NCBI RefSeq assembly: GCF_900103125.1
Contig: NZ_FNJV01000001.1
Location: forward strand, 1,240,001-1,304,000
Length of the DNA: 64,000 nucleotides
Reading direction: 5' to 3'
Origin: Mucilaginibacter sp. OK268
GTDB taxonomy: Bacteria > Bacteroidota > Bacteroidia > Sphingobacteriales > Sphingobacteriaceae
A program made the position numbers and the translations under genes. Each line of letters starts with the position of its first letter. Position 1 is the first letter of the stretch. Positions 1 through 64,000 of this stretch are shown one piece after another. The notes under the pieces were generated by a model, which saw only the letters and a list, made by a program, of their open reading frames with translations, was not told the DNA's origin and searched no databases.

Positions 1-827
1 TGAAAACCGCCTTTGCCCCAGTTTTCAACGCCGATGAGCGCAATGGCCTGATTGTCTTTTTGAATAGGGGTAGCTTCATTCAGCAGCAATTTGAAGCCGA
101 TTTCCTGGTGCACCTGTTTCAGGCGGCTGAGGTTTGCCTGTTGATCGGCCTCATTTTCCCACCGCATATAATCACCATAATCGTGATTGCCCAATACCGA
201 GTATTTGCCATAAGGCGCTTCCAAACCGGCAAATGCCGGTATCCAGGGATCCATTTCGGTTGCCTGGTTATTAACCAGGTCACCGGTAAACAATATCATA
301 TCACTTTGCTGCGCGTTAACCAGGTCGAGCCCTTTCTGCACGCCTTTCGCATCACTGAAACTGCCGGAATGAATGTCGGATAACTGCGTGATTGTAAAAC
401 CATCAAACCGCTCGGGAAGATCATCAAAAAAGAGCGTTTCCCGGCGTACTTTATAATAGTGCCGCCCGCGCGTAATGCCAAACAGTAACAGCCCGAAAAA
501 TATGGCCGCTACTACTAACACTAACTCACTTACGGCATAACTGCGCGGCGGAAAACCACGAAACAAGCGGGTGAAATCTTCCAATACCAATATGATGGAG
601 CTCACCAGTTTGGGTATAAAAGATAACAGCATCAGGGCCATTAGCCAGGATACGAGTTTGGTATTGCGCGTAAAAGCGCTGAATATAATGGTGCCGGCCA
701 GTAAAGCGTCAAACAACCAATAGGCCAGGTATACGGATGTATTGACAGTAAGCGTTGCCAAAGCCGAAAAAAAGTAAATGTCAATAAGGAGCCATAAAAG
801 GATAAGGGCGGAAATTCGTGTCTTCAT
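1..827 (-). CDS. Membrane-anchored calcineurin-like metallophosphoesterase (C-terminus cut by window edge)
   Basis: The reading frame enters from the left edge and starts at the ATG ending at 827; an in-frame TAG two codons upstream fixes this start. About 275 residues are visible. The N-terminal ~120 residues hold several hydrophobic segments (membrane anchor). They are followed by metallophosphoesterase motifs in order: LSDIHSGSF (metal-binding D-x-H), FTGDLVNN (GD motif) and LGNHDYGDY (GNHD). The distal catalytic histidine motifs lie outside the window. The layout matches the YkuE/YaeI-like group of membrane-tethered phosphoesterases, some of which cleave lipid-linked diphosphates such as UDP-diacylglucosamine; the substrate here is unknown. 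It is divergent from the barrel gene at 980, with a 152 bp shared upstream region. Confidence 0.85.
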   Translation of the reverse strand, partial: MKTRISALILLWLLIDIYFFSALATLTVNTSVYLAYWLFDALLAGTIIFSAFTRNTKLVSWLMALMLLSFIPKLVSSIILVLEDFTRLFRGFPPRSYAVSELVLVVAAIFFGLLLFGITRGRHYYKVRRETLFFDDLPERFDGFTITQLSDIHSGSFSDAKGVQKGLDLVNAQQSDMILFTGDLVNNQATEMDPWIPAFAGLEAPYGKYSVLGNHDYGDYMRWENEADQQANLSRLKQVHQEIGFKLLLNEATPIQKDNQAIALIGVENWGKGGF

Positions 828-979
828 ATATCGCTATGACGAGTATGCCTTCAAAAGATTTTAAAGGCATGAACATGATGGCAATTGGATGACAAAAGGG
901 CCTTATATGTAACAAAAATGTTATGCTAGAAACTATAGCGATCAAGTAACGATATTGACTTAACCGCTGTCTTATAGTT

Positions 980-3430
980 ATGAAATTACTGTACCTATCT
1001 TTTTTAACCTTATTCGCACTATTTCTATTCAATTTTGCTGATGCTCAAACGAAAGACGGTAAAATTTCTGGAGCGGTTTTAGATGATGCTAAGAAACCAC
1101 TCGACGGGGCTACTGTAATTTTACTTACCGTAAAAGACTCGGTAGTTTTAGGTACCAAACTGGCCAATCCGGATGGTAGCTTCGCCTTTCAAAACTTAAA
1201 GGATAATACCTACATAATCAAGGTAACTTATATAGGTTACAAGAATTACAAAAGCGATCCTGTGCTGGTTAGCGGGCAAAAGTCGGTTAATCTACCACCC
1301 TTTATTTTATCTTCAATAGGCAAAAAACTGGCTGAAGTAAACGTAACCGCCCAAAAATCATACGTACAACAAAAAATTGACCGCACAGTAGTTAATGTTG
1401 GGGCGCTGATATCCAATACAGGCGCTAATGCTTTGGAGGTATTGGCAAAGACCCCTGGTGTGCAGATAGATGCCGATGGTAATATTACCTTTAAAGGGAA
1501 AAGCGGCGTAATGGTGATGATCGACGATAAACCCACCTATCTTTCGGCCGCGAACCTGGCAACTTATCTACGTTCGCTGCCTTCTTCAGCATTGGATCAG
1601 ATAGAGTTAATGGATAACCCACCAGCCAAGTATGATGCCGCAGGAAATGCGGGTGTGATCAACATCAAAACTAAAAAAAATACCACCCGTGGATTTAATG
1701 CAGTAGTATCCGCAAATTTTGCCCAGGGCTTTTATGGCCGTATGGATGAAAGCATCAACTTTAATTACCGGATAGATAAGGTTAACTTTTTTGCCAACGT
1801 TGCTTACAATAAGCAGAAAACTTTCAGAAGGCTCGAAATAGACCGCAATTATTTGGATGCGAGCGGTGATATTGCTTCTTCGTTAAAGGACATTTCCTAT
1901 TTCAGGCCATCCAGTAACAATACCAATATTAAAGCAGGCTTAGATTATTTTATATCGCCAAAAACAACCTGGGGAGTTGTATTTACCGGCAACATATCCC
2001 GCGATCATGACAGCAGCCCGGTATATAGCTTATTATATGATAAAAGCGGCGCATTGGACTCAACCATTAACACGCTCAATACATCCAAAAATAAGTTTGA
2101 CAGCAAAGGCATCAACCTGAACTATACCCATAAATTTGATAGCATAGGAAGAACCCTCACGTTCGACCTGGATTATATTCACGATATAGCAGGCAGCAAC
2201 CAGCTGTTTGTAAATAATACTTTTTTGCCTGATGGTACTTTAACAAATACACAAACTATAAGTGATAATTTACCTTCCACTATCAATATTTACTCTGCAA
2301 AAGTCGATTATACCCATCCGCTTAAAGGTAAGGCGAAACTGGAGGCAGGCGTTAAGAGCAGCTATGTGAATACAGATAATGCAGCCAATTACTTTAATGT
2401 GATCGACGGTGTAAACACCATCGACTATAATAATACCAACCAGTTTTTATATAAAGAGAATATAAACGCTGCGTATGTTAATTTCAATAAAACCTTCGGG
2501 CGGTTTTCGATACAAACGGGTTTGCGCTTAGAAAACACCAATGGCGACGGCCATCAGCTGGGAAACGCGCAAAAAGCCGATTCATCATTTGTTAAACATT
2601 ACACCAATCTGTTCCCAACGGCTTATTTTTCCTATAACCTGGATACCGCCGGTCATAATGTATTGGTGGCTTCTTACGGCCGCCGGATCGGGCGGCCGAG
2701 TTATGGAAGTTTAAATCCCTTTACCTTTTTTGTAGATAAGTTTACTTATTTCTCCGGAAATCCCTTCCTGAAACCACAGTTTACCGATAATTATAAACTG
2801 GCCTATAGTTTCAGGAGTTTATTTACCGTGGCCATTGCTTATAATCTTACAACCGATGTTCAAAATGAAACTATTCATAAAGATGGTAATGTGTTTGTAA
2901 GTACTACCGGCAACATAGGGCAACAAAAAACATGGGATTTTTCGGTCAACAGCAATCTTCAGCCGGCTAAATGGTGGTCGGTTAATCTGTATGCCGAGGT
3001 GTATAAAAATACTTATCAGGGCGCATTTTATACAGGCTACCTGAATCAGTCGCAATATACTTTTAGTGCCAATGGAAATAATCAATTCACTTTATCAAAA
3101 ACCTGGAGCGCTGAATTAAGCGGTTGGTATAATACCGGCGGTACTTATGGCCAGTTTGTTTCGATACCCACCGGTATGCTTAATGCCGCTGTTCAGAAAA
3201 AAATATTGAATAACAAGGCGTCCATCAAGTTCAATGTACGCGATGTATTGAAATCATTTAGTCCAAGCGGTACCATTACTAATATTGCAAATGCTACTGC
3301 AACCTATCACAACTTTGTAGATACGCAGGTGGCAACCCTTTCATTTACCTATAGTTTTGGTAAATCAATCACCATGCCGCATAAACGTGATACCGGCGGT
3401 GCCAGCAGTGAACAGGACAGGGCACATTGA
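980..3430 (+). CDS. TonB-dependent-receptor-like outer membrane protein with carboxypeptidase-regulatory domain
   Basis: 816 residues. A signal peptide (cut near ADAQ, residue ~23) is followed by a CarboxypepD_reg-like beta-sandwich (about 28-110, with GAVLDDAKKPLDGATV and the VTYIGY turn). A plug-like segment follows (about 115-225, containing VLAKTPGVQIDADG and the NPPAKYDAAGNAGVINI motif), then a long beta-barrel of alternating aromatic strands to residue ~800. This order is typical of the outer-membrane beta-barrel family (OMP_b-brl_3) of Bacteroidota, related to SusC but shorter and usually without a SusD partner; none is adjacent here. It ends in a short charged tail rather than a classic terminal aromatic. 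Its ligand cannot be told from sequence; siderophore or peptide uptake are possibilities. Confidence 0.85.
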   Translation: MKLLYLSFLTLFALFLFNFADAQTKDGKISGAVLDDAKKPLDGATVILLTVKDSVVLGTKLANPDGSFAFQNLKDNTYIIKVTYIGYKNYKSDPVLVSGQKSVNLPPFILSSIGKKLAEVNVTAQKSYVQQKIDRTVVNVGALISNTGANALEVLAKTPGVQIDADGNITFKGKSGVMVMIDDKPTYLSAANLATYLRSLPSSALDQIELMDNPPAKYDAAGNAGVINIKTKKNTTRGFNAVVSANFAQGFYGRMDESINFNYRIDKVNFFANVAYNKQKTFRRLEIDRNYLDASGDIASSLKDISYFRPSSNNTNIKAGLDYFISPKTTWGVVFTGNISRDHDSSPVYSLLYDKSGALDSTINTLNTSKNKFDSKGINLNYTHKFDSIGRTLTFDLDYIHDIAGSNQLFVNNTFLPDGTLTNTQTISDNLPSTINIYSAKVDYTHPLKGKAKLEAGVKSSYVNTDNAANYFNVIDGVNTIDYNNTNQFLYKENINAAYVNFNKTFGRFSIQTGLRLENTNGDGHQLGNAQKADSSFVKHYTNLFPTAYFSYNLDTAGHNVLVASYGRRIGRPSYGSLNPFTFFVDKFTYFSGNPFLKPQFTDNYKLAYSFRSLFTVAIAYNLTTDVQNETIHKDGNVFVSTTGNIGQQKTWDFSVNSNLQPAKWWSVNLYAEVYKNTYQGAFYTGYLNQSQYTFSANGNNQFTLSKTWSAELSGWYNTGGTYGQFVSIPTGMLNAAVQKKILNNKASIKFNVRDVLKSFSPSGTITNIANATATYHNFVDTQVATLSFTYSFGKSITMPHKRDTGGASSEQDRAH

Positions 3431-3542
3431 CATATTAATTATGATTCTGCTCTTGCTTCCTGGCCTTCTTTCTATAAAAGCCATTAACTGTCATTATTAA
3501 GGGAAAGTAAAATAATCGCAAATAATTGCGAAGTTTGTGGGG

Positions 3543-4016
3543 ATGACGGAATTGAACGAATACGAGTGTGAAATGCTGGATGCGATGCTGGAGGCTTTTG
3601 GGATACCGGACAGCTTAACACGCGTGCAATTGCTCAAACTTTTTGACGGGGACGAGGCCACCGCTTTTGCCATGGTACAAATATTAACATGGGAGGGGCT
3701 GATCAAGGAATCGGGTAATCATGGCGATTATGAACTGCCGGAGAAATTGATACTGAAGCCAAAAGGCGAGAAATTCCTTAAAGACGGCGGTTTTAGCCGG
3801 CGTTACCAGCTGGAGCAGCAAAAGCCAGTGGAGGTTGGTGGCACGCTGGTTAAATTACAACAGCAAAATATGCGCTTACAAACCGAAAAACTGGCTAACC
3901 AGGGTGAGATTTCCCGACTAGAAAAACGGATCAATGGCTACCGCACCCGTCAATATATTTGGTGGGCGCTGATAGTTGTTGCCTTAATCCTGGGTTACTG
4001 GCTTGGCCATAAGTAA
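3543..4016 (+). CDS. Hypothetical protein: winged-helix-like N-terminus, coiled coil, C-terminal membrane anchor
   Basis: 157 residues from the ATG at 3543; a GTG two codons upstream (3537) is the alternative start. Residues ~1-80 are compact and acidic, with helix patterns resembling a winged helix (DSLTRVQLLKLFDG, then LTWEGLIKESG). Residues ~95-135 are Gln/Glu/Arg-rich and look coiled-coil. The last ~20 residues (WWALIVVALILGYWLG) form one transmembrane helix, giving a tail-anchored protein facing the cytoplasm. I do not recognise the family. A small inverted repeat, TCGCAA-N4-TTGCGA (3516-3531), sits just upstream and could be an operator. Confidence 0.7.
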   Translation: MTELNEYECEMLDAMLEAFGIPDSLTRVQLLKLFDGDEATAFAMVQILTWEGLIKESGNHGDYELPEKLILKPKGEKFLKDGGFSRRYQLEQQKPVEVGGTLVKLQQQNMRLQTEKLANQGEISRLEKRINGYRTRQYIWWALIVVALILGYWLGHK

Positions 4017-4042
4017 AAGCGTTCGCCCAGGAAAAAATATCT

Positions 4043-4318
4043 TTATTCAGCAGGCTCAACACCCTTTTCGGTATTGTCGTCATCTTCTCTTTCCACTGTG
4101 ATGGTACATTCTGTTACCAGGGCAGCCAGTGTACCAATAGCCGCAAACACCGGTGCCAGTATAACACCCAGCAGACCCACGCTTAATGGAAAGCTCATCA
4201 GTTCCTTACCAGTTTTATCACTTATCGTAATGCGGCTCACGTTACCTTCATGAACCAATTCTTTTATTTTTCCCAGTAACGATTCGCCACTGATGGAAAA
4301 TGATTCTTTTTTACCCAT
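4043..4318 (-). CDS. DUF4342 family protein
   Basis: 91 residues. It matches the pattern of DUF4342 proteins: an N-terminal segment resembling a UBA-like helix pair (SGESLLGKIKELVHEGNVSRITI), then the conserved GKELMSFPLSVGLLGVILAPVF stretch, which is a hydrophobic, probably membrane-associated helix, and an acidic tail. In related bacteria the family is small, conserved and of unknown function. It faces the gene at 3543 tail to tail with a 26 bp gap, so the two are not co-transcribed. Confidence 0.75.
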   Translation of the reverse strand: MGKKESFSISGESLLGKIKELVHEGNVSRITISDKTGKELMSFPLSVGLLGVILAPVFAAIGTLAALVTECTITVEREDDDNTEKGVEPAE

Positions 4319-4456
4319 TTGCTGAAATTTATAATTTAGTTATTGGATGATGATCAATGGGGTTTGTTACAGAACCGGGCCTGAACAAATTTTAACTTGA
4401 TTAGATCGATTTTGGCAAGCCCCGCACCATTGTGTTTTAGATTACTATTTTTGCTT

Positions 4457-4753
4457 ATGCTTTTTGATGTACACTTATACTCCGGAACAGTCCTTATTAG
4501 CGAAAAATCAAATACAAAATATCAAATAGGGGACAAACATGCATTTTTGCTTTATGTGAGAGCAGACCTAAATGCTGAATATAACCAAGGCAACGCAGAG
4601 GAAATTATTTTCGACTTGGGTTTTGAAGAAATTGAATTTTCAAGAGCCGGAAAAGTAAGCCCTGAAAAAGCAGCTGTTAGCCACAATAAAATATACTATG
4701 ATAATGCTGTTAAGTCTGGCGCATCATTCGTTTTGTATTCTGACCCAATTTAA
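4457..4753 (+). CDS. Small hypothetical cytosolic protein
   Basis: 98 residues from the ATG at 4457. The frame stays open upstream to a TTG at 4397, which would add 20 hydrophobic residues, but I prefer the ATG because the protein then starts directly with a structured mixed alpha/beta chain (FDVHLYSGTVLISEK). No motif tells its function. The chain includes a Glu-rich centre (EEIIFDLGFEEIEFSRAGKV) and ends in SFVLYSDPI. The composition suggests a small soluble protein. Upstream sequence to 4318 is non-coding and AT-rich. Confidence 0.5.
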   Translation: MLFDVHLYSGTVLISEKSNTKYQIGDKHAFLLYVRADLNAEYNQGNAEEIIFDLGFEEIEFSRAGKVSPEKAAVSHNKIYYDNAVKSGASFVLYSDPI

Positions 4754-4779
4754 ATCTCGCGATATTAATATTCGAGATT
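4753..4779. terminator. Possible transcription terminator hairpin
   Basis: A 7 bp inverted repeat, AATCTCG / CGAGATT, with a 13-base AT-rich loop, immediately overlaps the stop of the gene at 4457. It lies between that gene and the convergent serine hydrolase. There is no clear T-tract, so it is a weak call. Confidence 0.3.
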
Positions 4780-4850
4780 AGCACTATAAAAAAGCAATAT
4801 GCTATTATCGGATATTACAAGCATCTGGGGAAGAGGATTACCCAATAAGC

Positions 4851-6491
4851 TTATTCCACTTTTACAAACGTCACATTTCTGGCCCGGTTAACAGATATTT
4901 TAAACCCTTTAATTTTATCATTGGCATCCCTTGTGAAATAGATATCAGCACCGCCGTCGGCACTTTTGAAGCCATCATAATAGGTAGGGTTAATGGCTTG
5001 ATCGTTTACCGGGTCGATATGAAGGGTGAGTTTGCCGTTTTGGATAACTACCGTATACTTACTTTCTGTCTCTGTAGAATAATATACACCGGTATAGGCT
5101 TTAAGATAATCCTCGCCATTGCCTGCAGCTTTTACTGCCGCATAAACGGTGGTATCCTTTGTTTTTGTGATGTGAATAAAGCCTTTATTATTGAATATTA
5201 TTTGCTCTCCGTTAACACTGAAAGAATTTCGTCCTATAGGTCGAAGTTTAAAACGTGCAGTACACAGCGTATCATTTTTTAGCATCAATTGCAGGCCGGC
5301 GCCGTTTTTCTGGTTTTGATACCAGCCTGTAAATGCTCTTAACTGATCGGGTGATAGCGGATAGGTTTTATTCTGTTGAGTTGGTTGAGACAGAGGTTTT
5401 TCTTTATCCGGAACAAACAGATCCTCCACCTGGCGGACCAGACTAAAGTCGGCATTGGAAGCATTGCTTAAAAAAGCGATAGACAGCTTTAGCTGCGGAT
5501 AACACAACAGGAGCGACCGGTAGCCTGCTGTAGCCCCATCGTGGTTAATATAATCCCAGCCACGGCGTTTCTGTATAAATAACCCCATCCCATAAGCGTT
5601 TTCCGCACCACTGTTCAGGTGATCAACCGCTATTTGCTGTGGTAGCAGGGAAGGGCTGCCTAATTTGCCGCCCCAGTAATATTCGTTCCATTTCAATAAG
5701 TCTTCGGCGGTAGTAAGCAGACCGCCATTGCCATAGGCATATTCATTGGGCATATCGGTTTCATAGCCTGTATCTGTTGTGTGATAAGCTATAGCCCGAT
5801 TTAAAACGATACGTTTAAAATTGTCGCGCCATTGGGTATGTGTCATCCCCGCGAGTTCAAAAATGTATTTACGGGTAAATTCAGCCAGCTCCATGCCTGT
5901 GATGCGTTTAACGATCAGGGCCTGCAGGTTAAAGTTTGAATTGCTGTAAATAAATTCATCGCCGGGTTTATTGTTCAGCGCTTTTTGGTGCGATACAATA
6001 TACAGCACATCATCATTGTTATAAGTTTTGGTTGATCGTGGCCAGCCTGCAATGTCCATAACTGAACCCCAGTCGCGCAGTCCGCTGGTATGATGAAGCA
6101 GGTTGCTTATCCTGATCACCGAACCATAATCAGGTATCTCGGGCAGGTATTTGCGAATATCATCATTAAGCGAAATTTTACCTTGCTGCGCCAACAGCAA
6201 AATGGCCGCGGCTGTAAATTGTTTGGATACCGACCCTGCTTCAGTTACTGATGATGTGGTTAAAGGTACCCGGTGTTCCAGATCGGCCATGCCCCATGAT
6301 TTGGAGTAAATAAGCACCCCGTTCCGGGAAATAGCCAGTTCACAGCCGGGGTTTTGCGGTTGGTAAGCGCTGAATAGTTTATCTATCTGTGCCAGGGTAT
6401 CCTGCAAAGTTTGTGCATGTGCAAAGGAGGAAATTAATAAGAAGGTAATAAAGGCAAGTGGTTTTTTTATGCAAAATGTTGAGTGGTTCAT
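4851..6491 (-). CDS. Secreted serine hydrolase, beta-lactamase/class C penicillin-binding fold
   Basis: 546 residues with a signal peptide (AHAQ, cut near 27). The catalytic domain carries the class C beta-lactamase/DD-peptidase motifs: SxxK as S87-V-S-K90 (nucleophile serine and general base), YSN at Y183-S-N185, and HDG (in INHDGATAGYRS) in place of KTG. The histidine variant is common in the esterase/D-aminopeptidase side of this family. The C-terminal ~170 residues form an additional beta-rich lipocalin-like region of the kind often fused to these enzymes (DUF3471-like). Likely a periplasmic or surface peptidase/esterase; a true beta-lactamase role is less likely given the size. It is monocistronic, divergent from the carbonic anhydrase gene. 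Confidence 0.85.
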   Translation of the reverse strand: MNHSTFCIKKPLAFITFLLISSFAHAQTLQDTLAQIDKLFSAYQPQNPGCELAISRNGVLIYSKSWGMADLEHRVPLTTSSVTEAGSVSKQFTAAAILLLAQQGKISLNDDIRKYLPEIPDYGSVIRISNLLHHTSGLRDWGSVMDIAGWPRSTKTYNNDDVLYIVSHQKALNNKPGDEFIYSNSNFNLQALIVKRITGMELAEFTRKYIFELAGMTHTQWRDNFKRIVLNRAIAYHTTDTGYETDMPNEYAYGNGGLLTTAEDLLKWNEYYWGGKLGSPSLLPQQIAVDHLNSGAENAYGMGLFIQKRRGWDYINHDGATAGYRSLLLCYPQLKLSIAFLSNASNADFSLVRQVEDLFVPDKEKPLSQPTQQNKTYPLSPDQLRAFTGWYQNQKNGAGLQLMLKNDTLCTARFKLRPIGRNSFSVNGEQIIFNNKGFIHITKTKDTTVYAAVKAAGNGEDYLKAYTGVYYSTETESKYTVVIQNGKLTLHIDPVNDQAINPTYYDGFKSADGGADIYFTRDANDKIKGFKISVNRARNVTFVKVE

Positions 6492-6677
6492 TTTGTATTC
6501 AATTTTTTATAAGTGACGCTAATTTGTTTTACTTCGTTACAGTTGATATCAAATTTATCCTGATCAATTTATTGTATTAACTCCGAAAACCGTAACCAGG
6601 AAAAGTTATGTTTGCAAGGGTTAATAAATGCCTAATAAATGGGTAAATTCCTGCTTTAATTCACGGTCGCAGAAAAC

Positions 6678-6685
6678 TACCTTTG
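6678..6685 (+). promoter_or_regulatory. Bacteroidota-type -7 box (TACCTTTG) upstream of carbonic anhydrase
   Basis: TACCTTTG matches the Bacteroidota sigma consensus TAnnTTTG exactly and lies 26 bp before the start codon. A TTTA about 19 bases upstream could act as a degenerate -33 element. Confidence 0.5.
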
Positions 6686-6711
6686 CGCCCGATTTTTAGC
6701 TTATTTAATAA

Positions 6712-7524
6712 ATGTTTATTATGAACCCCCTACAAAAATTAACATTTTTATTAACTGGTTTACTGTTTTTAAGTGCCGGTTTAGTCTTTGGACAGAAAAA
6801 AAATAGCACACACGCCCATAAATTAGCCCTGGTCGACTCCGCCCAATGGCGCAAAGATAACTACATCGTAAATCGGGATTCTGCCTTTGCTAATCCTTAT
6901 TTTGCCTTGCAAAAGTTAACAGGCGGTAATCGCCGGTTCACCGAAAGCCGGAGTATTTATCCAAGACAAAACCCTGCATTGATCAAAAAACTGGCTTCGG
7001 GACAAGCTCCTTTTGCCACCATTGTTGGCTGCTCCGATTCAAGGGTTTCTGCCGAAATTTTGTTTGATCAGGGCTTTGGCGATCTTTTTATCGTTCGTAC
7101 CGCCGGGCAGGTTATGGCCGAAGCATCTTATGGTACATTGGAATATGGTTTCCTCGCGCTAAAAACAAAATTGATCGTGGTGTTGGGCCACACCAATTGT
7201 GGTGCGGTAGATGCGGCTATCAAACGCCCTGAAAACCCGCCGGGTCATATTGTAAGTTTGATCAATGCTATCAAACCTGCGGCTATTGCGGCAAAAAAAA
7301 TGCCGGGTAATGTACTTGATAATGCCATACGGCTCAACGTTATTAACCAGGTAAACCATTTACGCCAGCTGGAACCTGTACTAAGTAAAAACTATGAAGA
7401 GGGTAAACTACTTATTGTAGGTGCTGTTTATGATCTGGGAACAGGTAAAGTAACCTTTCTAAAAGAAACACTGGAACATCTGCCGGCAACCGCCTTTGCC
7501 AGGCACGATATTACTGGTAAATAG
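6712..7524 (+). CDS. Secreted beta-class carbonic anhydrase
   Basis: 270 residues. A hydrophobic N-terminus (about 5-28, ending VFGQ) acts as signal peptide; the second ATG at 6721 is an equally good start. The beta-carbonic anhydrase zinc site is complete: C107-S-D109-S-R111 and H160-T-N-C163-G. The Asp-Arg dyad is retained, so the enzyme should interconvert CO2 and bicarbonate. Export places it in the periplasm or, if lipidated, on an envelope membrane, although no lipobox cysteine is seen. Most bacterial beta-class enzymes are cytosolic, so the signal peptide is notable though not unique. Flanked by a candidate promoter upstream and a hairpin downstream, it appears to be a single-gene unit. 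Confidence 0.92.
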   Translation: MFIMNPLQKLTFLLTGLLFLSAGLVFGQKKNSTHAHKLALVDSAQWRKDNYIVNRDSAFANPYFALQKLTGGNRRFTESRSIYPRQNPALIKKLASGQAPFATIVGCSDSRVSAEILFDQGFGDLFIVRTAGQVMAEASYGTLEYGFLALKTKLIVVLGHTNCGAVDAAIKRPENPPGHIVSLINAIKPAAIAAKKMPGNVLDNAIRLNVINQVNHLRQLEPVLSKNYEEGKLLIVGAVYDLGTGKVTFLKETLEHLPATAFARHDITGK

Positions 7525-7616
7525 CTTGCTTTTATTAGCTATTGAAGTGGCCTTTTTTTGAATTATCGGGTAGAAACAGGTAATGCTTTTAATACTGATA
7601 TGGGTTGAAAGTTATT

Positions 7617-7654
7617 ATCCCCGCAGGCATCCTGAAAAAGGCCCTGCGGGGGAT
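7617..7654. terminator. GC-rich hairpin between convergent genes
   Basis: ATCCCCGCAGG pairs with CCTGCGGGGGAT (one bulged base) across a ~15-base loop. It sits between the carbonic anhydrase stop and the PorP stop, which is where a bidirectional terminator is expected. No strong T-run follows on either side. Confidence 0.5.
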
Positions 7655-7662
7655 TAGAATAG

Positions 7663-8589
7663 CTATAATAATTTGGCCTTAACGGCGCCGCTACCAAAGC
7701 GATAGCTAAGGGTAACTTCGTGCGTAGGGATGTTAAAACCACCCAGGTTATCAGAGTTTGTACCAAACTGATAACTATAACCTAAGTGGAACCGGCTTAC
7801 ATTGAATGATATAATTCCGGCGACCTCGCCATTTATGCGGTAGCTTGCGCCAAGCCCAAGGGTTTCTTTTAGATAAAATATACTGGAGAAATCTGTAATG
7901 AGCGGCACCCCCCGGGCATATGAAAATAAGATGGATGGTTTAACTTTTATATCTTCTGCTATATCTCTGATAAAGGCTCCTGTAAAGTAATAGTGATTTA
8001 TAAAATTGTTGTTGTTTTGTACTGATGCCGTACCTAAACTGGTGATAGTCAATTCCGGTGCGGATATACCCAAGTAATACCAATCTGTATAATACATGAC
8101 CGCAAAGCCCAGATTGGGTTTGGTTTGCCTTACATCATTGGCAAATGTTGGATCGGCAGCATCTAAAGTGGAGTAATTGGCCCTGTAGTTTCTTATACCT
8201 GCATTTAAGGATACCCCTAAAAAATCCTTTTGCCCCAATTGGATTGATTTGGCAAAATAGGCGTTTACTTCTGTTTGCCGTTCTATAGCAAACTGATCGT
8301 TAAGAACGATGAGGCCAGCAGCCGCACTCATTGATTCGATAGGTATGTTACCGTTAAACTGGAAGGTGGTGGGCGCCCCGTCTACACCAACCCATTGTTT
8401 GCGCCCCATCATATTCACCGAGGCCGCTTTATCCAGCAAGGAATAAGCGGAGTTAAGCGGGGTGAGGTTATCCATGTATTGCGTATAGCTGAAAGCCTGG
8501 CTTTGCGCATGTACTTTTGTTACCAGTGATAAAAACAGTACAAACAGTATAGCTCCTGTATTTTTATGAATGATATATCTTGATTTCAT
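7663..8589 (-). CDS. PorP/SprF family type IX secretion system outer membrane protein
   Basis: 308 residues. The signal peptide ends near VHAQSQ. The mature protein shows the PorP/SprF signature: an N-terminal FSYTQYMDNLTPLNSAYSL, a following RKQWVGVDGAPTTFQF, then repeated amphipathic strands ending in the SYRFG type of C-terminus. Family knowledge: these outer-membrane barrels cooperate with the T9SS to secrete or hold cargo with type B (CHU_C) sorting domains. It starts 24 bp after the stop of the giant cargo gene, so it is almost certainly the dedicated partner and the last gene of a four-gene leftward operon. Confidence 0.92.
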   Translation of the reverse strand: MKSRYIIHKNTGAILFVLFLSLVTKVHAQSQAFSYTQYMDNLTPLNSAYSLLDKAASVNMMGRKQWVGVDGAPTTFQFNGNIPIESMSAAAGLIVLNDQFAIERQTEVNAYFAKSIQLGQKDFLGVSLNAGIRNYRANYSTLDAADPTFANDVRQTKPNLGFAVMYYTDWYYLGISAPELTITSLGTASVQNNNNFINHYYFTGAFIRDIAEDIKVKPSILFSYARGVPLITDFSSIFYLKETLGLGASYRINGEVAGIISFNVSRFHLGYSYQFGTNSDNLGGFNIPTHEVTLSYRFGSGAVKAKLL

Positions 8590-8613
8590 TTCTTTTAATT
8601 ACTAAAGGTTCAT

Positions 8614-11600
8614 CTATTGATATTTTAATACGAAGAAGCCTGTTTTATGCTTTTTCTCCCCATTTACTACAAAGTCTACTTTATAAAAATAGGTGCCGGC
8701 CTGTTGTAAAGCACCTGTAACATTTGAATGCCCGTCAAACACATGGTTACTGTTATCATAGTTATAAGCCTGGAATACTAATACGCCATTGCGGTTAATT
8801 AAAGTAACCTCGTTGCCCGGATAGTTTTTGATGCCTTCTATATAAAGGAAATCGTTTATCCCGTCGCCATTGGGCGATACGGCCTGGTGAACAAGTATTT
8901 GATCTCCCGCGGCATCGTTTACTATCACCGTTCGTTTCACGCTTGTAGCAGCAAAATAATTGCTGTTACCGCTTTGGGTAGCCGTAATGGTGGTTGTTCC
9001 GATATGGATGGCGCTTAACGTTGATCCGCTTATACTGGCAATACCAGGATCGGCAGCCGTAAAAGTGACCGGCAAGCCCGAGCTTGCGGTTACTCCGCTC
9101 AGATCAAATGTCGATCCTTTATTTTGAGCCGGAATCGCTGCAAAGTCAATGGTTTGATGGGCTTTGTTAACCACCAGGGCCTGGCTTGCCAATGGGGTAT
9201 TGCTATAGTTGGCATTGGTCGCTACGGTTGCGGTAATGGTTGCCGCACCGGCACCGGCTATGTGTACTTCGCCATTCACTATAGTTGCAACCGCCACATT
9301 ATCGCTACTATAGATAATAGCTTCTCCCGAACTTGCAACTGCCCCGGGGGTAAAATCGGCATCGCCATAAGTTTTTGTTGCCAGCGGATTAAATGTTAAC
9401 GTACGGGTGGCCGGTGTAATGGTCAGCGTGCCGTTTATATAATTAAAACCATAATTACCTGATACTGCCCCAGCCGGAGTTATTGGATAAGTATCTACCG
9501 GCGATGCCGCTGTTGCCAGCGTGGTAGCTGTTGCTTTGGTGGTTAAACTGGCTGGTGTATCGCCATTTATAAAGCCGCTGTAAGTTATGGTAAACAGCGG
9601 GTTAGCATCTTTATAAATCCTGGTGGCATTACCGGCTGTTACGGTTAGTATAGCAGAGTTAATGGTCAACTTACCATTAACATAAGTAATGGTGTAATTA
9701 GCAGCGACGGCCCCGGCCGGCGTAATAGTATAAAACCCGGCTGCCGATGAGGCTGTAGCTAAGGTTGTGGCTGTTGCCGGGGTAGTTAAACTGGCTTTGG
9801 TATCGCCATTCACAAAGCCGCTGTAAGTAATGGTTAATGCAGGGTTTGCCTGTCCGTAGGTTTTACTTTGGTTATCGGCAGTTATACTTAACAAAACTTT
9901 GCCTATAGTTAAATTGGCACCAACATAAGTAAGGGTATAATTACTGTTCAAAGCTAATGTACCTTGATTAATGGCATAAACACCCACACCCTGGCCGGCA
10001 ATTCTTGTCAGCGCCCCGGCAAAGACATCCCCGTTAGCCAGACTTCCTGATGTAACGCTATAGGTTAGCGCCGGATCGGCAGCGCCATAAGTTTTGCTTT
10101 GGGCGTTGGCGGTTACCGTTATCGCTTTTGCTGTTATAATCAGGTTTGCCCCGATATAGGTAAGCGCATAATTGCTGTTAAGGGCTAGCGTGCCTTTGGT
10201 GATGGGATAATTGCCAATGCTTTCGCCCGGACTTCTCGTTAATGCTCCTGTAAAGGCGTCTGTGCCCACCAATGCTCCGCTGGTAATGTTGTAGGTCAAC
10301 GCTGGGTCGGCATCGCCATAGCCCTTGCTTTGTGCTTTAGCGGTTACGGTAATGGCTTTTGTGGTGATAGTAAGGTTTGCCCCGGTATAGGTAAGCGTAT
10401 AATTATTGCCGAGGGCCAGTGTTCCTTTGGTTATAGGATAAGAACCTGTGCTTTCTCCCGCAGTTCTGGTTAGGGCCCCGGTAAAAGCATCGGTACCTAC
10501 CAATGCTCCTGTAGTGATATTATAGGTTAATGCAGGATCAGCATCGCCATAGCTCTTGCTTTGGGCGTTGGCGGTTACGGCAATGGCTGCTTTACCCACG
10601 GTAAGTTGCTTGCTTACATTTGCGGCCGCGGTATAAGCCGCGTTACCTGCCTGTGATGCAGTGATGTTGGCTGTACCTGCACCTACAATATGAATTTTTC
10701 CGCTTACGATGGTTGCTACCGAAGTGTTGTCACTGCTGTAGGTGATCGGTATAGTATTGTTGGTACTGGTAGCTCCCGGTGCAAAATCAGCATCACCATA
10801 AGTTTTCGGAGGCAAAGCTGCGAAAGTGATGGTTTGAGTGGTTTGACCGATGCTCAAATTAGCACCCACATAAGTAAACGCATAGTTACTGTTAAGTACC
10901 AGCGTGTTTTGTAAAATGGGATAAGAACCCACGCTTTCACCCGCAGTTCTGCTTAATGCTCCGGTGAATACATCGGTACCAACCAATGCACCGCTGGTTA
11001 CCTGATAGGTCAATGCCGGATCAGGAGCGCCGAAAGCCTTGCTCTTGCTGTCGGCTGTAACAGTGATAGCTACCTTGCCAACAGTCAATGGCTTGGTTAC
11101 ACTCACAGCCGCGGTATAGTCTGCATTGCCTGCTTGTGATGCAGTGATATTGGCCGTACCGGCACCTACGATATGGATCTTACCGCTTACGATAGTGGCA
11201 ACCGCAGTATTATCGCTACTGTAAGTAACCGGTATAGTGTTGTTATTGCTGGTAACTCCCGGTGCAAAATCAGGGTCACCATATGTCTTTAACGGAAGGG
11301 CCGCGAAGGTGATGGTTTGTGGAACCTGCCCAATGGCCAGGTTTGCACCCACATAAGTTAATGCGTAATTGCCGTTAAGTGCCAGTGTGTTTTGTAAGAT
11401 GGGGTAAGAACCAACACTTTCGCCCGCAGTTCTGCTTAATGTTCCGGTGAATGCATCAGTACCCACTAATGCTCCTGTAGTGATACCATAGGTCAGTACA
11501 GGATCCAAAGCACCAAATGTTTTGCTCTTGGCATCCGCAGTAACGGTTATGGCTACTTTACCTACAGTCAATGGTTTGGTTACATTCACGGCAGCGGTAT

Positions 11601-14600
11601 AGTTTGTATTCCCTGCCTGCGACGCGGTAATGTTGGCTGTACCTGCGCCTACAATATGGATCTTGCCGCTTACTATAGTGGCAACTGCAGTATTATCACT
11701 GCTGTAAGTAACCGGTATGGTGTTGTTGGTGCTTGTAGCTCCCGGCGCAAAATCAGCATCGCCATAGGTTTTCAGAGGCAAAGCTGCGAAGGTGATGGTT
11801 TGTGAGACCTGCCCAATGGCCAGGTTTGCACCCACATAAGTTAAAGTATAGTTGCTATTAAGTGCAAGGGTATTTTGCAGGATAGGATAGGAGCCAACAC
11901 TTTCGCCGGGAGTTCTGCTTAATGTTCCCGAGAAAGTATCGGTACCAACCAATGCTCCAATAGTGATCTGATAGGTCAGTGCCGGGTCAGGAGCGCCGAA
12001 AGCTTTGCTCTTGCTGTCGGCGGTAACGGTTATGAGTGCCTTACCAACAGTCAATGGCTTGGTTACACTCACCGCAGCGGTATAATTTGCATCGCCTGCT
12101 TGTGCTGCGGTGATGTTGGCTGTACCTGCACCAACAATATGGATCTTTCCGCTTACGATGGTGGCTACCGCGGTATTATCACTGCTGTACGTGATCGGGA
12201 TGGAATTGTTAGTGCTGGTGGCTCCCGGTGCAAAATCGGCATCACCATAAGTTTTCGGAGGCAAGGCTGCGAAGGTGATGGTTTGTGGCACCTGCCCAAT
12301 AGCCAAATTTGCACCAACATAAGTTAAGGTGTAGTTACTGGTATTAAGTGCCAGCGTATTTTGCAAAATAGGATATGACCCTACACTTTCGCCCGGAGTC
12401 CTGCTTAATGCTCCAGTAAAGGCATCGGTACCAACCAATGCTCCAATGGTTACCTGATAGGTCAACGCCGGATCCGGAGCGCCGAAAGCCTTGTTTTTGC
12501 TGTCGGCGGTAACGGTGATAACTATCTTACCTACAGTCAATGGTTTGGTTACACTCACCGCAGCAGTATAGTTTGCATTCCCTGTTTGTGAAGCTGTAAT
12601 ATTGGCCATACCTGCTCCAACAATGTGGATATTACCGGCTACAATAGTGGCTACAGCGGTATTATCGCTGCTGTAGGTAATAGGTATCGTATTATTTGTA
12701 CTGTTAGCTCCGGGCGCGAAATCGGCATCGCCATATGTTTTTAATGGTAGCGCGGCGAACGTAATGGTTTGTGCTGCTTTGTTCCTGGTTACCGTTATGG
12801 TATAGGTAGATGTGGTAATACCATCCTGGGCGATTACAACGGTACTAATGATGTTTGCTCCCACAGCCAGGTTTACATTTGCTGCCGACCCCGATGATAC
12901 TGTTGATCCATTAACCGTTATTGTAGCATGGCTTTCACTTGCTACAGGTGTTACCGATAAGGCGCTGACCGCATTATTTACAGTAACTGCATAGGAAGTT
13001 TGGCCTGTTGAAAATACAGGTACTAATGTTCCTGGGTTGATGGGCAGGTTTGATAAGCTGGAATTGCTGGAAGCAAGGGTGGTAAAGGATTGTATAGTAC
13101 CAGGTGTAGTACCCAGGCTGTTGGTAGCCTTAACCTGGTAATAGTAGGTGGTTAATGGGGTAAGCCCGGTTAATGAATACGAAGCATTACCGCTTGCACC
13201 CGCGGCAAGGCTGCCATTGGTTGTGGCAGCTACGGTAGTGGCCCCGGTTAAGGTAGGGCTTAAGCCATAATTAAACACGACGGATGTTGCAGCCCCGTTT
13301 GAATTTACAAAGCCACTGATGATAGCCCCGTTTGCTGTAATAGCAGCAGGTGGGGTTAAAGTAGTAGCCGTTGGTGCTGATGCCGGTGCTGTTGAATTAA
13401 AGCTCAAGATAACTCCTTTATTGGTTCCGGCACTGTTGGTTGCAACAAGCTGGTAGTAATAGGTTGTAGAGGGGATTAAGCCGGTTAATGTTAAAGAAGC
13501 ATTGGTTAACCCTCCTCCGGCACTTATGGTGCCACCTGTAGTTGCTTGCAATGTCGTCGTAGTTCCGGAAAGATCAGCGGTTGTACCATAAGTGAAACTC
13601 ACGGTTGTTGCGCTTCCATTATCATTTGCAGAACCCTTAACAGTTTCGCTTGTGGTGGAAACAAAAGTAGACGAAGTGGTGGTTGCTGTCGGAACCTGGA
13701 TAATCGTATAGGTTTGCCCGCTGGTAAACCCTGTAGTTGTCAAATTACCTGCCTGGTCGCTTATACCGGTTGGCGGCACTTTCAGATCAAGCTTTAATGT
13801 ACCCACTCCGGATACATTATTAACGGTTACATCTAATCCGTTTGCTCCTGCCGCGGCAGTTTGAAATATAGTACCCGCGGCGGTTCCTGTTGAAACTAAG
13901 CTGAACGCGCCTGTATTACCGCCCGAAATTGGCTCTGAAAAAGTAACACGGTACACTAATGTAGTTGCATTAGTGGGCGAGGTGGCCGGGGTATGTAAAT
14001 TAATGGCGGTTACTGTAGGCGCTGTTTTGTCAAATACAACAATTTTATTGGTAGTGGATTGGGTATAAGCTGCTCCGTTATTACCGGTAAGATCTGTGAA
14101 AAGCAGGTTGAATGGTATAGTGCCTTCCACGTCGCCGGCCGTCATGGTGTAAGCAGCCGACCAGGTAATATGGTCGTTTGAGGCATTTGTAGCAGTTACA
14201 GTATGGCCAGCTATAGTTACAGTTGGTGTTTGAACAGCTTCGCTGGTGCTGAAGTTCAGTGTTACGATGTTACCAACTTTAGCTTCTGCAGTGTTGGTGT
14301 TGTTGGAAGTAAAGGTTAAATTACTGGTAGTAGGCAAGGTTTTGTCAAATGTGATCAGGTCGCCGGCAGATACATCTGTATAAGGCTGACCATTGATAGC
14401 CGGATTACCTGCCAGATCGCTAAACGAAAGGGCAAAAGTTATTCTGCCTTCCGTATCTCCACTGGTCATGGTATAACCTGCCGAATAGTTATTGCCACCC
14501 TGGTTTACAGCGGTTACGCTATGCCCGGCAATAAGAACGGTTGGTGTTTGTATAGCTTCGCTGGTGCTAAAAAGCAGTGTTACTATATCGCCTACTTTAG

Positions 14601-17364
14601 CTAATGCTGTGTTGGCATTGTTCGAGGCGTAAATAAGGCTGGTTGCAGTAGGCGGGGTTTTATCAATGGTATATACCTGCCCGGTAAAAGGTAAAGCTGT
14701 ACTGATCCCCGGTGTTATACCTGCACTATTAGCCAAATTTAAACCGATGGTGCCATTACCCGTTCCTGTATTTGCAGTTACCGTATAGGTTGCTCCGGAA
14801 CCGGTTAACGAAGTAATGCTTGCCCCGGCAATACCCGTGGTTGTAAGTGAAAAATTACTGATGGTAAGCCCCGTGATACTCGCCCCGAAGGTTACCGTGT
14901 AAGTAACCGTAGCCGTATTGGTAGGACTTGTTGATGTGCGATTTATAGAAGTTACCGCAGCATTTAACACGTTAACCGTACTGGATACGGTAGGTACGTT
15001 TACGCTGGTGGCCCCGGCACTGCTCAAAACAACATTGCCCGAGTAGCTCCCTACTGCTGTCGTAGCTGCAAGCCTTACATATACCGGGGTTGAAGTTATA
15101 TTGCCTGCCGCGCCAAGAGTAACAGTTCCGGTAAACGTGGTATTATTGGTACTTACTTCAAAACCGGTGGGAGGGGTAACTAATATCCCCGCCGTTAAAT
15201 TGGAACCTGAAACATTAAACGTGGTTGATGACGACGGGGTTCCGAAAGTGGTGGTTAAAGCAGTTAAAGTACCGGTAGCTATGATGTTGCTAATAGGTGT
15301 ATCAACATCTGTGGCGGTGTTATTTCCTGCATTTTGTTCGGTCACACCGGCAGGGGCGGTTACTGTGGCTGTGCTGGTATAATTACCTATCTGGGTTGAT
15401 GGTATCGGGGCGACGATAGTATAAGTCACCGTTGCGCCCGATGGAATATTATTGTTTACGTTGATACTAACAGTGCCGCTTGCAGTTCCTGTGGCCCCGC
15501 CTGTAAAAGCGGCAGTCCAGGTACTTCCAGTTGGGAGCGGGTTGGCTACAGTTGCTCCTATAACATCACTAGGCCCGTTGTTGGTTACTACCACAGTATA
15601 ATTATGTGTGGTACCAGATATATAGGTCGCCTGGCCATCGGTATTCGTGATGCTCAGATCGGCTAAACTGTTTTGTGTATCAACATCATTGGCCTGGTCA
15701 TTTGCCGGGTTTACATCGTTTACCCCGGCGGGGGCTGTTACCGTAGTTATATTGGTAAACGGTCCTGTCTGGTTGCTTGGTATGGGGACGATAGCGGTAT
15801 AGGTAGCTACACCATTAAAGGGAAGATTGACCAGCTCGTTAATACTGCCGTTGCCGCTCGCTGTTCCCGTTGCACCGCCTGTAAATGCCGCGGTCCAGGT
15901 ACTGCCCGCTGGGAGGGTAGTAGCTACCGTTTCGCCTGTTACAGTATTAGGGCCATAATTGGTTACCGTTATGACGTAGGTATTGGTGGTGCCTGGTGTG
16001 TAAGTTGTTGTATTATCTGTACTGACAACATTGATGTCGGCCAGTGTTAATGTGTTAAAGTTGGCCGGGTTATTTGTAGCTGCTGTGGCCAGATAACTCG
16101 TGCCTGCCCCAGTTCCACTGTATTCTACCGTCATTACACGATAGGTATTCCCGGCGCTGAGGTTGGTAATGTTCACAGTTGCACCTGTGCCGTTATAAAC
16201 GCAGTACCATCCGCTTGCACCGATCTGTGCACCTGAGCTATAAGCCGCGTTAGCAGCATAGGTTGTGCCATCTACAGGAGCCGGACTGCCTGTTGATGAG
16301 TTGGATACAAACACTGCACGCGAAGCGCCGTTACCGTTGGTCCAGCTGGCTGTAGCGCCAAAACCACTGATATTTGAAAAAACTAAATTGGAAGCTTGTA
16401 CAGTAGGAGGGCCTACCAGGTGTATGATGGCGCCCCCGTTAGTACCATCATCGCCATCGGCAACAAAAATATTACTTGCGTCAAATATGACTATACCCCA
16501 GGGATAATAAATACCATTGGAATGTAAAGGCCCATAAACCGAGGTGCCGGTTCCTGTGCCATTGGTGTATTTAACCAGCTGATAACCAGCGCCCGCGTTT
16601 TCGCTGCTGTAAAGATTACCGGAGGCATCTACAGCCAGTGCGGTGGCGTATTTGCTGGATGATACGGTTGAAACGGAATAAGCTGATGCAGCTGTTAATT
16701 TATATACATGTCCGCCATCGGTGATGGAAGGATCATTACTGAAAGCGTCTGCCACATAAATATCTCCGTTTGGAGCAATTGCCAATCCTGTTGGATAAGC
16801 ATATCCTGGTGCCGATTTTAAATTATCATATAATCGGGTACCCGCTGAACCTGCCGGGCTGCCGGCATTATATTTAACAACGGCATAAGTACCGTGCCCT
16901 GCATCATATTCGGCTGTATACAGGTTATTACTGGCGTCAACGGCCAATGCCGAATAGTAATTACCGCTTTGAAAAGTGGAAGGTGTATATACGCCACCAC
17001 TAATGGTAAGCTTAACAATGACCCCTGCATTGGAGGTGAAATCGGTAGATACATATACATCACCGGTGCTGGTTACCGCCAAGCCCCAGGGATAATCCCC
17101 TAACTCGTGGGTAAGTCCGCTGTAAATGCTAACCGGGGTACCCGTACTATTAGTGTATTTTACAACTTCATAAGTGGCTCCTCCGGTACCCGCCTTTACG
17201 CGGGTAACATATAGGTTATTGTTGTTGTCTTTTGCTAAAGCCGTATACAGGCCCCCTGTTTCCAGGTTAGTACCTGTAAGACTTGCAAAAGCAGGGAATG
17301 TGTTCCCCAAAAAAAAGAAAATTACAGCAACGGTGTAAAGGCCTTTTTTAAATAATTTCTTCAT
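8614..17364 (-). CDS. Giant (2916 aa) multi-domain T9SS cargo with MBG repeats and C-terminal type B sorting domain
   Basis: A signal peptide ends near FPAFA. Residues ~30-320 form NHL/SMP-30-like blades with repeated LAVDASGNLY-type motifs. Fn3-like and two or more DUF11 repeats (VTNNGPSDV, PAGVNDVNPAND) reach ~690. Bacterial Ig-like segments follow (LIYASNNANTALAKVGDIV and relatives). A cadherin-like sandwich lies at ~1435-1525. A long MBG region covers ~1530-2800: five 161-162-residue composite units, then single MBG_2 units. The last ~95 residues are a CHU_C/type B sorting domain (SPNGDGINDFLYIEG to GFFVLKYQ). The architecture is that of a very long surface fibre or adhesin exported by the T9SS. 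Composition is rich in Thr, Ala, Asn, Gly and nearly free of Cys. It follows the binding-protein gene by 10 bp and precedes porP by 24 bp. No catalytic domain is evident. Confidence 0.93.
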   Translation of the reverse strand: MKKLFKKGLYTVAVIFFFLGNTFPAFASLTGTNLETGGLYTALAKDNNNNLYVTRVKAGTGGATYEVVKYTNSTGTPVSIYSGLTHELGDYPWGLAVTSTGDVYVSTDFTSNAGVIVKLTISGGVYTPSTFQSGNYYSALAVDASNNLYTAEYDAGHGTYAVVKYNAGSPAGSAGTRLYDNLKSAPGYAYPTGLAIAPNGDIYVADAFSNDPSITDGGHVYKLTAASAYSVSTVSSSKYATALAVDASGNLYSSENAGAGYQLVKYTNGTGTGTSVYGPLHSNGIYYPWGIVIFDASNIFVADGDDGTNGGAIIHLVGPPTVQASNLVFSNISGFGATASWTNGNGASRAVFVSNSSTGSPAPVDGTTYAANAAYSSGAQIGASGWYCVYNGTGATVNITNLSAGNTYRVMTVEYSGTGAGTSYLATAATNNPANFNTLTLADINVVSTDNTTTYTPGTTNTYVITVTNYGPNTVTGETVATTLPAGSTWTAAFTGGATGTASGNGSINELVNLPFNGVATYTAIVPIPSNQTGPFTNITTVTAPAGVNDVNPANDQANDVDTQNSLADLSITNTDGQATYISGTTHNYTVVVTNNGPSDVIGATVANPLPTGSTWTAAFTGGATGTASGTVSINVNNNIPSGATVTYTIVAPIPSTQIGNYTSTATVTAPAGVTEQNAGNNTATDVDTPISNIIATGTLTALTTTFGTPSSSTTFNVSGSNLTAGILVTPPTGFEVSTNNTTFTGTVTLGAAGNITSTPVYVRLAATTAVGSYSGNVVLSSAGATSVNVPTVSSTVNVLNAAVTSINRTSTSPTNTATVTYTVTFGASITGLTISNFSLTTTGIAGASITSLTGSGATYTVTANTGTGNGTIGLNLANSAGITPGISTALPFTGQVYTIDKTPPTATSLIYASNNANTALAKVGDIVTLLFSTSEAIQTPTVLIAGHSVTAVNQGGNNYSAGYTMTSGDTEGRITFALSFSDLAGNPAINGQPYTDVSAGDLITFDKTLPTTSNLTFTSNNTNTAEAKVGNIVTLNFSTSEAVQTPTVTIAGHTVTATNASNDHITWSAAYTMTAGDVEGTIPFNLLFTDLTGNNGAAYTQSTTNKIVVFDKTAPTVTAINLHTPATSPTNATTLVYRVTFSEPISGGNTGAFSLVSTGTAAGTIFQTAAAGANGLDVTVNNVSGVGTLKLDLKVPPTGISDQAGNLTTTGFTSGQTYTIIQVPTATTTSSTFVSTTSETVKGSANDNGSATTVSFTYGTTADLSGTTTTLQATTGGTISAGGGLTNASLTLTGLIPSTTYYYQLVATNSAGTNKGVILSFNSTAPASAPTATTLTPPAAITANGAIISGFVNSNGAATSVVFNYGLSPTLTGATTVAATTNGSLAAGASGNASYSLTGLTPLTTYYYQVKATNSLGTTPGTIQSFTTLASSNSSLSNLPINPGTLVPVFSTGQTSYAVTVNNAVSALSVTPVASESHATITVNGSTVSSGSAANVNLAVGANIISTVVIAQDGITTSTYTITVTRNKAAQTITFAALPLKTYGDADFAPGANSTNNTIPITYSSDNTAVATIVAGNIHIVGAGMANITASQTGNANYTAAVSVTKPLTVGKIVITVTADSKNKAFGAPDPALTYQVTIGALVGTDAFTGALSRTPGESVGSYPILQNTLALNTSNYTLTYVGANLAIGQVPQTITFAALPPKTYGDADFAPGATSTNNSIPITYSSDNTAVATIVSGKIHIVGAGTANITAAQAGDANYTAAVSVTKPLTVGKALITVTADSKSKAFGAPDPALTYQITIGALVGTDTFSGTLSRTPGESVGSYPILQNTLALNSNYTLTYVGANLAIGQVSQTITFAALPLKTYGDADFAPGATSTNNTIPVTYSSDNTAVATIVSGKIHIVGAGTANITASQAGNTNYTAAVNVTKPLTVGKVAITVTADAKSKTFGALDPVLTYGITTGALVGTDAFTGTLSRTAGESVGSYPILQNTLALNGNYALTYVGANLAIGQVPQTITFAALPLKTYGDPDFAPGVTSNNNTIPVTYSSDNTAVATIVSGKIHIVGAGTANITASQAGNADYTAAVSVTKPLTVGKVAITVTADSKSKAFGAPDPALTYQVTSGALVGTDVFTGALSRTAGESVGSYPILQNTLVLNSNYAFTYVGANLSIGQTTQTITFAALPPKTYGDADFAPGATSTNNTIPITYSSDNTSVATIVSGKIHIVGAGTANITASQAGNAAYTAAANVSKQLTVGKAAIAVTANAQSKSYGDADPALTYNITTGALVGTDAFTGALTRTAGESTGSYPITKGTLALGNNYTLTYTGANLTITTKAITVTAKAQSKGYGDADPALTYNITSGALVGTDAFTGALTRSPGESIGNYPITKGTLALNSNYALTYIGANLIITAKAITVTANAQSKTYGAADPALTYSVTSGSLANGDVFAGALTRIAGQGVGVYAINQGTLALNSNYTLTYVGANLTIGKVLLSITADNQSKTYGQANPALTITYSGFVNGDTKASLTTPATATTLATASSAAGFYTITPAGAVAANYTITYVNGKLTINSAILTVTAGNATRIYKDANPLFTITYSGFINGDTPASLTTKATATTLATAASPVDTYPITPAGAVSGNYGFNYINGTLTITPATRTLTFNPLATKTYGDADFTPGAVASSGEAIIYSSDNVAVATIVNGEVHIAGAGAATITATVATNANYSNTPLASQALVVNKAHQTIDFAAIPAQNKGSTFDLSGVTASSGLPVTFTAADPGIASISGSTLSAIHIGTTTITATQSGNSNYFAATSVKRTVIVNDAAGDQILVHQAVSPNGDGINDFLYIEGIKNYPGNEVTLINRNGVLVFQAYNYDNSNHVFDGHSNVTGALQQAGTYFYKVDFVVNGEKKHKTGFFVLKYQ
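10347..12771 (-). repeat. Five tandem 483-486 bp coding repeats inside the giant gene
   Basis: The phrase ATGGTTTG recurs in register at 12764, 12278, 11795, 11312 and 10829, giving spacings of 486, 483, 483 and 483 bp. Each unit encodes one MBG sandwich (QTITFAALP, TYGDADFAPGA, YSSDNTAVATI) plus one MBG_2 domain (FGAPDPALTY, GALVGTD, GESVGSYPILQ). Neighbouring copies are similar at DNA level, so the array can change copy number by recombination. Related single MBG_2 units continue below 10347. Confidence 0.85.
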
Positions 17365-17374
17365 AAGCTTGATG

Positions 17375-18538
17375 TTAGATACACAAATAAGGGTTTTGCC
17401 AGCCGCTTATACTTTCGTCATGAATCTCTTTAAAATCCGGCGAATCGAATTTTAACCCATTTCCCTGGCTTACTACTGTTTTATAAATTTTTTTCAATGA
17501 TGTTTTAACACGAAGGATATCAACTACCGGTAAAGAAAAACCCGACAATGGATAAAAATTCCGCTCGCCCCTTGGGCCAACTATCGATTCCTTGCGAAGC
17601 AGTGATTTAACAGTATCCCAATCCCGTTTTTCCAACTGTGGTTTAACGGCATTTAATGCCAGCCCGGCTTCATAGCCGAGCAGGCCATAAATATTGGCCA
17701 TTTGGCCGCCGGTTGTTTCAAACTTGCTTACAAACTCCTTATTACGGGCGTTTTCAAACGTGCGGCTCCAGGAGGTTGCGGCATACATTTCAAGATCAAG
17801 GTTGGCCGTATCTTCCAGGATATCGTCATATGCCATGTTTTCAACCACGGTAAGGGGGATGTTTTTGGAAAATTCAGATTGTTTCCACTGGTTTAAAAAA
17901 TCATTGCCCATTTTGCCCGCGAAAATCGCGTGGACATAAGCAGGGGTGTTCTTTTTTATTTCGGTAAAAAACGAATCGAGGTTTAACCGTTTGATATCAG
18001 CTGGATCACGTGGAATAACATGTAGGCCCATCCGTGTGGAACCGGCCGTGTTGGCCCCTTTATGAAATGCGCTGTTTAAATGGTAGCCCGCTTCATATAC
18101 TGGCATCACCATCATCCCGGTATCGCCAAACTCCTTATGGGCCCAATGCCCTAAGGCAAATTGCGATTGCCAGATCTGTTGCGATGAATAAAATATATTC
18201 GGGCTTAAATGATTGAAATAGGGGATATACTCGCCCATATCAAAAAAGAAGGCGAGTTTATTAAAGTTTTCCAGCACCGGTATCAGATCCGGTATGGCTT
18301 TATAGCTCACGAGGCCGGATATCATATCTACCTGGTCAAAAAACACCATTCTGTTTACAGCCTCGATCGAGCTTTTAGCATCGCCCATTTTGGTATAAGC
18401 GGGTACAAACTGAACATCATGCTGTCGCAGCGGATCTTTAAATAAACCCAATAAGATCCCGGCCATTAAATGTTGACCATAAAATGGATAAACACCAGAA
18501 TAGGGGGTTAGGAAGCCAATCTTCAGCGGCCGTATCAT
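17375..18538 (-). CDS. Periplasmic-binding-protein-like (Peripla_BP_6/LIVBP fold) protein lacking a signal peptide
   Basis: 387 residues. It opens with KIGFLTPYSGVYPFYGQ, the typical first strand and loop of branched-chain amino-acid binding proteins, and continues with the family's alternating alpha/beta lobes (IEAVNRMVFFDQVDMISG; HWAHKEFGDTGMMVMPVYEAGY; YGLLGYEAGLALNAV). No signal peptide or lipobox precedes the first strand and no permease or ATPase gene is nearby. Either it is a cytosolic ligand sensor, as AmiC is in this family, or it is exported by another route. It lies 10 bp upstream of the giant cargo gene and 31 bp downstream of the tail-collar gene, in one operon. Its ligand is unknown. 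Confidence 0.75.
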   Translation of the reverse strand: MIRPLKIGFLTPYSGVYPFYGQHLMAGILLGLFKDPLRQHDVQFVPAYTKMGDAKSSIEAVNRMVFFDQVDMISGLVSYKAIPDLIPVLENFNKLAFFFDMGEYIPYFNHLSPNIFYSSQQIWQSQFALGHWAHKEFGDTGMMVMPVYEAGYHLNSAFHKGANTAGSTRMGLHVIPRDPADIKRLNLDSFFTEIKKNTPAYVHAIFAGKMGNDFLNQWKQSEFSKNIPLTVVENMAYDDILEDTANLDLEMYAATSWSRTFENARNKEFVSKFETTGGQMANIYGLLGYEAGLALNAVKPQLEKRDWDTVKSLLRKESIVGPRGERNFYPLSGFSLPVVDILRVKTSLKKIYKTVVSQGNGLKFDSPDFKEIHDESISGWQNPYLCI

Positions 18539-18569
18539 AAAAAATACTTAAAAAACGGTGTAGTTAATT

Positions 18570-19115
18570 TTAATTTCTACTTGGGAAAATGCCTTGTAAG
18601 GTTATAATATAATATAGTGCGAGATAGGGCTGCATGATGGGAAATGGCTGATTGCCGCCACCTCCGGATATACTAAGGGGCCCTAATGGTGTATTAGGTG
18701 CGTTAGTGGTGTATATCTTTTCGGTAGTAGCATTTGGCCCTGAACCCGTTGTTGGACCTTTAGCCAGATAGGTGGTATTGCTGGGGGTACCTGTAGTGCC
18801 GGCAGCATTATTCACATTAAGTGTATGTGAGTGAGCAGGCAAATTGTTACTTAACAGAGTAATGGTTTCTGAGCCACCGATTTGTCCTTCTACATAAGGT
18901 GATAAACCGGGCCCTTGTCCCTGCCCGATAGCCGTACGGCCACGCAGATCAGGTAACGCGAAAGTGGTAGTGCCATTGCCTCCGTAGGTGGTTCCCAAAA
19001 GAGAAAATACAGCGGTGTTTTGTGCAATTGACATCAGTTGCCCTTCACAGGATGCAAAACCGCGGGGCGCAAAATTGCCCGCGAATAAAAAAATCATGGC
19101 TAAGTCGGCTTCCAT
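18570..19115 (-). CDS. Phage tail collar domain protein (microcystin-dependent-protein-like)
   Basis: 181 residues from the ATG at 19115; an ATG nine codons upstream (19142) is in frame, but the family normally begins just before the LFAGNFAPRG motif. The N-terminal half is a clear Tail Collar domain: FLFAGNFAPRGFASCEGQ, LLGTTYGGNGTTTFALPDLRGR, then the LPAHSHTLNV motif. The C-terminal half is Gly/Thr/Asn-rich and ends in the YLALYYIITLQGIFP signature of MdpB-like proteins. Such genes occur outside prophages in many bacteria; no other phage gene is near. It is the first gene of the leftward four-gene operon ending with porP. Confidence 0.88.
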   Translation of the reverse strand: MEADLAMIFLFAGNFAPRGFASCEGQLMSIAQNTAVFSLLGTTYGGNGTTTFALPDLRGRTAIGQGQGPGLSPYVEGQIGGSETITLLSNNLPAHSHTLNVNNAAGTTGTPSNTTYLAKGPTTGSGPNATTEKIYTTNAPNTPLGPLSISGGGGNQPFPIMQPYLALYYIITLQGIFPSRN

Positions 19116-19289
19116 AAGTGTAAGTATTTTAGGTTTAAACAATATTAAGAATAATTTTGGAAATTAAGACCAAAAAAAATATTAATTTTAGTACAAAATG
19201 TCCACAAAATCAATCACTTAGCCTTTTATAAAGAGCAAGTTAAAAGTTTTTCCATTAACGTAATTTATACAACCTAAATCGTAATTTTT

Positions 19290-20243
19290 ATGAACAAACA
19301 GCGACGATTATTTCTTAATCAGATGTCATTGATGGCCGGAATTGCAGCTTTAAATCGGCCGCTGACCTCCATGGCCTCGATTAGTAAGCGTATTTATACA
19401 TTACATTTAGCGCAGCATGCTGTTACCATTTATCATACGAATGATCTGCATGGAAAAATAAATGCCGTTTATAATAATACGGGAGGTATTAATCATATAA
19501 AAAGCATACTCCTGAAACAGGAGACCAGCGGATTACTGCTGGATGCCGGTGGTTTTTTAGATAGCACCCCAAGTTTAGCCCAGCAACAAAGTGTGATACA
19601 TGCCATGAACCAGATGGGGTACCATGCTGTTACCGTGGGTGATCATGAGCTGGCAAATGGGCAGGCACATTTGGCGGCACTCGCCCCGCTGATGAATTTT
19701 AAACTGGTAAATTGTAATTACCGGTTTGATGATAATTTAAGTAAATGGGTAAAACCATACCTTATTATATATAGTGGTAAATTTAAAGTAGGTATTACAG
19801 GTGTTGGGTGCCAGGTTCAGGGTGTTTTGTATCATGATGCTATACAAAGTGCCAACCAAATGGCTGCTTTATTGAAAGAAAAAGAAAAATGCGATATGGT
19901 GATCTGCCTGTCGCACCTGGGCTACAAACAAACAGGCGATACACCCGATAATAAAAAGCTGGCCCGGCAATCTGAACATATTGATATGATCATTGGGGGG
20001 CATAACCGCAAACTTACCGGGGAGCCTATTATATTACTCAATAAACGGAAACATGAGGTTGTTTTGACTCAGGCCGCCTGGGATGGGCTGATGATAGGCA
20101 AAACTGAATTTGCTTTTGAAAACGGGAAACAAAAATGTGGTTTAAAAGCACGATACCTGATAGCAGCCCCTCCAGCAAAACAAACTTTTGCAGATTCTTT
20201 TGCAGCAATTCGTTTAAAAGAAAATTTGCCTAAAAATGTGTAA
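19290..20243 (+). CDS. 5'-nucleotidase-like metallophosphatase domain protein with eroded metal-binding motifs
   Basis: 317 residues. The N-terminus has a Tat-like signal (QRRLFLNQMSLMAG, 4-17). The UshA/5'-nucleotidase phosphatase fold is recognisable: HTNDLHG (D52, H54), LLLDAGGFLD, VTVGDHELANG, ICLSHLG (H209) and IIGGHNRKL. Three of the five metal or active-site positions are changed. The bridging Asp of the usual DAGD is G88; the Asn of GNHE is D118; the last His of GHNH is R240. The C-terminal nucleotide-recognition domain of full-length enzymes is absent. Catalysis is therefore doubtful; a binding role is an inference. It heads a rightward operon with the hydroxylase (50 bp gap) and is divergent from the tail-collar gene. 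Confidence 0.8.
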   Translation: MNKQRRLFLNQMSLMAGIAALNRPLTSMASISKRIYTLHLAQHAVTIYHTNDLHGKINAVYNNTGGINHIKSILLKQETSGLLLDAGGFLDSTPSLAQQQSVIHAMNQMGYHAVTVGDHELANGQAHLAALAPLMNFKLVNCNYRFDDNLSKWVKPYLIIYSGKFKVGITGVGCQVQGVLYHDAIQSANQMAALLKEKEKCDMVICLSHLGYKQTGDTPDNKKLARQSEHIDMIIGGHNRKLTGEPIILLNKRKHEVVLTQAAWDGLMIGKTEFAFENGKQKCGLKARYLIAAPPAKQTFADSFAAIRLKENLPKNV

Positions 20244-20293
20244 TAAACAAAACATAGGACGTACTCCTCAACAGAACTTTCCGCTTAAATAAT

Positions 20294-20986
20294 ATGATTA
20301 TCCGTTACGCGAGGTTACCCTTACCATTTGATGCAAAAACGATGCAAACCGAGCTATTGGCTCTTGGTGGCGAATGGCAGGAGCATTTCAATACTTTTTA
20401 TTACGAGGGATCCTGGACCGTACTGGCCCTGCGGTCGCCAGGAGGAGGTCGTAAAAATATTATCCCTGATCTGATGGTCGATGCCAATTATCAGGATACT
20501 TCATTGATGCCCCGTTTTCCTTCGGTAAAACAGCTCCTAGCGGGCCTGGATTGTCCGGTGATGTCTGTGCGTTTTTTAAAACTGCAGGCAGGCGCGATCA
20601 TTAAACAGCACCGTGATAATGAGCTGGCTTTTGAAAAAGGGGAGGCCCGGCTGCATTTTCCGGTTATTACCAACCAGCAGGTATTGTTTTATATTGAAAA
20701 TGAACGTATTCCTTTGCAGGAGGGCGAATCCTGGTATGTCAATGCCAATTTACCACACAGAGTATCAAACGAAGGCACTACAGACAGGGTCCATCTGATT
20801 ATTGATTGCAAAGTAAATGACTGGCTCACCCGGATCATCAATCAATCGGATACGATATCATTTAAAAAAGAAAATACAGGGAGTGACCTGTTAATGATGA
20901 TCAAAGAATTACGGCTGCAAAATACAACCGCCTCCCATAAATTAGCTGCTGAACTAGAGCAACAGTTGAGCGCTACTGCTATTTAG
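20294..20986 (+). CDS. Aspartyl/asparaginyl beta-hydroxylase family Fe(II)/2-oxoglutarate dioxygenase
   Basis: 230 residues, no signal peptide, so cytosolic. The double-stranded beta-helix ligands are visible: H106-R-D108 (iron), H155 in LPHRVSN (iron), and R165 in DRVHLIID (2-oxoglutarate carboxylate). RLHFPVITN is the characteristic strand between them. Family members hydroxylate Asp/Asn side chains in proteins or peptides, and some act on free amino acids. The C-terminal ~50 residues are helical and not part of the core. The stop codon abuts the ATG of the sulfotransferase with no gap, suggesting translational coupling and a shared substrate. Confidence 0.87.
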   Translation: MIIRYARLPLPFDAKTMQTELLALGGEWQEHFNTFYYEGSWTVLALRSPGGGRKNIIPDLMVDANYQDTSLMPRFPSVKQLLAGLDCPVMSVRFLKLQAGAIIKQHRDNELAFEKGEARLHFPVITNQQVLFYIENERIPLQEGESWYVNANLPHRVSNEGTTDRVHLIIDCKVNDWLTRIINQSDTISFKKENTGSDLLMMIKELRLQNTTASHKLAAELEQQLSATAI

Positions 20987-21958
20987 ATGAATATGGACAA
21001 ATTTCCTCTTAAAAACTGGATCCCATATAAATTGGTAAACCTGCAGGGCCAAATATACTGCCGCTGGTTAAATGCTTTTAATAAAACATTTACCGAACCT
21101 TTTTTTGATGAAACCATTTTGAAGCTTAGAGGGCTCAACAGCGCTCATTCCGCTATATCGTCGGTAAGTGATCTCTCCATGTTGGAGGAATGGGTAGGTG
21201 GTTTAAATTCTGTCGAACCAACAGCTTTCATTTTTCATATTTCACGCTGTGGCTCCACGCTTGTTTCGCAATTGCTGGCCACATCAGATCAGCACATCGT
21301 ACTCCCGGAAGTCCCATTTTTTGATGACTTGCTTCGGTTGCCATACCAACATACCGGTTTTAGTCCAAAAGATGCTTCCAGCTTATTGATGACCGCTGTT
21401 AAGTATTATGGCCAAAAGAGGACGGGCCGCGAGCAGCATTTAATAATTAAAGCCGACAGCTGGCACATGTTTTTTTATGAGCAGTTACGGCCGCTTTACC
21501 CAACTGCACCTTTTATTTTGATGTACCGTGATCCGAATGAAGTGTTTAGCTCGCTCAAAAGGATCCCGGGTTTGCAGTCGGTACCGGGCCTGATCGAACC
21601 CGAAGTATTGGGATTTGCTGCTGAGGAAGAAGTACCGCAAGCCCTGGATATTTACATTGCAAAGTTGCTTGAAAAATATTTGCAGCAATATCTTAAGATC
21701 ATAACAACTGACAATCACTTTCTGCTTCTTAATTATAGCGAAAGGGCTATTCCCATGATTAAAAAGATAGCCGATTTTGCCCATATAACTCTTAGTCGGC
21801 AGGATCTGGTGGATATGGATGAAAGAAGCCGTTATCATTCCAAAAAACCAGGAGAAACGTTTTCTGAAATAAGCCCGGCAGCCACACCACTATGTCTTCG
21901 CAAAGCCATGGAGCTTTATAAAGAACTGGAAGAAAGAAGAAAGGCTATTTTGGTTTGA
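20987..21958 (+). CDS. PAPS-dependent sulfotransferase family protein
   Basis: 323 residues, no signal peptide. The 5'-phosphosulfate-binding loop is seen as ISRCGSTLVSQ (S86-R-C-G-S-T91) after a hydrophobic strand, and the 3'-phosphate-binding site as YRDPNEVFSSL (R181, D182). The family moves sulfate from PAPS to a hydroxyl (or amine) on sugars, lipids or peptides. An unusual N-terminal ~75 residues precede the P-loop-like motif. Because the gene begins at the base after the hydroxylase stop, a plausible but unproven order is hydroxylation followed by O-sulfation of the new hydroxyl. A second possibility is direct tyrosine or sugar sulfation. Confidence 0.82.
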   Translation: MNMDKFPLKNWIPYKLVNLQGQIYCRWLNAFNKTFTEPFFDETILKLRGLNSAHSAISSVSDLSMLEEWVGGLNSVEPTAFIFHISRCGSTLVSQLLATSDQHIVLPEVPFFDDLLRLPYQHTGFSPKDASSLLMTAVKYYGQKRTGREQHLIIKADSWHMFFYEQLRPLYPTAPFILMYRDPNEVFSSLKRIPGLQSVPGLIEPEVLGFAAEEEVPQALDIYIAKLLEKYLQQYLKIITTDNHFLLLNYSERAIPMIKKIADFAHITLSRQDLVDMDERSRYHSKKPGETFSEISPAATPLCLRKAMELYKELEERRKAILV

Positions 21959-21966
21959 TTTATTTT

Positions 21967-22032
21967 ATGGAACAGATGACTTACGAGTATTTTGATATCA
22001 ATCAAAAGGTAATGGCTAATAGTTTATTATAA
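21967..22032 (+). CDS. Possible 21-residue peptide gene downstream of the sulfotransferase
   Basis: An ATG eight bases after the sulfotransferase stop opens a frame of 21 codons ending in TAA at 22032, overlapping the 3' end of mgtE by 6 bp. The peptide includes the acidic, tyrosine-bearing stretch TYEYFDIN, a composition resembling tyrosine-sulfation contexts and containing Asp/Asn. Its length is within chance expectation, there is no Shine-Dalgarno signal and no leader-like motif, so it may be meaningless. Confidence 0.2.
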   Translation: MEQMTYEYFDINQKVMANSLL

Positions 22033-23409
22033 CAAAGTCCCTTTTAGCATAATGGCGGCTATACTAAAATAAATAACCAACCCGGTTACATCCACCAAAG
22101 TGGCTACAAATGGGGCTGAAGATGTCGCAGGATCCAATTTTAATCTTTTTAATACCATCGGTATCATGGAACCGCTTAAAGTTCCCCATAATACGATCCC
22201 GATGAGGGAGAAAAATATGGTGATAGCCATGAGCTGCCAATGTTGTCCGTAATTATACCAGTGTAAATATTGCCAGAGGGTAATGCGCAAAAAGCCGATG
22301 GTTCCTAAGATAGTACCCAGGCATAAGCCCGATAATATTTCCCGGCGCATCACATACCACCAATCTTTTACCGATAGTTCTTTTACCGCCATAGCCCTGA
22401 TGATGAGCGTCGCCGCCTGTGAGCCGCTGTTGCCACCACTAGAAATAACCAAAGGAACAAACAGGGCCAGTACCACCGCCTTGGCAATTTCAACCTCAAA
22501 ATAACCCATGGCGGTTGCCGTTAGCATCTCGCTTAAAAACAAGATGATGAGCCACCCCGCCCTTTTCCTGATCAGCGAGAAGATGGGGGTATGCACATAG
22601 GGATATTCCAAAGATTCCAGACCACCAAAACGCTGCATTTCGCGCGTATCCCGCTGTTCTTCTACATCCAGCACATCATCAATACTCACCAGGCCTAATA
22701 ACAGATCATCATTATTAACCACAGGCAGCGCTGTACGGTCATACTCTTTAAATTTAGCAATTGCTTCCTCCGTACTTTCTTCCATACGCAGCTGTAAACA
22801 AACCCCGTCCATAATATCGCGGATCAGTTTGTTGGGCTCATTCAATACCAGGCGCCTCACGGGGATATCATCCAATAATTTACCCTGGTCGTCCACTACA
22901 TAGATCACGTTGGCAATATCAGTATCCGCATGGTTTTTTCGTAAATACTCATTGGCTTCGGCAATGGTCATATCAGCTTTTACGGTGGCAAAATCATTGT
23001 TAACCAGGCGCGCGATACTTTGCCGGGGATAGCCCAGCGTATCCTGTGTTTCTTTTTTATGCTCATCATCCAGGTACTCCAGGTAGTTTGACCGTTCCAG
23101 CGTATTTAACGAAATAAAAAAGCTGTAGCGGTCGGTAGAGTTCAACTGGTTCAGGATCCTGGCCGATTCTACTGGTGGTAAACGCTGAATGATCTTTCGC
23201 TGTAAGAAATGGGTGATATAAGGAAATAAGGTTACTTTTTTCTTATCGGCGAAGGCTTCGAAAGAACTAAACGCGGTATCGGCAGGGAGGGAGTTTAATA
23301 TTTTAGCAACATCCGTAGGGTGGATCTCGGTATTTGTTCCTTTATAAAACAACGACTTTAGATCGCCACTGATGATTTTATCCTTGATTTCTGTTAAATT
23401 CATAGACAT
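22027..23409 (-). CDS. mgtE: Magnesium transporter MgtE
   Basis: 460 residues with the complete MgtE order: an N-terminal helical superhelix domain (~1-135), paired CBS domains (~140-265, including LPVVNNDDLLLGLVSIDDVLDVE), a plug helix, and five transmembrane helices from ~285. The pore signatures LVISSGGNSGSQAATLIIRA and DPATSSAPFVATLVDVTGL are intact. It imports Mg2+ (sometimes Co2+) through a homodimeric channel gated by Mg2+ on the CBS domains. It is a single gene, convergent with the sulfotransferase operon and divergent from the GH116 gene. I see no obvious Mg2+ riboswitch upstream. Confidence 0.95.
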   Translation of the reverse strand: MSMNLTEIKDKIISGDLKSLFYKGTNTEIHPTDVAKILNSLPADTAFSSFEAFADKKKVTLFPYITHFLQRKIIQRLPPVESARILNQLNSTDRYSFFISLNTLERSNYLEYLDDEHKKETQDTLGYPRQSIARLVNNDFATVKADMTIAEANEYLRKNHADTDIANVIYVVDDQGKLLDDIPVRRLVLNEPNKLIRDIMDGVCLQLRMEESTEEAIAKFKEYDRTALPVVNNDDLLLGLVSIDDVLDVEEQRDTREMQRFGGLESLEYPYVHTPIFSLIRKRAGWLIILFLSEMLTATAMGYFEVEIAKAVVLALFVPLVISSGGNSGSQAATLIIRAMAVKELSVKDWWYVMRREILSGLCLGTILGTIGFLRITLWQYLHWYNYGQHWQLMAITIFFSLIGIVLWGTLSGSMIPMVLKRLKLDPATSSAPFVATLVDVTGLVIYFSIAAIMLKGTLL

Positions 23410-23516
23410 GGGTTATAGCTAAACGAATATATTCAGTTATACTTTAATACCCAACACAAATCATTTTATTGAGATTTAAATATCCTGACTTATTGCTCCC
23501 TGATTTTATTATCACG

Positions 23517-23526
23517 CAAACGTTTG
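23517..23526. promoter_or_regulatory. LacI-family-like operator (CAAACGTTTG) upstream of GH116
   Basis: A perfect 10 bp palindrome centred on CG, the hallmark of LacI/GalR operators, lies 98 bp before the GH116 ATG. The same half sites (GCAAACGTTT) form the palindrome next to the LacI gene at 47.9 kb, so that regulator may control this gene. The same 10-mer also occurs inside the GH116 coding region at 25412-25421, so chance occurrence is possible. Confidence 0.45.
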
Positions 23527-23623
23527 TTTAATAACCATATATCCTGTTGATAATATTGATATTAGAAACTGCCAAATCTGGGTTTAAATCCAAGCGATTA
23601 AATCCTGGAAAACCTATTGAAAC

Positions 23624-26343
23624 ATGCAGAAGAAACCCATCCACCGCAGAGATTTTATTAAAAAACAGGCTTGTTGACAGCTGGCTTAGCTGCTGTACAG
23701 TTCCCGGCATGGAGCAAGGGTCTATTTAAACAAGACTATCCGTTGCATAATATACCGGTACAGAAAAATATTGACCCTGCATGGGTAAAATCGTTGTACA
23801 ATCGTGGCGAAATAACGGCATATTATAAAAGCAAAAACGAACTTAAATATATAGGCATGCCCGTTGGTGGCCTGCATGCTGGAACGGTTTATGCCGGTGG
23901 CGATGGCAGGCTTTGGCTATGGCAAATTTACAACGAAACCTTTGAGGGCAGTCATGAAGGTATTGAACCCAAAGCCGTAAAATGGAACGACGGCACGTCA
24001 GAACGAACCATACGGGCAAGGGACGGTTCGGCCTATATAGAGCCTGCTATAGCTGATAATCTGCGGGTATTGGAGCAAGGCTTCGCCATAAAAGTAATTG
24101 TTGATGGGAAAACGTTTATTAAAGAACTGAACGAAGATCAGTGGGAAGAGATCATCTTTAAACCGGCATACCCCTTAGCCACGGTAGAGTACAAGAGTAA
24201 GGATTTCCCGGTAGCTGTGAGTTTAAAAATATACTCGCCATTTATTCCCCTCGATGCCGAAAACTCGGCCTTGCCGGCTACTATTTTAAGGCTTACCGTA
24301 AACAATACCACCAATAGCCATATCCAGGTTTCGTTACTGGGCTGGATGGAGAACGGGGCCAATAAACTTTCCGGAAAGGAAGGCACAGGTAAGCGTGTTA
24401 ATCAAGTGTCGACCGCGGCTAAATCAACCAGCGTGTTTTCGTCATTTGATACAACTAATGAAGAATTGAGAAAAGTGCCGGATAGCGGTACCATGTCTTT
24501 TACCTTGCACAATAGTAACGGTAAAGCCATAGCCAGCATATCACCCTGGCCGGTTACCGGCCAGCACTTTGATCTGCCTGCTACCTCATCAGCAAGCGCA
24601 GATGCGCCTGAAAAACTCGTGGGTGGTATTTCCTTCCAACAGGATCTTGCACCCGGCAAATCACTCACTGCCGATTATTCCATCTGCTGGCATTTTAATA
24701 ATCCGCACCCGAAACTGAAAAATTTAGTAAAAGATGCGGAGGCCGGTTTTCACTACGGTGCACGTTTTAAAGATGCGCAGGAGGTAAGCCGGTACCTGGA
24801 TACCAACTTTGAAAAATTAAGTACTGCAACGGAACTGTGGAGTACCACCTGGAACAACTCCACATTGCCGCATTGGTTCCTGGAGCGCACCTTTGTCAAT
24901 ATAGGTACGCTGGCAACGGCCAATACCTATCGTTTTGCAGATGGCCGCTTTTGGAGCTGGGAAGGGGTGGGAGCCTGCCCGGGTACCTGTACACACGTAT
25001 GGCAATACGCGCATTCGGTTGCCCGTATATTTCCGGAACTGGAAAGAGACCTCCGGCAGCGGGTTGACCTTGGGGTTGGTTTTAAAGAAGATACCGGGGC
25101 TATTCTTTTCCGGGGCGAAGATGAAACTCACCCGGCTATTGACGGGCAGGCCGGAACCATATTACGCTTTTACCGGGAACATCAGATGAGCGCCGATAAT
25201 ACCTTTCTGCAAAGCAACTGGTCTAAAATAAAAAAGGTAGTGCAGTTTATGCTGGCCCAGGATAAGAATGGCGATGGCATGACTGATAGTCCTATGGAAA
25301 ATACACTGGATGCGGTGTGGGAAGGTGAAATTGCCTGGATAGTTGGCCTGTGTATAGCCGCCGCCAGTGCAGCCCATGCCATGGCTGTTGAGATGAACGA
25401 CCATCCCTTTGCAAACGTTTGTGAGAAATATGTAAATGATGGCAGCAAAAACATGGAGCAGGAATTGTTCAACGGCGAATATTTTATCCACCGCGCAGAC
25501 GCGATAAAGGGGCGTAAAGAACTGGGCTCCTACAATACCTGTCATATCGACCAGGTTTACGGGCAAAGCTGGGCCTTCCAGGTTGGCTTGCCACGCATCA
25601 TCAGTAAGGAGAAATCGATATCGGCATTGAAGGCTTTATGGAAATACAATTTTACCATGGATGTGGGGCCCTATATCAAAACTCATATTGGAGGCAGGCC
25701 TTATGCCTTACCAGGCGAAGGCGGGATGATCATGAATACCAATCCGCATAATGAACCCAACCCTTACGGCGAAAATACCACCTGGCAATTGGGCTATTTC
25801 CATGAATGTATGAGCGGTTTTGAACACCAGGTAGCCGCCCACCTGATGGCTGAAGGTATGGTGGACGAAAGCCTGATACTTACCCGGGTTATCCATGATC
25901 GTTACCATGCCGCCAAAAGAAACCCTTTTAACGAAATAGAATGCAGCGACCATTACGCCCGTGCCATGGCCAGTTACGGCACGTTTATCAGTGCCTGTGG
26001 CTTTGCCTGCCACGGCCCGAAGGCTTATATCAAATTCGCCCCAAAATGGAACAGCACTCATTTTAAAGCGCCTTTCACCGCTGCCGAAGGATGGGGTACC
26101 TACAGCCAAAAACAAGCAGGAACAAAACAAAGCCACAGCCTGGAATTGAAATATGGTGAATTGAAGCTTAATGACATCGCTTTTGAACAAATAGCCGGAA
26201 GCCAAATAAATTCCGTAGCGGTAAAGCTGGGTAATGCCAATATCCCTTTCGCTTTTAAACGGGATGGTATCAACTTGTTCTTATCCTTCGATAAAACGAT
26301 AACCATCCTCACAGATCAAACTTTAAATATCATTTTTTCCTGA
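23624..26343 (+). CDS. Secreted GH116 glycoside hydrolase (glucosylceramidase/beta-glucosidase type), frameshifted in the Tat leader
   Basis: The intact frame runs from 23671 to 26343, with only a TTG at its 5' end. Upstream, ATG 23624 encodes a Tat leader (KPIHRRDFIKK) in another frame. Adding one base to the A6 tract at 23660-23665 would join them as RRDFIKKTGLLTAGLAA, giving about 906 residues. The mature protein shows the GH116 layout: an N-terminal beta-sandwich (~50-390), with YIGMPVGGLHAG near its start, and an (alpha/alpha)6 barrel (~400-810). Barrel motifs include CPGTCTHVWQYAHS and CHIDQVYGQSWA; the Asp of the latter lies where the family acid/base is expected. GH116 enzymes release beta-linked glucose from glucosylceramide, or glucose, xylose or GlcNAc from other glycosides. 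It heads a rightward run of glycosidase genes. Confidence 0.85.
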
Positions 26344-26373
26344 TCACCATCAACAGAAACATTAAACAATAGC

Positions 26374-28728
26374 ATGTCTGTACTAAAACTATCACATCTT
26401 CCCAAGGCTCTTTTACCAGCAATCCTGCTCATTTCTGAGGTGGGCTTTGCTCAAACCAACAATAAAACGGTTCCGCCGGTACCGGAGATTCGCGCCATAC
26501 AGCCGGGCGATAAAAAGATCGTTGTTCCGCAAAGCCCGGGAGGGTATCATCTGTTGTTTAAAGGCAGCGATCGCTCACCCATCATTGATAGCACGGGGGC
26601 AATTATTACCCCTTTGGTGGAGAGCAAGGTGAACCTGTATTTTCAACTGATCAGCAATCAAACAGATACGCTTAAATACGATGTTTCTAAACAAGTAACC
26701 GTTCCCGGGAAATTTGCCAATCAGGGTATCAATCCACAGCCTTTTATCATTCCGGCCCTGCGCGAATGGCATGGCGGTCAGGGTAATTATGCCTTAACAT
26801 CCTCCGACCGTATAGTAGTCAATACAGCCAATAGAACTACCCTGCAAAAAGTAGCCGCTATTTTAAAAAAAGAGATCAAACAACAAACCGGGTTTAATTT
26901 AGCCATCGTAACCGGAAGGCCCGAAAAGGGAGATATTTTCTTGACCCTTAAGGAACAAGACAAAAGCATTGGCGAAGAGGGTTATTATTTTAAGGTTAAT
27001 CAATACATCACTATCAGCGCGCTTCAATACCAGGGTTTGTTTTGGGGCACACGTACCTTATTGCAGCTGCTGGAGCATCAAACACACATCCCCAAAGGTA
27101 TAGCCCGCGATTATCCCGAATTTAAAGTGCGGGGTTTTGTGTTGGATGACGGTCGTAAGTTTTTTAGCCTCCAATTTTTGAGGGACTATGTGAAGCTGAT
27201 GTCCTACTATAAAATGAACGATTTTCAGATCCATTTGAATGATAATGGCTTCAAAAAATATTTTAATAATAGTTGGGACAGCACCTATTCGGCCTTCCGG
27301 TTAGAAAATGCCACCTATCCCAGTCTGACCGCTAAGGATGGTTCGTACACTAAAAAAGAGTTTATCGACCTACAGCAATTAGGCAACGACTATGCCGTCC
27401 GCATCATCCCCGAAATTGATGTGCCCGCGCATGCTCTCGCCTTTACCAAGGTGGTTCCCGAAATTGGGAGTAAACAATATGGCATGGATCACCTCGATCT
27501 GCATAACCCGCTTACCTATACCATCATCGAAAATATACTGAAGGAGTATCTGGGGGGAGATCATCCCGTATTTACAGGTAAGGAGGTGCATATCGGCACC
27601 GACGAATACGCCAAGAAAGATGCGGAAGCTTTCCGTGCTTTTACCGATCATTTTATCAAATATGTACAAGGCTTTGGTAAAGATGTACGGGTTTGGGGAG
27701 CTCTGACCCATGCGGCGGGTACCACACCGGTGACCGTTAAAAACGTCACCATGAATACCTGGTATAACGGTTACGCCAATCCCGTCGACATGAAGAAGGT
27801 GGGCTACAACCAGATCAGCACACCCGATGGCTGGTTATATATTGTGCCCGCCGCCGGTTATTATTATGATTACCTGGATTATAAAAATATTTACGAAAAC
27901 TGGACACCATCCATGATTGGCGATGTGCGCTTCCCGGCCGGCGACCCGACCATTATCGGTGGTTCTTTTGCCGCCTGGAACGATATCGTAGGCAATGGCA
28001 TCAGCGAAAAAGATGTGAACGACCGCGTATTTCCGGCCATGCAGGTTTTATCACAAAAAATGTGGGGTGGAAATCATACTGAAAGTGCTTATCCCGATTT
28101 TGCTGTAGCGAGTAAACAGGTTGACGAAGGTCCGGCTGTAAATATCAGGGGCAGGATAAGTGCAGATACAACTACGATTACCCGTTTTACTTTTGATAAA
28201 AGCGACCGCCGGGTTAAGCTTCAGGGGACTATCTATACCAAAGGCATAAAAGGACAGGCCCTCGCGTTTTCAGGCGAAAATAGTTTAGCCACATTACCTT
28301 ATCCCGAGATCGGTTATAACTATACTGTTTCCTTTTGGATCAATCCTGCTGATAACCCTACAGAGGATGTGGTGCTGTTCAAGGGCCCCAATTCGGTAGT
28401 GAAATTAAAACAGGGAAACACCGGCAAACTGGGCTTCTCCAGAGATGGTTACAACTTCGATTTTGACTACGCCGTTCCAGAAAACGTTTGGACACACGTG
28501 GTGATCTCTGGTACTAACAAAGGTACAAGCCTGTACATCAATGGTGCTTTACAAAAGAAACTGTACGACGATTGGATCCAGTTCAGCGATAAAGAAAAAA
28601 CAAAGGTGCGTAAGGTAGAAACCCTGTTTTTTCCACTGCGGGAGATGGGCGGCTTCCATGGTAAAATAGATGAGCTGCAGATCTGGAACAGGGCATTATC
28701 CGACCAGGAAATAGCGAACGACAAATAG
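26374..28728 (+). CDS. Secreted GH20 beta-N-acetylhexosaminidase with C-terminal LamG-like domain
   Basis: 784 residues. A signal peptide ends near GFAQ. Residues ~30-110 form a small beta-sandwich resembling a chitobiase-type extra domain. The GH20b alpha/beta domain follows (~125-245), then the TIM barrel (~250-560) starting at FKVRGFVLDDGRKFF. The catalytic Asp-Glu pair is D410-E411 in HIGTDEYAKK, supporting the substrate-assisted mechanism. Residues ~615-780 are a concanavalin/LamG-like sandwich (YTVSFWINPADN, TSLYINGALQ, IDELQIWNRALSDQE), probably for glycan binding. It removes terminal beta-GlcNAc or beta-GalNAc. It lies 30 bp after GH116, so the two are likely co-transcribed. Confidence 0.93.
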   Translation: MSVLKLSHLPKALLPAILLISEVGFAQTNNKTVPPVPEIRAIQPGDKKIVVPQSPGGYHLLFKGSDRSPIIDSTGAIITPLVESKVNLYFQLISNQTDTLKYDVSKQVTVPGKFANQGINPQPFIIPALREWHGGQGNYALTSSDRIVVNTANRTTLQKVAAILKKEIKQQTGFNLAIVTGRPEKGDIFLTLKEQDKSIGEEGYYFKVNQYITISALQYQGLFWGTRTLLQLLEHQTHIPKGIARDYPEFKVRGFVLDDGRKFFSLQFLRDYVKLMSYYKMNDFQIHLNDNGFKKYFNNSWDSTYSAFRLENATYPSLTAKDGSYTKKEFIDLQQLGNDYAVRIIPEIDVPAHALAFTKVVPEIGSKQYGMDHLDLHNPLTYTIIENILKEYLGGDHPVFTGKEVHIGTDEYAKKDAEAFRAFTDHFIKYVQGFGKDVRVWGALTHAAGTTPVTVKNVTMNTWYNGYANPVDMKKVGYNQISTPDGWLYIVPAAGYYYDYLDYKNIYENWTPSMIGDVRFPAGDPTIIGGSFAAWNDIVGNGISEKDVNDRVFPAMQVLSQKMWGGNHTESAYPDFAVASKQVDEGPAVNIRGRISADTTTITRFTFDKSDRRVKLQGTIYTKGIKGQALAFSGENSLATLPYPEIGYNYTVSFWINPADNPTEDVVLFKGPNSVVKLKQGNTGKLGFSRDGYNFDFDYAVPENVWTHVVISGTNKGTSLYINGALQKKLYDDWIQFSDKEKTKVRKVETLFFPLREMGGFHGKIDELQIWNRALSDQEIANDK

Positions 28729-28772
28729 CCCTAAACTTTAAAAAAGTAAAAGAACACATGATCAACACAGGC

Positions 28773-28965
28773 AAATCGCTTTTAAATAGGCGGCACCTAC
28801 GGAGCCGATACTTTTTTGTATTTTATCTACAAACATGTTACTCCTCCGGAGTTGTGTTTGGGCGGGCTGTTAAACTCCGGAGGAGTAACATGTTTATAGC
28901 AGAAAATATTTTTATAAAGGCTCCGTTAGGTGCCTCCTATCGACCACATGATTTAAAAGCGATTT
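28773..28965. repeat. 193 bp nested inverted repeat (MITE/REP-like palindromic element)
   Basis: Three nested arm pairs fold the segment into one long hairpin. The outer arms are AAATCGCTTTTAAAT (28773-28787) with its perfect complement at 28951-28965. The middle arms (~28788-28806 and ~28918-28938) differ by one mismatch and one indel. The inner arms contain CATGTTACTCCTCCGGAG and pair perfectly over 22 bp (28831-28852 with 28872-28893). It occupies the GH20-GH123 gap and supplies a false in-frame extension to the GH123 gene. It resembles short interspersed palindromes common in Bacteroidota genomes; no coding capacity. Confidence 0.85.
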
Positions 28966-28970
28966 CCCTG

Positions 28971-30659
28971 ATGATCAAAAAAATTGCCACCATTTTATCC
29001 GTGATAATATTGGGAGGATTAACAAGCCTCCAGGCCCAGAGTATTAAATTAGTAGACCCTTTAGAGCCTATATATCCCGATACCAATCATATAGAACAAT
29101 ATACCAATAACTACCGGCAAGAGTTTTCCTTAAATACCAATGCCGATGTTCATGTGTTGATAGAAGCAGCCCCGGGAACTACTATATCTATATCCGCCGA
29201 TATCAATAAGCACCGTGTGCCGCTTTCATCATGGAGTCAATTACTCGATGTCCCTGTGGAACGGAATACAGGTTTAACCGGCAGGACCGAGATCTATAAT
29301 CATCAAATCAATCCATATGTTATCCGTCGCGCGCCTTTTCGCATTTATGAGGCCATACAGCCGCTCAAACAACCCCAATTAGTAACAAGTAACAGGTTTA
29401 CGGCCTTAAGTCTGACCATCGACCAATCGTTGATCTCCAAAGCCGGCGATTATTCCTGCCATATCCTGGTTAAGGGCAAGAGCTGGCAGCGTAAGGCCGT
29501 TTTTACCATAAAAGTTTATCCTGTAAAGCTGCCATCTGTGGCCGATCAGCATTTTTTCTATACCAATTGGTTCAATATAGTGCAGATGGAAAAACGACAG
29601 CACGTGGAGCGTTGGACAAAAGATTGGTTTACCATGCTCGATAAATACGCGCGACTCATGGCACATGGTCGCCAGAACTGTATCAATATCCCCGAAGAAT
29701 TATTGAGCTATCACGATAACCACATCGCCCTGGACGAAAAACGACTGTTAGATTTCATAGCCGTTTTCCGGAAATATGGTTTTAAATACTTTGAATCGCC
29801 CCACTTGATGTACCGTGGCGATAATGACGATTGGAACGATCCGGAATTGAAAGTTTTCCTGACCAAAAGGCACTACCATACACCGGAAGCTAAGCTGGAT
29901 GTTGACACCATGGTGCATTTGATCAAAAACTTTTGCGTTAAAAATAACCTGGAACACAGCTGGCTGCAGCATGTATCAGACGAACCTAAACAAGTACAGG
30001 CCAAATGCTACCGCGAGATAGTGGCACAAGTACGGTCCATATACCCGGCTATAAAAATTATTGAGGCCACAAATGATAGGGATAGCCTGGCCGGCAGTGT
30101 CGATCTATGGTGCCCCACCATTGACGATTACCAGGAAAACCAGGCTTTTTTTGATGAACGGAAAAAGCATAACGAAAACGTATTGGTTTATACCTGCCTA
30201 ACTCCCGGCGGTAAATGGCTCAACCGCACGCTTGATGAGGAAAGACTGCGACAGGTATACTTTGGCTGGGCCGCTGCCAAATACAATACATTAGGCTTTC
30301 TGCACTGGGGCTTAAACCAATACCATGTTCCCGATCCTTTACAACAAAGCGTGGTACATCATTTTGCACCGGGCGCGGCACTCAATAACGAGCTCCCGCC
30401 GGGCGACACCCATATTATTTATCCCGGTGCGGATGGGCCGCTGTCGTCCCAGCGTTTTGAATCGCAACGGATCGGTATTGAGGATTATGAACTATTGAAA
30501 ATGCTGCAAAGCAAGGATAATACAGCAGCAGCCGGTATTATCGGGCAGATTTTCAATAGTTACAATGATTACAATACATCGGTACAAAAATACCGGCTGG
30601 CAAAGGCCCAATTATTGAAAGCTTTATCTGTAAATTCAACTGAACTTATCTCCAAATAA
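28971..30659 (+). CDS. Secreted GH123 (former DUF4091) beta-N-acetylgalactosaminidase-like protein
   Basis: 562 residues from the ATG at 28971; this start is chosen because a signal peptide begins there (KKIATILSVIILGGLTSLQAQ), while the upstream 71 open codons come from the palindromic repeat. The N-terminal ~170 residues are a beta-sandwich. The TIM barrel that follows has FFYTNWFN, the Asp-Glu pair D337-E338 in WLQHVSDEPKQ, DLWCPTIDDYQ and GFLHWGLNQY, which match the GH123 catalytic domain. Characterised GH123 enzymes release beta-GalNAc from glycosphingolipids. The final barrel segment (RIGIEDYELLKML) is also typical. The gene is ten bases from the next glycosidase. Confidence 0.82.
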   Translation: MIKKIATILSVIILGGLTSLQAQSIKLVDPLEPIYPDTNHIEQYTNNYRQEFSLNTNADVHVLIEAAPGTTISISADINKHRVPLSSWSQLLDVPVERNTGLTGRTEIYNHQINPYVIRRAPFRIYEAIQPLKQPQLVTSNRFTALSLTIDQSLISKAGDYSCHILVKGKSWQRKAVFTIKVYPVKLPSVADQHFFYTNWFNIVQMEKRQHVERWTKDWFTMLDKYARLMAHGRQNCINIPEELLSYHDNHIALDEKRLLDFIAVFRKYGFKYFESPHLMYRGDNDDWNDPELKVFLTKRHYHTPEAKLDVDTMVHLIKNFCVKNNLEHSWLQHVSDEPKQVQAKCYREIVAQVRSIYPAIKIIEATNDRDSLAGSVDLWCPTIDDYQENQAFFDERKKHNENVLVYTCLTPGGKWLNRTLDEERLRQVYFGWAAAKYNTLGFLHWGLNQYHVPDPLQQSVVHHFAPGAALNNELPPGDTHIIYPGADGPLSSQRFESQRIGIEDYELLKMLQSKDNTAAAGIIGQIFNSYNDYNTSVQKYRLAKAQLLKALSVNSTELISK

Positions 30660-30668
30660 ACAATTACC

Positions 30669-32858
30669 ATGACGATATTTTCCTGTAATCTGAAACATGC
30701 GTTCGCAGCCATGATCTGTTTTTTTATGCTGATAGGACTATGTTCCCCGATTAACGCTCAAACTAAACCGCAGGCCGACTGGCTGCTTAACCCAACCGCT
30801 TATAAAGCGGTGATCAAAGCTGCTCCCTCTGGTAAAGAGATCACGCTGAATAATGGCTTGGTTAAAAGAACTTTTAGGTTGAGTCCCAATTTGGTTTGTA
30901 CAAATTATACGAACCTGGTTAACGGACAACAGTTGTTACGCTCGGTTAAGCCCGAGGCCCGTTTAACCATTAACGGTAAAAGTTATAATGTAGGTGGATT
31001 GATAGGGCAAAAAGAGAACGCCTACCTTTTGCCCGAATGGATCGATAATTTCAGTGCCGGTAAAAACGATTTCCAGCTAAAACGTTTTGAGATCAAAGCG
31101 CTGGTACCCAGTCTTAACTGGAAAAGTAAATTCTGGGCAAGCAATCATCATCAACCCGCTGGCCAGCAGATCGATTTCCTCTACCTTCCCGCCGCGCCTG
31201 AGCTAGCAGGATTGGAGGTTACGGTTACCTATGAACTGTATGATGGCTTACCGCTGATTGTTAAATCACTCCGGATCAATAACAAGCGCGATCAGTCATT
31301 TAAGATCAATAGGGTGGTTAGCGAGGTGTTGGGTATGGTAGAGGAGCAAAGCGCCGTGGTTGGTACACCCGCCAATATGGCCAAACCGCAGGGCATATAT
31401 TTGGAGACAAATTATGCCTTTAACAATGCCATGCGGTATGATCTGAGCGACCAAACCACGCACTGGAAAGCTGATTCAACCTATACCTCGCAGGTAAATT
31501 ATGATTATCAGACCCCATGCCTGCTGGAGGTCTACCCGGATAAGGCGCCCGGTATTGATCTGCAAAAAGGAGAAACTTTAAACTCCGTACGCACAAACGA
31601 GTTACTGATGGACAGTTACGACCGGGAACGCAGGGGACTGGCTATCCGTACCATGTACAACACCATAGCGCCCTGGACAACCGCCAACCCCATATTTATG
31701 CACCTGGTGAGCCGCAATGATGAAGAGGTACACACAGCGATAGATCAATGCGCGGCAACAGGCTATGAGGCCCTGATATTGAGTTTCGGTAGCCATTGCA
31801 ATATGGAGGATACCTCTGCCGTTAACATCAAAAGATGGAAACAACTGGCTGCTTATGCGCATAGCAAGGGGATCTTTATAGGGGGATATTCCCTGTTTAG
31901 TTCGCGCCGAATAAGTGATGAGGATGATGTGATCAACCCTAAAACAGGCAAACCCGGCGGGGCTTTCTTTGGCAACGCGCCATGCTTCGGCAGTAAATGG
32001 GGACTGGCCTATCGCGATAAAATAAAAACCTTTTACGCGCAAACAGATTTCGATATCTGGGAAAATGATGGCCCGTATCCCGGCGACGTATGCGCATCGA
32101 CAACGCATCCAGGGCATAAAGGCCTGGACGATTCGCAATGGCGGCAAATGGAGATCCAAAAGGATCTGTATCATTCCCTGCATGAAAAAGGCGTATATAT
32201 CAACGCCCCCGATTGGTATTTTTTAGATGGTACCAATAAAATAGCGATAGGTTATCGCGAAGTGAATTTCTCGCTCTCGCGCGAAGAGCAGATGATCCTG
32301 AACCGTCAGAATATTTTTGACGGTACCTGGGAAAAAACGGCCTCCATGAGCTGGGGATTTGTGCCGCTAACCAAATACCAGGGCGGCGGTCCGGAAGCGG
32401 TGCTGGAACCTTTGAAAGACCATCTGAAAGATTACGAACAATTGATGGCCCAGTATTACGGGGCAGGGGTACAAGCCTGCTATCGTGGTCCGCGGTTATA
32501 TGATACGGAGGTCACTAAGCAAACCGTTATCAAAGTGATCAATTGGTACAAAAAATACCGCGATATACTCAACTCGCAGATCATTCACCTGCGCCGGGCC
32601 GATGGCCGCGATTGGGACGGGATCTTGCATGTAAACCCCAACCTACAAACCAAAGGCATGCTGATGCTGTATAACCCGCTCAAGCAAACCATCACCCGTA
32701 CTGTCAGCATCCCGTTGTACTATACCGGGCTGACCAGCACGGCTACGGTTCAGGAACAGGAAGGCCCCGCGAAAAAATACACGCTAAGCCGTGACTATAA
32801 AATAACCTGCACTTTTACCCTGAAACCCGAAAGTTACACCTGGGTACAGATCAAGTAA
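30669..32858 (+). CDS. Secreted alpha-galactosidase-like glycoside hydrolase (clan GH-D-like)
   Basis: 729 residues with a signal peptide (INAQ, ~31). An N-terminal beta-super-sandwich (~35-320) carries TLNNGLVKRTFRL, common in GH36-like proteins. A TIM barrel (~330-610) follows, with MHLVSRNDEEV, LILSFGSHCNMED and FDIWENDGPYPGD (D460, D462, D467), where GH-D enzymes have their nucleophile strand. A C-terminal beta domain (~640-729) ends the protein. The family is not certain; the order and motifs fit retaining alpha-galactosidase relatives, but another clan GH-D specificity such as alpha-N-acetylgalactosaminidase is possible. It is the last gene of the four-enzyme run (10 bp after GH123). 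Confidence 0.6.
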   Translation: MTIFSCNLKHAFAAMICFFMLIGLCSPINAQTKPQADWLLNPTAYKAVIKAAPSGKEITLNNGLVKRTFRLSPNLVCTNYTNLVNGQQLLRSVKPEARLTINGKSYNVGGLIGQKENAYLLPEWIDNFSAGKNDFQLKRFEIKALVPSLNWKSKFWASNHHQPAGQQIDFLYLPAAPELAGLEVTVTYELYDGLPLIVKSLRINNKRDQSFKINRVVSEVLGMVEEQSAVVGTPANMAKPQGIYLETNYAFNNAMRYDLSDQTTHWKADSTYTSQVNYDYQTPCLLEVYPDKAPGIDLQKGETLNSVRTNELLMDSYDRERRGLAIRTMYNTIAPWTTANPIFMHLVSRNDEEVHTAIDQCAATGYEALILSFGSHCNMEDTSAVNIKRWKQLAAYAHSKGIFIGGYSLFSSRRISDEDDVINPKTGKPGGAFFGNAPCFGSKWGLAYRDKIKTFYAQTDFDIWENDGPYPGDVCASTTHPGHKGLDDSQWRQMEIQKDLYHSLHEKGVYINAPDWYFLDGTNKIAIGYREVNFSLSREEQMILNRQNIFDGTWEKTASMSWGFVPLTKYQGGGPEAVLEPLKDHLKDYEQLMAQYYGAGVQACYRGPRLYDTEVTKQTVIKVINWYKKYRDILNSQIIHLRRADGRDWDGILHVNPNLQTKGMLMLYNPLKQTITRTVSIPLYYTGLTSTATVQEQEGPAKKYTLSRDYKITCTFTLKPESYTWVQIK

Positions 32859-32945
32859 GGGTTTGGGGAGATTTTTGGAGTATGGATTTGGGAAGCAAGG
32901 AGCAAGGACGAAAAGAGTAAGGAGCAAAGACAAAATATAAAAAGT

Positions 32946-33032
32946 ATGTCATTGCGCGTAGCGTGGCAATCTCGTAGCTATTCCTATTGATTAGAACGTG
33001 ATGAGATTGCTTCGTACCTCGCAAAGACATGG
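32946..33032. repeat. Palindromic interspersed repeat, CATTGCG/CGCAATG family
   Basis: The segment starts ATGTCATTGCGCGTAGCG and ends GATTGCTTCGTACCTCGCAA followed by AGACATGG. Its ends form an imperfect inverted repeat. Two relatives occur in the window, at 54726-54864 and 56648-56735. It lies after the glycosidase operon. Confidence 0.7.
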
Positions 33033-33049
33033 TATAGAAATTTTCGAAT

Positions 33050-33333
33050 CTCCCTGATTTTTCGTATATTTATATCAACACCAGCCCGGATCTCTTTTTT
33101 TAGAGACCCGGGCTGTTTGGTTAAAGGGAAAATAAGACCAAAAACCGACCGTTTTTCACTTAGTTAATTGATATTCAATAAATTAATACTTTTTAAACCT
33201 TTCAAAACCCACCAAAAATTTGTTAAAAAGTGTTAAAATGGCGTTAAAAAAGTGTTAAATGGATAAAAAACAAGCCTTTTTGCCCCTGTTTTGACTAAAA
33301 AAGTGTTAAAATTTAAGGTTTAAAAAGTTTTTT
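33050..33333. repeat. AT-rich hairpin-tipped element, copy A (inverted relative of 51172-51460)
   Basis: Read on the minus strand it holds, in order, TTTTAACACTTTTTTAGTC, AAACAGGGGCAAAAA, TTTTAACACTTTTTAACAAA, GGTCGGTTTTTG and a GC-rich hairpin (33082-33115: CAGCCCGG..CCGGGCTG stem, one mismatch, T-rich loop). The same blocks in the same order and spacing occur on the plus strand at 51172-51460. The segment fills the gap up to the stop codon of the DUF1304 gene, has no ORF, and contains several AAGTGTTAAAA repeats. Nature unknown: interspersed repeat or structured RNA. Confidence 0.7.
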
Positions 33334-33334
33334 C

Positions 33335-33694
33335 TTACCTGATCAAGATAAGAATGATAGCCAGCAACGCCGGTACCGCCTGAATAAAGAATATCTTTTT
33401 GGTTACGGTAAGCGCTCCGTAAATTCCCGCTACGGCTACACAGATCAGGAAAAACAAGGCAACATTGGTATGCCACTGAGCATCGCTGATAAAAAATGTC
33501 CAGATCAAACCGGCTGCTAAAAAACCATTATATAAACCCTGGTTTGCAGCTAAAACCTTACTCTTTTCCAGTTCCTCCAGTGGTTTGTTAAAGGCTTTAG
33601 GTCCACGGGTTGTCCAGGCGAACATTTCCAGCCATAAGATATAGCAGTGTATAAGGGCTACCAGGCCAATAAGTACTTTGATAATAAGATCCAT
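33335..33694 (-). CDS. DUF1304 family membrane protein
   Basis: 119 residues with four hydrophobic helices. The DUF1304 pattern is clear: LVALIHCYILWLEMFAW, the following KAFNKPLEELEKSKVLAANQGLYNGFLAAGL, and a C-terminal hydrophobic helix. Function of this inner-membrane family is unknown. The gene interrupts the direction of the glycan locus (it is leftward between two rightward blocks) and its stop codon abuts the AT-rich repeat element. Confidence 0.9.
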   Translation of the reverse strand: MDLIIKVLIGLVALIHCYILWLEMFAWTTRGPKAFNKPLEELEKSKVLAANQGLYNGFLAAGLIWTFFISDAQWHTNVALFFLICVAVAGIYGALTVTKKIFFIQAVPALLAIILILIR

Positions 33695-34024
33695 AGGTTT
33701 ATGATTTATAGGATATAAATGTAGTAAAATGTGAATGATATATTAAGTCTGGATTTCTGTTATAGCAATAAAGCTTTGCCTCTATTTAGTTAGACCTTCC
33801 TACATAAGATGAATATATAGCTTACCTTTTTGCTAAATAAGCTTAATTATTGCGAGTATTATAATTGCCGCTAATAATTGTTGTGATTTTTATTAGATAG
33901 TATTATTTGTATCAGTCAATTTTGGAAATTATTCTATTTGTTTGGATACTTATTAAAAAAAATAAAAAAGTTTGCTTAAAAAATCAGAATTAATTAATTA
34001 TGTTTGAATAATAAGCAATTATTT
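33695..34024. other. AT-rich intergenic region upstream of the ROK regulator
   Basis: 330 bp, strongly AT-rich, with no coding frame of note. It should hold divergent promoters for the DUF1304 gene and for the ROK-susC-susD unit. Several TTTG words occur near 33907-33944, but no clean TAnnTTTG box with correct spacing was found. Confidence 0.5.
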
Positions 34025-35260
34025 ATGGAAGGTAGGCATAAGCAAATTAAAAGTGCCCAATTAAAGAGTGATATCTTAAAGCAATTGTATTTTAAAAAAT
34101 CGCTACTATATAGTGAATTAAGCGCGATTTATAACAAAAGTATTCCTGTAATAAATAAAATAATAAACCAGTTGATCAAAGAGGGCTTCGTAGCCGAGAT
34201 TGGTTATGCTGCATCGAGTGGGGGGAGAAGGCCCCTGATGTATTCGGTAAAACCAGATGCTATGTACATCATGGCTATAGCGATGGATCAGTTCTCGACC
34301 CGTATGTTAATTATGGATCTGCATAACGAGCCGATAACGGAAGTTGAAATGATAGCATTGTCGCTAAATGCTAATCCAGAGGCTTTGCCGCAACTGATAG
34401 ATCATATTAACCATTGTATCGTCAATAGTGGGATAGATAAGGCCAGGATACTTGGAATTGGAATTGGTATGCCAGGTTTTGTTAGTGTTTCTGATGGCAT
34501 GAATTACTCCTACCTGGATACAGGCGGCGAAAAACTAACAGAATATATTCAACGCGCTACCGGACTACCGGTATATATAGATAATGATTCGAGTTTAATT
34601 GCACTGGCCGAGCAAAAATTTGGCGCAGCACGATCAAAGGACCAGGCCATGGTTATTAACCTGGGTTGGGGTATAGGGCTGGGGATGATAGTTAACGGTG
34701 AGATTTTTAGAGGAAGTGATGGCTTTGCCGGTGAATTTAGTCATATCCCTTTATCTGAGGACGGTACGCTATGCCTTTGTGGTAAACAAGGTTGCCTGGA
34801 AGCCGAAGCATCAATGCTGGTTGTAACTAAAAGAGCAATAGAAGGCATCAATCAGGGCAAACTATCCTCATTAAAGTCATTTATTAATGAGCCATTGGAA
34901 GTGATCGCGAAAGCCATTTTTGATGCAATAGATATTGGTGATCAATATGTGATAGATCTGCTTTCAGATGCGGGCTATAAAATAGGGAAGGCCCTGGCCA
35001 TACTGATACATATTATGAACCCGCGCGCTATAGTTTTAAGCGGTCGGGGTACAAAAGCCGCTAAAATAATGCTGGCTCCTATACAACAGGCATTAAATAA
35101 ATATTGTATTCCCCGATTGGCGGCAAAAACAGAACTGCTCATTTCATCATTGGGTTTTGATGCCGAACTTTTAGGGGCCGCAGCCCTGGTCATGGAATAT
35201 TTAGACGATGATATTTTAACTACACACTTTAATCAACAGCCTATGGATAAAACACGCTAA
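34025..35260 (+). CDS. ROK family transcriptional regulator
   Basis: 411 residues from ATG 34025; a TTG at 34004 would add seven residues. A winged helix-turn-helix fills ~10-75 (ILKQLYFKKSLLYSELSAIYNKSIPVINKIINQLI as pattern). The ROK sugar-kinase fold follows, with ILGIGIGMPG, IDNDSSLIALAE, INLGWGIGLGMIVNGEI and the zinc motif CLCGKQGCLE. The family senses sugars or sugar phosphates (NagC/Mlc-like) and usually represses catabolic genes. It ends 44 bp before susC in the same direction, so it is probably co-transcribed with the SusC/SusD pair. Its effector may be an amino sugar or galactose set free by the upstream glycosidases; that is inference. Confidence 0.9.
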   Translation: MEGRHKQIKSAQLKSDILKQLYFKKSLLYSELSAIYNKSIPVINKIINQLIKEGFVAEIGYAASSGGRRPLMYSVKPDAMYIMAIAMDQFSTRMLIMDLHNEPITEVEMIALSLNANPEALPQLIDHINHCIVNSGIDKARILGIGIGMPGFVSVSDGMNYSYLDTGGEKLTEYIQRATGLPVYIDNDSSLIALAEQKFGAARSKDQAMVINLGWGIGLGMIVNGEIFRGSDGFAGEFSHIPLSEDGTLCLCGKQGCLEAEASMLVVTKRAIEGINQGKLSSLKSFINEPLEVIAKAIFDAIDIGDQYVIDLLSDAGYKIGKALAILIHIMNPRAIVLSGRGTKAAKIMLAPIQQALNKYCIPRLAAKTELLISSLGFDAELLGAAALVMEYLDDDILTTHFNQQPMDKTR

Positions 35261-35304
35261 GAAAACACAAACAAAAATTTCAAAATTACTATAACCGCTT
35301 AATC

Positions 35305-38300
35305 ATGAAAAAAACATTACTCGCATTAATAATGCCCTGTTTGGCTATTGGAGTCAACGCCCGCACAATGGCCGGCTTTAGGGTAGCAGATAATCTGCAC
35401 ATTATAAAAAACAATACCACGAAAACCTTAAATGCGATTGACGCCATTAAAGGAAACGTGAAAGACGCCAGCGGCCAACCGCTTATTGGCGTTAATATAC
35501 AGGTAAAAGGAACCAGCCGGGGGACACAGACCGATGCAAATGGTGCCTTTACTGTACAAGCCAGCGCCGGCGAGGTATTGGTTGTTAGCTACATAGGATA
35601 CGCAAAAAAAGAAGTAACCGTAGCAGGGCCGGCAGTAGCCCTTAATATTGTGCTTTCAGAAGATTCTAAAACACTGGGCGAAGTTGTGGTTACCGCTTTA
35701 GGTATTAAAAAATCCGAAAAATCAATTACATACGCTTCGCAGCAAATAGGTGGCGGTGAGCTTACCCGTGTAAAAAGCGATAACCTGATGAACTCCCTGA
35801 ATGGTAAAATTTCGGGTGTTACGATCTCGCCAAGCGCGTCAGGCGTGGGTGGTTCGGCTAAGGTTATTTTAAGGGGTAATAAATCGGCCGCTGGTAATAA
35901 CCAGCCTTTATACGTAATTGATGGTATACCTATTTCCAACGGTTCCAACTCAAACGGACAACCCAATAACACATTCGGAACCAGCGTTGGGCAAGGTGGC
36001 ATGGCATCAGCAGCATCTACCAACCAGGATGGTGGCGATGGTATATCAAACCTGAATCCCGATGACATCGAAAGTGTTACTATATTAAAAGGTGCTTCCG
36101 CATCAGCATTATATGGTAGCCAGGCGCAAAATGGTGTTATCCTGATCACGACCAAAAAAGGTAAAGCCGGTAAAACCTCTATTAGTTTTACCTCATCAGC
36201 CACAACGGATCATATTGCCTATAAACCTGAGTTTCAAAATTCATATGGGCAAACTCCCGGTGGTGCAGACAGTTGGGGCGCCAAAATATCCAGCGGGCAT
36301 GATAATCTTTCAGAGTTTTACCAAACTGGTACCAATTTTACCAATTCTATAAATCTTTCCGGTGGTTCTGAAATTGCGCAAACATATTTTTCTTACGCCA
36401 ATACTACTGCCAGAGGTGTTGAGCCTGGTAACAAGCTGGTTCGTAACAACCTTAACTTTCGCGAAACCGGTCATTTTTTAAATGATAAATTAACGGTTGA
36501 TGGAAATATCACCTATGTTGATCAGAAAATAAATAACTCACCGGGTCTGGGTTTGTATTTAAATCCTTTAACCGGCTTATACCTATTCCCCCGCGGACGC
36601 GATATCCTTCCATATAAAAATCAATTTGAATTACCACCAGTGCCTATTACTGGAAACGGTGCTCCGACACAGAATTGGCCTTTTAACGAAGATATTCAAC
36701 AAAATCCATGGTGGACAACCCAGCGCGATCCAAACACGGCTCAGCGTAATCGTGTGCTGATAAACGGTAGTGTTAAATATGATTTTAGTAAATGGTTAAG
36801 TCTGCAGGTTAGGGGAAATCTGGACCGTTTTAACGACGTTTATGAGCAGGATCTGTATGCAGGTACCAATCCTGTTTATGCCAAAGCAAATGGTCAGTTA
36901 CTGTTAACCAATCAAACTACCGAGCAAAAATATGGTGACGCGTTACTAACTTTTACAGTGCCTGGTAAATCTGATTTTAAAGTTGATGGTGTTCTTGGTG
37001 CAAGTATAACTGATTCAAAGACAGCTGGTACCATTATAGGCCCAAATTCGCTGAATGCTTACAATGATCCAGGACTTTTAATACCTAATGTATTTTTGCC
37101 CGAAAATCTGGTTTCGGCAGATGGCGCGCCTCCGGTTAATTCGCTTCCGGCAAATCATAACCAAATACAATCATTATTTGCCAATGCTAACTTGTCTTAC
37201 AAAAACTGGGCGTTTTTAACCCTGACAGGCAGGAACGATTGGTCGTCAAATCTGGCATTTACACCTAACAGCTCCTATTTTTATCCTTCTGCAGGTTTGT
37301 CATTCATCTTAAACCAGATGTTTGAATTGCCTAAAGCTATTTCTTATGCTAAAATCAGGGGAACCTATGCAGAAGTTGGTAATACAGTACCATCGTATGT
37401 AACTAACCCGTTAACGCATATTATCCCTGGCGGTGTAGTTTTAAACTCTGTGGCTCCTTTCCCGCAGTTGAAGCCTGAAAGAACAAAATCATTTGAGTTG
37501 GGCTTTGATTCTCGCTTTTTTGATGATGCCTTAACGGTTAATTTTACCTATTACAAATCCAATACAAGAAACCAATTCTTCCGGATCACACCTTCTTTTG
37601 TGACCACTTACTCTCAAGGGTTTGTTAATGCCGGGAATGTTCAAAACTCGGGTATTGAGTTTATGGTGGCTTATGATGTAATTAAAAACAGTTCCTTCAC
37701 CTGGAATACTGCTTTCAATGGATCTACCTTTAATAATAAAGTGATAGATGTTGATTCAAAAGATGGTATCGATCAGTTTATTTTAACAACAAGCTCAAAT
37801 AACTCTTATGAATCTGTACTGGCTAAAGGTGGTTCATACGGTGATATTTATGGAGTTACTTTAAAACATGATGCACAGGGCCGTATTATGGTTGGTGCCG
37901 ATGGAAAACCAATTACAGAAGATGGGTTTAATTATATCGGTAACCCTAATCCCAAATTCCAATTAGGCTGGAATAACACATTCAATTACAAAAAATTCAC
38001 CGTAAGCTTCCTGATTGACGGCAAATTTGGCGGACAAGTATTGTCATTAACGCAAGCTGTAATGGATAAATATGGTGTTTCACAAGTAACAGGTGATGCG
38101 CGTAATGCAGGTAGTGTACAAATTAATGGTGTTGATCCAACTGGTAAAGCAGTTAGCAGCGTTGATCCTAAATTATGGTATACTACTATCGGCGGTCGCG
38201 ATGGTATCTCAAGCCAATACATATACAGCGCCACAGTGGTACGTTTGCGTGAAGCCTCTGTAGGTTATACGTTGCCGCTTACCGGAAGTGTATTTAAAAG

Positions 38301-38463
38301 CCTAAGACTTTCACTAACTGGCAGAAATTTATTGTACTTCCACAAGAAAGCTCCTTATGATCCAGAGGTTACCATGTCAACCGGTAACAGTCTTTCTGGC
38401 GTTGATACCTTTAACCAGCCGGCAACACGTAATATTGGTTTTAACCTGAATGTTACTTTATAA
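35305..38463 (+). CDS. SusC/RagA family TonB-linked outer membrane transporter
   Basis: 1052 residues. An N-terminal signal region is followed by a CarboxypepD_reg-like domain (~50-130: GNVKDASGQPLIGVNIQVKG, VSYIGYAKKEVTV). The plug domain (~130-260) has the SusC signature SLNGKISGVTIS, LRGNKSA, PLYVIDGIPI and TILKGASASALYGSQAQNGVILI. A large 22-strand barrel ends in ATRNIGFNLNVTL. It binds and imports oligosaccharides (or peptides) across the outer membrane, powered by TonB, with the SusD lipoprotein as lid. It sits 18 bp upstream of susD and 44 bp downstream of the ROK regulator, and is likely the uptake system of the adjacent glycosidase set. Confidence 0.95.
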   Translation: MKKTLLALIMPCLAIGVNARTMAGFRVADNLHIIKNNTTKTLNAIDAIKGNVKDASGQPLIGVNIQVKGTSRGTQTDANGAFTVQASAGEVLVVSYIGYAKKEVTVAGPAVALNIVLSEDSKTLGEVVVTALGIKKSEKSITYASQQIGGGELTRVKSDNLMNSLNGKISGVTISPSASGVGGSAKVILRGNKSAAGNNQPLYVIDGIPISNGSNSNGQPNNTFGTSVGQGGMASAASTNQDGGDGISNLNPDDIESVTILKGASASALYGSQAQNGVILITTKKGKAGKTSISFTSSATTDHIAYKPEFQNSYGQTPGGADSWGAKISSGHDNLSEFYQTGTNFTNSINLSGGSEIAQTYFSYANTTARGVEPGNKLVRNNLNFRETGHFLNDKLTVDGNITYVDQKINNSPGLGLYLNPLTGLYLFPRGRDILPYKNQFELPPVPITGNGAPTQNWPFNEDIQQNPWWTTQRDPNTAQRNRVLINGSVKYDFSKWLSLQVRGNLDRFNDVYEQDLYAGTNPVYAKANGQLLLTNQTTEQKYGDALLTFTVPGKSDFKVDGVLGASITDSKTAGTIIGPNSLNAYNDPGLLIPNVFLPENLVSADGAPPVNSLPANHNQIQSLFANANLSYKNWAFLTLTGRNDWSSNLAFTPNSSYFYPSAGLSFILNQMFELPKAISYAKIRGTYAEVGNTVPSYVTNPLTHIIPGGVVLNSVAPFPQLKPERTKSFELGFDSRFFDDALTVNFTYYKSNTRNQFFRITPSFVTTYSQGFVNAGNVQNSGIEFMVAYDVIKNSSFTWNTAFNGSTFNNKVIDVDSKDGIDQFILTTSSNNSYESVLAKGGSYGDIYGVTLKHDAQGRIMVGADGKPITEDGFNYIGNPNPKFQLGWNNTFNYKKFTVSFLIDGKFGGQVLSLTQAVMDKYGVSQVTGDARNAGSVQINGVDPTGKAVSSVDPKLWYTTIGGRDGISSQYIYSATVVRLREASVGYTLPLTGSVFKSLRLSLTGRNLLYFHKKAPYDPEVTMSTGNSLSGVDTFNQPATRNIGFNLNVTL

Positions 38464-38480
38464 AATATTCACTTTTAAAA

Positions 38481-40088
38481 ATGAAAGTAATGAAAACACA
38501 TTATAAATTAATTGTACGCTCCGGCTTTAACTACGGGATGGCCGGGCTGCTTGCAATGGTAATATTTACTTTTACCAGTTGTAAAAAGAACTTCGAAAAA
38601 TTCAATACAGATAATACAGGTGTTAAGGATTACCCTGTTGGTTTGGTATTTCCAGGGTTACAATATTCAGTTTTTAATGAAGAGGGCGGGTATCAGCTTG
38701 ATCAGAACCTGAATGCCGATTGCTATTCGGGCTATATGATGTCTCCAAACCCATTCAGGGGAAACATTAACAACCTGAACTATAGTTTAGTTGATGGCTG
38801 GAACCAGCAGATTTTTATCGATTCCTATTCAACCTCCTTATTCGCTGTTAATGGTATTGCCAAAACTGGCGCCAAAGCCAATCTTCCGGATTTTTGGGCG
38901 ATAGCCCTGATATTAAAAGTAGAGATTATGGATAGGGTAACCGATAAATACGGGCCGATAGCTTATAGTAAAGCAGGTTCTGTTATATTGAATACGCCCT
39001 ATGATAGTCAGCAAGCCGTTTACAATCGGTTCTTTTTGGAATTGGATACAGCCGCGGCTAATTTAAATACATTTATTGCAGCTAATCCTGGCAAAACGCC
39101 TTTTGCAACATATGACAGGGTTTATGGTGGCGATTATACCAAATGGCTTAAATTTGCTAACTCGTTACGGTTACGCCTGGCTATGCACCTTACTAAAATA
39201 GATCAGACAACCGCTCAGGCGCAAGCTCAAAAAGCTTTGACGGCTCCTGGTGGTTTGCTTACAACTAATGATGACAATGCCGGCATTTCTGGCTCAGGAT
39301 ACCATAATCCACTTTTTACAATTACCACGAGCTGGACTGATATAGCAGCCGGAGCTTCTTTGGAATCATATATGGTAGGATATAAGGATCCGCGTTTGCC
39401 TAAATACCTGTCGCCGGCTACCGATACGCATTTTGCCGGTCAGTATAAAGGTATCCGTATAGGTTCGGCAGTTACCGCAAAGCCTGGTTACAACGGCTTC
39501 TCTGTTTTAAATCCAAACACTATTGTGGCATCTGGATCGCCTATGATGATGATGACCGCTGCCGAAGTCTGGTTTCTGAAAGCAGAAGCAGCGTTGCGCA
39601 ACTGGCCGGGTGCGGGTGACGTAAAAACCAATTACGAAACCGGTATAAATACATCCTTAGCTCAATGGGGAGTTTCAGGTGGTAGTTATGTTAGTGATGC
39701 GGTTAGTAAGCCTAAGGATTATGTAGATCCTTTGAATGCTGCTAATAATGCAACCGCGGTTTCATCGATTACAGTTGCCTGGAACGCAGGGGCTACTAAC
39801 GAGCAAAAACTGGAGCGGATCATTACCCAGAAATGGCTGGCTATGTTCCCGGAGGGTCAGGAAGCATGGACAGAGTTTCGCAGAACCGGTTATCCTAAAT
39901 TATTTACGGTTGTAAATAATAATAGCAGCGGAACGATTGATACTCAAATCCAGATCCGTAGGCTGGCATACCCTCAAAATGAATATACGACCAATGGAGC
40001 CGAAGTGCAAAAGGCCGTTACCTTACTGGGAGGCCCGGATAATGGTGGCACAAGAGTATGGTGGGATGTAAACAAAGCAAATTTTTAA
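38481..40088 (+). CDS. SusD/RagB family nutrient-binding lipoprotein
   Basis: 535 residues. The N-terminus carries a lipoprotein signal with lipobox TFTSC at residue ~34; a second ATG three codons in (38490) is possible. The SusD-like TPR-rich fold is seen from FEKFNTDNTGV onward, with GDYTKWLKFANSLRLRLAMHL, TAAEVWFLKAEAALR, TNEQKLERIITQKWLAMFPEGQEAWTEFRRTGYP in the typical positions for the SusD_2 group. It caps the SusC barrel and captures glycan. It is the last gene of the unit and is followed by a strong terminator. Confidence 0.94.
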   Translation: MKVMKTHYKLIVRSGFNYGMAGLLAMVIFTFTSCKKNFEKFNTDNTGVKDYPVGLVFPGLQYSVFNEEGGYQLDQNLNADCYSGYMMSPNPFRGNINNLNYSLVDGWNQQIFIDSYSTSLFAVNGIAKTGAKANLPDFWAIALILKVEIMDRVTDKYGPIAYSKAGSVILNTPYDSQQAVYNRFFLELDTAAANLNTFIAANPGKTPFATYDRVYGGDYTKWLKFANSLRLRLAMHLTKIDQTTAQAQAQKALTAPGGLLTTNDDNAGISGSGYHNPLFTITTSWTDIAAGASLESYMVGYKDPRLPKYLSPATDTHFAGQYKGIRIGSAVTAKPGYNGFSVLNPNTIVASGSPMMMMTAAEVWFLKAEAALRNWPGAGDVKTNYETGINTSLAQWGVSGGSYVSDAVSKPKDYVDPLNAANNATAVSSITVAWNAGATNEQKLERIITQKWLAMFPEGQEAWTEFRRTGYPKLFTVVNNNSSGTIDTQIQIRRLAYPQNEYTTNGAEVQKAVTLLGGPDNGGTRVWWDVNKANF

Positions 40089-40129
40089 TTGAAGCATTAA
40101 AGCAGCATCCAAATGCTGGTTATCTTATA

Positions 40130-40166
40130 AAAACAAAGTGGCCCTTATATGGCGCCACTTTGTTTT
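40130..40166. terminator. Bidirectional intrinsic terminator after susD
   Basis: AAAACAAAGTGGC pairs perfectly with GCCACTTTGTTTT (13 bp stem, 11-base loop). The T-run follows on the plus strand and the A-run precedes it, so it can serve both susD and the convergent SDR gene, whose stop is at 40181. Confidence 0.85.
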
Positions 40167-40180
40167 ATTGATGTTGACAA

Positions 40181-40984
40181 TTATGTTAAAGAATAGCTTT
40201 TAACCTTGTTTTTAAACATATTGGCAACAATACCTATAATGGTTCGGCGGGGCAGGAAGCGTGAAGATAGGGATTGTATATAATTGTTGAAGCTGCCTGT
40301 TACGGTATAGTTTCTCCCCTTCATGAAGGCTGCAATACCTTCTTTAGCAACTTGTTGCGGAGTTGCATAGGTCTGCCCCTCCGTTTGGGCATTCGCAACT
40401 TCAGAAAAAAGAGTTTTAGTATTTCCCGGGCATACGGCTGTAATGGTGATGCCTTTATCCTTGTATTCGCCAAACAAAGCCTCCGAGAAACTGAGCACAA
40501 AGGCTTTTGTAGCACAATAAACGGCAATATAGGGTGTAGGTTGAAATGATCCGGTTGAGCCTATGTTGATAATGCCGCCGCTTTTATTTTTAAGCATCTG
40601 TGGTAAAAAAAGATGGGATAGCTTTACTGTGGCATCTATGTTTAAGGCAATCATTTCGGTATAGGTTTGTTTTTCTTCATCAAGAAAATTGGCCCATTTG
40701 CCAAACCCGGCATTATTTACCAAAATGTCTACATGGAGTTTGTCATTCCAGATTTCCTGCGCTATCTTGTCGGCGGCAGAGGGGGAGGTAAGATCAGCTG
40801 TGATGATCTTTACGTCGACAGCATGCTCTTTTCTGATCTCGGCTGCAACTTTAGCCAGTTTATCACCTGACCGGGCAGTTAAAATAAGGTTAAGGCCCAT
40901 TTGTCCGAACTGTCGGGCAAAGGCTTCGCCAATTCCAGAAGAGGCTCCTGTTATTAGTGCTGTTTTATTTTTTAATGATTTCAT
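40181..40984 (-). CDS. Short-chain dehydrogenase/reductase (classical SDR)
   Basis: 267 residues. The Rossmann NADP(H) motif TGASSGIG (~12-19), the structural NNAG motif, the catalytic Ser (INIGSTGSF) and YCATK (Tyr and Lys) are all present; TARSGDK after strand 2 favours NADPH. The C-terminal ~40 residues are basic and hydrophobic (SRFLPRRTIIGIV), as in the DltE/YqjQ-like group with a membrane-associating tail. The substrate is unknown. Its neighbour on the right, in the same direction 80 bp upstream, is a Crp/Fnr regulator. Confidence 0.9.
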   Translation of the reverse strand: MKSLKNKTALITGASSGIGEAFARQFGQMGLNLILTARSGDKLAKVAAEIRKEHAVDVKIITADLTSPSAADKIAQEIWNDKLHVDILVNNAGFGKWANFLDEEKQTYTEMIALNIDATVKLSHLFLPQMLKNKSGGIINIGSTGSFQPTPYIAVYCATKAFVLSFSEALFGEYKDKGITITAVCPGNTKTLFSEVANAQTEGQTYATPQQVAKEGIAAFMKGRNYTVTGSFNNYIQSLSSRFLPRRTIIGIVANMFKNKVKSYSLT

Positions 40985-41064
40985 ATTATTAGCTTTTACA
41001 GCTGCAATAGTATATCATTAAAATACGAGATTGCTTAACCTATGTTAGGAAATTAAAAAAGTGA

Positions 41065-41658
41065 TCAAATCAGTTGACCAGCTACAGATCTGCGTATGCG
41101 ACTAAGTGATTCCGGTTTTACGCCTATAAAAGATGCAATATATTGTAAGGGAATATTGTGGATAAAATCTGGATGTTGTTTCATGAGTTGCAAGTATCTT
41201 TCCTCGGCGGTTTTGCTAACAAGATCCCGGGTACGTTGTGAATTGTAAAATGCCACGTGCTCATTGATGATGCGGCCCGCATCGGCCCATTTTGGATAAA
41301 GTTGGAATAGTGACTCCAGTTTTTCTTTTTTTATTCGCAGTAGATCACAATCTGTTATGCATTCCAGTTGCTCCTGTGAGGGCGTACCTGAGATATAGCT
41401 GCCAAATGCTGTCATAAAACCCAGGGGGCAATTGATCTGATTGGTTATCTCCTGACCATCTGTGTAGTAGTAAGTCCTTAGATATCCTGAATTTATAAAG
41501 TACATATACCGGGCGAATCCTTGGTGCTTAACAAGTACAGATCGTTTTTGATAGCTCACAGGCTCAAAATTTTCAACAATAATATCCTTGTCATTGTTGT
41601 CAATGAAAATCAGTCCCGAAAGCAGATCTATCAATTTTTGATGTTGTTGGAGCTCCAT
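41065..41658 (-). CDS. Crp/Fnr family transcriptional regulator
   Basis: 197 residues. A cyclic-nucleotide-binding-type jelly roll (~10-125: SVLVKHQGFARYMYFINSGYLR pattern, then INCPLGFMTAFGS) is followed by a dimer helix and a short C-terminal helix-turn-helix (IPLQYIASFIGVKPESLSRIRR, ~168-190). It belongs to the Bacteroidota group of Crp-like proteins that lack the arginine needed for cAMP binding, so the effector is unclear. It is divergent from the glycerol operon and may regulate it, or the SDR gene downstream of it. Confidence 0.85.
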   Translation of the reverse strand: MELQQHQKLIDLLSGLIFIDNNDKDIIVENFEPVSYQKRSVLVKHQGFARYMYFINSGYLRTYYYTDGQEITNQINCPLGFMTAFGSYISGTPSQEQLECITDCDLLRIKKEKLESLFQLYPKWADAGRIINEHVAFYNSQRTRDLVSKTAEERYLQLMKQHPDFIHNIPLQYIASFIGVKPESLSRIRRSVAGQLI

Positions 41659-41865
41659 ATATAAAATTATAACAATTTGCCTGTTATATGGTCATTCTTT
41701 TTCAAGATTTGGTTTGGGTAGCTCTTTATTGTTTGTGTTGTATTGTTTAATTTGTTTCGTTTTATTTCAATTGTATTTCATTTTGTATTGTTTTGATGAA
41801 TTATTCATTTGTAAATAGCTTTTTTGTTCTCTTTTTGTGAAAAATTAATTATTAGTTAGTTTTGT

Positions 41866-41897
41866 TTTGTTTCTAATTGTTATTATTTATAATTTTG
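41866..41897 (+). promoter_or_regulatory. Probable promoter of the glycerol operon
   Basis: TTTG at 41866-41869 and TAATTTTG at 41890-41897, 20 bases apart, match the Bacteroidota promoter consensus TTG-N19-21-TAnnTTTG. They lie 46 bp before the chosen glpD start. The wider region 41659-41943 is T/G-rich with repeated TTTG and TATTGT words and no gene. Confidence 0.6.
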
Positions 41898-41943
41898 ATA
41901 TGTGAATCGAAACTGATTGATAAAATATAACTATATAAAAATC

Positions 41944-43542
41944 ATGGTTGCAACTAACAGAAGCGATATTGTAAAATCCATAGCCGATCCTGATAAAATT
42001 TGGGATGTGGTGATAGTAGGTGGTGGCGCCACTGGTTTAGGCGCTGCGGTTGATGCTGCCTCCAGAGGCTATAAAACCCTGCTATTAGAACAGGCTGATT
42101 TTGCAAAAGGTACATCCAGCCGGAGTACTAAACTGGTACACGGTGGTGTGCGTTATCTTGCCCAGGGTGATATTGGCCTGGTGCGTGAAGCTTTGCATGA
42201 ACGCGGTCTGTTGCTTAAAAATGCACCTCACCTGGTAAAAAACGAATCATTTGTTATTCCTAACTATGAATGGTGGGGTGGCGCTTTTTATACTATTGGC
42301 CTAACCCTTTATGATCTGTTAGCTGGCAAGCTTGGTTTTGGCCGCGCAAAACATATCTCCAAAAAAGAGGTGATCAGTAAGCTCCCCACCATCAATCAAA
42401 AAGGTTTACGGGGTGGGGTAGTGTATCATGATGGTCAGTTTGATGATTCACGGCTTGCAATTAACCTTGCGCAAACCTCACTTGAGCAAGGTGCTACCGT
42501 ACTGAATTACTTTCGCGTGGTTAGCTTGATTAAAAACGATCAACAGAAAATTGCCGGTGTAATTACCACCGATATGGAGACTGACCAAACCTATACCATA
42601 AAATGTAAAACAGTTATTAATGCCACTGGTGTATTTGTTGATGATCTGTTGCAGATGGATAAACCTGGCAAAAAGCCACTAGTTAGGCCAAGCCAGGGTG
42701 TGCACCTGGTGCTCGATCGGTCATTTATGCCAGGCGAGGATGCCATCATGATCCCTAAAACGGAAGACGGCCGGGTGCTATTTGCCGTTCCGTGGCATGA
42801 TAAATTAGTTGTAGGTACAACGGATACCCCGCTTAATGAACATAGCCTTGAACCTCGGGCATTGGAAGAAGAGATCGACTTTATTATACGCACCGCTGAA
42901 AAATACCTGACCAAAGCGCCAACCCGTAAGGATGTGCTCAGTGTATTTGCCGGTTTGCGCCCATTGGCTGCTCCGGAAAGTGATTCATCCAAAACAAAGG
43001 AAATTTCACGTAGTCATAAGCTGCTGGTATCCGATTCTGGACTGATCACCATTACCGGGGGTAAATGGACAACCTACCGCAGGATGGGAGAAGATACGAT
43101 TAATAAAGCTATTGAGGTAGGTAAACTAGGTCCCAAACCAAGTGTTACTAAAGACCTGTCGATACACGGCAGTAAACTCAACGTAAACCGGAATGATCAT
43201 TTATATGTGTATGGCAGTGATGAAGATGCTTTGCTGTCACTGGTAAATGAAAACGCGGAATGGGGTAAAAAAATGCACCCAGATATGCCTTATATACAGG
43301 CAGAGGTGGTATGGGGAGTAAGGCATGAGATGGCCCGCAATGTAGAAGATATTCTGGCGCGCCGTGTACGGTCCTTATTCCTCAATGCGCGTGCCGCTAT
43401 TGATATGGCCCCGATTGTGGCCAGCCTGATAGCCCAAGAATTGAACAAAGACGCCGCCTGGGAGAAGGAACAGGTTGCATCTTTTACCGCTTTAGCCAAC
43501 GGTTACCTGCTTGAGCCTTATCAAACCAAACCAATACAATAG
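41944..43542 (+). CDS. glpD: Aerobic glycerol-3-phosphate dehydrogenase
   Basis: 532 residues from ATG 41944; an upstream TTG at 41917 would add nine residues but the ATG fits the promoter and family length. The FAD-binding motif DVVIVGGGATGLGAAVDAASRG lies near residue 23. Other signatures are GTSSRSTKLVHGGVRYL, GVVYHDGQFDDSRLAINL and TITGGKWTTYRRMGEDTI, and a C-terminal helical cap domain ends the protein. It oxidises glycerol-3-phosphate to dihydroxyacetone phosphate and passes electrons to quinone at the inner membrane. First gene of a glpD-glpK-glpF unit; 42 bp to glpK. Confidence 0.95.
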   Translation: MVATNRSDIVKSIADPDKIWDVVIVGGGATGLGAAVDAASRGYKTLLLEQADFAKGTSSRSTKLVHGGVRYLAQGDIGLVREALHERGLLLKNAPHLVKNESFVIPNYEWWGGAFYTIGLTLYDLLAGKLGFGRAKHISKKEVISKLPTINQKGLRGGVVYHDGQFDDSRLAINLAQTSLEQGATVLNYFRVVSLIKNDQQKIAGVITTDMETDQTYTIKCKTVINATGVFVDDLLQMDKPGKKPLVRPSQGVHLVLDRSFMPGEDAIMIPKTEDGRVLFAVPWHDKLVVGTTDTPLNEHSLEPRALEEEIDFIIRTAEKYLTKAPTRKDVLSVFAGLRPLAAPESDSSKTKEISRSHKLLVSDSGLITITGGKWTTYRRMGEDTINKAIEVGKLGPKPSVTKDLSIHGSKLNVNRNDHLYVYGSDEDALLSLVNENAEWGKKMHPDMPYIQAEVVWGVRHEMARNVEDILARRVRSLFLNARAAIDMAPIVASLIAQELNKDAAWEKEQVASFTALANGYLLEPYQTKPIQ

Positions 43543-43584
43543 ATAGTCAATTAATTATATCCAAACCAGTGAAAAACGTAAATT

Positions 43585-45090
43585 ATGGAAGATTACATTT
43601 TAGCATTAGACCAGGGAACTACCAGCTCAAGAGCTATAGTATTTGATCACAAAGGGCAAATTAAATCTGTTGCCCAAAAAGAATTTAAACAGATATTCCC
43701 GCAATCGGGTTGGGTTGAACACGATCCGAATGAGATCTGGTCGACTCAGGCCAGTGTAGCAGCAGAAGCCACCGTTAAGATGGGCATAAACGGTACCAAT
43801 TTGAAAGCTATAGGTATTACCAACCAACGTGAAACCACTATTGTGTGGGATCGTAATACAGGTGAGCCTGTATATAATGCTATTGTTTGGCAGGATCGCC
43901 GTACGGCTGCTTTTTGCGACAAATTAAAACAGGATGGGCACGAGGATATGATCCGTTCCAAAACAGGACTGGTGATCGATGCCTATTTTTCCGGATCAAA
44001 GATCAGGTGGATTTTGGATAATGTAGAAGGTGCCCGTGCAAGGGCCGAGAAAGGCGAACTGGCATTTGGTACGGTAGATAGCTGGTTGGTATGGAAATTT
44101 ACCCGTGGACATGTGCACATTACGGATGTTACCAATGCCTGTCGTACGATGCTTTTCAACATCCAAACTCAGGAATGGGATGATGAGCTGATCGCTTTAT
44201 TGGGTATACCAAAAAGTATGTTGCCCGAGGTAAAACAATCCAGTGAGGTATATGGCGAAACGGCAACAACCATTTTTGCCTCCAAAGTTCCTATAGCGGG
44301 CATAGCTGGCGATCAGCATGCGGCACTTTTTGGCCAGATGTGTATTGAAAAGGCCATGGTTAAAAACACCTACGGAACAGGCTGCTTTATGCTGATGAAT
44401 ATTGGCGATAAATTTATTGAATCAAAAAATAACCTGTTGACTACCATTGCCTGGAAAATTAACGGGAAGATACAATACGCTTTTGAGGGCAGTATATTTA
44501 TTGGTGGTGCCGTTGTACAATGGTTGCGAGATGGCTTGGGTATTATCAAAACATCTGCCGACGTAGAAAAACTGGCTTTGGCTGTTGAGGATACGCAGGG
44601 TGTTTATTTTGTTCCTGCCTTTGCCGGCCTGGGTGCACCTTACTGGAAACCTGATGTACGGGGGACTATTGTTGGCCTGAGCCGGGGAACCACAGCATCG
44701 CACATTGCCAGGGCAGCTTTGGAATCTATAGCTTATCAAACTATGGATGTACTCAAAGCGATGGAGGCTGATAGTGGGATGGAAATTAAAGAATTAAGAG
44801 TTGATGGCGGTGCTACGGCGAATGATCTGCTGATGCAGTTTCAATCAAACTTGCTCAATTGTAAAGTGATCAGGCCAAACGTGGTAGAAACAACGGCTCT
44901 GGGTGCTGCATATCTGGCAGGTTTGGCGGTTGGTTACTGGGAAAGCGTAGAGGAAATACAACAGTTGTGGAAATCAGAAAAGGAATTTACACCCGAAGCT
45001 GATCTACCTGCAATTAAACAAGGGATCAAAGGCTGGAAAAAAGCTATTCATGCTGCCCAGTCCTGGACTGATGAACTGCCAGAGGCTTAA
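43585..45090 (+). CDS. glpK: Glycerol kinase
   Basis: 501 residues, full length for the FGGY family. The N-terminus [17 protein letters not shown] is the phosphate-binding loop. [34 protein letters not shown], the MLFNI region, [26 protein letters not shown], and the C-terminal [20 protein letters not shown] are typical of GlpK. It phosphorylates glycerol to glycerol-3-phosphate, the substrate of the upstream glpD product. Second gene of the operon. Confidence 0.97.
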
Positions 45091-45125
45091 TTAATTGATT
45101 ATTCACTATTAATTTTAATATCAAT

Positions 45126-45857
45126 ATGTCACCATTCATAGCTGAGTTGTTAGGCACCATGTTGCTTATACTTTTAGGCGATGGCGTAGTTGCCAACGTT
45201 GTTTTAAATGATACCAAAGGGAATAATAGCGGTTGGATTGTTATTACCACCGCTTGGGGGCTGGCCGTTTTTGTAGGTGTGGTTGTTGCCGGGCCATATA
45301 GCGGGGCGCACTTAAATCCCGCGGTTACCATAGCCCTGGCCATTGCCGGTAAATTTGCCTGGGCCAGTGTGCCGCTTTATATTGCTGCACAGCTTTTAGG
45401 AGCCTGTTTAGGCGCTTTTTTAGTGTGGTTAATGTATTACGATCATTTTCAGCGTACCAATAATCCAGGTGGGATCTTAGCGATTTTTTGTACGGGACCT
45501 GCTATTCGTAACTATAAATCAAATATTGCAAGCGAGATCATCGGTGCATTTGTGCTGTTGTTCACTATCTTTTATATTTCCGGAGCAGAGATAACACCCA
45601 GTAAAACCCCCGTTGGGTTGGGATCTGTAGGCGCATTGCCCGTAGCATTATTGGTTTGGGTAATCGGTTTATCCCTTGGTGGTACTACGGGCTACGCTAT
45701 TAATCCGGCGCGTGACCTGGGGCCACGCATCATGCATGCTATTTTACCTATCAAAAGCAAAGGTACAAGCGACTGGGCTTATGCCTGGATACCTGTTATC
45801 GGCCCCATTATTGGTGCCGCGATAGCCGCTTTTTTATACACTAACCTGAGTCATTAA
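45126..45857 (+). CDS. glpF: Glycerol uptake facilitator (aquaglyceroporin)
   Basis: 243 residues, six transmembrane helices plus two half-helices. Both NPA boxes are intact: GAHLNPAVT (N64) and YAINPARDLGPR (N193). The Asp after the second NPA-R (NPARD) marks a glycerol-conducting member rather than a strict water channel. It allows passive entry of glycerol through the inner membrane for phosphorylation by GlpK. Third gene of the operon, 35 bp after glpK. Confidence 0.95.
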   Translation: MSPFIAELLGTMLLILLGDGVVANVVLNDTKGNNSGWIVITTAWGLAVFVGVVVAGPYSGAHLNPAVTIALAIAGKFAWASVPLYIAAQLLGACLGAFLVWLMYYDHFQRTNNPGGILAIFCTGPAIRNYKSNIASEIIGAFVLLFTIFYISGAEITPSKTPVGLGSVGALPVALLVWVIGLSLGGTTGYAINPARDLGPRIMHAILPIKSKGTSDWAYAWIPVIGPIIGAAIAAFLYTNLSH

Positions 45858-45898
45858 CACATAATCCAATTATTATTTCTTTTTAAAACCAGAGTTTT

Positions 45899-46681
45899 AT
45901 GAAAACGATTTATAAAGTTGGCTTTTTGGCCATACTTGGGCTATGCCTTTGCCTTAAAGGCATGGCACAAGACACCACAGCAAGGAAAAAAGACTCGATC
46001 ATTGTAAAAAAATACCGCCCGTTTGATGTTAATTTACAGGTAAGGTCATTATATATATGGCGCGGATTTAAGGTATCAAACGCACCCATTACGGACGTAG
46101 ATATGCATTATACTACCCGCGATGGTAGTTTCGCCGTTGGCTTATGGGGTGGTGCCGGTTTCACGGGCGATTACAAAGAGTTTGACTACTATGTGAGCTA
46201 TAAAGATAAAAAATCCGGGTTCAGCGCTTCTGTATGGGATATTAACAACATTACCAATTATCCTAATGCCGATCTGTTTAACTATAACAAGGCAAGCACA
46301 TCGCACTTTATTGATGTTACAGTAGGTTATCAGTTTAAGGATGCATTTCCGCTCAGTATCAACTGGAGCACCATTGTGCAGGGGCGGGATACCTATGTAA
46401 AAAGCAATGGCGATTTAGGTAACGCTTATTCCAATTATGTGATATTGGACTACAGGCTATGGAAAGAAGGAAGTTCTGATCTGCATATTTTTGCAGGAGG
46501 CGGTTTCGCTTTTGGCCGACGGGTGAATTTTTATGGCTCAAAACCCAATATTGTTAACACCGGCTTAACCCTGAATAAGGACCTGGTGCTTTTTAACTAT
46601 CATATGCCAATTTCCGCCACGGCCATGTTTAGTCCGGAACATAAATACGGGGCATTACAATTAATAATCAATGCGTTTTAA
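45899..46681 (+). CDS. Predicted outer membrane beta-barrel protein linked to glycerol genes
   Basis: 260 residues. The signal peptide ends at GMAQ (~24). The mature chain is made of amphipathic strands (RSLYIWRGFKVSNAPITDVDM, SFAVGLWGGAGFTGDYKEFDYYVSY, FIDVTVGYQF) and ends in an aromatic residue, LIINAF, as outer membrane barrels do. It resembles the TorF/Gcw_chp type of putative porins. It follows glpF by 41 bp in the same direction, so I infer an outer membrane channel for glycerol or glycerol phosphodiesters; sequence alone does not prove it. Confidence 0.7.
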   Translation: MKTIYKVGFLAILGLCLCLKGMAQDTTARKKDSIIVKKYRPFDVNLQVRSLYIWRGFKVSNAPITDVDMHYTTRDGSFAVGLWGGAGFTGDYKEFDYYVSYKDKKSGFSASVWDINNITNYPNADLFNYNKASTSHFIDVTVGYQFKDAFPLSINWSTIVQGRDTYVKSNGDLGNAYSNYVILDYRLWKEGSSDLHIFAGGGFAFGRRVNFYGSKPNIVNTGLTLNKDLVLFNYHMPISATAMFSPEHKYGALQLIINAF

Positions 46682-46708
46682 GTAATTATATGCCTGTTGA
46701 GGTGGGTG

Positions 46709-47740
46709 CTACCGAAGTTTTTGAGATGATGCCCGGGCAATCAGCTCGGTTTCCACTTGTTCTGTAGTAAATTCCTCAACAGGCCATTTGCTTTCAATGG
46801 TCTTGATCAGCATTTCAGTGGCCAGCTGTCCTATTTGAAATGCCGGTTGGCGCACAACTGTTAAGGGCGGATCAAACAACTCTGCCACATCTGAGTTAGT
46901 AAAGCCGACAATGGCTATATTGTCCGGAACTTTGATCCCCAGCTTTTTTAGAATGTGCATGCAGCTAATGGTAAGCCGGTCGCTGCCAACGAAAATAGCT
47001 TCAGGGCGCTCGTCCATGCTCAGTAGCTCTTTAATCGCAAATTCAACTTCGTCCTGTATCATACCTCCATGATTGCAGTGCTTTAAATAACCTGCCCTAA
47101 AATCAAGGTTGTGTTTGTCAAGCGCTGCCTTAAAACCGTTAAATCTTTCCTGGGTAATTGACAGGTTATTGGAACTGGTTAAGTGGGCTATTTTCCTGAA
47201 ACCTGTATTGATTAAAAGTTCGGCAGCATCAAATGATCCTTTAAAGTTGTTCGCGATTACTTTATGGGTATCAACATCTGCCGCAACCCGATCAAAAAAT
47301 ACAATTGGAAATCCTTTTTCATGCAGGTATTTATACTGAGAAGTATCGGTTGATTCGGCAGATAAGGATACCAGCAAGCCATCTACATGGCGCGACAAAA
47401 GGTGCTTTACATTGGTGCATTCCCGGTCAAATGATTCATGCGTTTGCGTGATAATAACATGGTATCCCCGATTATAAGCAATTGATTCAATGCCATTAAT
47501 AGCCTGCGAAAAATAGGTGTTAGCAACTTCACATACTACAACACCAATGGAGTGGCTTTTTTGTTCTTTAAGACTAAGTGCTATAGGATTTGGCCGGTAG
47601 TTTACCTTTTCGGCATATTCCAATACCAATTTTTTTGTTTCAGCGCCTATTTCATAGCTTCCGTTCAAAGCTCTTGATACTGTTGATGTTGACAGGCCCA
47701 GCGCCTTTGCTATATCTTTTATGGTATAAGATTCAAACAT
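46709..47740 (-). CDS. LacI family transcriptional regulator
   Basis: 343 residues. The N-terminal LacI helix-turn-helix is intact (YTIKDIAKALGLSTSTVSRALNGSYEIG, with hinge helix NYRPNPIALSL). The periplasmic-binding-like sensor domain covers ~60-335 (HSIGVVVCEVANTYFSQAINGIE; EAIFVGSDRLTISCMHIL; VAIVGF-type strand). It is divergent from uxaB, with a 295 bp gap containing a 38 bp operator-like palindrome, so it probably controls itself and uxaB in response to a hexuronate-derived sugar. It may also act on the GH116 operator. It is convergent with the barrel gene (27 bp gap). Confidence 0.92.
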   Translation of the reverse strand: MFESYTIKDIAKALGLSTSTVSRALNGSYEIGAETKKLVLEYAEKVNYRPNPIALSLKEQKSHSIGVVVCEVANTYFSQAINGIESIAYNRGYHVIITQTHESFDRECTNVKHLLSRHVDGLLVSLSAESTDTSQYKYLHEKGFPIVFFDRVAADVDTHKVIANNFKGSFDAAELLINTGFRKIAHLTSSNNLSITQERFNGFKAALDKHNLDFRAGYLKHCNHGGMIQDEVEFAIKELLSMDERPEAIFVGSDRLTISCMHILKKLGIKVPDNIAIVGFTNSDVAELFDPPLTVVRQPAFQIGQLATEMLIKTIESKWPVEEFTTEQVETELIARASSQKLR

Positions 47741-47867
47741 AATTTAGTTCAAGGTGTTTCGAGGGGCCAGCATGACATTGGTTTACAATGAGAGTTCTCT
47801 GTTACAGGGCTAAGTTAGTGTAAAATTACAGATCTCCTATGCCAGTTTGAATACAATTAAAGGATCT

Positions 47868-47905
47868 AAACCATGCAAACGTTTCCGGGAACGTTTGCAT
47901 GGTTT
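47868..47905. promoter_or_regulatory. 38 bp palindrome made of two LacI-type operator cores
   Basis: A 16 bp arm, AAACCATGCAAACGTT, and its exact complement flank a 6-base spacer (TCCGGG). Each arm includes an AACGTT core centred on CG, typical of LacI-family operators, in two abutting sites about 17 bp apart. It lies 128 bp upstream of the LacI gene and 131 bp upstream of uxaB. Confidence 0.75.
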
Positions 47906-47954
47906 TAGTACGTCATATCTTTTTTTTATTAGCTACTTGTACTTAACCTTGTTT

Positions 47955-47982
47955 GGTAATTGAGCCGTACGGCTCAATTACC
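47955..47982. promoter_or_regulatory. Perfect 28 bp palindrome in the uxaB leader
   Basis: GGTAATTGAGCCGT is followed directly by its complement, ACGGCTCAATTACC, with no spacer, ending 53 bp before uxaB. Directly upstream, TAACCTTG (47944-47951) resembles a -7 box with one mismatch. The palindrome could be a repressor operator overlapping the start of transcription, or an RNA hairpin in the leader. It differs from the LacI-type site in having a TA centre. Confidence 0.65.
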
Positions 47983-48035
47983 CCAATAATAATAAACCAA
48001 CAAGAACCGATAAATACATCTTTTTTATTGAGTGC

Positions 48036-49499
48036 ATGATCTTATCAAAATATAATTTAAACAAAATCAATTTGCCGGTATCGGGCCTACCGGATGAGCA
48101 AATATTTGAACTTCCTGAAAAAGTATTACAATTTGGTACCGGGGTGCTTTTACGTGGCTTACCTGATTATTTTATTGACAAAGCCAATTGCAAGAGCGTT
48201 TTTAACGGCAGGATAGTCGTAGTAAAATCAACCGATACGGGTTCGGCTATTGATTTTGATAAACAGGATAGTTTGTACACTATTTATACAAAAGGTATTG
48301 CAAGCGGCCAAGAAATAAATGAGCAGGTCATATGCTCGGCCATTAGTCGCGTGTTATCAGCTACAATCGATTGGAACGCTATTTTGGAAGTTGCTCAAAG
48401 TCCTCATTTACAGGTGATCATTTCCAATACCACAGAAGTAGGTATCAAGCTTGTAAAGGAAGATATCAGCAAGCATCCTCCGGTATCTTACCCTGGTAAA
48501 TTATTGGCGGTTTTATATAAGCGATATAAGGCCTTTAATGGGAGTGCCGAGAGCGGATTGGTCATTATACCTACTGAGCTGATAATTGATAACGGTAAAA
48601 AATTAGAGTCAATCATACTTGAATTGGCACACCTTAACAAGCTGGAACCGGCCTTTATGGATTGGTTGGAAAGTAATAACCGCTTTTGCAATTCGCTGGT
48701 TGATCGTATTGTTCCAGGGAGGCCCGATAAGGCCTTAAACGATGAAATTGAAGCAAAAAGTGGCTACACAGATAATCTGAGTATCATAACGGAGCCATAT
48801 AGCCTGTGGGCCATTGAAGGGGATGATCATATTAAGTCGGTTTTGTCATTTTATGAGGTTGATGAAAGTGTTGTTATTACGCCTGATATTGAATTATTCA
48901 GGGAGCTTAAATTGCGTTTGCTGAACGGTACGCACACCTTAAGCTGTGCCTGGGCCATTTTGGAGGGTTTTGCAACGGTGAAAGAAGCCATGGCTGATGA
49001 AGCTTTTATACATTTCATTACACCGTTGATGTTTAACGAGATATTACCTGCTATCCCGTACAAAATTGATGAAAAGGTAGCTGCCGATTTTGCCGGTAAA
49101 GTGCTCGACAGGTTTCGTAACCCGTATATCAGGCACGAATGGTTAAGTATTTCGGTACAATACACCACTAAGATCAAAATGCGGGTGATCCCTTTATTAT
49201 TGAACCATTATAAACTACATAACGCAATCCCGGAACATATGGTCCTTGGCTTTGCCGCTTTTATCCGGTTTATGCAGATCAAATTAAGTAAGGAGGGCCA
49301 TTATACCGGGATAGTAAATAACCGGGAGTATAAAGTTACCGACAGCTTTGCTGAATATTTTGCAACTGTTTGGCAAAATGTAGAACCAAACATAGCCATA
49401 CATCATATACTGACCAATACTGATCTTTGGGATACCGATCTTACCGTTTTACCGGGATTCAAAGACGCGGTAATTGAACGGTTCAACAGCTTCAAATAG
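48036..49499 (+). CDS. uxaB: Tagaturonate reductase (altronate oxidoreductase)
   Basis: 487 residues, right length for UxaB of the polyol-specific dehydrogenase/mannitol dehydrogenase superfamily. The N-terminal Rossmann domain carries EKVLQFGTGVLLRGLPDYF and IVVVKSTDTG; QVIISNTTEVGI and LVIIPTELIIDNG follow. The C-terminal helical domain begins near LRLLNGTHTLSCAWA, with the catalytic Lys-Asn-type LNG/H motif. It reduces tagaturonate to altronate with NADH in galacturonate breakdown. The other galacturonate genes (uxaC, uxaA) are not in the window. Regulated probably by the divergent LacI protein. Confidence 0.92.
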   Translation: MILSKYNLNKINLPVSGLPDEQIFELPEKVLQFGTGVLLRGLPDYFIDKANCKSVFNGRIVVVKSTDTGSAIDFDKQDSLYTIYTKGIASGQEINEQVICSAISRVLSATIDWNAILEVAQSPHLQVIISNTTEVGIKLVKEDISKHPPVSYPGKLLAVLYKRYKAFNGSAESGLVIIPTELIIDNGKKLESIILELAHLNKLEPAFMDWLESNNRFCNSLVDRIVPGRPDKALNDEIEAKSGYTDNLSIITEPYSLWAIEGDDHIKSVLSFYEVDESVVITPDIELFRELKLRLLNGTHTLSCAWAILEGFATVKEAMADEAFIHFITPLMFNEILPAIPYKIDEKVAADFAGKVLDRFRNPYIRHEWLSISVQYTTKIKMRVIPLLLNHYKLHNAIPEHMVLGFAAFIRFMQIKLSKEGHYTGIVNNREYKVTDSFAEYFATVWQNVEPNIAIHHILTNTDLWDTDLTVLPGFKDAVIERFNSFK

Positions 49500-49599
49500 G
49501 GTATAGGATAACTGTTCGGGTTAATTGCTGTAGGGCTGTAACAAATTTTCAGCGCTTACCATCTAAGGGTTAAAGTAAAGGTCACCAATACTAAACCTC

Positions 49600-50241
49600 A
49601 TGAAGCTGAAAAAAATATCCTGGATTTTAATTGCTGTTTTTGCTATCATCATAGGCCTGCATCCACTTGCTTACTATTTTGTGGATATGAAAACCAACGG
49701 TTTACTCAGTACTAAACCCCAGGCCGTATTAGATAATGCAGTATGGCATGGAGCGTTTTATGCACATATTACTTTTGGTGGTATTGCCCTGCTAACCGGG
49801 TGGACCCAATTTAGTAAAAAGCTGCGCGAAAAATATCTGAGTACCCACCGGCTGGTTGGCAAAATTTACGTTATTGCTGTTGGCCTAAGCAGTATCAGCG
49901 GATTATTCATCGCTTTTTTTGCTACTGGTGGTATAGGCAATGTTTTAGGTTTTGGCATATTGGCCATGTTATGGTTTATAACCGTATTCAGCGCTTATAC
50001 CAGCATCCTGAAAAGGGATGTATACCAGCATGAAAACTGGATGATACGCAATTACGCCCTCACTTTGGCCGCCGTTACTTTGCGTATCTGGCTACCTTTA
50101 TTATCTGGCTTTGTTTTTCATGATTTTATACCGGCGTATCGCATCGTATCCTGGTTGTGCTGGGTACCAAATCTGATCATTGCTGAGATCATTATCAGTA
50201 AAAGAACAGCGAAACCGGAGCAAGTTCCTCAAACGATATAG
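49600..50241 (+). CDS. DUF2306 family integral membrane protein
   Basis: 213 residues with about six transmembrane helices. Typical family features are AFYAHITFGGIALLTGWTQF, the STHRLVGKIYVIAV histidine segment, and YQHENWMIRNYALTLAAVTLRIW. The paired histidines in helices suggest cofactor or metal binding, but the function of DUF2306 is not established. It stands alone, convergent with the cyclase-family gene (11 bp between stops). Confidence 0.88.
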   Translation: MKLKKISWILIAVFAIIIGLHPLAYYFVDMKTNGLLSTKPQAVLDNAVWHGAFYAHITFGGIALLTGWTQFSKKLREKYLSTHRLVGKIYVIAVGLSSISGLFIAFFATGGIGNVLGFGILAMLWFITVFSAYTSILKRDVYQHENWMIRNYALTLAAVTLRIWLPLLSGFVFHDFIPAYRIVSWLCWVPNLIIAEIIISKRTAKPEQVPQTI

Positions 50242-50252
50242 ACTGTCAGCAA

Positions 50253-51131
50253 TTAAAAGCTGGCATATGCCCTTACCGGGAATGTACCCACACCTTTAAA
50301 TTTTGGCGGTACCGCGTTGAATTTATAGCCGCTCTCCGGTAATTTGTCCAGGTTACATAAATGCTCAGATATCAGTATTTCGGCTCCTAATAGAATGGTA
50401 TGTACCGGGCGACTTTTACCCCGGGTGTCATCAATGTTATGGCTATCGATACCCACCAGTTTTACGTTGCATTCTTTCAAATATTCAGCTGCATCGGCTG
50501 TAAGGTAGGGATGGTTTTCAAAATATTGCGGTGTGTTCCAATGTTTTGCCCAACCGGTATAAACCAGTACAGCTTTGTTCCTGATCTCTTTACCGGTAAA
50601 ATAGCTTTTGCCAATTTCGGTTGCGTTTTCGGCATTGATGGCAATGGCATCCAGATCTGCAAAACGTTCTAACTCCATTTCAGACAGATCTTTACCATGC
50701 TCAAAACGATGAAAAGGGCAGTCGATATAAGTACCCGTATTGGTCACCATTTCTATTTTTCCTATCTGGAATTCCGTACCCGGTTCATAGTTGGCTTTGG
50801 ACTGCTCCCGGCTGAGGTAATCGCAAATGATAGGTGAAGGCAAGCCTTTATAGGTTATCAGGCCATCAAAAATGGTATGACTCAGGTCGATATATTTATC
50901 ATCAGGCTGGATATTAACAGCCTGGCGTTTATGTTTTTCTTCGATGTAATATTTGTTCAGGATATCAACCTTGCCAACCATGAGTAGCTGCATATCGTTT
51001 ACAATATAATCGGCCAGTTCCTGGTCGGTAATAGTATCGCCGACAATATCCAGTCTGAAATCCTGACCCTGGATGCCGCCGCCATTGGTGAAAGAAATAT
51101 CAAAATCAAAAACTACTCTTTTATCAGGCAT
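50253..51131 (-). CDS. Cyclase/kynurenine-formamidase-like protein with altered metal site and N-terminal extension
   Basis: 292 residues. Residues ~1-70 are an extension (FDFDISFTNGGGIQGQDFRLDI) not found in plain KynB. The cyclase fold follows from DDKYIDLSHTIFDGLITYKG. The hallmark metal motif HxGTHxDxPxH appears as N131-T-G-T-Y135-I-D137-C-P-F-H141: two of the usual His ligands are Asn and Tyr, while D137, H141, H244 (PVHTILLG) and E256 (ISEHL) remain. The protein may be inactive, use one metal, or have another chemistry. It stands between the DUF2306 gene and the AT-rich repeat copy B, with no tryptophan-catabolism genes near. Confidence 0.78.
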   Translation of the reverse strand: MPDKRVVFDFDISFTNGGGIQGQDFRLDIVGDTITDQELADYIVNDMQLLMVGKVDILNKYYIEEKHKRQAVNIQPDDKYIDLSHTIFDGLITYKGLPSPIICDYLSREQSKANYEPGTEFQIGKIEMVTNTGTYIDCPFHRFEHGKDLSEMELERFADLDAIAINAENATEIGKSYFTGKEIRNKAVLVYTGWAKHWNTPQYFENHPYLTADAAEYLKECNVKLVGIDSHNIDDTRGKSRPVHTILLGAEILISEHLCNLDKLPESGYKFNAVPPKFKGVGTFPVRAYASF

Positions 51132-51171
51132 GGTGATTTGGTCTGTTTTAGTGATCGGATGAAAATGCTAA

Positions 51172-51460
51172 AATAAAACTTTTTAAACCTTCAATTTTAA
51201 CACTTTTTTAGTCGAAACAGGGGCAAAAACGGCTCAAAAATCATTCAAAAACCCCGATTTTAACACTTTTTAACAAATTTTAACACCGTTTTGATGAGTT
51301 TTTTAAACTTTAAAAAGTATTAAATAATTGACTGTCAAATAACTACATGCAAAATGGTCGGTTTTTGTCTCTGTTTGGGCCTTAATAAAACAGCCCGAGT
51401 GTCTTTTTTACAAGAAACCCGGGCTGTTGTATCTATACAAAGATACGAAATTTTGGGTGG
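51172..51460. repeat. AT-rich hairpin-tipped element, copy B (inverted relative of 33050-33333)
   Basis: On the plus strand: TTTTAACACTTTTTTAGTC, AAACAGGGGCAAAAA, TTTTAACACTTTTTAACAAA, GGTCGGTTTTTG, then a hairpin (51391-51426, CAGCCCG..CGGGCTG with two mismatches in a 15 bp stem). Order and spacing equal those of copy A in the opposite orientation; from left end to hairpin each copy is about 250 bp. Between the blocks the two copies have diverged. It fills the gap upstream of the cyclase gene and shows no ORF. Confidence 0.7.
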
Positions 51461-51480
51461 AATATTAATCCATAAGTCCA

Positions 51481-51573
51481 GTCATCCTGAACTTGTTTCG
51501 GCACCCCACAAGTAAGGTGTATAACATATTGGCTAACTCATCCTGTGGGATCCTGAAACAAGTTCAGGATGAC
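51481..51573. repeat. 93 bp inverted repeat, CATCCTGAACTTGTTTC family
   Basis: GTCATCCTGAACTTGTTTC (51481-51499) has a perfect 19 bp complement at 51555-51573. It lies directly beside copy B of the AT-rich element and downstream of the MFS gene. This sort of palindrome is frequent between genes of Bacteroidota. Confidence 0.8.
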
Positions 51574-51638
51574 CGCTCTGTGTTTTGGTCCATCTTCGCC
51601 CAATGCTCTTTTGCCGTCTGCGCTGTAAAAGCCCTCTA

Positions 51639-53021
51639 CTACCTACTTATCTTCAAATACCGGTAAATCAACAAAAGGATACAAACTATGCCCGCGGCCG
51701 AAATAAGGGAACTCACCGTTATAGCATTTACTATAGCTTCTGGGCCGCCGTTGGTCATGGCGCCAAATACAGCTACGCCCATGGCGCCAGCGGCTTGTCG
51801 CGTGGTGTTTAATACTGCCGATGCTGTGCCGGAACGGGTTTTGGCCACGGTGGATAAGATACCCGTGGTCATGGCGGGTACGGCAAGCCCCATCCCCAGT
51901 GGAATGATAATAAAAGGGAAAAACAGCTGCCAGTAGGGCGTATGCGCATGTGCGATGAGCAAGCCAGCATAACCGATTGCGCCGATGCTGAGCCCTGTGA
52001 TGATGGGTACGCGTGTGCCGTATTTGGCCATGAGTTTGCCGCTGATGAGATTGGAAATGATAAACCCTGCTGTAAGCGGTAAAAAAGCCATGCCTGCTGT
52101 GAGGGAGGGGTAATGAAGTACATTTTGCAGGTACAGGCTCAGCACAAATACGGTTCCGTAATAGGTGGCATTCAATACGATGCCCTGTAATACCAGCACA
52201 TTAAAAACCGGCGACTTAAACAGATCCAGTGGAAGGATAGGGGACCTGGCTTTTTGTTCTATCCGCAGAAAAATAATAAACATAATGGCGCTGAAAATAA
52301 GCGCGCCGTAGATGATGGGATTGTTAAAACCGAGGTGGTGCAATTCGATAATAGCCGCTATAAGCGCCGTAAGTGCCAGCATCCAGGTAAGCTGACCGGG
52401 AATATCAAAACCTTTGTTGGCGTGTTTTTCGCTTTCGGTGAGTTTAACGCTTAACAGGATACCGATCAGACAAATAGGAACGTTCACAAAAAATATCATC
52501 CGCCAGTTGCTCACGTGCATCAGCAGGCCACCGAGGATTGGTCCGGCAGCTATGGATACACCACCGGCAGCTGTCCACCAGGCTACGGCTTTGCTGCGTT
52601 GGGTAGCCTCATGGGCAAAGCTCTGGTTTAGGATGGATAGGGAGCTGGGGATCATGGCTGCTGCACCAACACCCTGCAACACGCGGAAAACGATCAGACT
52701 AAATGGGTTCCATGCAAAACCACAGCCTGTAGAGGCTATGCCAAATACTAACAGACCAAATTGAAAAAGCCGCTTCGATCCCAGCAGATCACTCATGCCA
52801 CCAGCCGAGAGCATCAGCACGGCAAAAGCGATGGTATAAGCATCCACTATCCATTGCAGTTCGCTGATATCAGCCTTAAACGAGGCGGATATCTGCGGCA
52901 GCGCGATGTTCACGATGGATACATCCAACTGCGATACCACAAATGCCAGACTGGTGGTACCCACTATAAAAATAAAGGGAGATTTTGTTTTGCGTCCTCT
53001 GCTTATCGCCGCCTCTGCCAT
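51639..53021 (-). CDS. MFS multidrug exporter, DHA2 (EmrB/QacA) family
   Basis: 460 residues with 13-14 transmembrane helices. DHA2 signatures are visible: motif D1-like SQLDVSIVNIALPQIS, ELQWIVDAYTIAFAVLMLSAGGMSDLLGSKR (motif A), RVLQGVGAAAMIPSSLSIL (motif B) and GPILGGLLMHVSNWRMIFFVNVP (motif C). It is an inner membrane proton-coupled exporter, probably for hydrophobic drugs. EmrA-like or TolC-like partners are not adjacent. It is followed by the CATCCTGAAC palindrome. Confidence 0.92.
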   Translation of the reverse strand: MAEAAISRGRKTKSPFIFIVGTTSLAFVVSQLDVSIVNIALPQISASFKADISELQWIVDAYTIAFAVLMLSAGGMSDLLGSKRLFQFGLLVFGIASTGCGFAWNPFSLIVFRVLQGVGAAAMIPSSLSILNQSFAHEATQRSKAVAWWTAAGGVSIAAGPILGGLLMHVSNWRMIFFVNVPICLIGILLSVKLTESEKHANKGFDIPGQLTWMLALTALIAAIIELHHLGFNNPIIYGALIFSAIMFIIFLRIEQKARSPILPLDLFKSPVFNVLVLQGIVLNATYYGTVFVLSLYLQNVLHYPSLTAGMAFLPLTAGFIISNLISGKLMAKYGTRVPIITGLSIGAIGYAGLLIAHAHTPYWQLFFPFIIIPLGMGLAVPAMTTGILSTVAKTRSGTASAVLNTTRQAAGAMGVAVFGAMTNGGPEAIVNAITVSSLISAAGIVCILLLIYRYLKISR

Positions 53022-53243
53022 GGTCTATAGGTATTGATGTACAGTACAAAGATACCTCCTCCAAAACCATTACAGTTCGGTTTAAAATGAAATGTGATAT
53101 TCATATCGAATATGAATAAATGTTTTTATTGCTTTTGTCCCTTCGGTGTCTCCAGAAGAAGACCCTGAGGGGATGGGGAATTGAACATTAGTTATTGGGC
53201 CACAAGCGGTACACTTGCGGTAATTAGGGGTAACAAAAACGGG

Positions 53244-53317
53244 TGTCATGCTGAGCTCCGTCGAAGTATGGTGGGCGGGCCTCTGCGCTCTACCCTTCGA
53301 CGGAGCTCAGGGTGACA
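53244..53317. repeat. 74 bp inverted repeat, CTGAGCTCCGTCGAAG family
   Basis: TGTCATGCTGAGCTCCGTCGAAG pairs with its complement ending GACGGAGCTCAGGGTGACA (23-base arms, two mismatches). It sits in the 380 bp gap between the MFS start and the small protein at 53402. The rest of that gap (53022-53243 and 53318-53401) shows no gene; it should hold the MFS promoter. Confidence 0.75.
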
Positions 53318-53401
53318 GTCCATTTTTTAAACCTCCAGGGAGCATGGACGTTCACCCGTAATAAAGTTCAAGCGTAGATGCTTGAACGGGCCGATTATAC
53401 A

Positions 53402-53581
53402 CTAAATATCAACTTTATGATCGTCAAGCCGTTTGAAGGATAGGATGAACAGGATTCCTAAAAATGAAAAGAGAACACCATACATTATTCCATTAAACGC
53501 GCCCATTAAACGTTTAGACCCCGAATAAGCACATAGTCTGAGATAAAAAAGCCCAATAACAAATCCTATTAATTCTTGCAT
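53402..53581 (-). CDS. Small (59 aa) predicted membrane protein
   Basis: ATG at 53581, TAG at 53402-53404. The chain reads as one hydrophobic helix (LIGFVIGLFYLRLC), a basic glycine-containing turn (SGSKRLMGAFNG), a second helix (YGVLFSFLGILFILSF) and a charged tail (KRLDDHKVDI). Two helices with positive residues between them suggest an inner membrane hairpin. I do not recognise a family. It lies 54 bp after the ThuA gene stop in the same direction, on the same strand. Confidence 0.5.
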   Translation of the reverse strand: MQELIGFVIGLFYLRLCAYSGSKRLMGAFNGIMYGVLFSFLGILFILSFKRLDDHKVDI

Positions 53582-53635
53582 GTCTATCTAAAAATACAAA
53601 CAGTAAGCTAAAATTATATCTAAACGCAGTTAATT

Positions 53636-54556
53636 TTATTTCACATCAAGCGGCGCCATGCTTACCGCTGTAGCAGAAGGGAAGTTTTTTGGTACAGGAT
53701 AAGTAACTTTGCCGCTTCCAAGCCACTCAACCGCCCTTATCATAGTGGTTTGGAAACCTATGCAACGATAGGCAGGTGGATAGGTATCGCCTTTCCACAA
53801 ATGCCCCATGCTTGATACATAAACTTTTCCCTTACCATATTTCACGATCCATTCCACCGGCCAGTTGATGCCCGTAAGTGGGTCTTTAGCATAGGAGAGT
53901 ACCGTGAGGTTTTGTGCCGGGCCACGCGCAAAACGGTATAGTTCAACATCGGGTGTAAGCCATTGTTTAGGGTAAGATCTGTTGATAGGATGGGGATTCA
54001 ATACGCTGATGAGCAGGTTGCTCCTGTCGTTATGATAGGTATCCTGGCCCTGGCCTGGTGGTATGCTGTCTATTTTACCCAATGAATCAACCGTGAGTGC
54101 ATAACCGAAGCTTTTTGACCGCCAGCCCAAGCCTATCATTTTGTTATACTCGGCCCAATCGGGGTAAGCATTATTAGCGGAGTGCAGGATATACAGACCA
54201 CCGCCATTTTTAACATAGTTTTCCAGTTCATGTTGCACGCTTAAAGGCCATTTTAGCTTCGGATTCTGGATGTTGTTGGTATTTTGTATAACTACATCAT
54301 ATTTTTTAAAGTTGGGTTTCCAGCTTGATTGAACGGTGGAATCCTGCAGATTTACAGGTATAGTTGAAACGGTTATGTTGAACAGGCCCGATCCATCCAA
54401 TATTTGCTTCACCATTTTTGTTGTCTGTTTCCAGTCGTGATTACTGAAACCATCAACAATAAGCACCTGGATGATTTTTTTAGGGTGATTTTTTGCACAT
54501 ACCACCGAGCACAATAAGCAACAGGTAAACAGTAAGCTATATTTAAGATATTTCAT
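53636..54556 (-). CDS. Secreted ThuA domain protein
   Basis: 306 residues, signal peptide ending near VVCAKN. The ThuA (class I glutamine amidotransferase-like) fold is seen: IQVLIVDGFSNHDWKQT, YDVVIQNTN, LENYVKNGGGLYILHSANNAYPDWAEY, and GKGKVYVSSMGHLW near the end. ThuA-like proteins are linked to trehalose and related disaccharide metabolism in Rhizobium and are common as secreted proteins in Bacteroidota; the reaction here is not known. Transcribed leftward; the small gene at 53402 may be its distal partner. Confidence 0.88.
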   Translation of the reverse strand: MKYLKYSLLFTCCLLCSVVCAKNHPKKIIQVLIVDGFSNHDWKQTTKMVKQILDGSGLFNITVSTIPVNLQDSTVQSSWKPNFKKYDVVIQNTNNIQNPKLKWPLSVQHELENYVKNGGGLYILHSANNAYPDWAEYNKMIGLGWRSKSFGYALTVDSLGKIDSIPPGQGQDTYHNDRSNLLISVLNPHPINRSYPKQWLTPDVELYRFARGPAQNLTVLSYAKDPLTGINWPVEWIVKYGKGKVYVSSMGHLWKGDTYPPAYRCIGFQTTMIRAVEWLGSGKVTYPVPKNFPSATAVSMAPLDVK

Positions 54557-54659
54557 GGAAATTATTTGTGGTATAAAGATAGGATAAGCTATTACCTGTA
54601 TGTTATGGCAACGAAAGCTAAAGCGTAAAAAAGTTGTTGTAAAAGTTTTTATAAAAGGC

Positions 54660-54965
54660 GCGGTATCGACTCAGCCCGACATCGCTGCGCTTGTCACCCC
54701 TCTTCGCCTGCTTTCTTTCCTTCGCGCGTCATTGCGAGGTACGAAGCAATCTCTATGCTGCACAGGGTTGCTCTGCTTATCGGGGATTATTAATCTTTTG
54801 ATCGTTTTTTATCGGGATTAATGAGCTCCCTCCGGTCGGTTGTCTTCGTGCCTCGCAATGACGCACGGGGAGAATGGGTTTCAACCCTCTTTCCGCCAAA
54901 GGCGAAGATAGGGTGATCCAGCGAAGCGCAGACCGGGTGAGTCGACTACGCGACATGCTGAATAT
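54660..54965. repeat. Large composite inverted repeat around a CATTGCGAGG palindrome
   Basis: The core, GCGTCATTGCGAGGTACGAAG (54726-54746), pairs with its complement at 54844-54864 with one mismatch. Outside it, ~54660-54720 (ATCGACTCAGCCCG, CACCCCTCTTCGCC) matches the complement of ~54895-54960 (CCGGGTGAGTCGACTACGCG). The element fills most of the 509 bp gap between the ThuA and amine oxidase genes; short frames across it are not genes. The first arm is T/C-rich near 54700-54725. Confidence 0.75.
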
Positions 54966-55065
54966 GAATAAATAACTTTATAACTTGTTTATAAAACCCT
55001 TTGTATAGTATATTTAGGCTGATAGCTTATCGGGCTATAGTTCATTTACCTCATAAAACAAGAGA

Positions 55066-56565
55066 ATGGCAAATATCAAAAGAAGGGTATTTATCAAAGG
55101 CACTTTACTGGCCGGTGCCGGTACTATTTTGGGTCCGCAGATCATTAAAGCGGCAGAAGAGAGTGGTACAAGCACAAATCAAGTAGATAAGCCAATAACG
55201 GCAAGCGGTAAAAAGGTTATCGTAGCCGGCGCTGGGATAACTGGGCTATGCTGCGCTTATGAATTGATGAAGGCCGGGCATGAGGTGGTTGTTCTGGAAG
55301 CCAGCGGCCGCTATGGCGGGCATGTGTTTACCGGTCGCGATGGTTTATCTGATGGCCTGTATGCTGATTATGGTGCCGACCATATCACCAAACCGGGCTA
55401 CGAGCGCTTTTTTGAATATGTTGATGAATTTAAGCTCAAGGCTATCCCATATCCGCATGCCGAAGGCTCAGAGGCTGCGCCCGATAATCATACCCTCAAA
55501 ATGATCGACGGGAAATTTTACACTCCCGAAATGATGAAAGACCCGGCGGTGCTAACCAAATTCGGGTTTAACGAAAAGGAGATCAAATTTCTGTCGGAAA
55601 ACCCGATGTACGCCCTGAGCGATTTTTACCTGAAACCATACCTGAGCAAGTTTACCGACCCGTACCAGCCCTTTGGCGTGGGTTACGATGATTACGACCA
55701 GATAGCCATAGCCGAAATCTATAAAAAAGAAGGCGCTTCGCCGGGCGCGCTTCGGTTTTTGGGAGGAAGTACTACCAATGCCCTATACGCGCTGTGGCGG
55801 TCGGCTATGATGAAATCCCGGGGGATTCCGGCATCAGAAGGGGATACCTATCACTTAAAAGATGGTAACGAGCAGCTGCCTATGGCTTTTGCCAAACGTC
55901 TGGGTGCAAGGGTTAAACTTAATCACCCGGTTACGGCCATTAAGCATGATAGTACAGGGGTAACGGTTTCCTACAAAGCATACGGTACTACTCAAATTCA
56001 GGAAATGAAGGCCGATTTTTTGGTGAACTGCATCACCCTGCCCATATTTAAAACTATCCCGGTTAGTCCGCCGCTATCCCCGGCTAAGCAGTATGTGGTT
56101 AACCGCATGGGGTATTCTTCACATCCTTTTTATGTGTTTGAGGCCAGTTCCAAATTCTGGCTCGATGATGGGTTTAAAACCATCAATATGGAGTTTGAGC
56201 ACCCGGATATATCGTCTATATGGGAAGAAACCAACGAGGTGGATACCCAAAGAGTGATTCTGAAAGCCTTTGGCCCGGGTGGCATATCGCCAGAACGTGT
56301 TCTGGCGGCTTTCAGGGCTGTGTACCCGGGTAAACATGATACCATAGAACAGGCCCTAACGTTCGACTGGACGAAGGACCGCTTTGCCCCGGCCTGCGAA
56401 ATGCAGCCCTTCCCGATAGGTACTATGCGTAAATTCTGGCCGCAGGTAATGCTGCCCGAAGGTCGGATCTATTTTGCAGGCACCTATGCCGATAATATGA
56501 GCCGGGGAATGGAGTCCTGCATCCGCTCGGCGCAGCGGGTGGCACAGGAAATTGGCAAGGTGTGA
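55066..56565 (+). CDS. Tat-exported FAD-dependent amine oxidase
   Basis: 499 residues. A Tat signal (IKRRVFIKGTLLAGAGTIL) leads to an FAD-binding Rossmann motif, KVIVAGAGITGLCCAYELMKAG, near residue 50, followed by VVVLEASGRYGGHVFTG, typical of flavin monoamine oxidases. The C-terminal FAD motif is GRIYFAGTYADNMSRGMESCIRSAQRVAQEI. Tat export fits folding with FAD before export to the periplasm. Substrate unknown: amino acid, polyamine or other primary amine. It is alone between two palindromic repeats. Confidence 0.88.
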   Translation: MANIKRRVFIKGTLLAGAGTILGPQIIKAAEESGTSTNQVDKPITASGKKVIVAGAGITGLCCAYELMKAGHEVVVLEASGRYGGHVFTGRDGLSDGLYADYGADHITKPGYERFFEYVDEFKLKAIPYPHAEGSEAAPDNHTLKMIDGKFYTPEMMKDPAVLTKFGFNEKEIKFLSENPMYALSDFYLKPYLSKFTDPYQPFGVGYDDYDQIAIAEIYKKEGASPGALRFLGGSTTNALYALWRSAMMKSRGIPASEGDTYHLKDGNEQLPMAFAKRLGARVKLNHPVTAIKHDSTGVTVSYKAYGTTQIQEMKADFLVNCITLPIFKTIPVSPPLSPAKQYVVNRMGYSSHPFYVFEASSKFWLDDGFKTINMEFEHPDISSIWEETNEVDTQRVILKAFGPGGISPERVLAAFRAVYPGKHDTIEQALTFDWTKDRFAPACEMQPFPIGTMRKFWPQVMLPEGRIYFAGTYADNMSRGMESCIRSAQRVAQEIGKV

Positions 56566-56647
56566 GTTTACAATCTGAGTTAAAGACCGGTCATGGTTCG
56601 ACAAGCTCACCATGACACCCAATTAACGTTAAGAACTAAAAAACAAT

Positions 56648-56735
56648 CATGTCATTGCGAGCGATAGCGTGGTAATCTCCTCGCGTTTATACATATGACG
56701 AGATTGCTTCGTCGTTCCTTCTCGCAATGACATGG
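56648..56735. repeat. Palindromic interspersed repeat, CATTGCGAG family
   Basis: ATGTCATTGCGAGCGATAGC opens and CTCGCAATGACATGG closes the element, with GATTGCTTCGTCG inside. It is related to the repeats at 32946-33032 and 54726-54864. A half copy of another repeat (GGTTCGACAAGCTCACCATGACA) precedes it at ~56593. Confidence 0.75.
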
Positions 56736-56783
56736 TTTTTATTTTTTGTCTTTGATCCTTACTCCCAAAATCCGTCCAATCCC

Positions 56784-57170
56784 CTAAGGCACCTGGTTGA
56801 TATGCGACACCGAAAATTTTAAACCCATAATGCCGATCATGATGAGGGAGATAAAGAAAACCTCCATCCAGGTGATGGTTTTGTTGAAGAAGGCCATTTC
56901 GGCTACTTTGATAAATACCAGGGTGGCTGCGGTCCAGATGGCGTATGCGGTGGCTGTAGAGAGCTCTTTGATGGCCAGGGAGAAGAAGTATACGTTACAC
57001 ACACCAAACAGGATATAACCCAGCAATGGCGCCAATAGCGGGAAGCTCACATCAACCCGGTAAAAGTTGTGCCAGGTAAGCAGTTTAAGATCGCTTAGTT
57101 TAAAGTATTTTACCGAAAACGTCCACGCGGTTTCAAATACTGCTGCTATGATGATGTATATCCAGGCCAA
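56784..57170 (-). CDS. SMR family small multidrug/guanidinium-type transporter
   Basis: 128 residues with four transmembrane helices. The essential membrane Glu is E13 in AAVFETAWTFSVKY; the central ATAYAIWTAATLV segment corresponds to the conserved AYAxW motif. The E-T-x-W pattern is closer to the SugE/Gdx-type subgroup than EmrE, but a 20-residue insertion (LLTWHNFYRVDVSFPLLAP) after helix 1 differs from both. It likely works as a dimeric proton-coupled exporter of small cations. Twelve bases after the sterol desaturase gene, so probably co-transcribed. Confidence 0.85.
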   Translation of the reverse strand: MAWIYIIIAAVFETAWTFSVKYFKLSDLKLLTWHNFYRVDVSFPLLAPLLGYILFGVCNVYFFSLAIKELSTATAYAIWTAATLVFIKVAEMAFFNKTITWMEVFFISLIMIGIMGLKFSVSHINQVP

Positions 57171-57181
57171 AGGTTATCGGG

Positions 57182-58138
57182 TTATTGCAAAATTTCTTCT
57201 TGCGGGTGAGGGGTTATGCTTGTGTCGATTGTTTTGGGTTGATGTATTGTATCGGTTTTAGAATGTTGTTTTTTCCATGGTGATAACAACAAAGATAAAA
57301 TAGCCGGGCGCAAATTATAATAGCGCTCAAACCATTTATATTTCAACAGCTTGTTTTCGTCAAAACGCTTTACGGAAAAGGCGTGCTGTAAAAAATAATC
57401 TTTAGGGTACTCATAGCCTAATCCCCAGTTCTCGCGCTCGTTACCAGGTGAATGTCCCGGATCATAAGCAGAGCCAAACAGATGGTCCCAGATGGAAAAC
57501 TTGGTAGCAAAATTGGCATGGAAAACTTCCTGGTAATTGGCATGGTGCCACAAATGCAGCTCGGGTGTGTTGAGGATATATTTGAGCTTGCCCAGCTTCA
57601 CGTTCACGTTAGCGTGGATAAACATACCGAACATGGCATCCAGCAGGGCTTTGATGGGTATCACCGCCGGATCAGCCCCTAATAAAATAATGGGGGCAAA
57701 CTCAATGGTTTGGTTAATGATGATCTCGATGATGTGCGAACGCGAGCCTGATAAAAAATCAACTTCTTTACCGGAATGATGCGCCTCGTGAGTTCGCCAA
57801 AGAAATTTGCTGCGGTGCTGCAGTCGGTGAAATAGATAAATGTACAGATCATGCGTTACCAGGAAAAACAACACCTGCACGGCTATAGGCCAATGGGTTA
57901 CAAACTGAATGGCCGACCAATCGAAATGATGCTGAATAGGGGCTATGATATAATCAAATATCAGGATCTTTAAAAAATAGCTTTGTATCAGGGTATACCA
58001 AACCAGGTCGATCCAGAAACCTTCCCTGAAAAATTTTAACCCTTTACGGTAAGGCGATACCCGTTCCCAGGTAATAATGAATATTACCCACAAAACCAGT
58101 ATCGTAGTGGTAACGGTAAGTAGTTTTTCCTGTGGCAT
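57182..58138 (-). CDS. Sterol desaturase/fatty acid hydroxylase superfamily membrane protein
   Basis: 318 residues with ~5 membrane helices and the full set of histidine boxes of the di-iron hydroxylase family: HDLYIYLFHR, THEAHHSG and LWHHANY, with a further His in FHANF. The residues bind two irons and hydroxylate or desaturate lipid chains (O2-dependent). Substrate unknown; sphinganine and fatty acids are candidates since sphingolipids are usual in Sphingobacteriaceae, but that is inference. The C-terminal ~40 residues are a polar extension. Confidence 0.9.
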   Translation of the reverse strand: MPQEKLLTVTTTILVLWVIFIITWERVSPYRKGLKFFREGFWIDLVWYTLIQSYFLKILIFDYIIAPIQHHFDWSAIQFVTHWPIAVQVLFFLVTHDLYIYLFHRLQHRSKFLWRTHEAHHSGKEVDFLSGSRSHIIEIIINQTIEFAPIILLGADPAVIPIKALLDAMFGMFIHANVNVKLGKLKYILNTPELHLWHHANYQEVFHANFATKFSIWDHLFGSAYDPGHSPGNERENWGLGYEYPKDYFLQHAFSVKRFDENKLLKYKWFERYYNLRPAILSLLLSPWKKQHSKTDTIHQPKTIDTSITPHPQEEILQ

Positions 58139-58151
58139 TGTTTTTAAGTTA

Positions 58152-58235
58152 GTGAGTAGTGAGTGGTGAGTTGAGAGTGGTTGGGCAGTTAATCAAAATT
58201 TAAAAACCACTCACCACTCTCTATTCACTACTCAC
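58152..58235. repeat. Imperfect inverted repeat, GTGAGTAGTGA type
   Basis: GTGAGTAGTGAGTGGTGAG.. pairs imperfectly with ..CTCACCACTCTCTATTCACTACTCAC over ~31 bases each. Low-complexity inverted repeat between the sterol desaturase and SDR genes; could act as a transcript hairpin within the leftward series. Confidence 0.6.
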
Positions 58236-58241
58236 CACAAT

Positions 58242-59054
58242 TTATATCGCTGTCCATCCGCCGTCAACCACCAGGTTGGCGCCGGTCATATAGGCGGAGG
58301 CATCGCTGGCTAAAAATATCAGTGCGCCCTGGTAATCATTGGACTTTGCCATACGGCCCAGTAATGTTTTGGCCGAATAGTTCTCAACAAAAAAATCGTT
58401 CTGGTTATTCTCTACGCCACCCGGCGAAAGTGTGTTAACCCGCACCCCTTTATTACCCCAATACGAAGCCAGGAAACGGGTGAAGTTAATCACCGCGCCT
58501 TTGGTTACCGGGTAGGCGGCAGATTTATAAAAATCCTGTTCGCCCTGCGCGTTTTTGTATATCGACTGATCGGGGCCTACCATACCATAGGTAGAAGCGA
58601 CGTTGATAATGCTGCCAGAACGTTGGTCGGCCATTACGGTACCAAACACCTGCGAGCATAAAAACACGCCGGTCACATTTACATTCAGTGATTGCTGAAA
58701 TGCCGCGAGCGGATAATTCTCAAATGCCGAGAGCTCTTTGGCCATAGCCGGATTCTCGAACATATCGTTAATGGCGGCGTTATTCACCAATATGTCGATG
58801 CTGCCGTAACGGGTGGTGATCTTATCGCGGGCAACCTCCAGAGAGTGTTTGCTGGTTACGTCGATCTTTAAGCCTCCGTGTTGTTCGCCGAGGTTGGCGG
58901 CAAAGGCTTCTACCTTTTTCTCGTCCATATCGGCAGCTACCACGTTCGCGCCGGCCATAGCCAGTGCTTCGCAATGCTTTTGCCCGATAAGACCCAGTGC
59001 CCCGGTCACGATAGCCGTTTTTCCCTGTAATGAAAATAGTTCCATATACTTCAT
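58242..59054 (-). CDS. SDR family oxidoreductase in the sugar-biosynthesis cluster
   Basis: 270 residues from the ATG at 59054 (another ATG at 59045); the frame extends upstream over simple repeats to 59099 but these residues are unlikely to be translated. The NAD(P) motif is VTGALGLIGQKHC (glycine-rich TGxxxxIG), with ADMDE after strand 2 favouring NAD+. The active site is Ser in NVASTYGMVG and Y-P-V-T-K (SAAYPVTKGA). The C-terminus MTGANLVVDGGWTAI is typical. Insertions around STYGMVGPDQSIYKNAQGEQ occur in SDRs of surface polysaccharide loci. Likely oxidises or reduces a sugar hydroxyl or ketone in the pathway described for the neighbouring genes. Confidence 0.88.
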   Translation of the reverse strand: MKYMELFSLQGKTAIVTGALGLIGQKHCEALAMAGANVVAADMDEKKVEAFAANLGEQHGGLKIDVTSKHSLEVARDKITTRYGSIDILVNNAAINDMFENPAMAKELSAFENYPLAAFQQSLNVNVTGVFLCSQVFGTVMADQRSGSIINVASTYGMVGPDQSIYKNAQGEQDFYKSAAYPVTKGAVINFTRFLASYWGNKGVRVNTLSPGGVENNQNDFFVENYSAKTLLGRMAKSNDYQGALIFLASDASAYMTGANLVVDGGWTAI

Positions 59055-59057
59055 AAT

Positions 59058-59200
59058 GAGAGTCAAGATATAAGAGTCAAGAATCAAGAGAAAAAACAAA
59101 AACCTTTGTTTGCTACCAGTATGCTTAACTACGTCTCGTTATCAGTTATTATTTTTTCTTTTTTATTTTCTTGACTCTTGGTTCTTGACTCTTAATTCTC
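59058..59200. repeat. Inverted repeat of GAGTCAAGA units
   Basis: Purine-rich GAGAGTCAAGATATAAGAG.. (59058-59095) faces pyrimidine-rich ..CTTGACTCTTGGTTCTTGACTCTT (59166-59200). The arms can pair over ~35 bases imperfectly. It lies in the gap between the aminotransferase and SDR genes. Confidence 0.6.
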
Positions 59201-59202
59201 GT

Positions 59203-60546
59203 TTATAATGCGGCGGTTTTTGGCTTAATGTTATAATTGCTCACCTTACGGAAAACAGCCTCCAAAACTTCGCCTTTTAAATAGCTTTTCACATCGCCGC
59301 TTAAAATGGCCTCTTTAACCAGTTGCAATACATCGCGGTAGGCTAAAAGGGTGTAGTCAATATCTTCGGAAGTATGGCTGAAGCACATGTTATGGAAACC
59401 GGCCCAAAGGATACCACGTTTAATCATTTCCTGCTGCATCAGTGTTTTCAGTTCCAGTGCATTACCAGCCTCCGGAGTAAAAGTTACCATACTGCGACAG
59501 TTATAGCCTATGCAGCGGGTGTACTGGTCCATACCTAATGATATAGCGATCTGGTTATAGCCGTCTTTTAACAAGGCACCATGCTGATCAAGGTATTGCG
59601 GTACATTTTTATCACGCAGCTCGTTGATGGTAGCTATACAGGCTGCTAATGATAGCGCCTCACCGCCAAAGGTGGTATAGCTGAATACTTCGGAGTTGAA
59701 GAGCTCCATCACATCTGCGCGACCGGTAAGCAGGGCTATAGGCATGCCATTGGCACAAGCCTTGGAAAACACCGCCAGATCGGCCTTTACATCGAAGTAT
59801 TCCTGCGCACCGCCCAGGGCAATACGGAAGCCTGTCCACATTTCATCAAAAATAAGCAGGGTGCCATTTTCACGGCATACCTCGGCTAATTCCTGTAAAA
59901 AGCCGGGTTTGGGTGCCTCAAAAATAAAAGGCTCCAATATCAGGGCAGCAACGCTTTCGTCTAAGGCTGCTTTTATCGATTCGATGTCGTTGTATTCAAA
60001 AGTGTAGGTAAGGTCCTGTATGGCACCGGGAATGCCTGCATTGCGGCTGGTGATACCGATATACCAATCGTGCCAGCCGTGATAACCGCAGCAAAATACT
60101 TTGTCGCGACCGGTAAATGCGCGGGCAACACGAATGGCGGCAGAGCAAACATCAGCACCGGTTTTGGCTATTTTAACCGCCTCGGCATTCGGGATCACTT
60201 GTTGTACCAGTTCGGATAATTCAACCTCCAGTGGGTGCATCAGGGAGAAGGTGATACCATCGTTTAGTTGCTCGCGGATAGCATTATCAACAGCAGGGTA
60301 GGCGTAGCCTAAGGAGATAGGGCCAATGGCCGAGTTATAATCGATATATTCATTACCATCGGCATCCCAAACATGCGAGCCTTTACCTTTTACCAGGTAT
60401 TTGGGCGCTACGCCTTTGCTAAACTGACCCGGACCTTTAGCCAGGGTTTGGGTAACCGGTTTTTGAACTTTTAAAGCGCGCTCGTATATTTTGTCCGACT
60501 CGGTGATGTCGGGATAATTATTGCTTAACTGTATTTTATTAGCCAT
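59203..60546 (-). CDS. Class III aminotransferase, glutamate-1-semialdehyde aminomutase-like
   Basis: 447 residues from ATG 60546 (a TTG two codons upstream is in frame). PLP-enzyme motifs: YIDYNSAIGPISLGYAYP, KTGADVCSAAIRVARAFTGRDKV, CCGYHGWHDWY, LIFDEMWTGFR (Asp for the pyridine nitrogen), and the Schiff-base Lys in VFSKACANGMPIA. Although HemL-like, its neighbours (SpsF, split transketolase, SDR) place it among the group that aminate or isomerise sugar intermediates in surface polysaccharide loci. The tail (~400-447) is longer than in HemL. Heme synthesis is unlikely to be its task here. Confidence 0.87.
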   Translation of the reverse strand: MANKIQLSNNYPDITESDKIYERALKVQKPVTQTLAKGPGQFSKGVAPKYLVKGKGSHVWDADGNEYIDYNSAIGPISLGYAYPAVDNAIREQLNDGITFSLMHPLEVELSELVQQVIPNAEAVKIAKTGADVCSAAIRVARAFTGRDKVFCCGYHGWHDWYIGITSRNAGIPGAIQDLTYTFEYNDIESIKAALDESVAALILEPFIFEAPKPGFLQELAEVCRENGTLLIFDEMWTGFRIALGGAQEYFDVKADLAVFSKACANGMPIALLTGRADVMELFNSEVFSYTTFGGEALSLAACIATINELRDKNVPQYLDQHGALLKDGYNQIAISLGMDQYTRCIGYNCRSMVTFTPEAGNALELKTLMQQEMIKRGILWAGFHNMCFSHTSEDIDYTLLAYRDVLQLVKEAILSGDVKSYLKGEVLEAVFRKVSNYNIKPKTAAL

Positions 60547-60559
60547 GGTCAAATCTTTT

Positions 60560-61498
60560 TTATTCTGAAAACTCTGGGGTTAATATAGATGGTTGTGAGT
60601 ACCCGGTTTGATAGCCTAATATCCGCTCGGCTATTTGTTTGCCGGAGAAGCCTTCGTTTTGTAATACATCTGGTAATAAGGCGGGTCTGAACCATCTTTC
60701 CTTTAAAGCGATAGGCATTACCTTGGCCGTGGTTTGGTATTGTAATAATACTTCGGCAACAATAGTATATAAGCCGCCGGTAAGGAAATGATCTTCGAGG
60801 GTAACGATGAGGTTGCTGCTGGCTGCTACTTGCAGAATGATAGCTTCGTCAACCGGTTTAAGGCTACGCATGTTTACCAGACCAACTGATAGGCCTTCGT
60901 TTTGCAACACCTCCACAGCGATGAGGGCCTGCTCAAACATTAACCCATAGGTTAAGATGGTTACATCACTGCCTGAACAGATCACTTCGGCTTTACCTAA
61001 TTCAAAAGGCTCATGTACGTGACTGGTCTTGCGAGTATTAATACGGGTATAAGCCGGGTTAGGCGATTTCCATATCTCCGGTAGCATTTTTACCAGGTCG
61101 TCCTCATCAGCCGGGGCAAAAACAGTAACATTAGGGATGCCTCGCATAATGGAAATATCTTCAATAGCCTGGTGAGTAGGCCCGTTTGCATCTGATAAAA
61201 AGCCGGGGATAAAACCACTTAGCTTAGCCGGTAAATTGGCAATGCCCAGGTCGGTACGTACAAATTCAAAAGCACGCATGGTTAAAAATGCAGCCAGGGC
61301 GTGTACCACCGGAACACGGCCACGCAGGGCCAGACCAGCCGCCGCACCTATCATGGTTTGCTCGGTGATGCCGGTATCAATAAAACGTTTACCCATAACG
61401 GCAGGCAGGTTACGCACCAGTGCGCGGTTTTCGGCTGTCATCACTACTACCTGTTCATCGTTCAGGGCCGTTTCGGTTAATAATTCTTCGTAGGTCAT
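60560..61498 (-). CDS. Transketolase-like, C-terminal subunit (pyrimidine-binding and C-terminal domains)
   Basis: 312 residues from ATG 61498, four bases after the stop of the N-terminal subunit gene; a TTG at 61513 is an alternative that would overlap it. The pyrimidine-binding domain shows FIDTGITEQTMIGAAAGLALRG (catalytic Glu for TPP activation), FLTMRAFEFVRTDL, and GPTHQAIEDISIMRGIPN. The C-terminal domain ends with EDHFLTGGLYTIV. With the gene at 61503 it forms a split transketolase, moving a two-carbon ketol unit, or a DXS-like decarboxylating activity. Its presence within a sugar locus suggests formation of a special ketose. Confidence 0.9.
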   Translation of the reverse strand: MTYEELLTETALNDEQVVVMTAENRALVRNLPAVMGKRFIDTGITEQTMIGAAAGLALRGRVPVVHALAAFLTMRAFEFVRTDLGIANLPAKLSGFIPGFLSDANGPTHQAIEDISIMRGIPNVTVFAPADEDDLVKMLPEIWKSPNPAYTRINTRKTSHVHEPFELGKAEVICSGSDVTILTYGLMFEQALIAVEVLQNEGLSVGLVNMRSLKPVDEAIILQVAASSNLIVTLEDHFLTGGLYTIVAEVLLQYQTTAKVMPIALKERWFRPALLPDVLQNEGFSGKQIAERILGYQTGYSQPSILTPEFSE

Positions 61499-61502
61499 GG
61501 GC

Positions 61503-62366
61503 TTATCTGACAATTAAAGTTTCTGATGTTAATGAGGTGATATGCTCGCCATGCAATTCCAGTAAAAGCTGCTCGACTTCATCGGCCGAGAAATTACAGA
61601 ACCAGCGATCGGCTCGCTCCTGTATACTGGGGAGGCCTTTTCCGCGCACGGTATCGGCTATAACTACATTGAGTTTGCCTTGTTGAAAAGGGTAGGTGCT
61701 GAAGGCCTCATGCAATTCGGTATAGCTATGGCCGTTGATACGATGTACCGCCGCACCAAATGATTCAAATTTTTGTACTAAAGGCTCCAATGGTATCAGA
61801 TCCTCCGTGCGCATATTGGCCTGGAAATGGTTCCGGTCGATCACAAAGATCAGGTTATCTAACTGATAGGCATTGGCCACCAGTATGGCTTCCCAGCAGG
61901 TGCCTTCGTTTAACTCGCCATCGCCCATGATACATATTACTTTGTTGTTGCTGCCGCTGATTTTGAGATCCATAGCAACACCTATGGCTACCGAAGGCAG
62001 GTGACCCAGTGAGCCTGAATGGAACTCAACTCCCGGGATTTTTGTATTGGGGTGCCAATAAATATGATCGTTCAAAGAAAGATGGTTATCCAGTCGTTCT
62101 TTTTGCAGAAAGCCCAATTCAACCAATGTGCCGTATAAAGCTGGAACATCATGGCCTTTAGAAAGAAAAAGGTAATCACGGTTGGTGTCTTTTAAATTTG
62201 AAGGCGTAAGGTTCAGAAATTCGCTATACAGGTAAACGATCATATCAACTGCCGATAAAGAGGCTCCTGTAAAGCAACCGCCTGCTGTTGACATGCGCAC
62301 AATATGTTCGCGCACTTTTAGCGCTATGGCCTGTAGTTCCTGTTCGCTATGTTTTGTGTTTTCCAC
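61503..62366 (-). CDS. Transketolase-like, N-terminal subunit (TPP pyrophosphate-binding domain)
   Basis: 287 residues starting at GTG 62366; no ATG is available in frame nearby. The TPP motif is complete: MGDGELNEGTCWEAILVAN to LIFVIDRN (GDG..NN-type). SKGHDVPALYGTLVELG, SGSLGHLPSVAIGVAMD and a His-rich entry (HIYWHPNTK) are typical of transketolase N-terminal subunits. It must pair with the protein from 60560-61498 to be active. Genes of this split type occur both in central metabolism of archaea and in bacterial polysaccharide loci. Confidence 0.92.
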   Translation of the reverse strand: MENTKHSEQELQAIALKVREHIVRMSTAGGCFTGASLSAVDMIVYLYSEFLNLTPSNLKDTNRDYLFLSKGHDVPALYGTLVELGFLQKERLDNHLSLNDHIYWHPNTKIPGVEFHSGSLGHLPSVAIGVAMDLKISGSNNKVICIMGDGELNEGTCWEAILVANAYQLDNLIFVIDRNHFQANMRTEDLIPLEPLVQKFESFGAAVHRINGHSYTELHEAFSTYPFQQGKLNVVIADTVRGKGLPSIQERADRWFCNFSADEVEQLLLELHGEHITSLTSETLIVR

Positions 62367-62394
62367 GGGGTAATGGTTATTTTAATTTAATATT

Positions 62395-63201
62395 TTATTG
62401 GCTAACCGGCGCTTGTTTGGTTTGCTTCGGTTGTATGGTTCTTAACTCGTTTAAATGATTGCGATACCAGTTTACACCGGCATAGTTGGCATTGATCTGG
62501 TAGATCTCCGGTTTACGATCCAGCAGATCCAGGATGTCAGCACATGAAAAGCTTTTGTTTGTAGGGTACAGCTCCTCAAATACCCTTTTAATAAAAAGGT
62601 AGTCTTCCTGGTAGTCAATCGTAAAGCGGTGCGACATGGAATAATCCAGGCCGGTTTCCCAGGTTACATTACACATGCTGAACAGTTGCGGGTTTTCCCA
62701 GATATAAGGCGTAGTATGTTCCAGCTCCAGGTTTTTCTCTGCGTTTTTCCAGGCTTGCTTTAAACAGGCCATGGTCATGATCTCTACATCGTTACCATCG
62801 GGCCAGGTAGCCGGATGCAGGTTGCTTACATAATCATGCGCAACGGTATGTTCAAAAAAATAAGTAAGCGTCTGATCGATAATACGGGGATCAATCAGCG
62901 GGCAATCCGAAGGTGTTTTTAATACCACGTCGGCATTATGCAACAGGGCAGCCTGGTAATGGCGGTCGAGCAAATTGTTTTGATCGCCCCGGTAACAGGG
63001 TATGTCCAAGAGCCTGGCTTCCTGCTCAATAATATCGTCCTCAGGGTTAACTGATGTTGCTATCACCAAAACGGCTTCGTGCTGTATCATCTGCAGGCGC
63101 TCTATCATCAGAGCCAGTATGCTTTTACCCAAAACAGGTAACATCACTTTACCGGGTAAACGGGTTGATGCCATGCGGGCCTGTACGATGATAACTACCA
63201 T
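62395..63201 (-). CDS. SpsF-type cytidylyltransferase family protein
   Basis: 268 residues. The N-terminus VVIIVQARMASTRLPGKVMLPVLGKSIL is the nucleotide-binding signature of the CMP-NeuNAc synthetase/SpsF group. The next landmarks are RGDQNNLLDRHYQAA, KTPSDCPLIDPRIID (metal Asp) and VSNLHPATWPDGNDVEIM. Family members transfer CMP or another nucleotide to nonulosonic or related acidic sugars and alditol phosphates. It starts the enzyme part of the cluster, followed 28 bp later by the transketolase N-terminal gene. Confidence 0.9.
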   Translation of the reverse strand: MVVIIVQARMASTRLPGKVMLPVLGKSILALMIERLQMIQHEAVLVIATSVNPEDDIIEQEARLLDIPCYRGDQNNLLDRHYQAALLHNADVVLKTPSDCPLIDPRIIDQTLTYFFEHTVAHDYVSNLHPATWPDGNDVEIMTMACLKQAWKNAEKNLELEHTTPYIWENPQLFSMCNVTWETGLDYSMSHRFTIDYQEDYLFIKRVFEELYPTNKSFSCADILDLLDRKPEIYQINANYAGVNWYRNHLNELRTIQPKQTKQAPVSQ

Positions 63202-63204
63202 TTT

Positions 63205-63245
63205 TTTAATTAGTGAATTACTGAATTAGTGATTTAGTGAATTTT
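63205..63245. repeat. Short tandem AATTAGTGA repeat
   Basis: AATTAGTGAATTACTGAATTAGTGATTTAGTGAATT: three to four imperfect copies of a 9-12 base unit in the ~100 bp gap between the glycosyltransferase-like and SpsF genes. Confidence 0.5.
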
Positions 63246-63300
63246 TCATCTGTGTTTATTCCAAAAATCCTTGCTTTTTGCTCTCCCAATCCTTGCTCCC

Positions 63301-64000
63301 TTAATAGTTAGCCACCAACTGTTCTGTATAAAAAGGGACACCTGGTGTATTTAAAGCTTTTTGTACATCAAAGTTTTCAGACATGCCTTTGTGCTTAGTA
63401 TAAGCCCGGCACACCTGTGCTATTTTTTGTGCGGAGATACCACCATTTTGAATAGGCGCCAGTTTTTTAAGCTCATCCACATCAAACCAGGAATGTACCT
63501 TTTTACCTAATGCTATACCAGTATATACCACGGTTGAATATTGGGTGATCAGTTCGCAGCAATTAGCGATCATATGATTGGTATTCCCCGATTTAAAGAT
63601 CATCGCATCTACAGGGGCATGTTTCCTGATCTCTTTTTCGGCACGTTCCGCATTCTCGTTTGGGTGCAATTTGAAGAGCAAAGGTCTACCATTGGCTATT
63701 TTCACGGCGCTTTTAATAAAAGCGGGCCGGTTTTCGAAACGATAGGTTTCGCGCATATCGGTGGTGGCTACCATCACATAATCACGATGCGGGAAATCGT
63801 TATCCAGAAATTGTTCCAGGTTATCGTAATTAGGCATGCCGGTAACGGCTATCTTATTACTGTGTGTACCGTTTTTAATAAAGTACTGACGGTAACCTAA
63901 TGATGCTGAACAGTAAACGTCGCAAACATTTGATGAGCCGTTCAATGAGGTGTTGCCGCATAAAAAAGTCGGCAGCTTCAACATTTTCACCAGTTTACTC
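63301..64000 (-). CDS. GT-B-fold glycosyltransferase/glycerophosphotransferase-like protein (N-terminus cut by window edge)
   Basis: About 233 C-terminal residues are visible; the frame is open to the right edge, and although GTG 63990 and ATG 63984 could start a protein, the first visible residues (CGNTSLNGSSNVCDVYCSAS) look like the middle of a longer chain. A nucleotide-binding-type C-terminal lobe is suggested by IAVTGMPNYDNLEQF, YVMVATTDMRE, RPLLFKLHPNENAERAEKEIRKH, then MIANCCELITQYSTVVYTGIALGKKVHS. The HPNE and QYSTVVYTGIALGK segments resemble CDP-glycerol glycerophosphotransferase and polysialyltransferase-like proteins. It probably transfers the sugar made by the genes downstream of it. 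Confidence 0.65.
   Translation of the reverse strand, partial: SKLVKMLKLPTFLCGNTSLNGSSNVCDVYCSASLGYRQYFIKNGTHSNKIAVTGMPNYDNLEQFLDNDFPHRDYVMVATTDMRETYRFENRPAFIKSAVKIANGRPLLFKLHPNENAERAEKEIRKHAPVDAMIFKSGNTNHMIANCCELITQYSTVVYTGIALGKKVHSWFDVDELKKLAPIQNGGISAQKIAQVCRAYTKHKGMSENFDVQKALNTPGVPFYTEQLVANY

Follow-up and report, generated by a model that had tools for sequence, protein, structure and literature searches.

A position-conserved intergenic element of Mucilaginibacter with a paired hairpin and a phased A/T-tract array

Two AT-rich stretches of nearly equal length, here called copies A and B, share a set of ordered sequence blocks within a window of 64,000 nucleotides from Mucilaginibacter sp. 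OK268 (contig NZ_FNJV01000001.1; the genome, G000 below, comprises 7.16 Mb in 19 contigs). The resemblance raises the question of whether the two stretches represent a functional element and, if so, of what kind. The initial annotation of the window had listed five ordered blocks and a CAGCCCG hairpin, both of which were verified in each copy; its limits lie near the element spans in Table 1, and its blocks lie on the minus strand in copy A. Each element is composed, in order, of a sigma-ABfr-like promoter end, a GC hairpin, an IHF-type site, a series of phased A/T-tracts and a sharp end, TTTAAAAAGTTTT.

Table 1. Features of the two copies, in window positions. The strand is that of the predicted transcript, which starts just ahead of the hairpin.
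Feature	Position	Strand	Remark
Copy A, whole element	33042-33331	+	span includes the promoter end
Copy A, -33 position	33042-33044	+	TTT here, consensus TTG; placed by the anchored composition of 96 copies
Copy A, -7 box	33065-33072	+	TATATTTA; family form TAnnTTTR
Copy A, GC hairpin	33082-33115	+	compensatory changes within the family
Copy A, IHF-type site	33173-33185	+	WATCAANNNNTTR, one mismatch here; exact in 56/96 copies of the family
Copy A, A/T-tract array	33116-33331	+	phase of about 10.5 bp; final bases TTTAAAAAGTTTT
Copy B, whole element	51175-51468	-	span includes the promoter end
Copy B, -33 position	51466-51468	-	TTA
Copy B, -7 box	51438-51445	-	TATCTTTG
Copy B, GC hairpin	51391-51426	-	internal mismatches here; G300 orthologue pairs better
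Copy B, IHF-type site	51321-51333	-	one mismatch here
Copy B, phased A/T-tract array	51175-51390	-

Both copies have repeats beside them. Adjoining copy A (32948-33031) is a REP-like inverted pair, GTCATTGCG ... CGCAAAGACAT, whose sequence turns up in numerous Mucilaginibacter genomes (query 1-34), and adjoining copy B (about 51480-51575) is a long inverted repeat, TCATCCTGAACTTGTTTCGG ... CCTGAAACAAGTTCAGGATGA, which resembles repeats next to other copies.

The family in the genome

A BLASTN search of G000 with the element returned at least 40 places, copy A itself included, at E <= 1.3e-45; among the matches listed, those other than A show 74-86% identity, mostly over near full length. A left-edge pattern (24 fixed bases, up to three mismatches) occurs at 109 places (60 + 49), and the reversed pattern, used as a control, at none. 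The initial annotation had proposed a genome-wide search and had allowed that no further copies might exist. Further copies were found, both in G000 (at least 109 in total by the left-edge pattern) and in its relatives. Low-complexity AT sequence, its other reservation, is insufficient as an explanation: the tract period of 10.5 bp, the IHF-type site and the curvature, all described below, are missing from dinucleotide-shuffled sequence.

The detailed comparisons are based on 99 copies; 100 of the 109 pattern places were listed, not all of which were read, and L080 and L082, outside the edge expression, were left out. Edge composition and the IHF-type site each draw on 96 rows, the first structure alignment on 94 and the stems on 93. 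One edge of the element is AAAACTTTTTAAACC (GGTTTAAAAAGTTTT on the other strand), outside which conservation is near background except in the first bases. At the opposite edge, with 96 copies aligned on AAATATAC, conservation stops at three positions (C 47%, A 69%, A 76%; TTG on the other strand), located 20 bp from TATATTT(G/A). Rfam gave no match at the gathering threshold in the 64-kb window, and each of the 11 sub-threshold matches in 33000-33400 lies below its gathering score. Among the open-licence papers listed for the subject, none describes the element by title or abstract, and none treats an intergenic repeat of Mucilaginibacter.

The best reading, to which we give an even chance, is that of a dispersed, position-conserved DNA-architectural border element, which combines an RNA hairpin with a bent, protein-wrapping site. 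The hairpin would stop transcripts that arrive from the gene upstream or that start at the sigma-ABfr-like promoter of the element itself; a bending protein, either of the HU/IHF family or gyrase, would wrap the curved DNA; and the wrapped complex would keep the genes on its two sides apart in transcription and in supercoiling.

Promoter-like end and GC hairpin

The sigma-ABfr promoter, as described in PMC7366714, consists of TAnnTTTG at -7 and TTTG near -33. A -7 box of the form TAnnTTTR is found in 91 of the 99 copies, 36 of which have the full TAnnTTTG, and TTG lies 18-22 bp upstream in 31. The promoter end resembles a sigma-ABfr promoter in its sequence, with an imperfect match that counts against the border-element explanation.

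In the predicted transcript the GC hairpin sits beside the promoter, at the 5' rather than the 3' end. In the 93 copies with both arms, the first 12 pairs comprise 1020 Watson-Crick, 53 G-T, 23 A-C and 20 other cells; such cells, like the z-scores and binomial p-values, overstate independence because the copies share descent. G-T cells are thus in excess over A-C on the predicted strand. Re-dealing the arms among copies lowers the pairing (e.g., from 0.90 to 0.64 for pair 9). Between orthologues, two-sided changes still pair in 36 cells at 22 loci and are broken in 8, and one-sided changes retain pairing in 42 cells and break it in 23. A 27-row alignment contains two-sided changes in six of its 26 predicted pairs, all within the GC hairpin. 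The paired changes that had been noted in copies A and B are borne out by these compensatory changes at single loci, and comparison of the copies shows the hairpin to be selected for pairing. The structured RNA suggested at the same time is supported for this hairpin only: over the whole length, RNAalifold adds just one AT stem, which joins the mid-motif with the 3' end and in which none of the 12 pairs is changed on both sides, and a whole-length structured RNA was rejected as a candidate.

These data also bear on the improbable alternative that the copies are multi-copy small-RNA genes, the hairpin RNA of which would act in trans, perhaps with HU, in the manner of naRNA4 of E. coli REP325. 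Such genes would account for the promoter-like end and for a hairpin selected as a single strand, in which G-T cells outnumber A-C cells even in the copies with a divergent upstream gene (17 versus 6). A repeat-encoded RNA, naRNA4, is described as working with HU in the condensation of nucleoid DNA (PMC6907758), whereas the Mucilaginibacter RNA is only predicted. The remainder of the transcript, however, lacks covarying structure, the promoter match is imperfect, and the constancy of helical phase and of length suggests that it is the DNA that matters.

Within the border-element explanation, the hairpin is probably a terminator. The best hint comes from the site upstream of ffh, which carries the element in 7 of the 30 genomes read: in several element-less genomes the upstream gene is followed, by eye, by a plain terminator-like hairpin with a tail like CCTGTTTTGTTT, and the elements of G308 and G244 have their hairpin at the equivalent place, after the same kind of gene end. 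The terminator reading is weakened by the poor T-tail 3' of the hairpin (median 5 T of 8) and by terminator consensus scans of copies A and B, which found none. In 31 of the 99 copies the upstream gene is divergent, so that a terminator there would have no transcription to end other than that started by the element itself.

IHF-type site and phased A/T-tract array

The site WATCAANNNNTTR ahead of the mid-motif is exact in 56 of 96 copies and present with at most one mismatch in 81, compared with 0.1% exact in shuffled sequences. The corresponding numbers for the other three species are 29 and 55 of 78 copies. By this measure the element carries a putative IHF-type site. The consensus used is that of Proteobacteria, and a single gene of the HU/IHF family (PF00216; C17:431787-432056) was found in G000; both points count against the border-element explanation. 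IHF sites are also contained in the RIB/RIP types of E. coli BIME.

Each copy contains a median of 17.5 A/T-tracts (range 14-22). Their period in G000 is 10.5-10.75 bp, with a power of 5.81 at 10.5 bp versus 0.54 in dinucleotide shuffles. Eleven diverged elements (three each in G244 and G308, four in G280 and one in G292; L283 and the weak elements of G285 and G295 are left out of this set) give a power of 4.41 versus 0.40 in mononucleotide shuffles, in a sample that favours this layout because it was found by a model of it. The distances between parts are equally regular. From the hairpin end to the mid-motif there are 64-65 bp in 88 of 93 copies, and from the mid-motif to the 3' end 148-150 bp in 91 of 93; the other two have 139 bp, one helical turn less. 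The same distances measure 62-66 and 147-149 bp in ten diverged elements. Larger gaps in the profile alignments of three diverged elements are of 8 or 10 nt, and the arrays of two G000 subfamilies appear, by eye, to be shifted by about 10 bp relative to each other. The array of AAGTGTTAAAA repeats had been proposed to bind protein, which remains plausible, but the conserved feature is helical phase and spacing rather than that word: diverged relatives retain phase and lengths with different words. A weak match in G292 (L309), adjoining a DEAD-box helicase gene, has the same layout with a different hairpin sequence and a different tract word.

Phased AT-tracts can cause curvature (PMC4132750). 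The A/T-tracts of the element are in helix phase, as is characteristic of intrinsically curved DNA, and a wedge model (Bolshoy parameters) predicts for the most bent 150 bp a median ratio of contour length to end-to-end distance of 2.31, versus 1.16 in shuffled sequences and 1.10 in left flanks. The array, about 214 bp or some twenty helical turns, is accordingly predicted by the model to be strongly bent DNA. Helically phased A/T-tracts with predicted curvature are shared with the AT-tract segments described for bacterial genomes in PMC4132750, from which the element differs as a discrete, homologous and position-conserved family with a hairpin and a promoter end. The fixed build, kept despite sequence change, suggests a role in chromosome folding or gene separation.

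A more specific version of the border-element explanation, and an unlikely one, is that the copies are strong gyrase sites, at which gyrase would wrap the array and remove positive supercoils at gene borders, as at E. coli BIME-2. Gyrase is described as preferring a motif of 10-bp phased composition and as cleaving in BIME-2 (PMC6379681), and the phased tracts, an invariant length close to the known size of the wrap and the co-directional bias of the copies (see below) agree with this; yet the element is AT-phased along its whole length, and a gyrase site needs no IHF-type site.

Conservation among species and gene context

Among 149 genomes of the genus, the edge pattern is found 109 times in G000, 101 in G300, 95 in G022 and 92 in G296, once each in nine others and not in the rest. 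The restriction to four genomes did not stand, being partly an effect of the edge pattern: a covariance model (E <= 1e-6; the best 12 or fewer candidates per genome scored, with stricter filters) has matches in 10 of the 149 genomes. The six additional genomes are G280 (at least 12 matches), G308 (8) and G244 (7), together with three weak cases, G285 (2), G292 (1) and G295 (1).

In the other three species (G296, G300 and G022) we read 83 copies, mostly exact edge-pattern matches and therefore favouring well-kept copies. The flanks place 76 of the 83 at sites shared with G000 (52 through both flanks, 24 through a single one), with a median flank identity of 87%; the other 7 match no G000 copy in either flank. 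Across 73 pairs of orthologues, differences affect 42.1% of free and 1.9% of the most conserved columns, compared with 65.9% and 0.9% in 400 random paralogous pairs. The initial proposal that retained blocks suggest function is supported by the roughly 20-fold fewer orthologue differences in conserved than in free columns. Gene conversion between copies, rather than selection, may be behind the conserved columns; complete homogenisation is argued against by the free columns, which differ less between orthologues than between paralogues (42% versus 66%). The closest G000 copy is the orthologue in only 16 of 39 cases. Sequence comparison shows that each of four species carries some hundred copies of the family, in a fixed geometry maintained by selection.

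Fifteen outgroup elements were set against the flanks of the G000 copies. Both flanks agree in five, a single flank in two and neither in six; another has only short matches to two copies. The remaining one, in G292, matches by one flank and lies at the same helicase gene as a G000 copy, yet it is inverted and next to a different gene, and was therefore excluded from the shared sites. At site A in G022, only the part from the mid-motif onward remains, the hairpin half having been lost without visible damage, which counts against the border-element explanation. The family would have spread in the ancestor of a Mucilaginibacter clade by some copying process, and the copies would then have stayed at their sites.

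Bacterial intergenic repeats are mostly regarded as mobile remnants or short palindromes. That the copies are merely what an ancestral burst left behind, a MITE-like repeat now domesticated or dead and with no present function, has little probability: neither pattern nor model finds the element in most genomes of the genus, and relatives have element-less sites, as would be expected, but strong constraint and compensatory changes followed the burst, diverged relatives keep rigid lengths, and terminal inverted repeats and target duplications gave no signal. When one end is compared with the reverse of the other, the longest common word has a raw median of 6 nt, and the ends differ by eye. The longest word shared by the flanks averages 4.02 nt versus 4.07 in shuffled pairs and reaches 7 or more in 3 of 99 copies, a comparison in which old duplications may have decayed. 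The alternating mosaic of 20-40 bp palindromes of REP/BIME is likewise absent, the elements that were read having a single hairpin each. Membership in the MITE and REP/BIME classes was thus rejected on inverted ends, target duplication and palindrome mosaic.

The filled and empty sites observed among relatives are ffh (7/30) and site B. In G000, 507 bp including copy B separate a cyclase gene (50253-51131) from an MFS gene (51639-53021); in G244 the element is absent and 11 unaligned bases lie between the two gene matches. Copy B thus sits in what was apparently an operon, opened in G000, the genes of which are nearly adjacent in G244.

Several known repeats share parts of this build. E. coli REP/BIME (BIME-2) are also intergenic and numerous, contain a hairpin and have been connected with IHF, with gyrase and with borders of supercoiling (PMC6379681, PMC6907758), and BIMEs are described as able to impede supercoil diffusion (PMC6907758); the Mucilaginibacter element is longer (about 290 bp) and has one hairpin and a 214-bp phased array of fixed length in place of alternating short palindromes. 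The Correia elements (NEMIS) of Neisseria are intergenic and carry, in their 155-bp form, an IHF site and promoters (PMC2229807). Unlike the Mucilaginibacter element, in which neither was seen, they have terminal inverted repeats and target duplications, and the description in PMC2229807 speaks, where it covers their structure, of no phased array.

Gene context was assessed with a crude custom gene caller in 99 copies. The called gene is overlapped by 13 copies on the promoter side, with an overlap above 30 nt in 10 of them, and by 10 copies on the array side, with such an overlap in 1. The copies lie mostly between genes. On the predicted strand, 49 are co-directional with both neighbours and 15 opposed to both (p 2e-5, for copies that share descent), 19 lie between convergent genes and 16 between divergent ones. 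A co-directional gene comes next in 65 of 99 copies, and 58 times it starts 35-217 nt past the array, as would suit an upstream enhancer in which the curved DNA activates the promoter of the next gene. We consider such an enhancer very unlikely, given that in 34 of 99 copies the array end faces a convergent gene, the stop of which lies within 26 nt in 30, and that the 30 nt past the array end hold no positional signal except in the first bases.

The border-element explanation can be carried further, to a new class of locus: about 100 pre-bent wrapping sites of fixed length (64 + 149 bp) with a transcribed hairpin cap, retained at equivalent gene borders in different species by selection on shape and spacing more than on sequence, which would act as topological chromosome borders. 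This extension is tentative and may well be wrong. The family holds its shape (helical phase, fixed lengths and a paired hairpin) at about 100 gene borders while its sequence drifts, and if the proposed role is true it would offer a natural experiment, within Bacteroidota, on how the folding of the nucleoid, supercoiling and the borders of transcription respond to curvature and wrapping at gene borders. The spacing of the copies is irregular (47 places on contig 1 of G296, gap CV 0.92 versus 0.97 for random places, P 0.37), which counts against the border-element explanation. On sampled stretches of the same contig, the elements lean with the GC skew, but long open reading frames do so too, and a replication-linked orientation of the elements was set aside. 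The minus strand of the window itself holds an open reading frame of 2916 aa (8614-17364).
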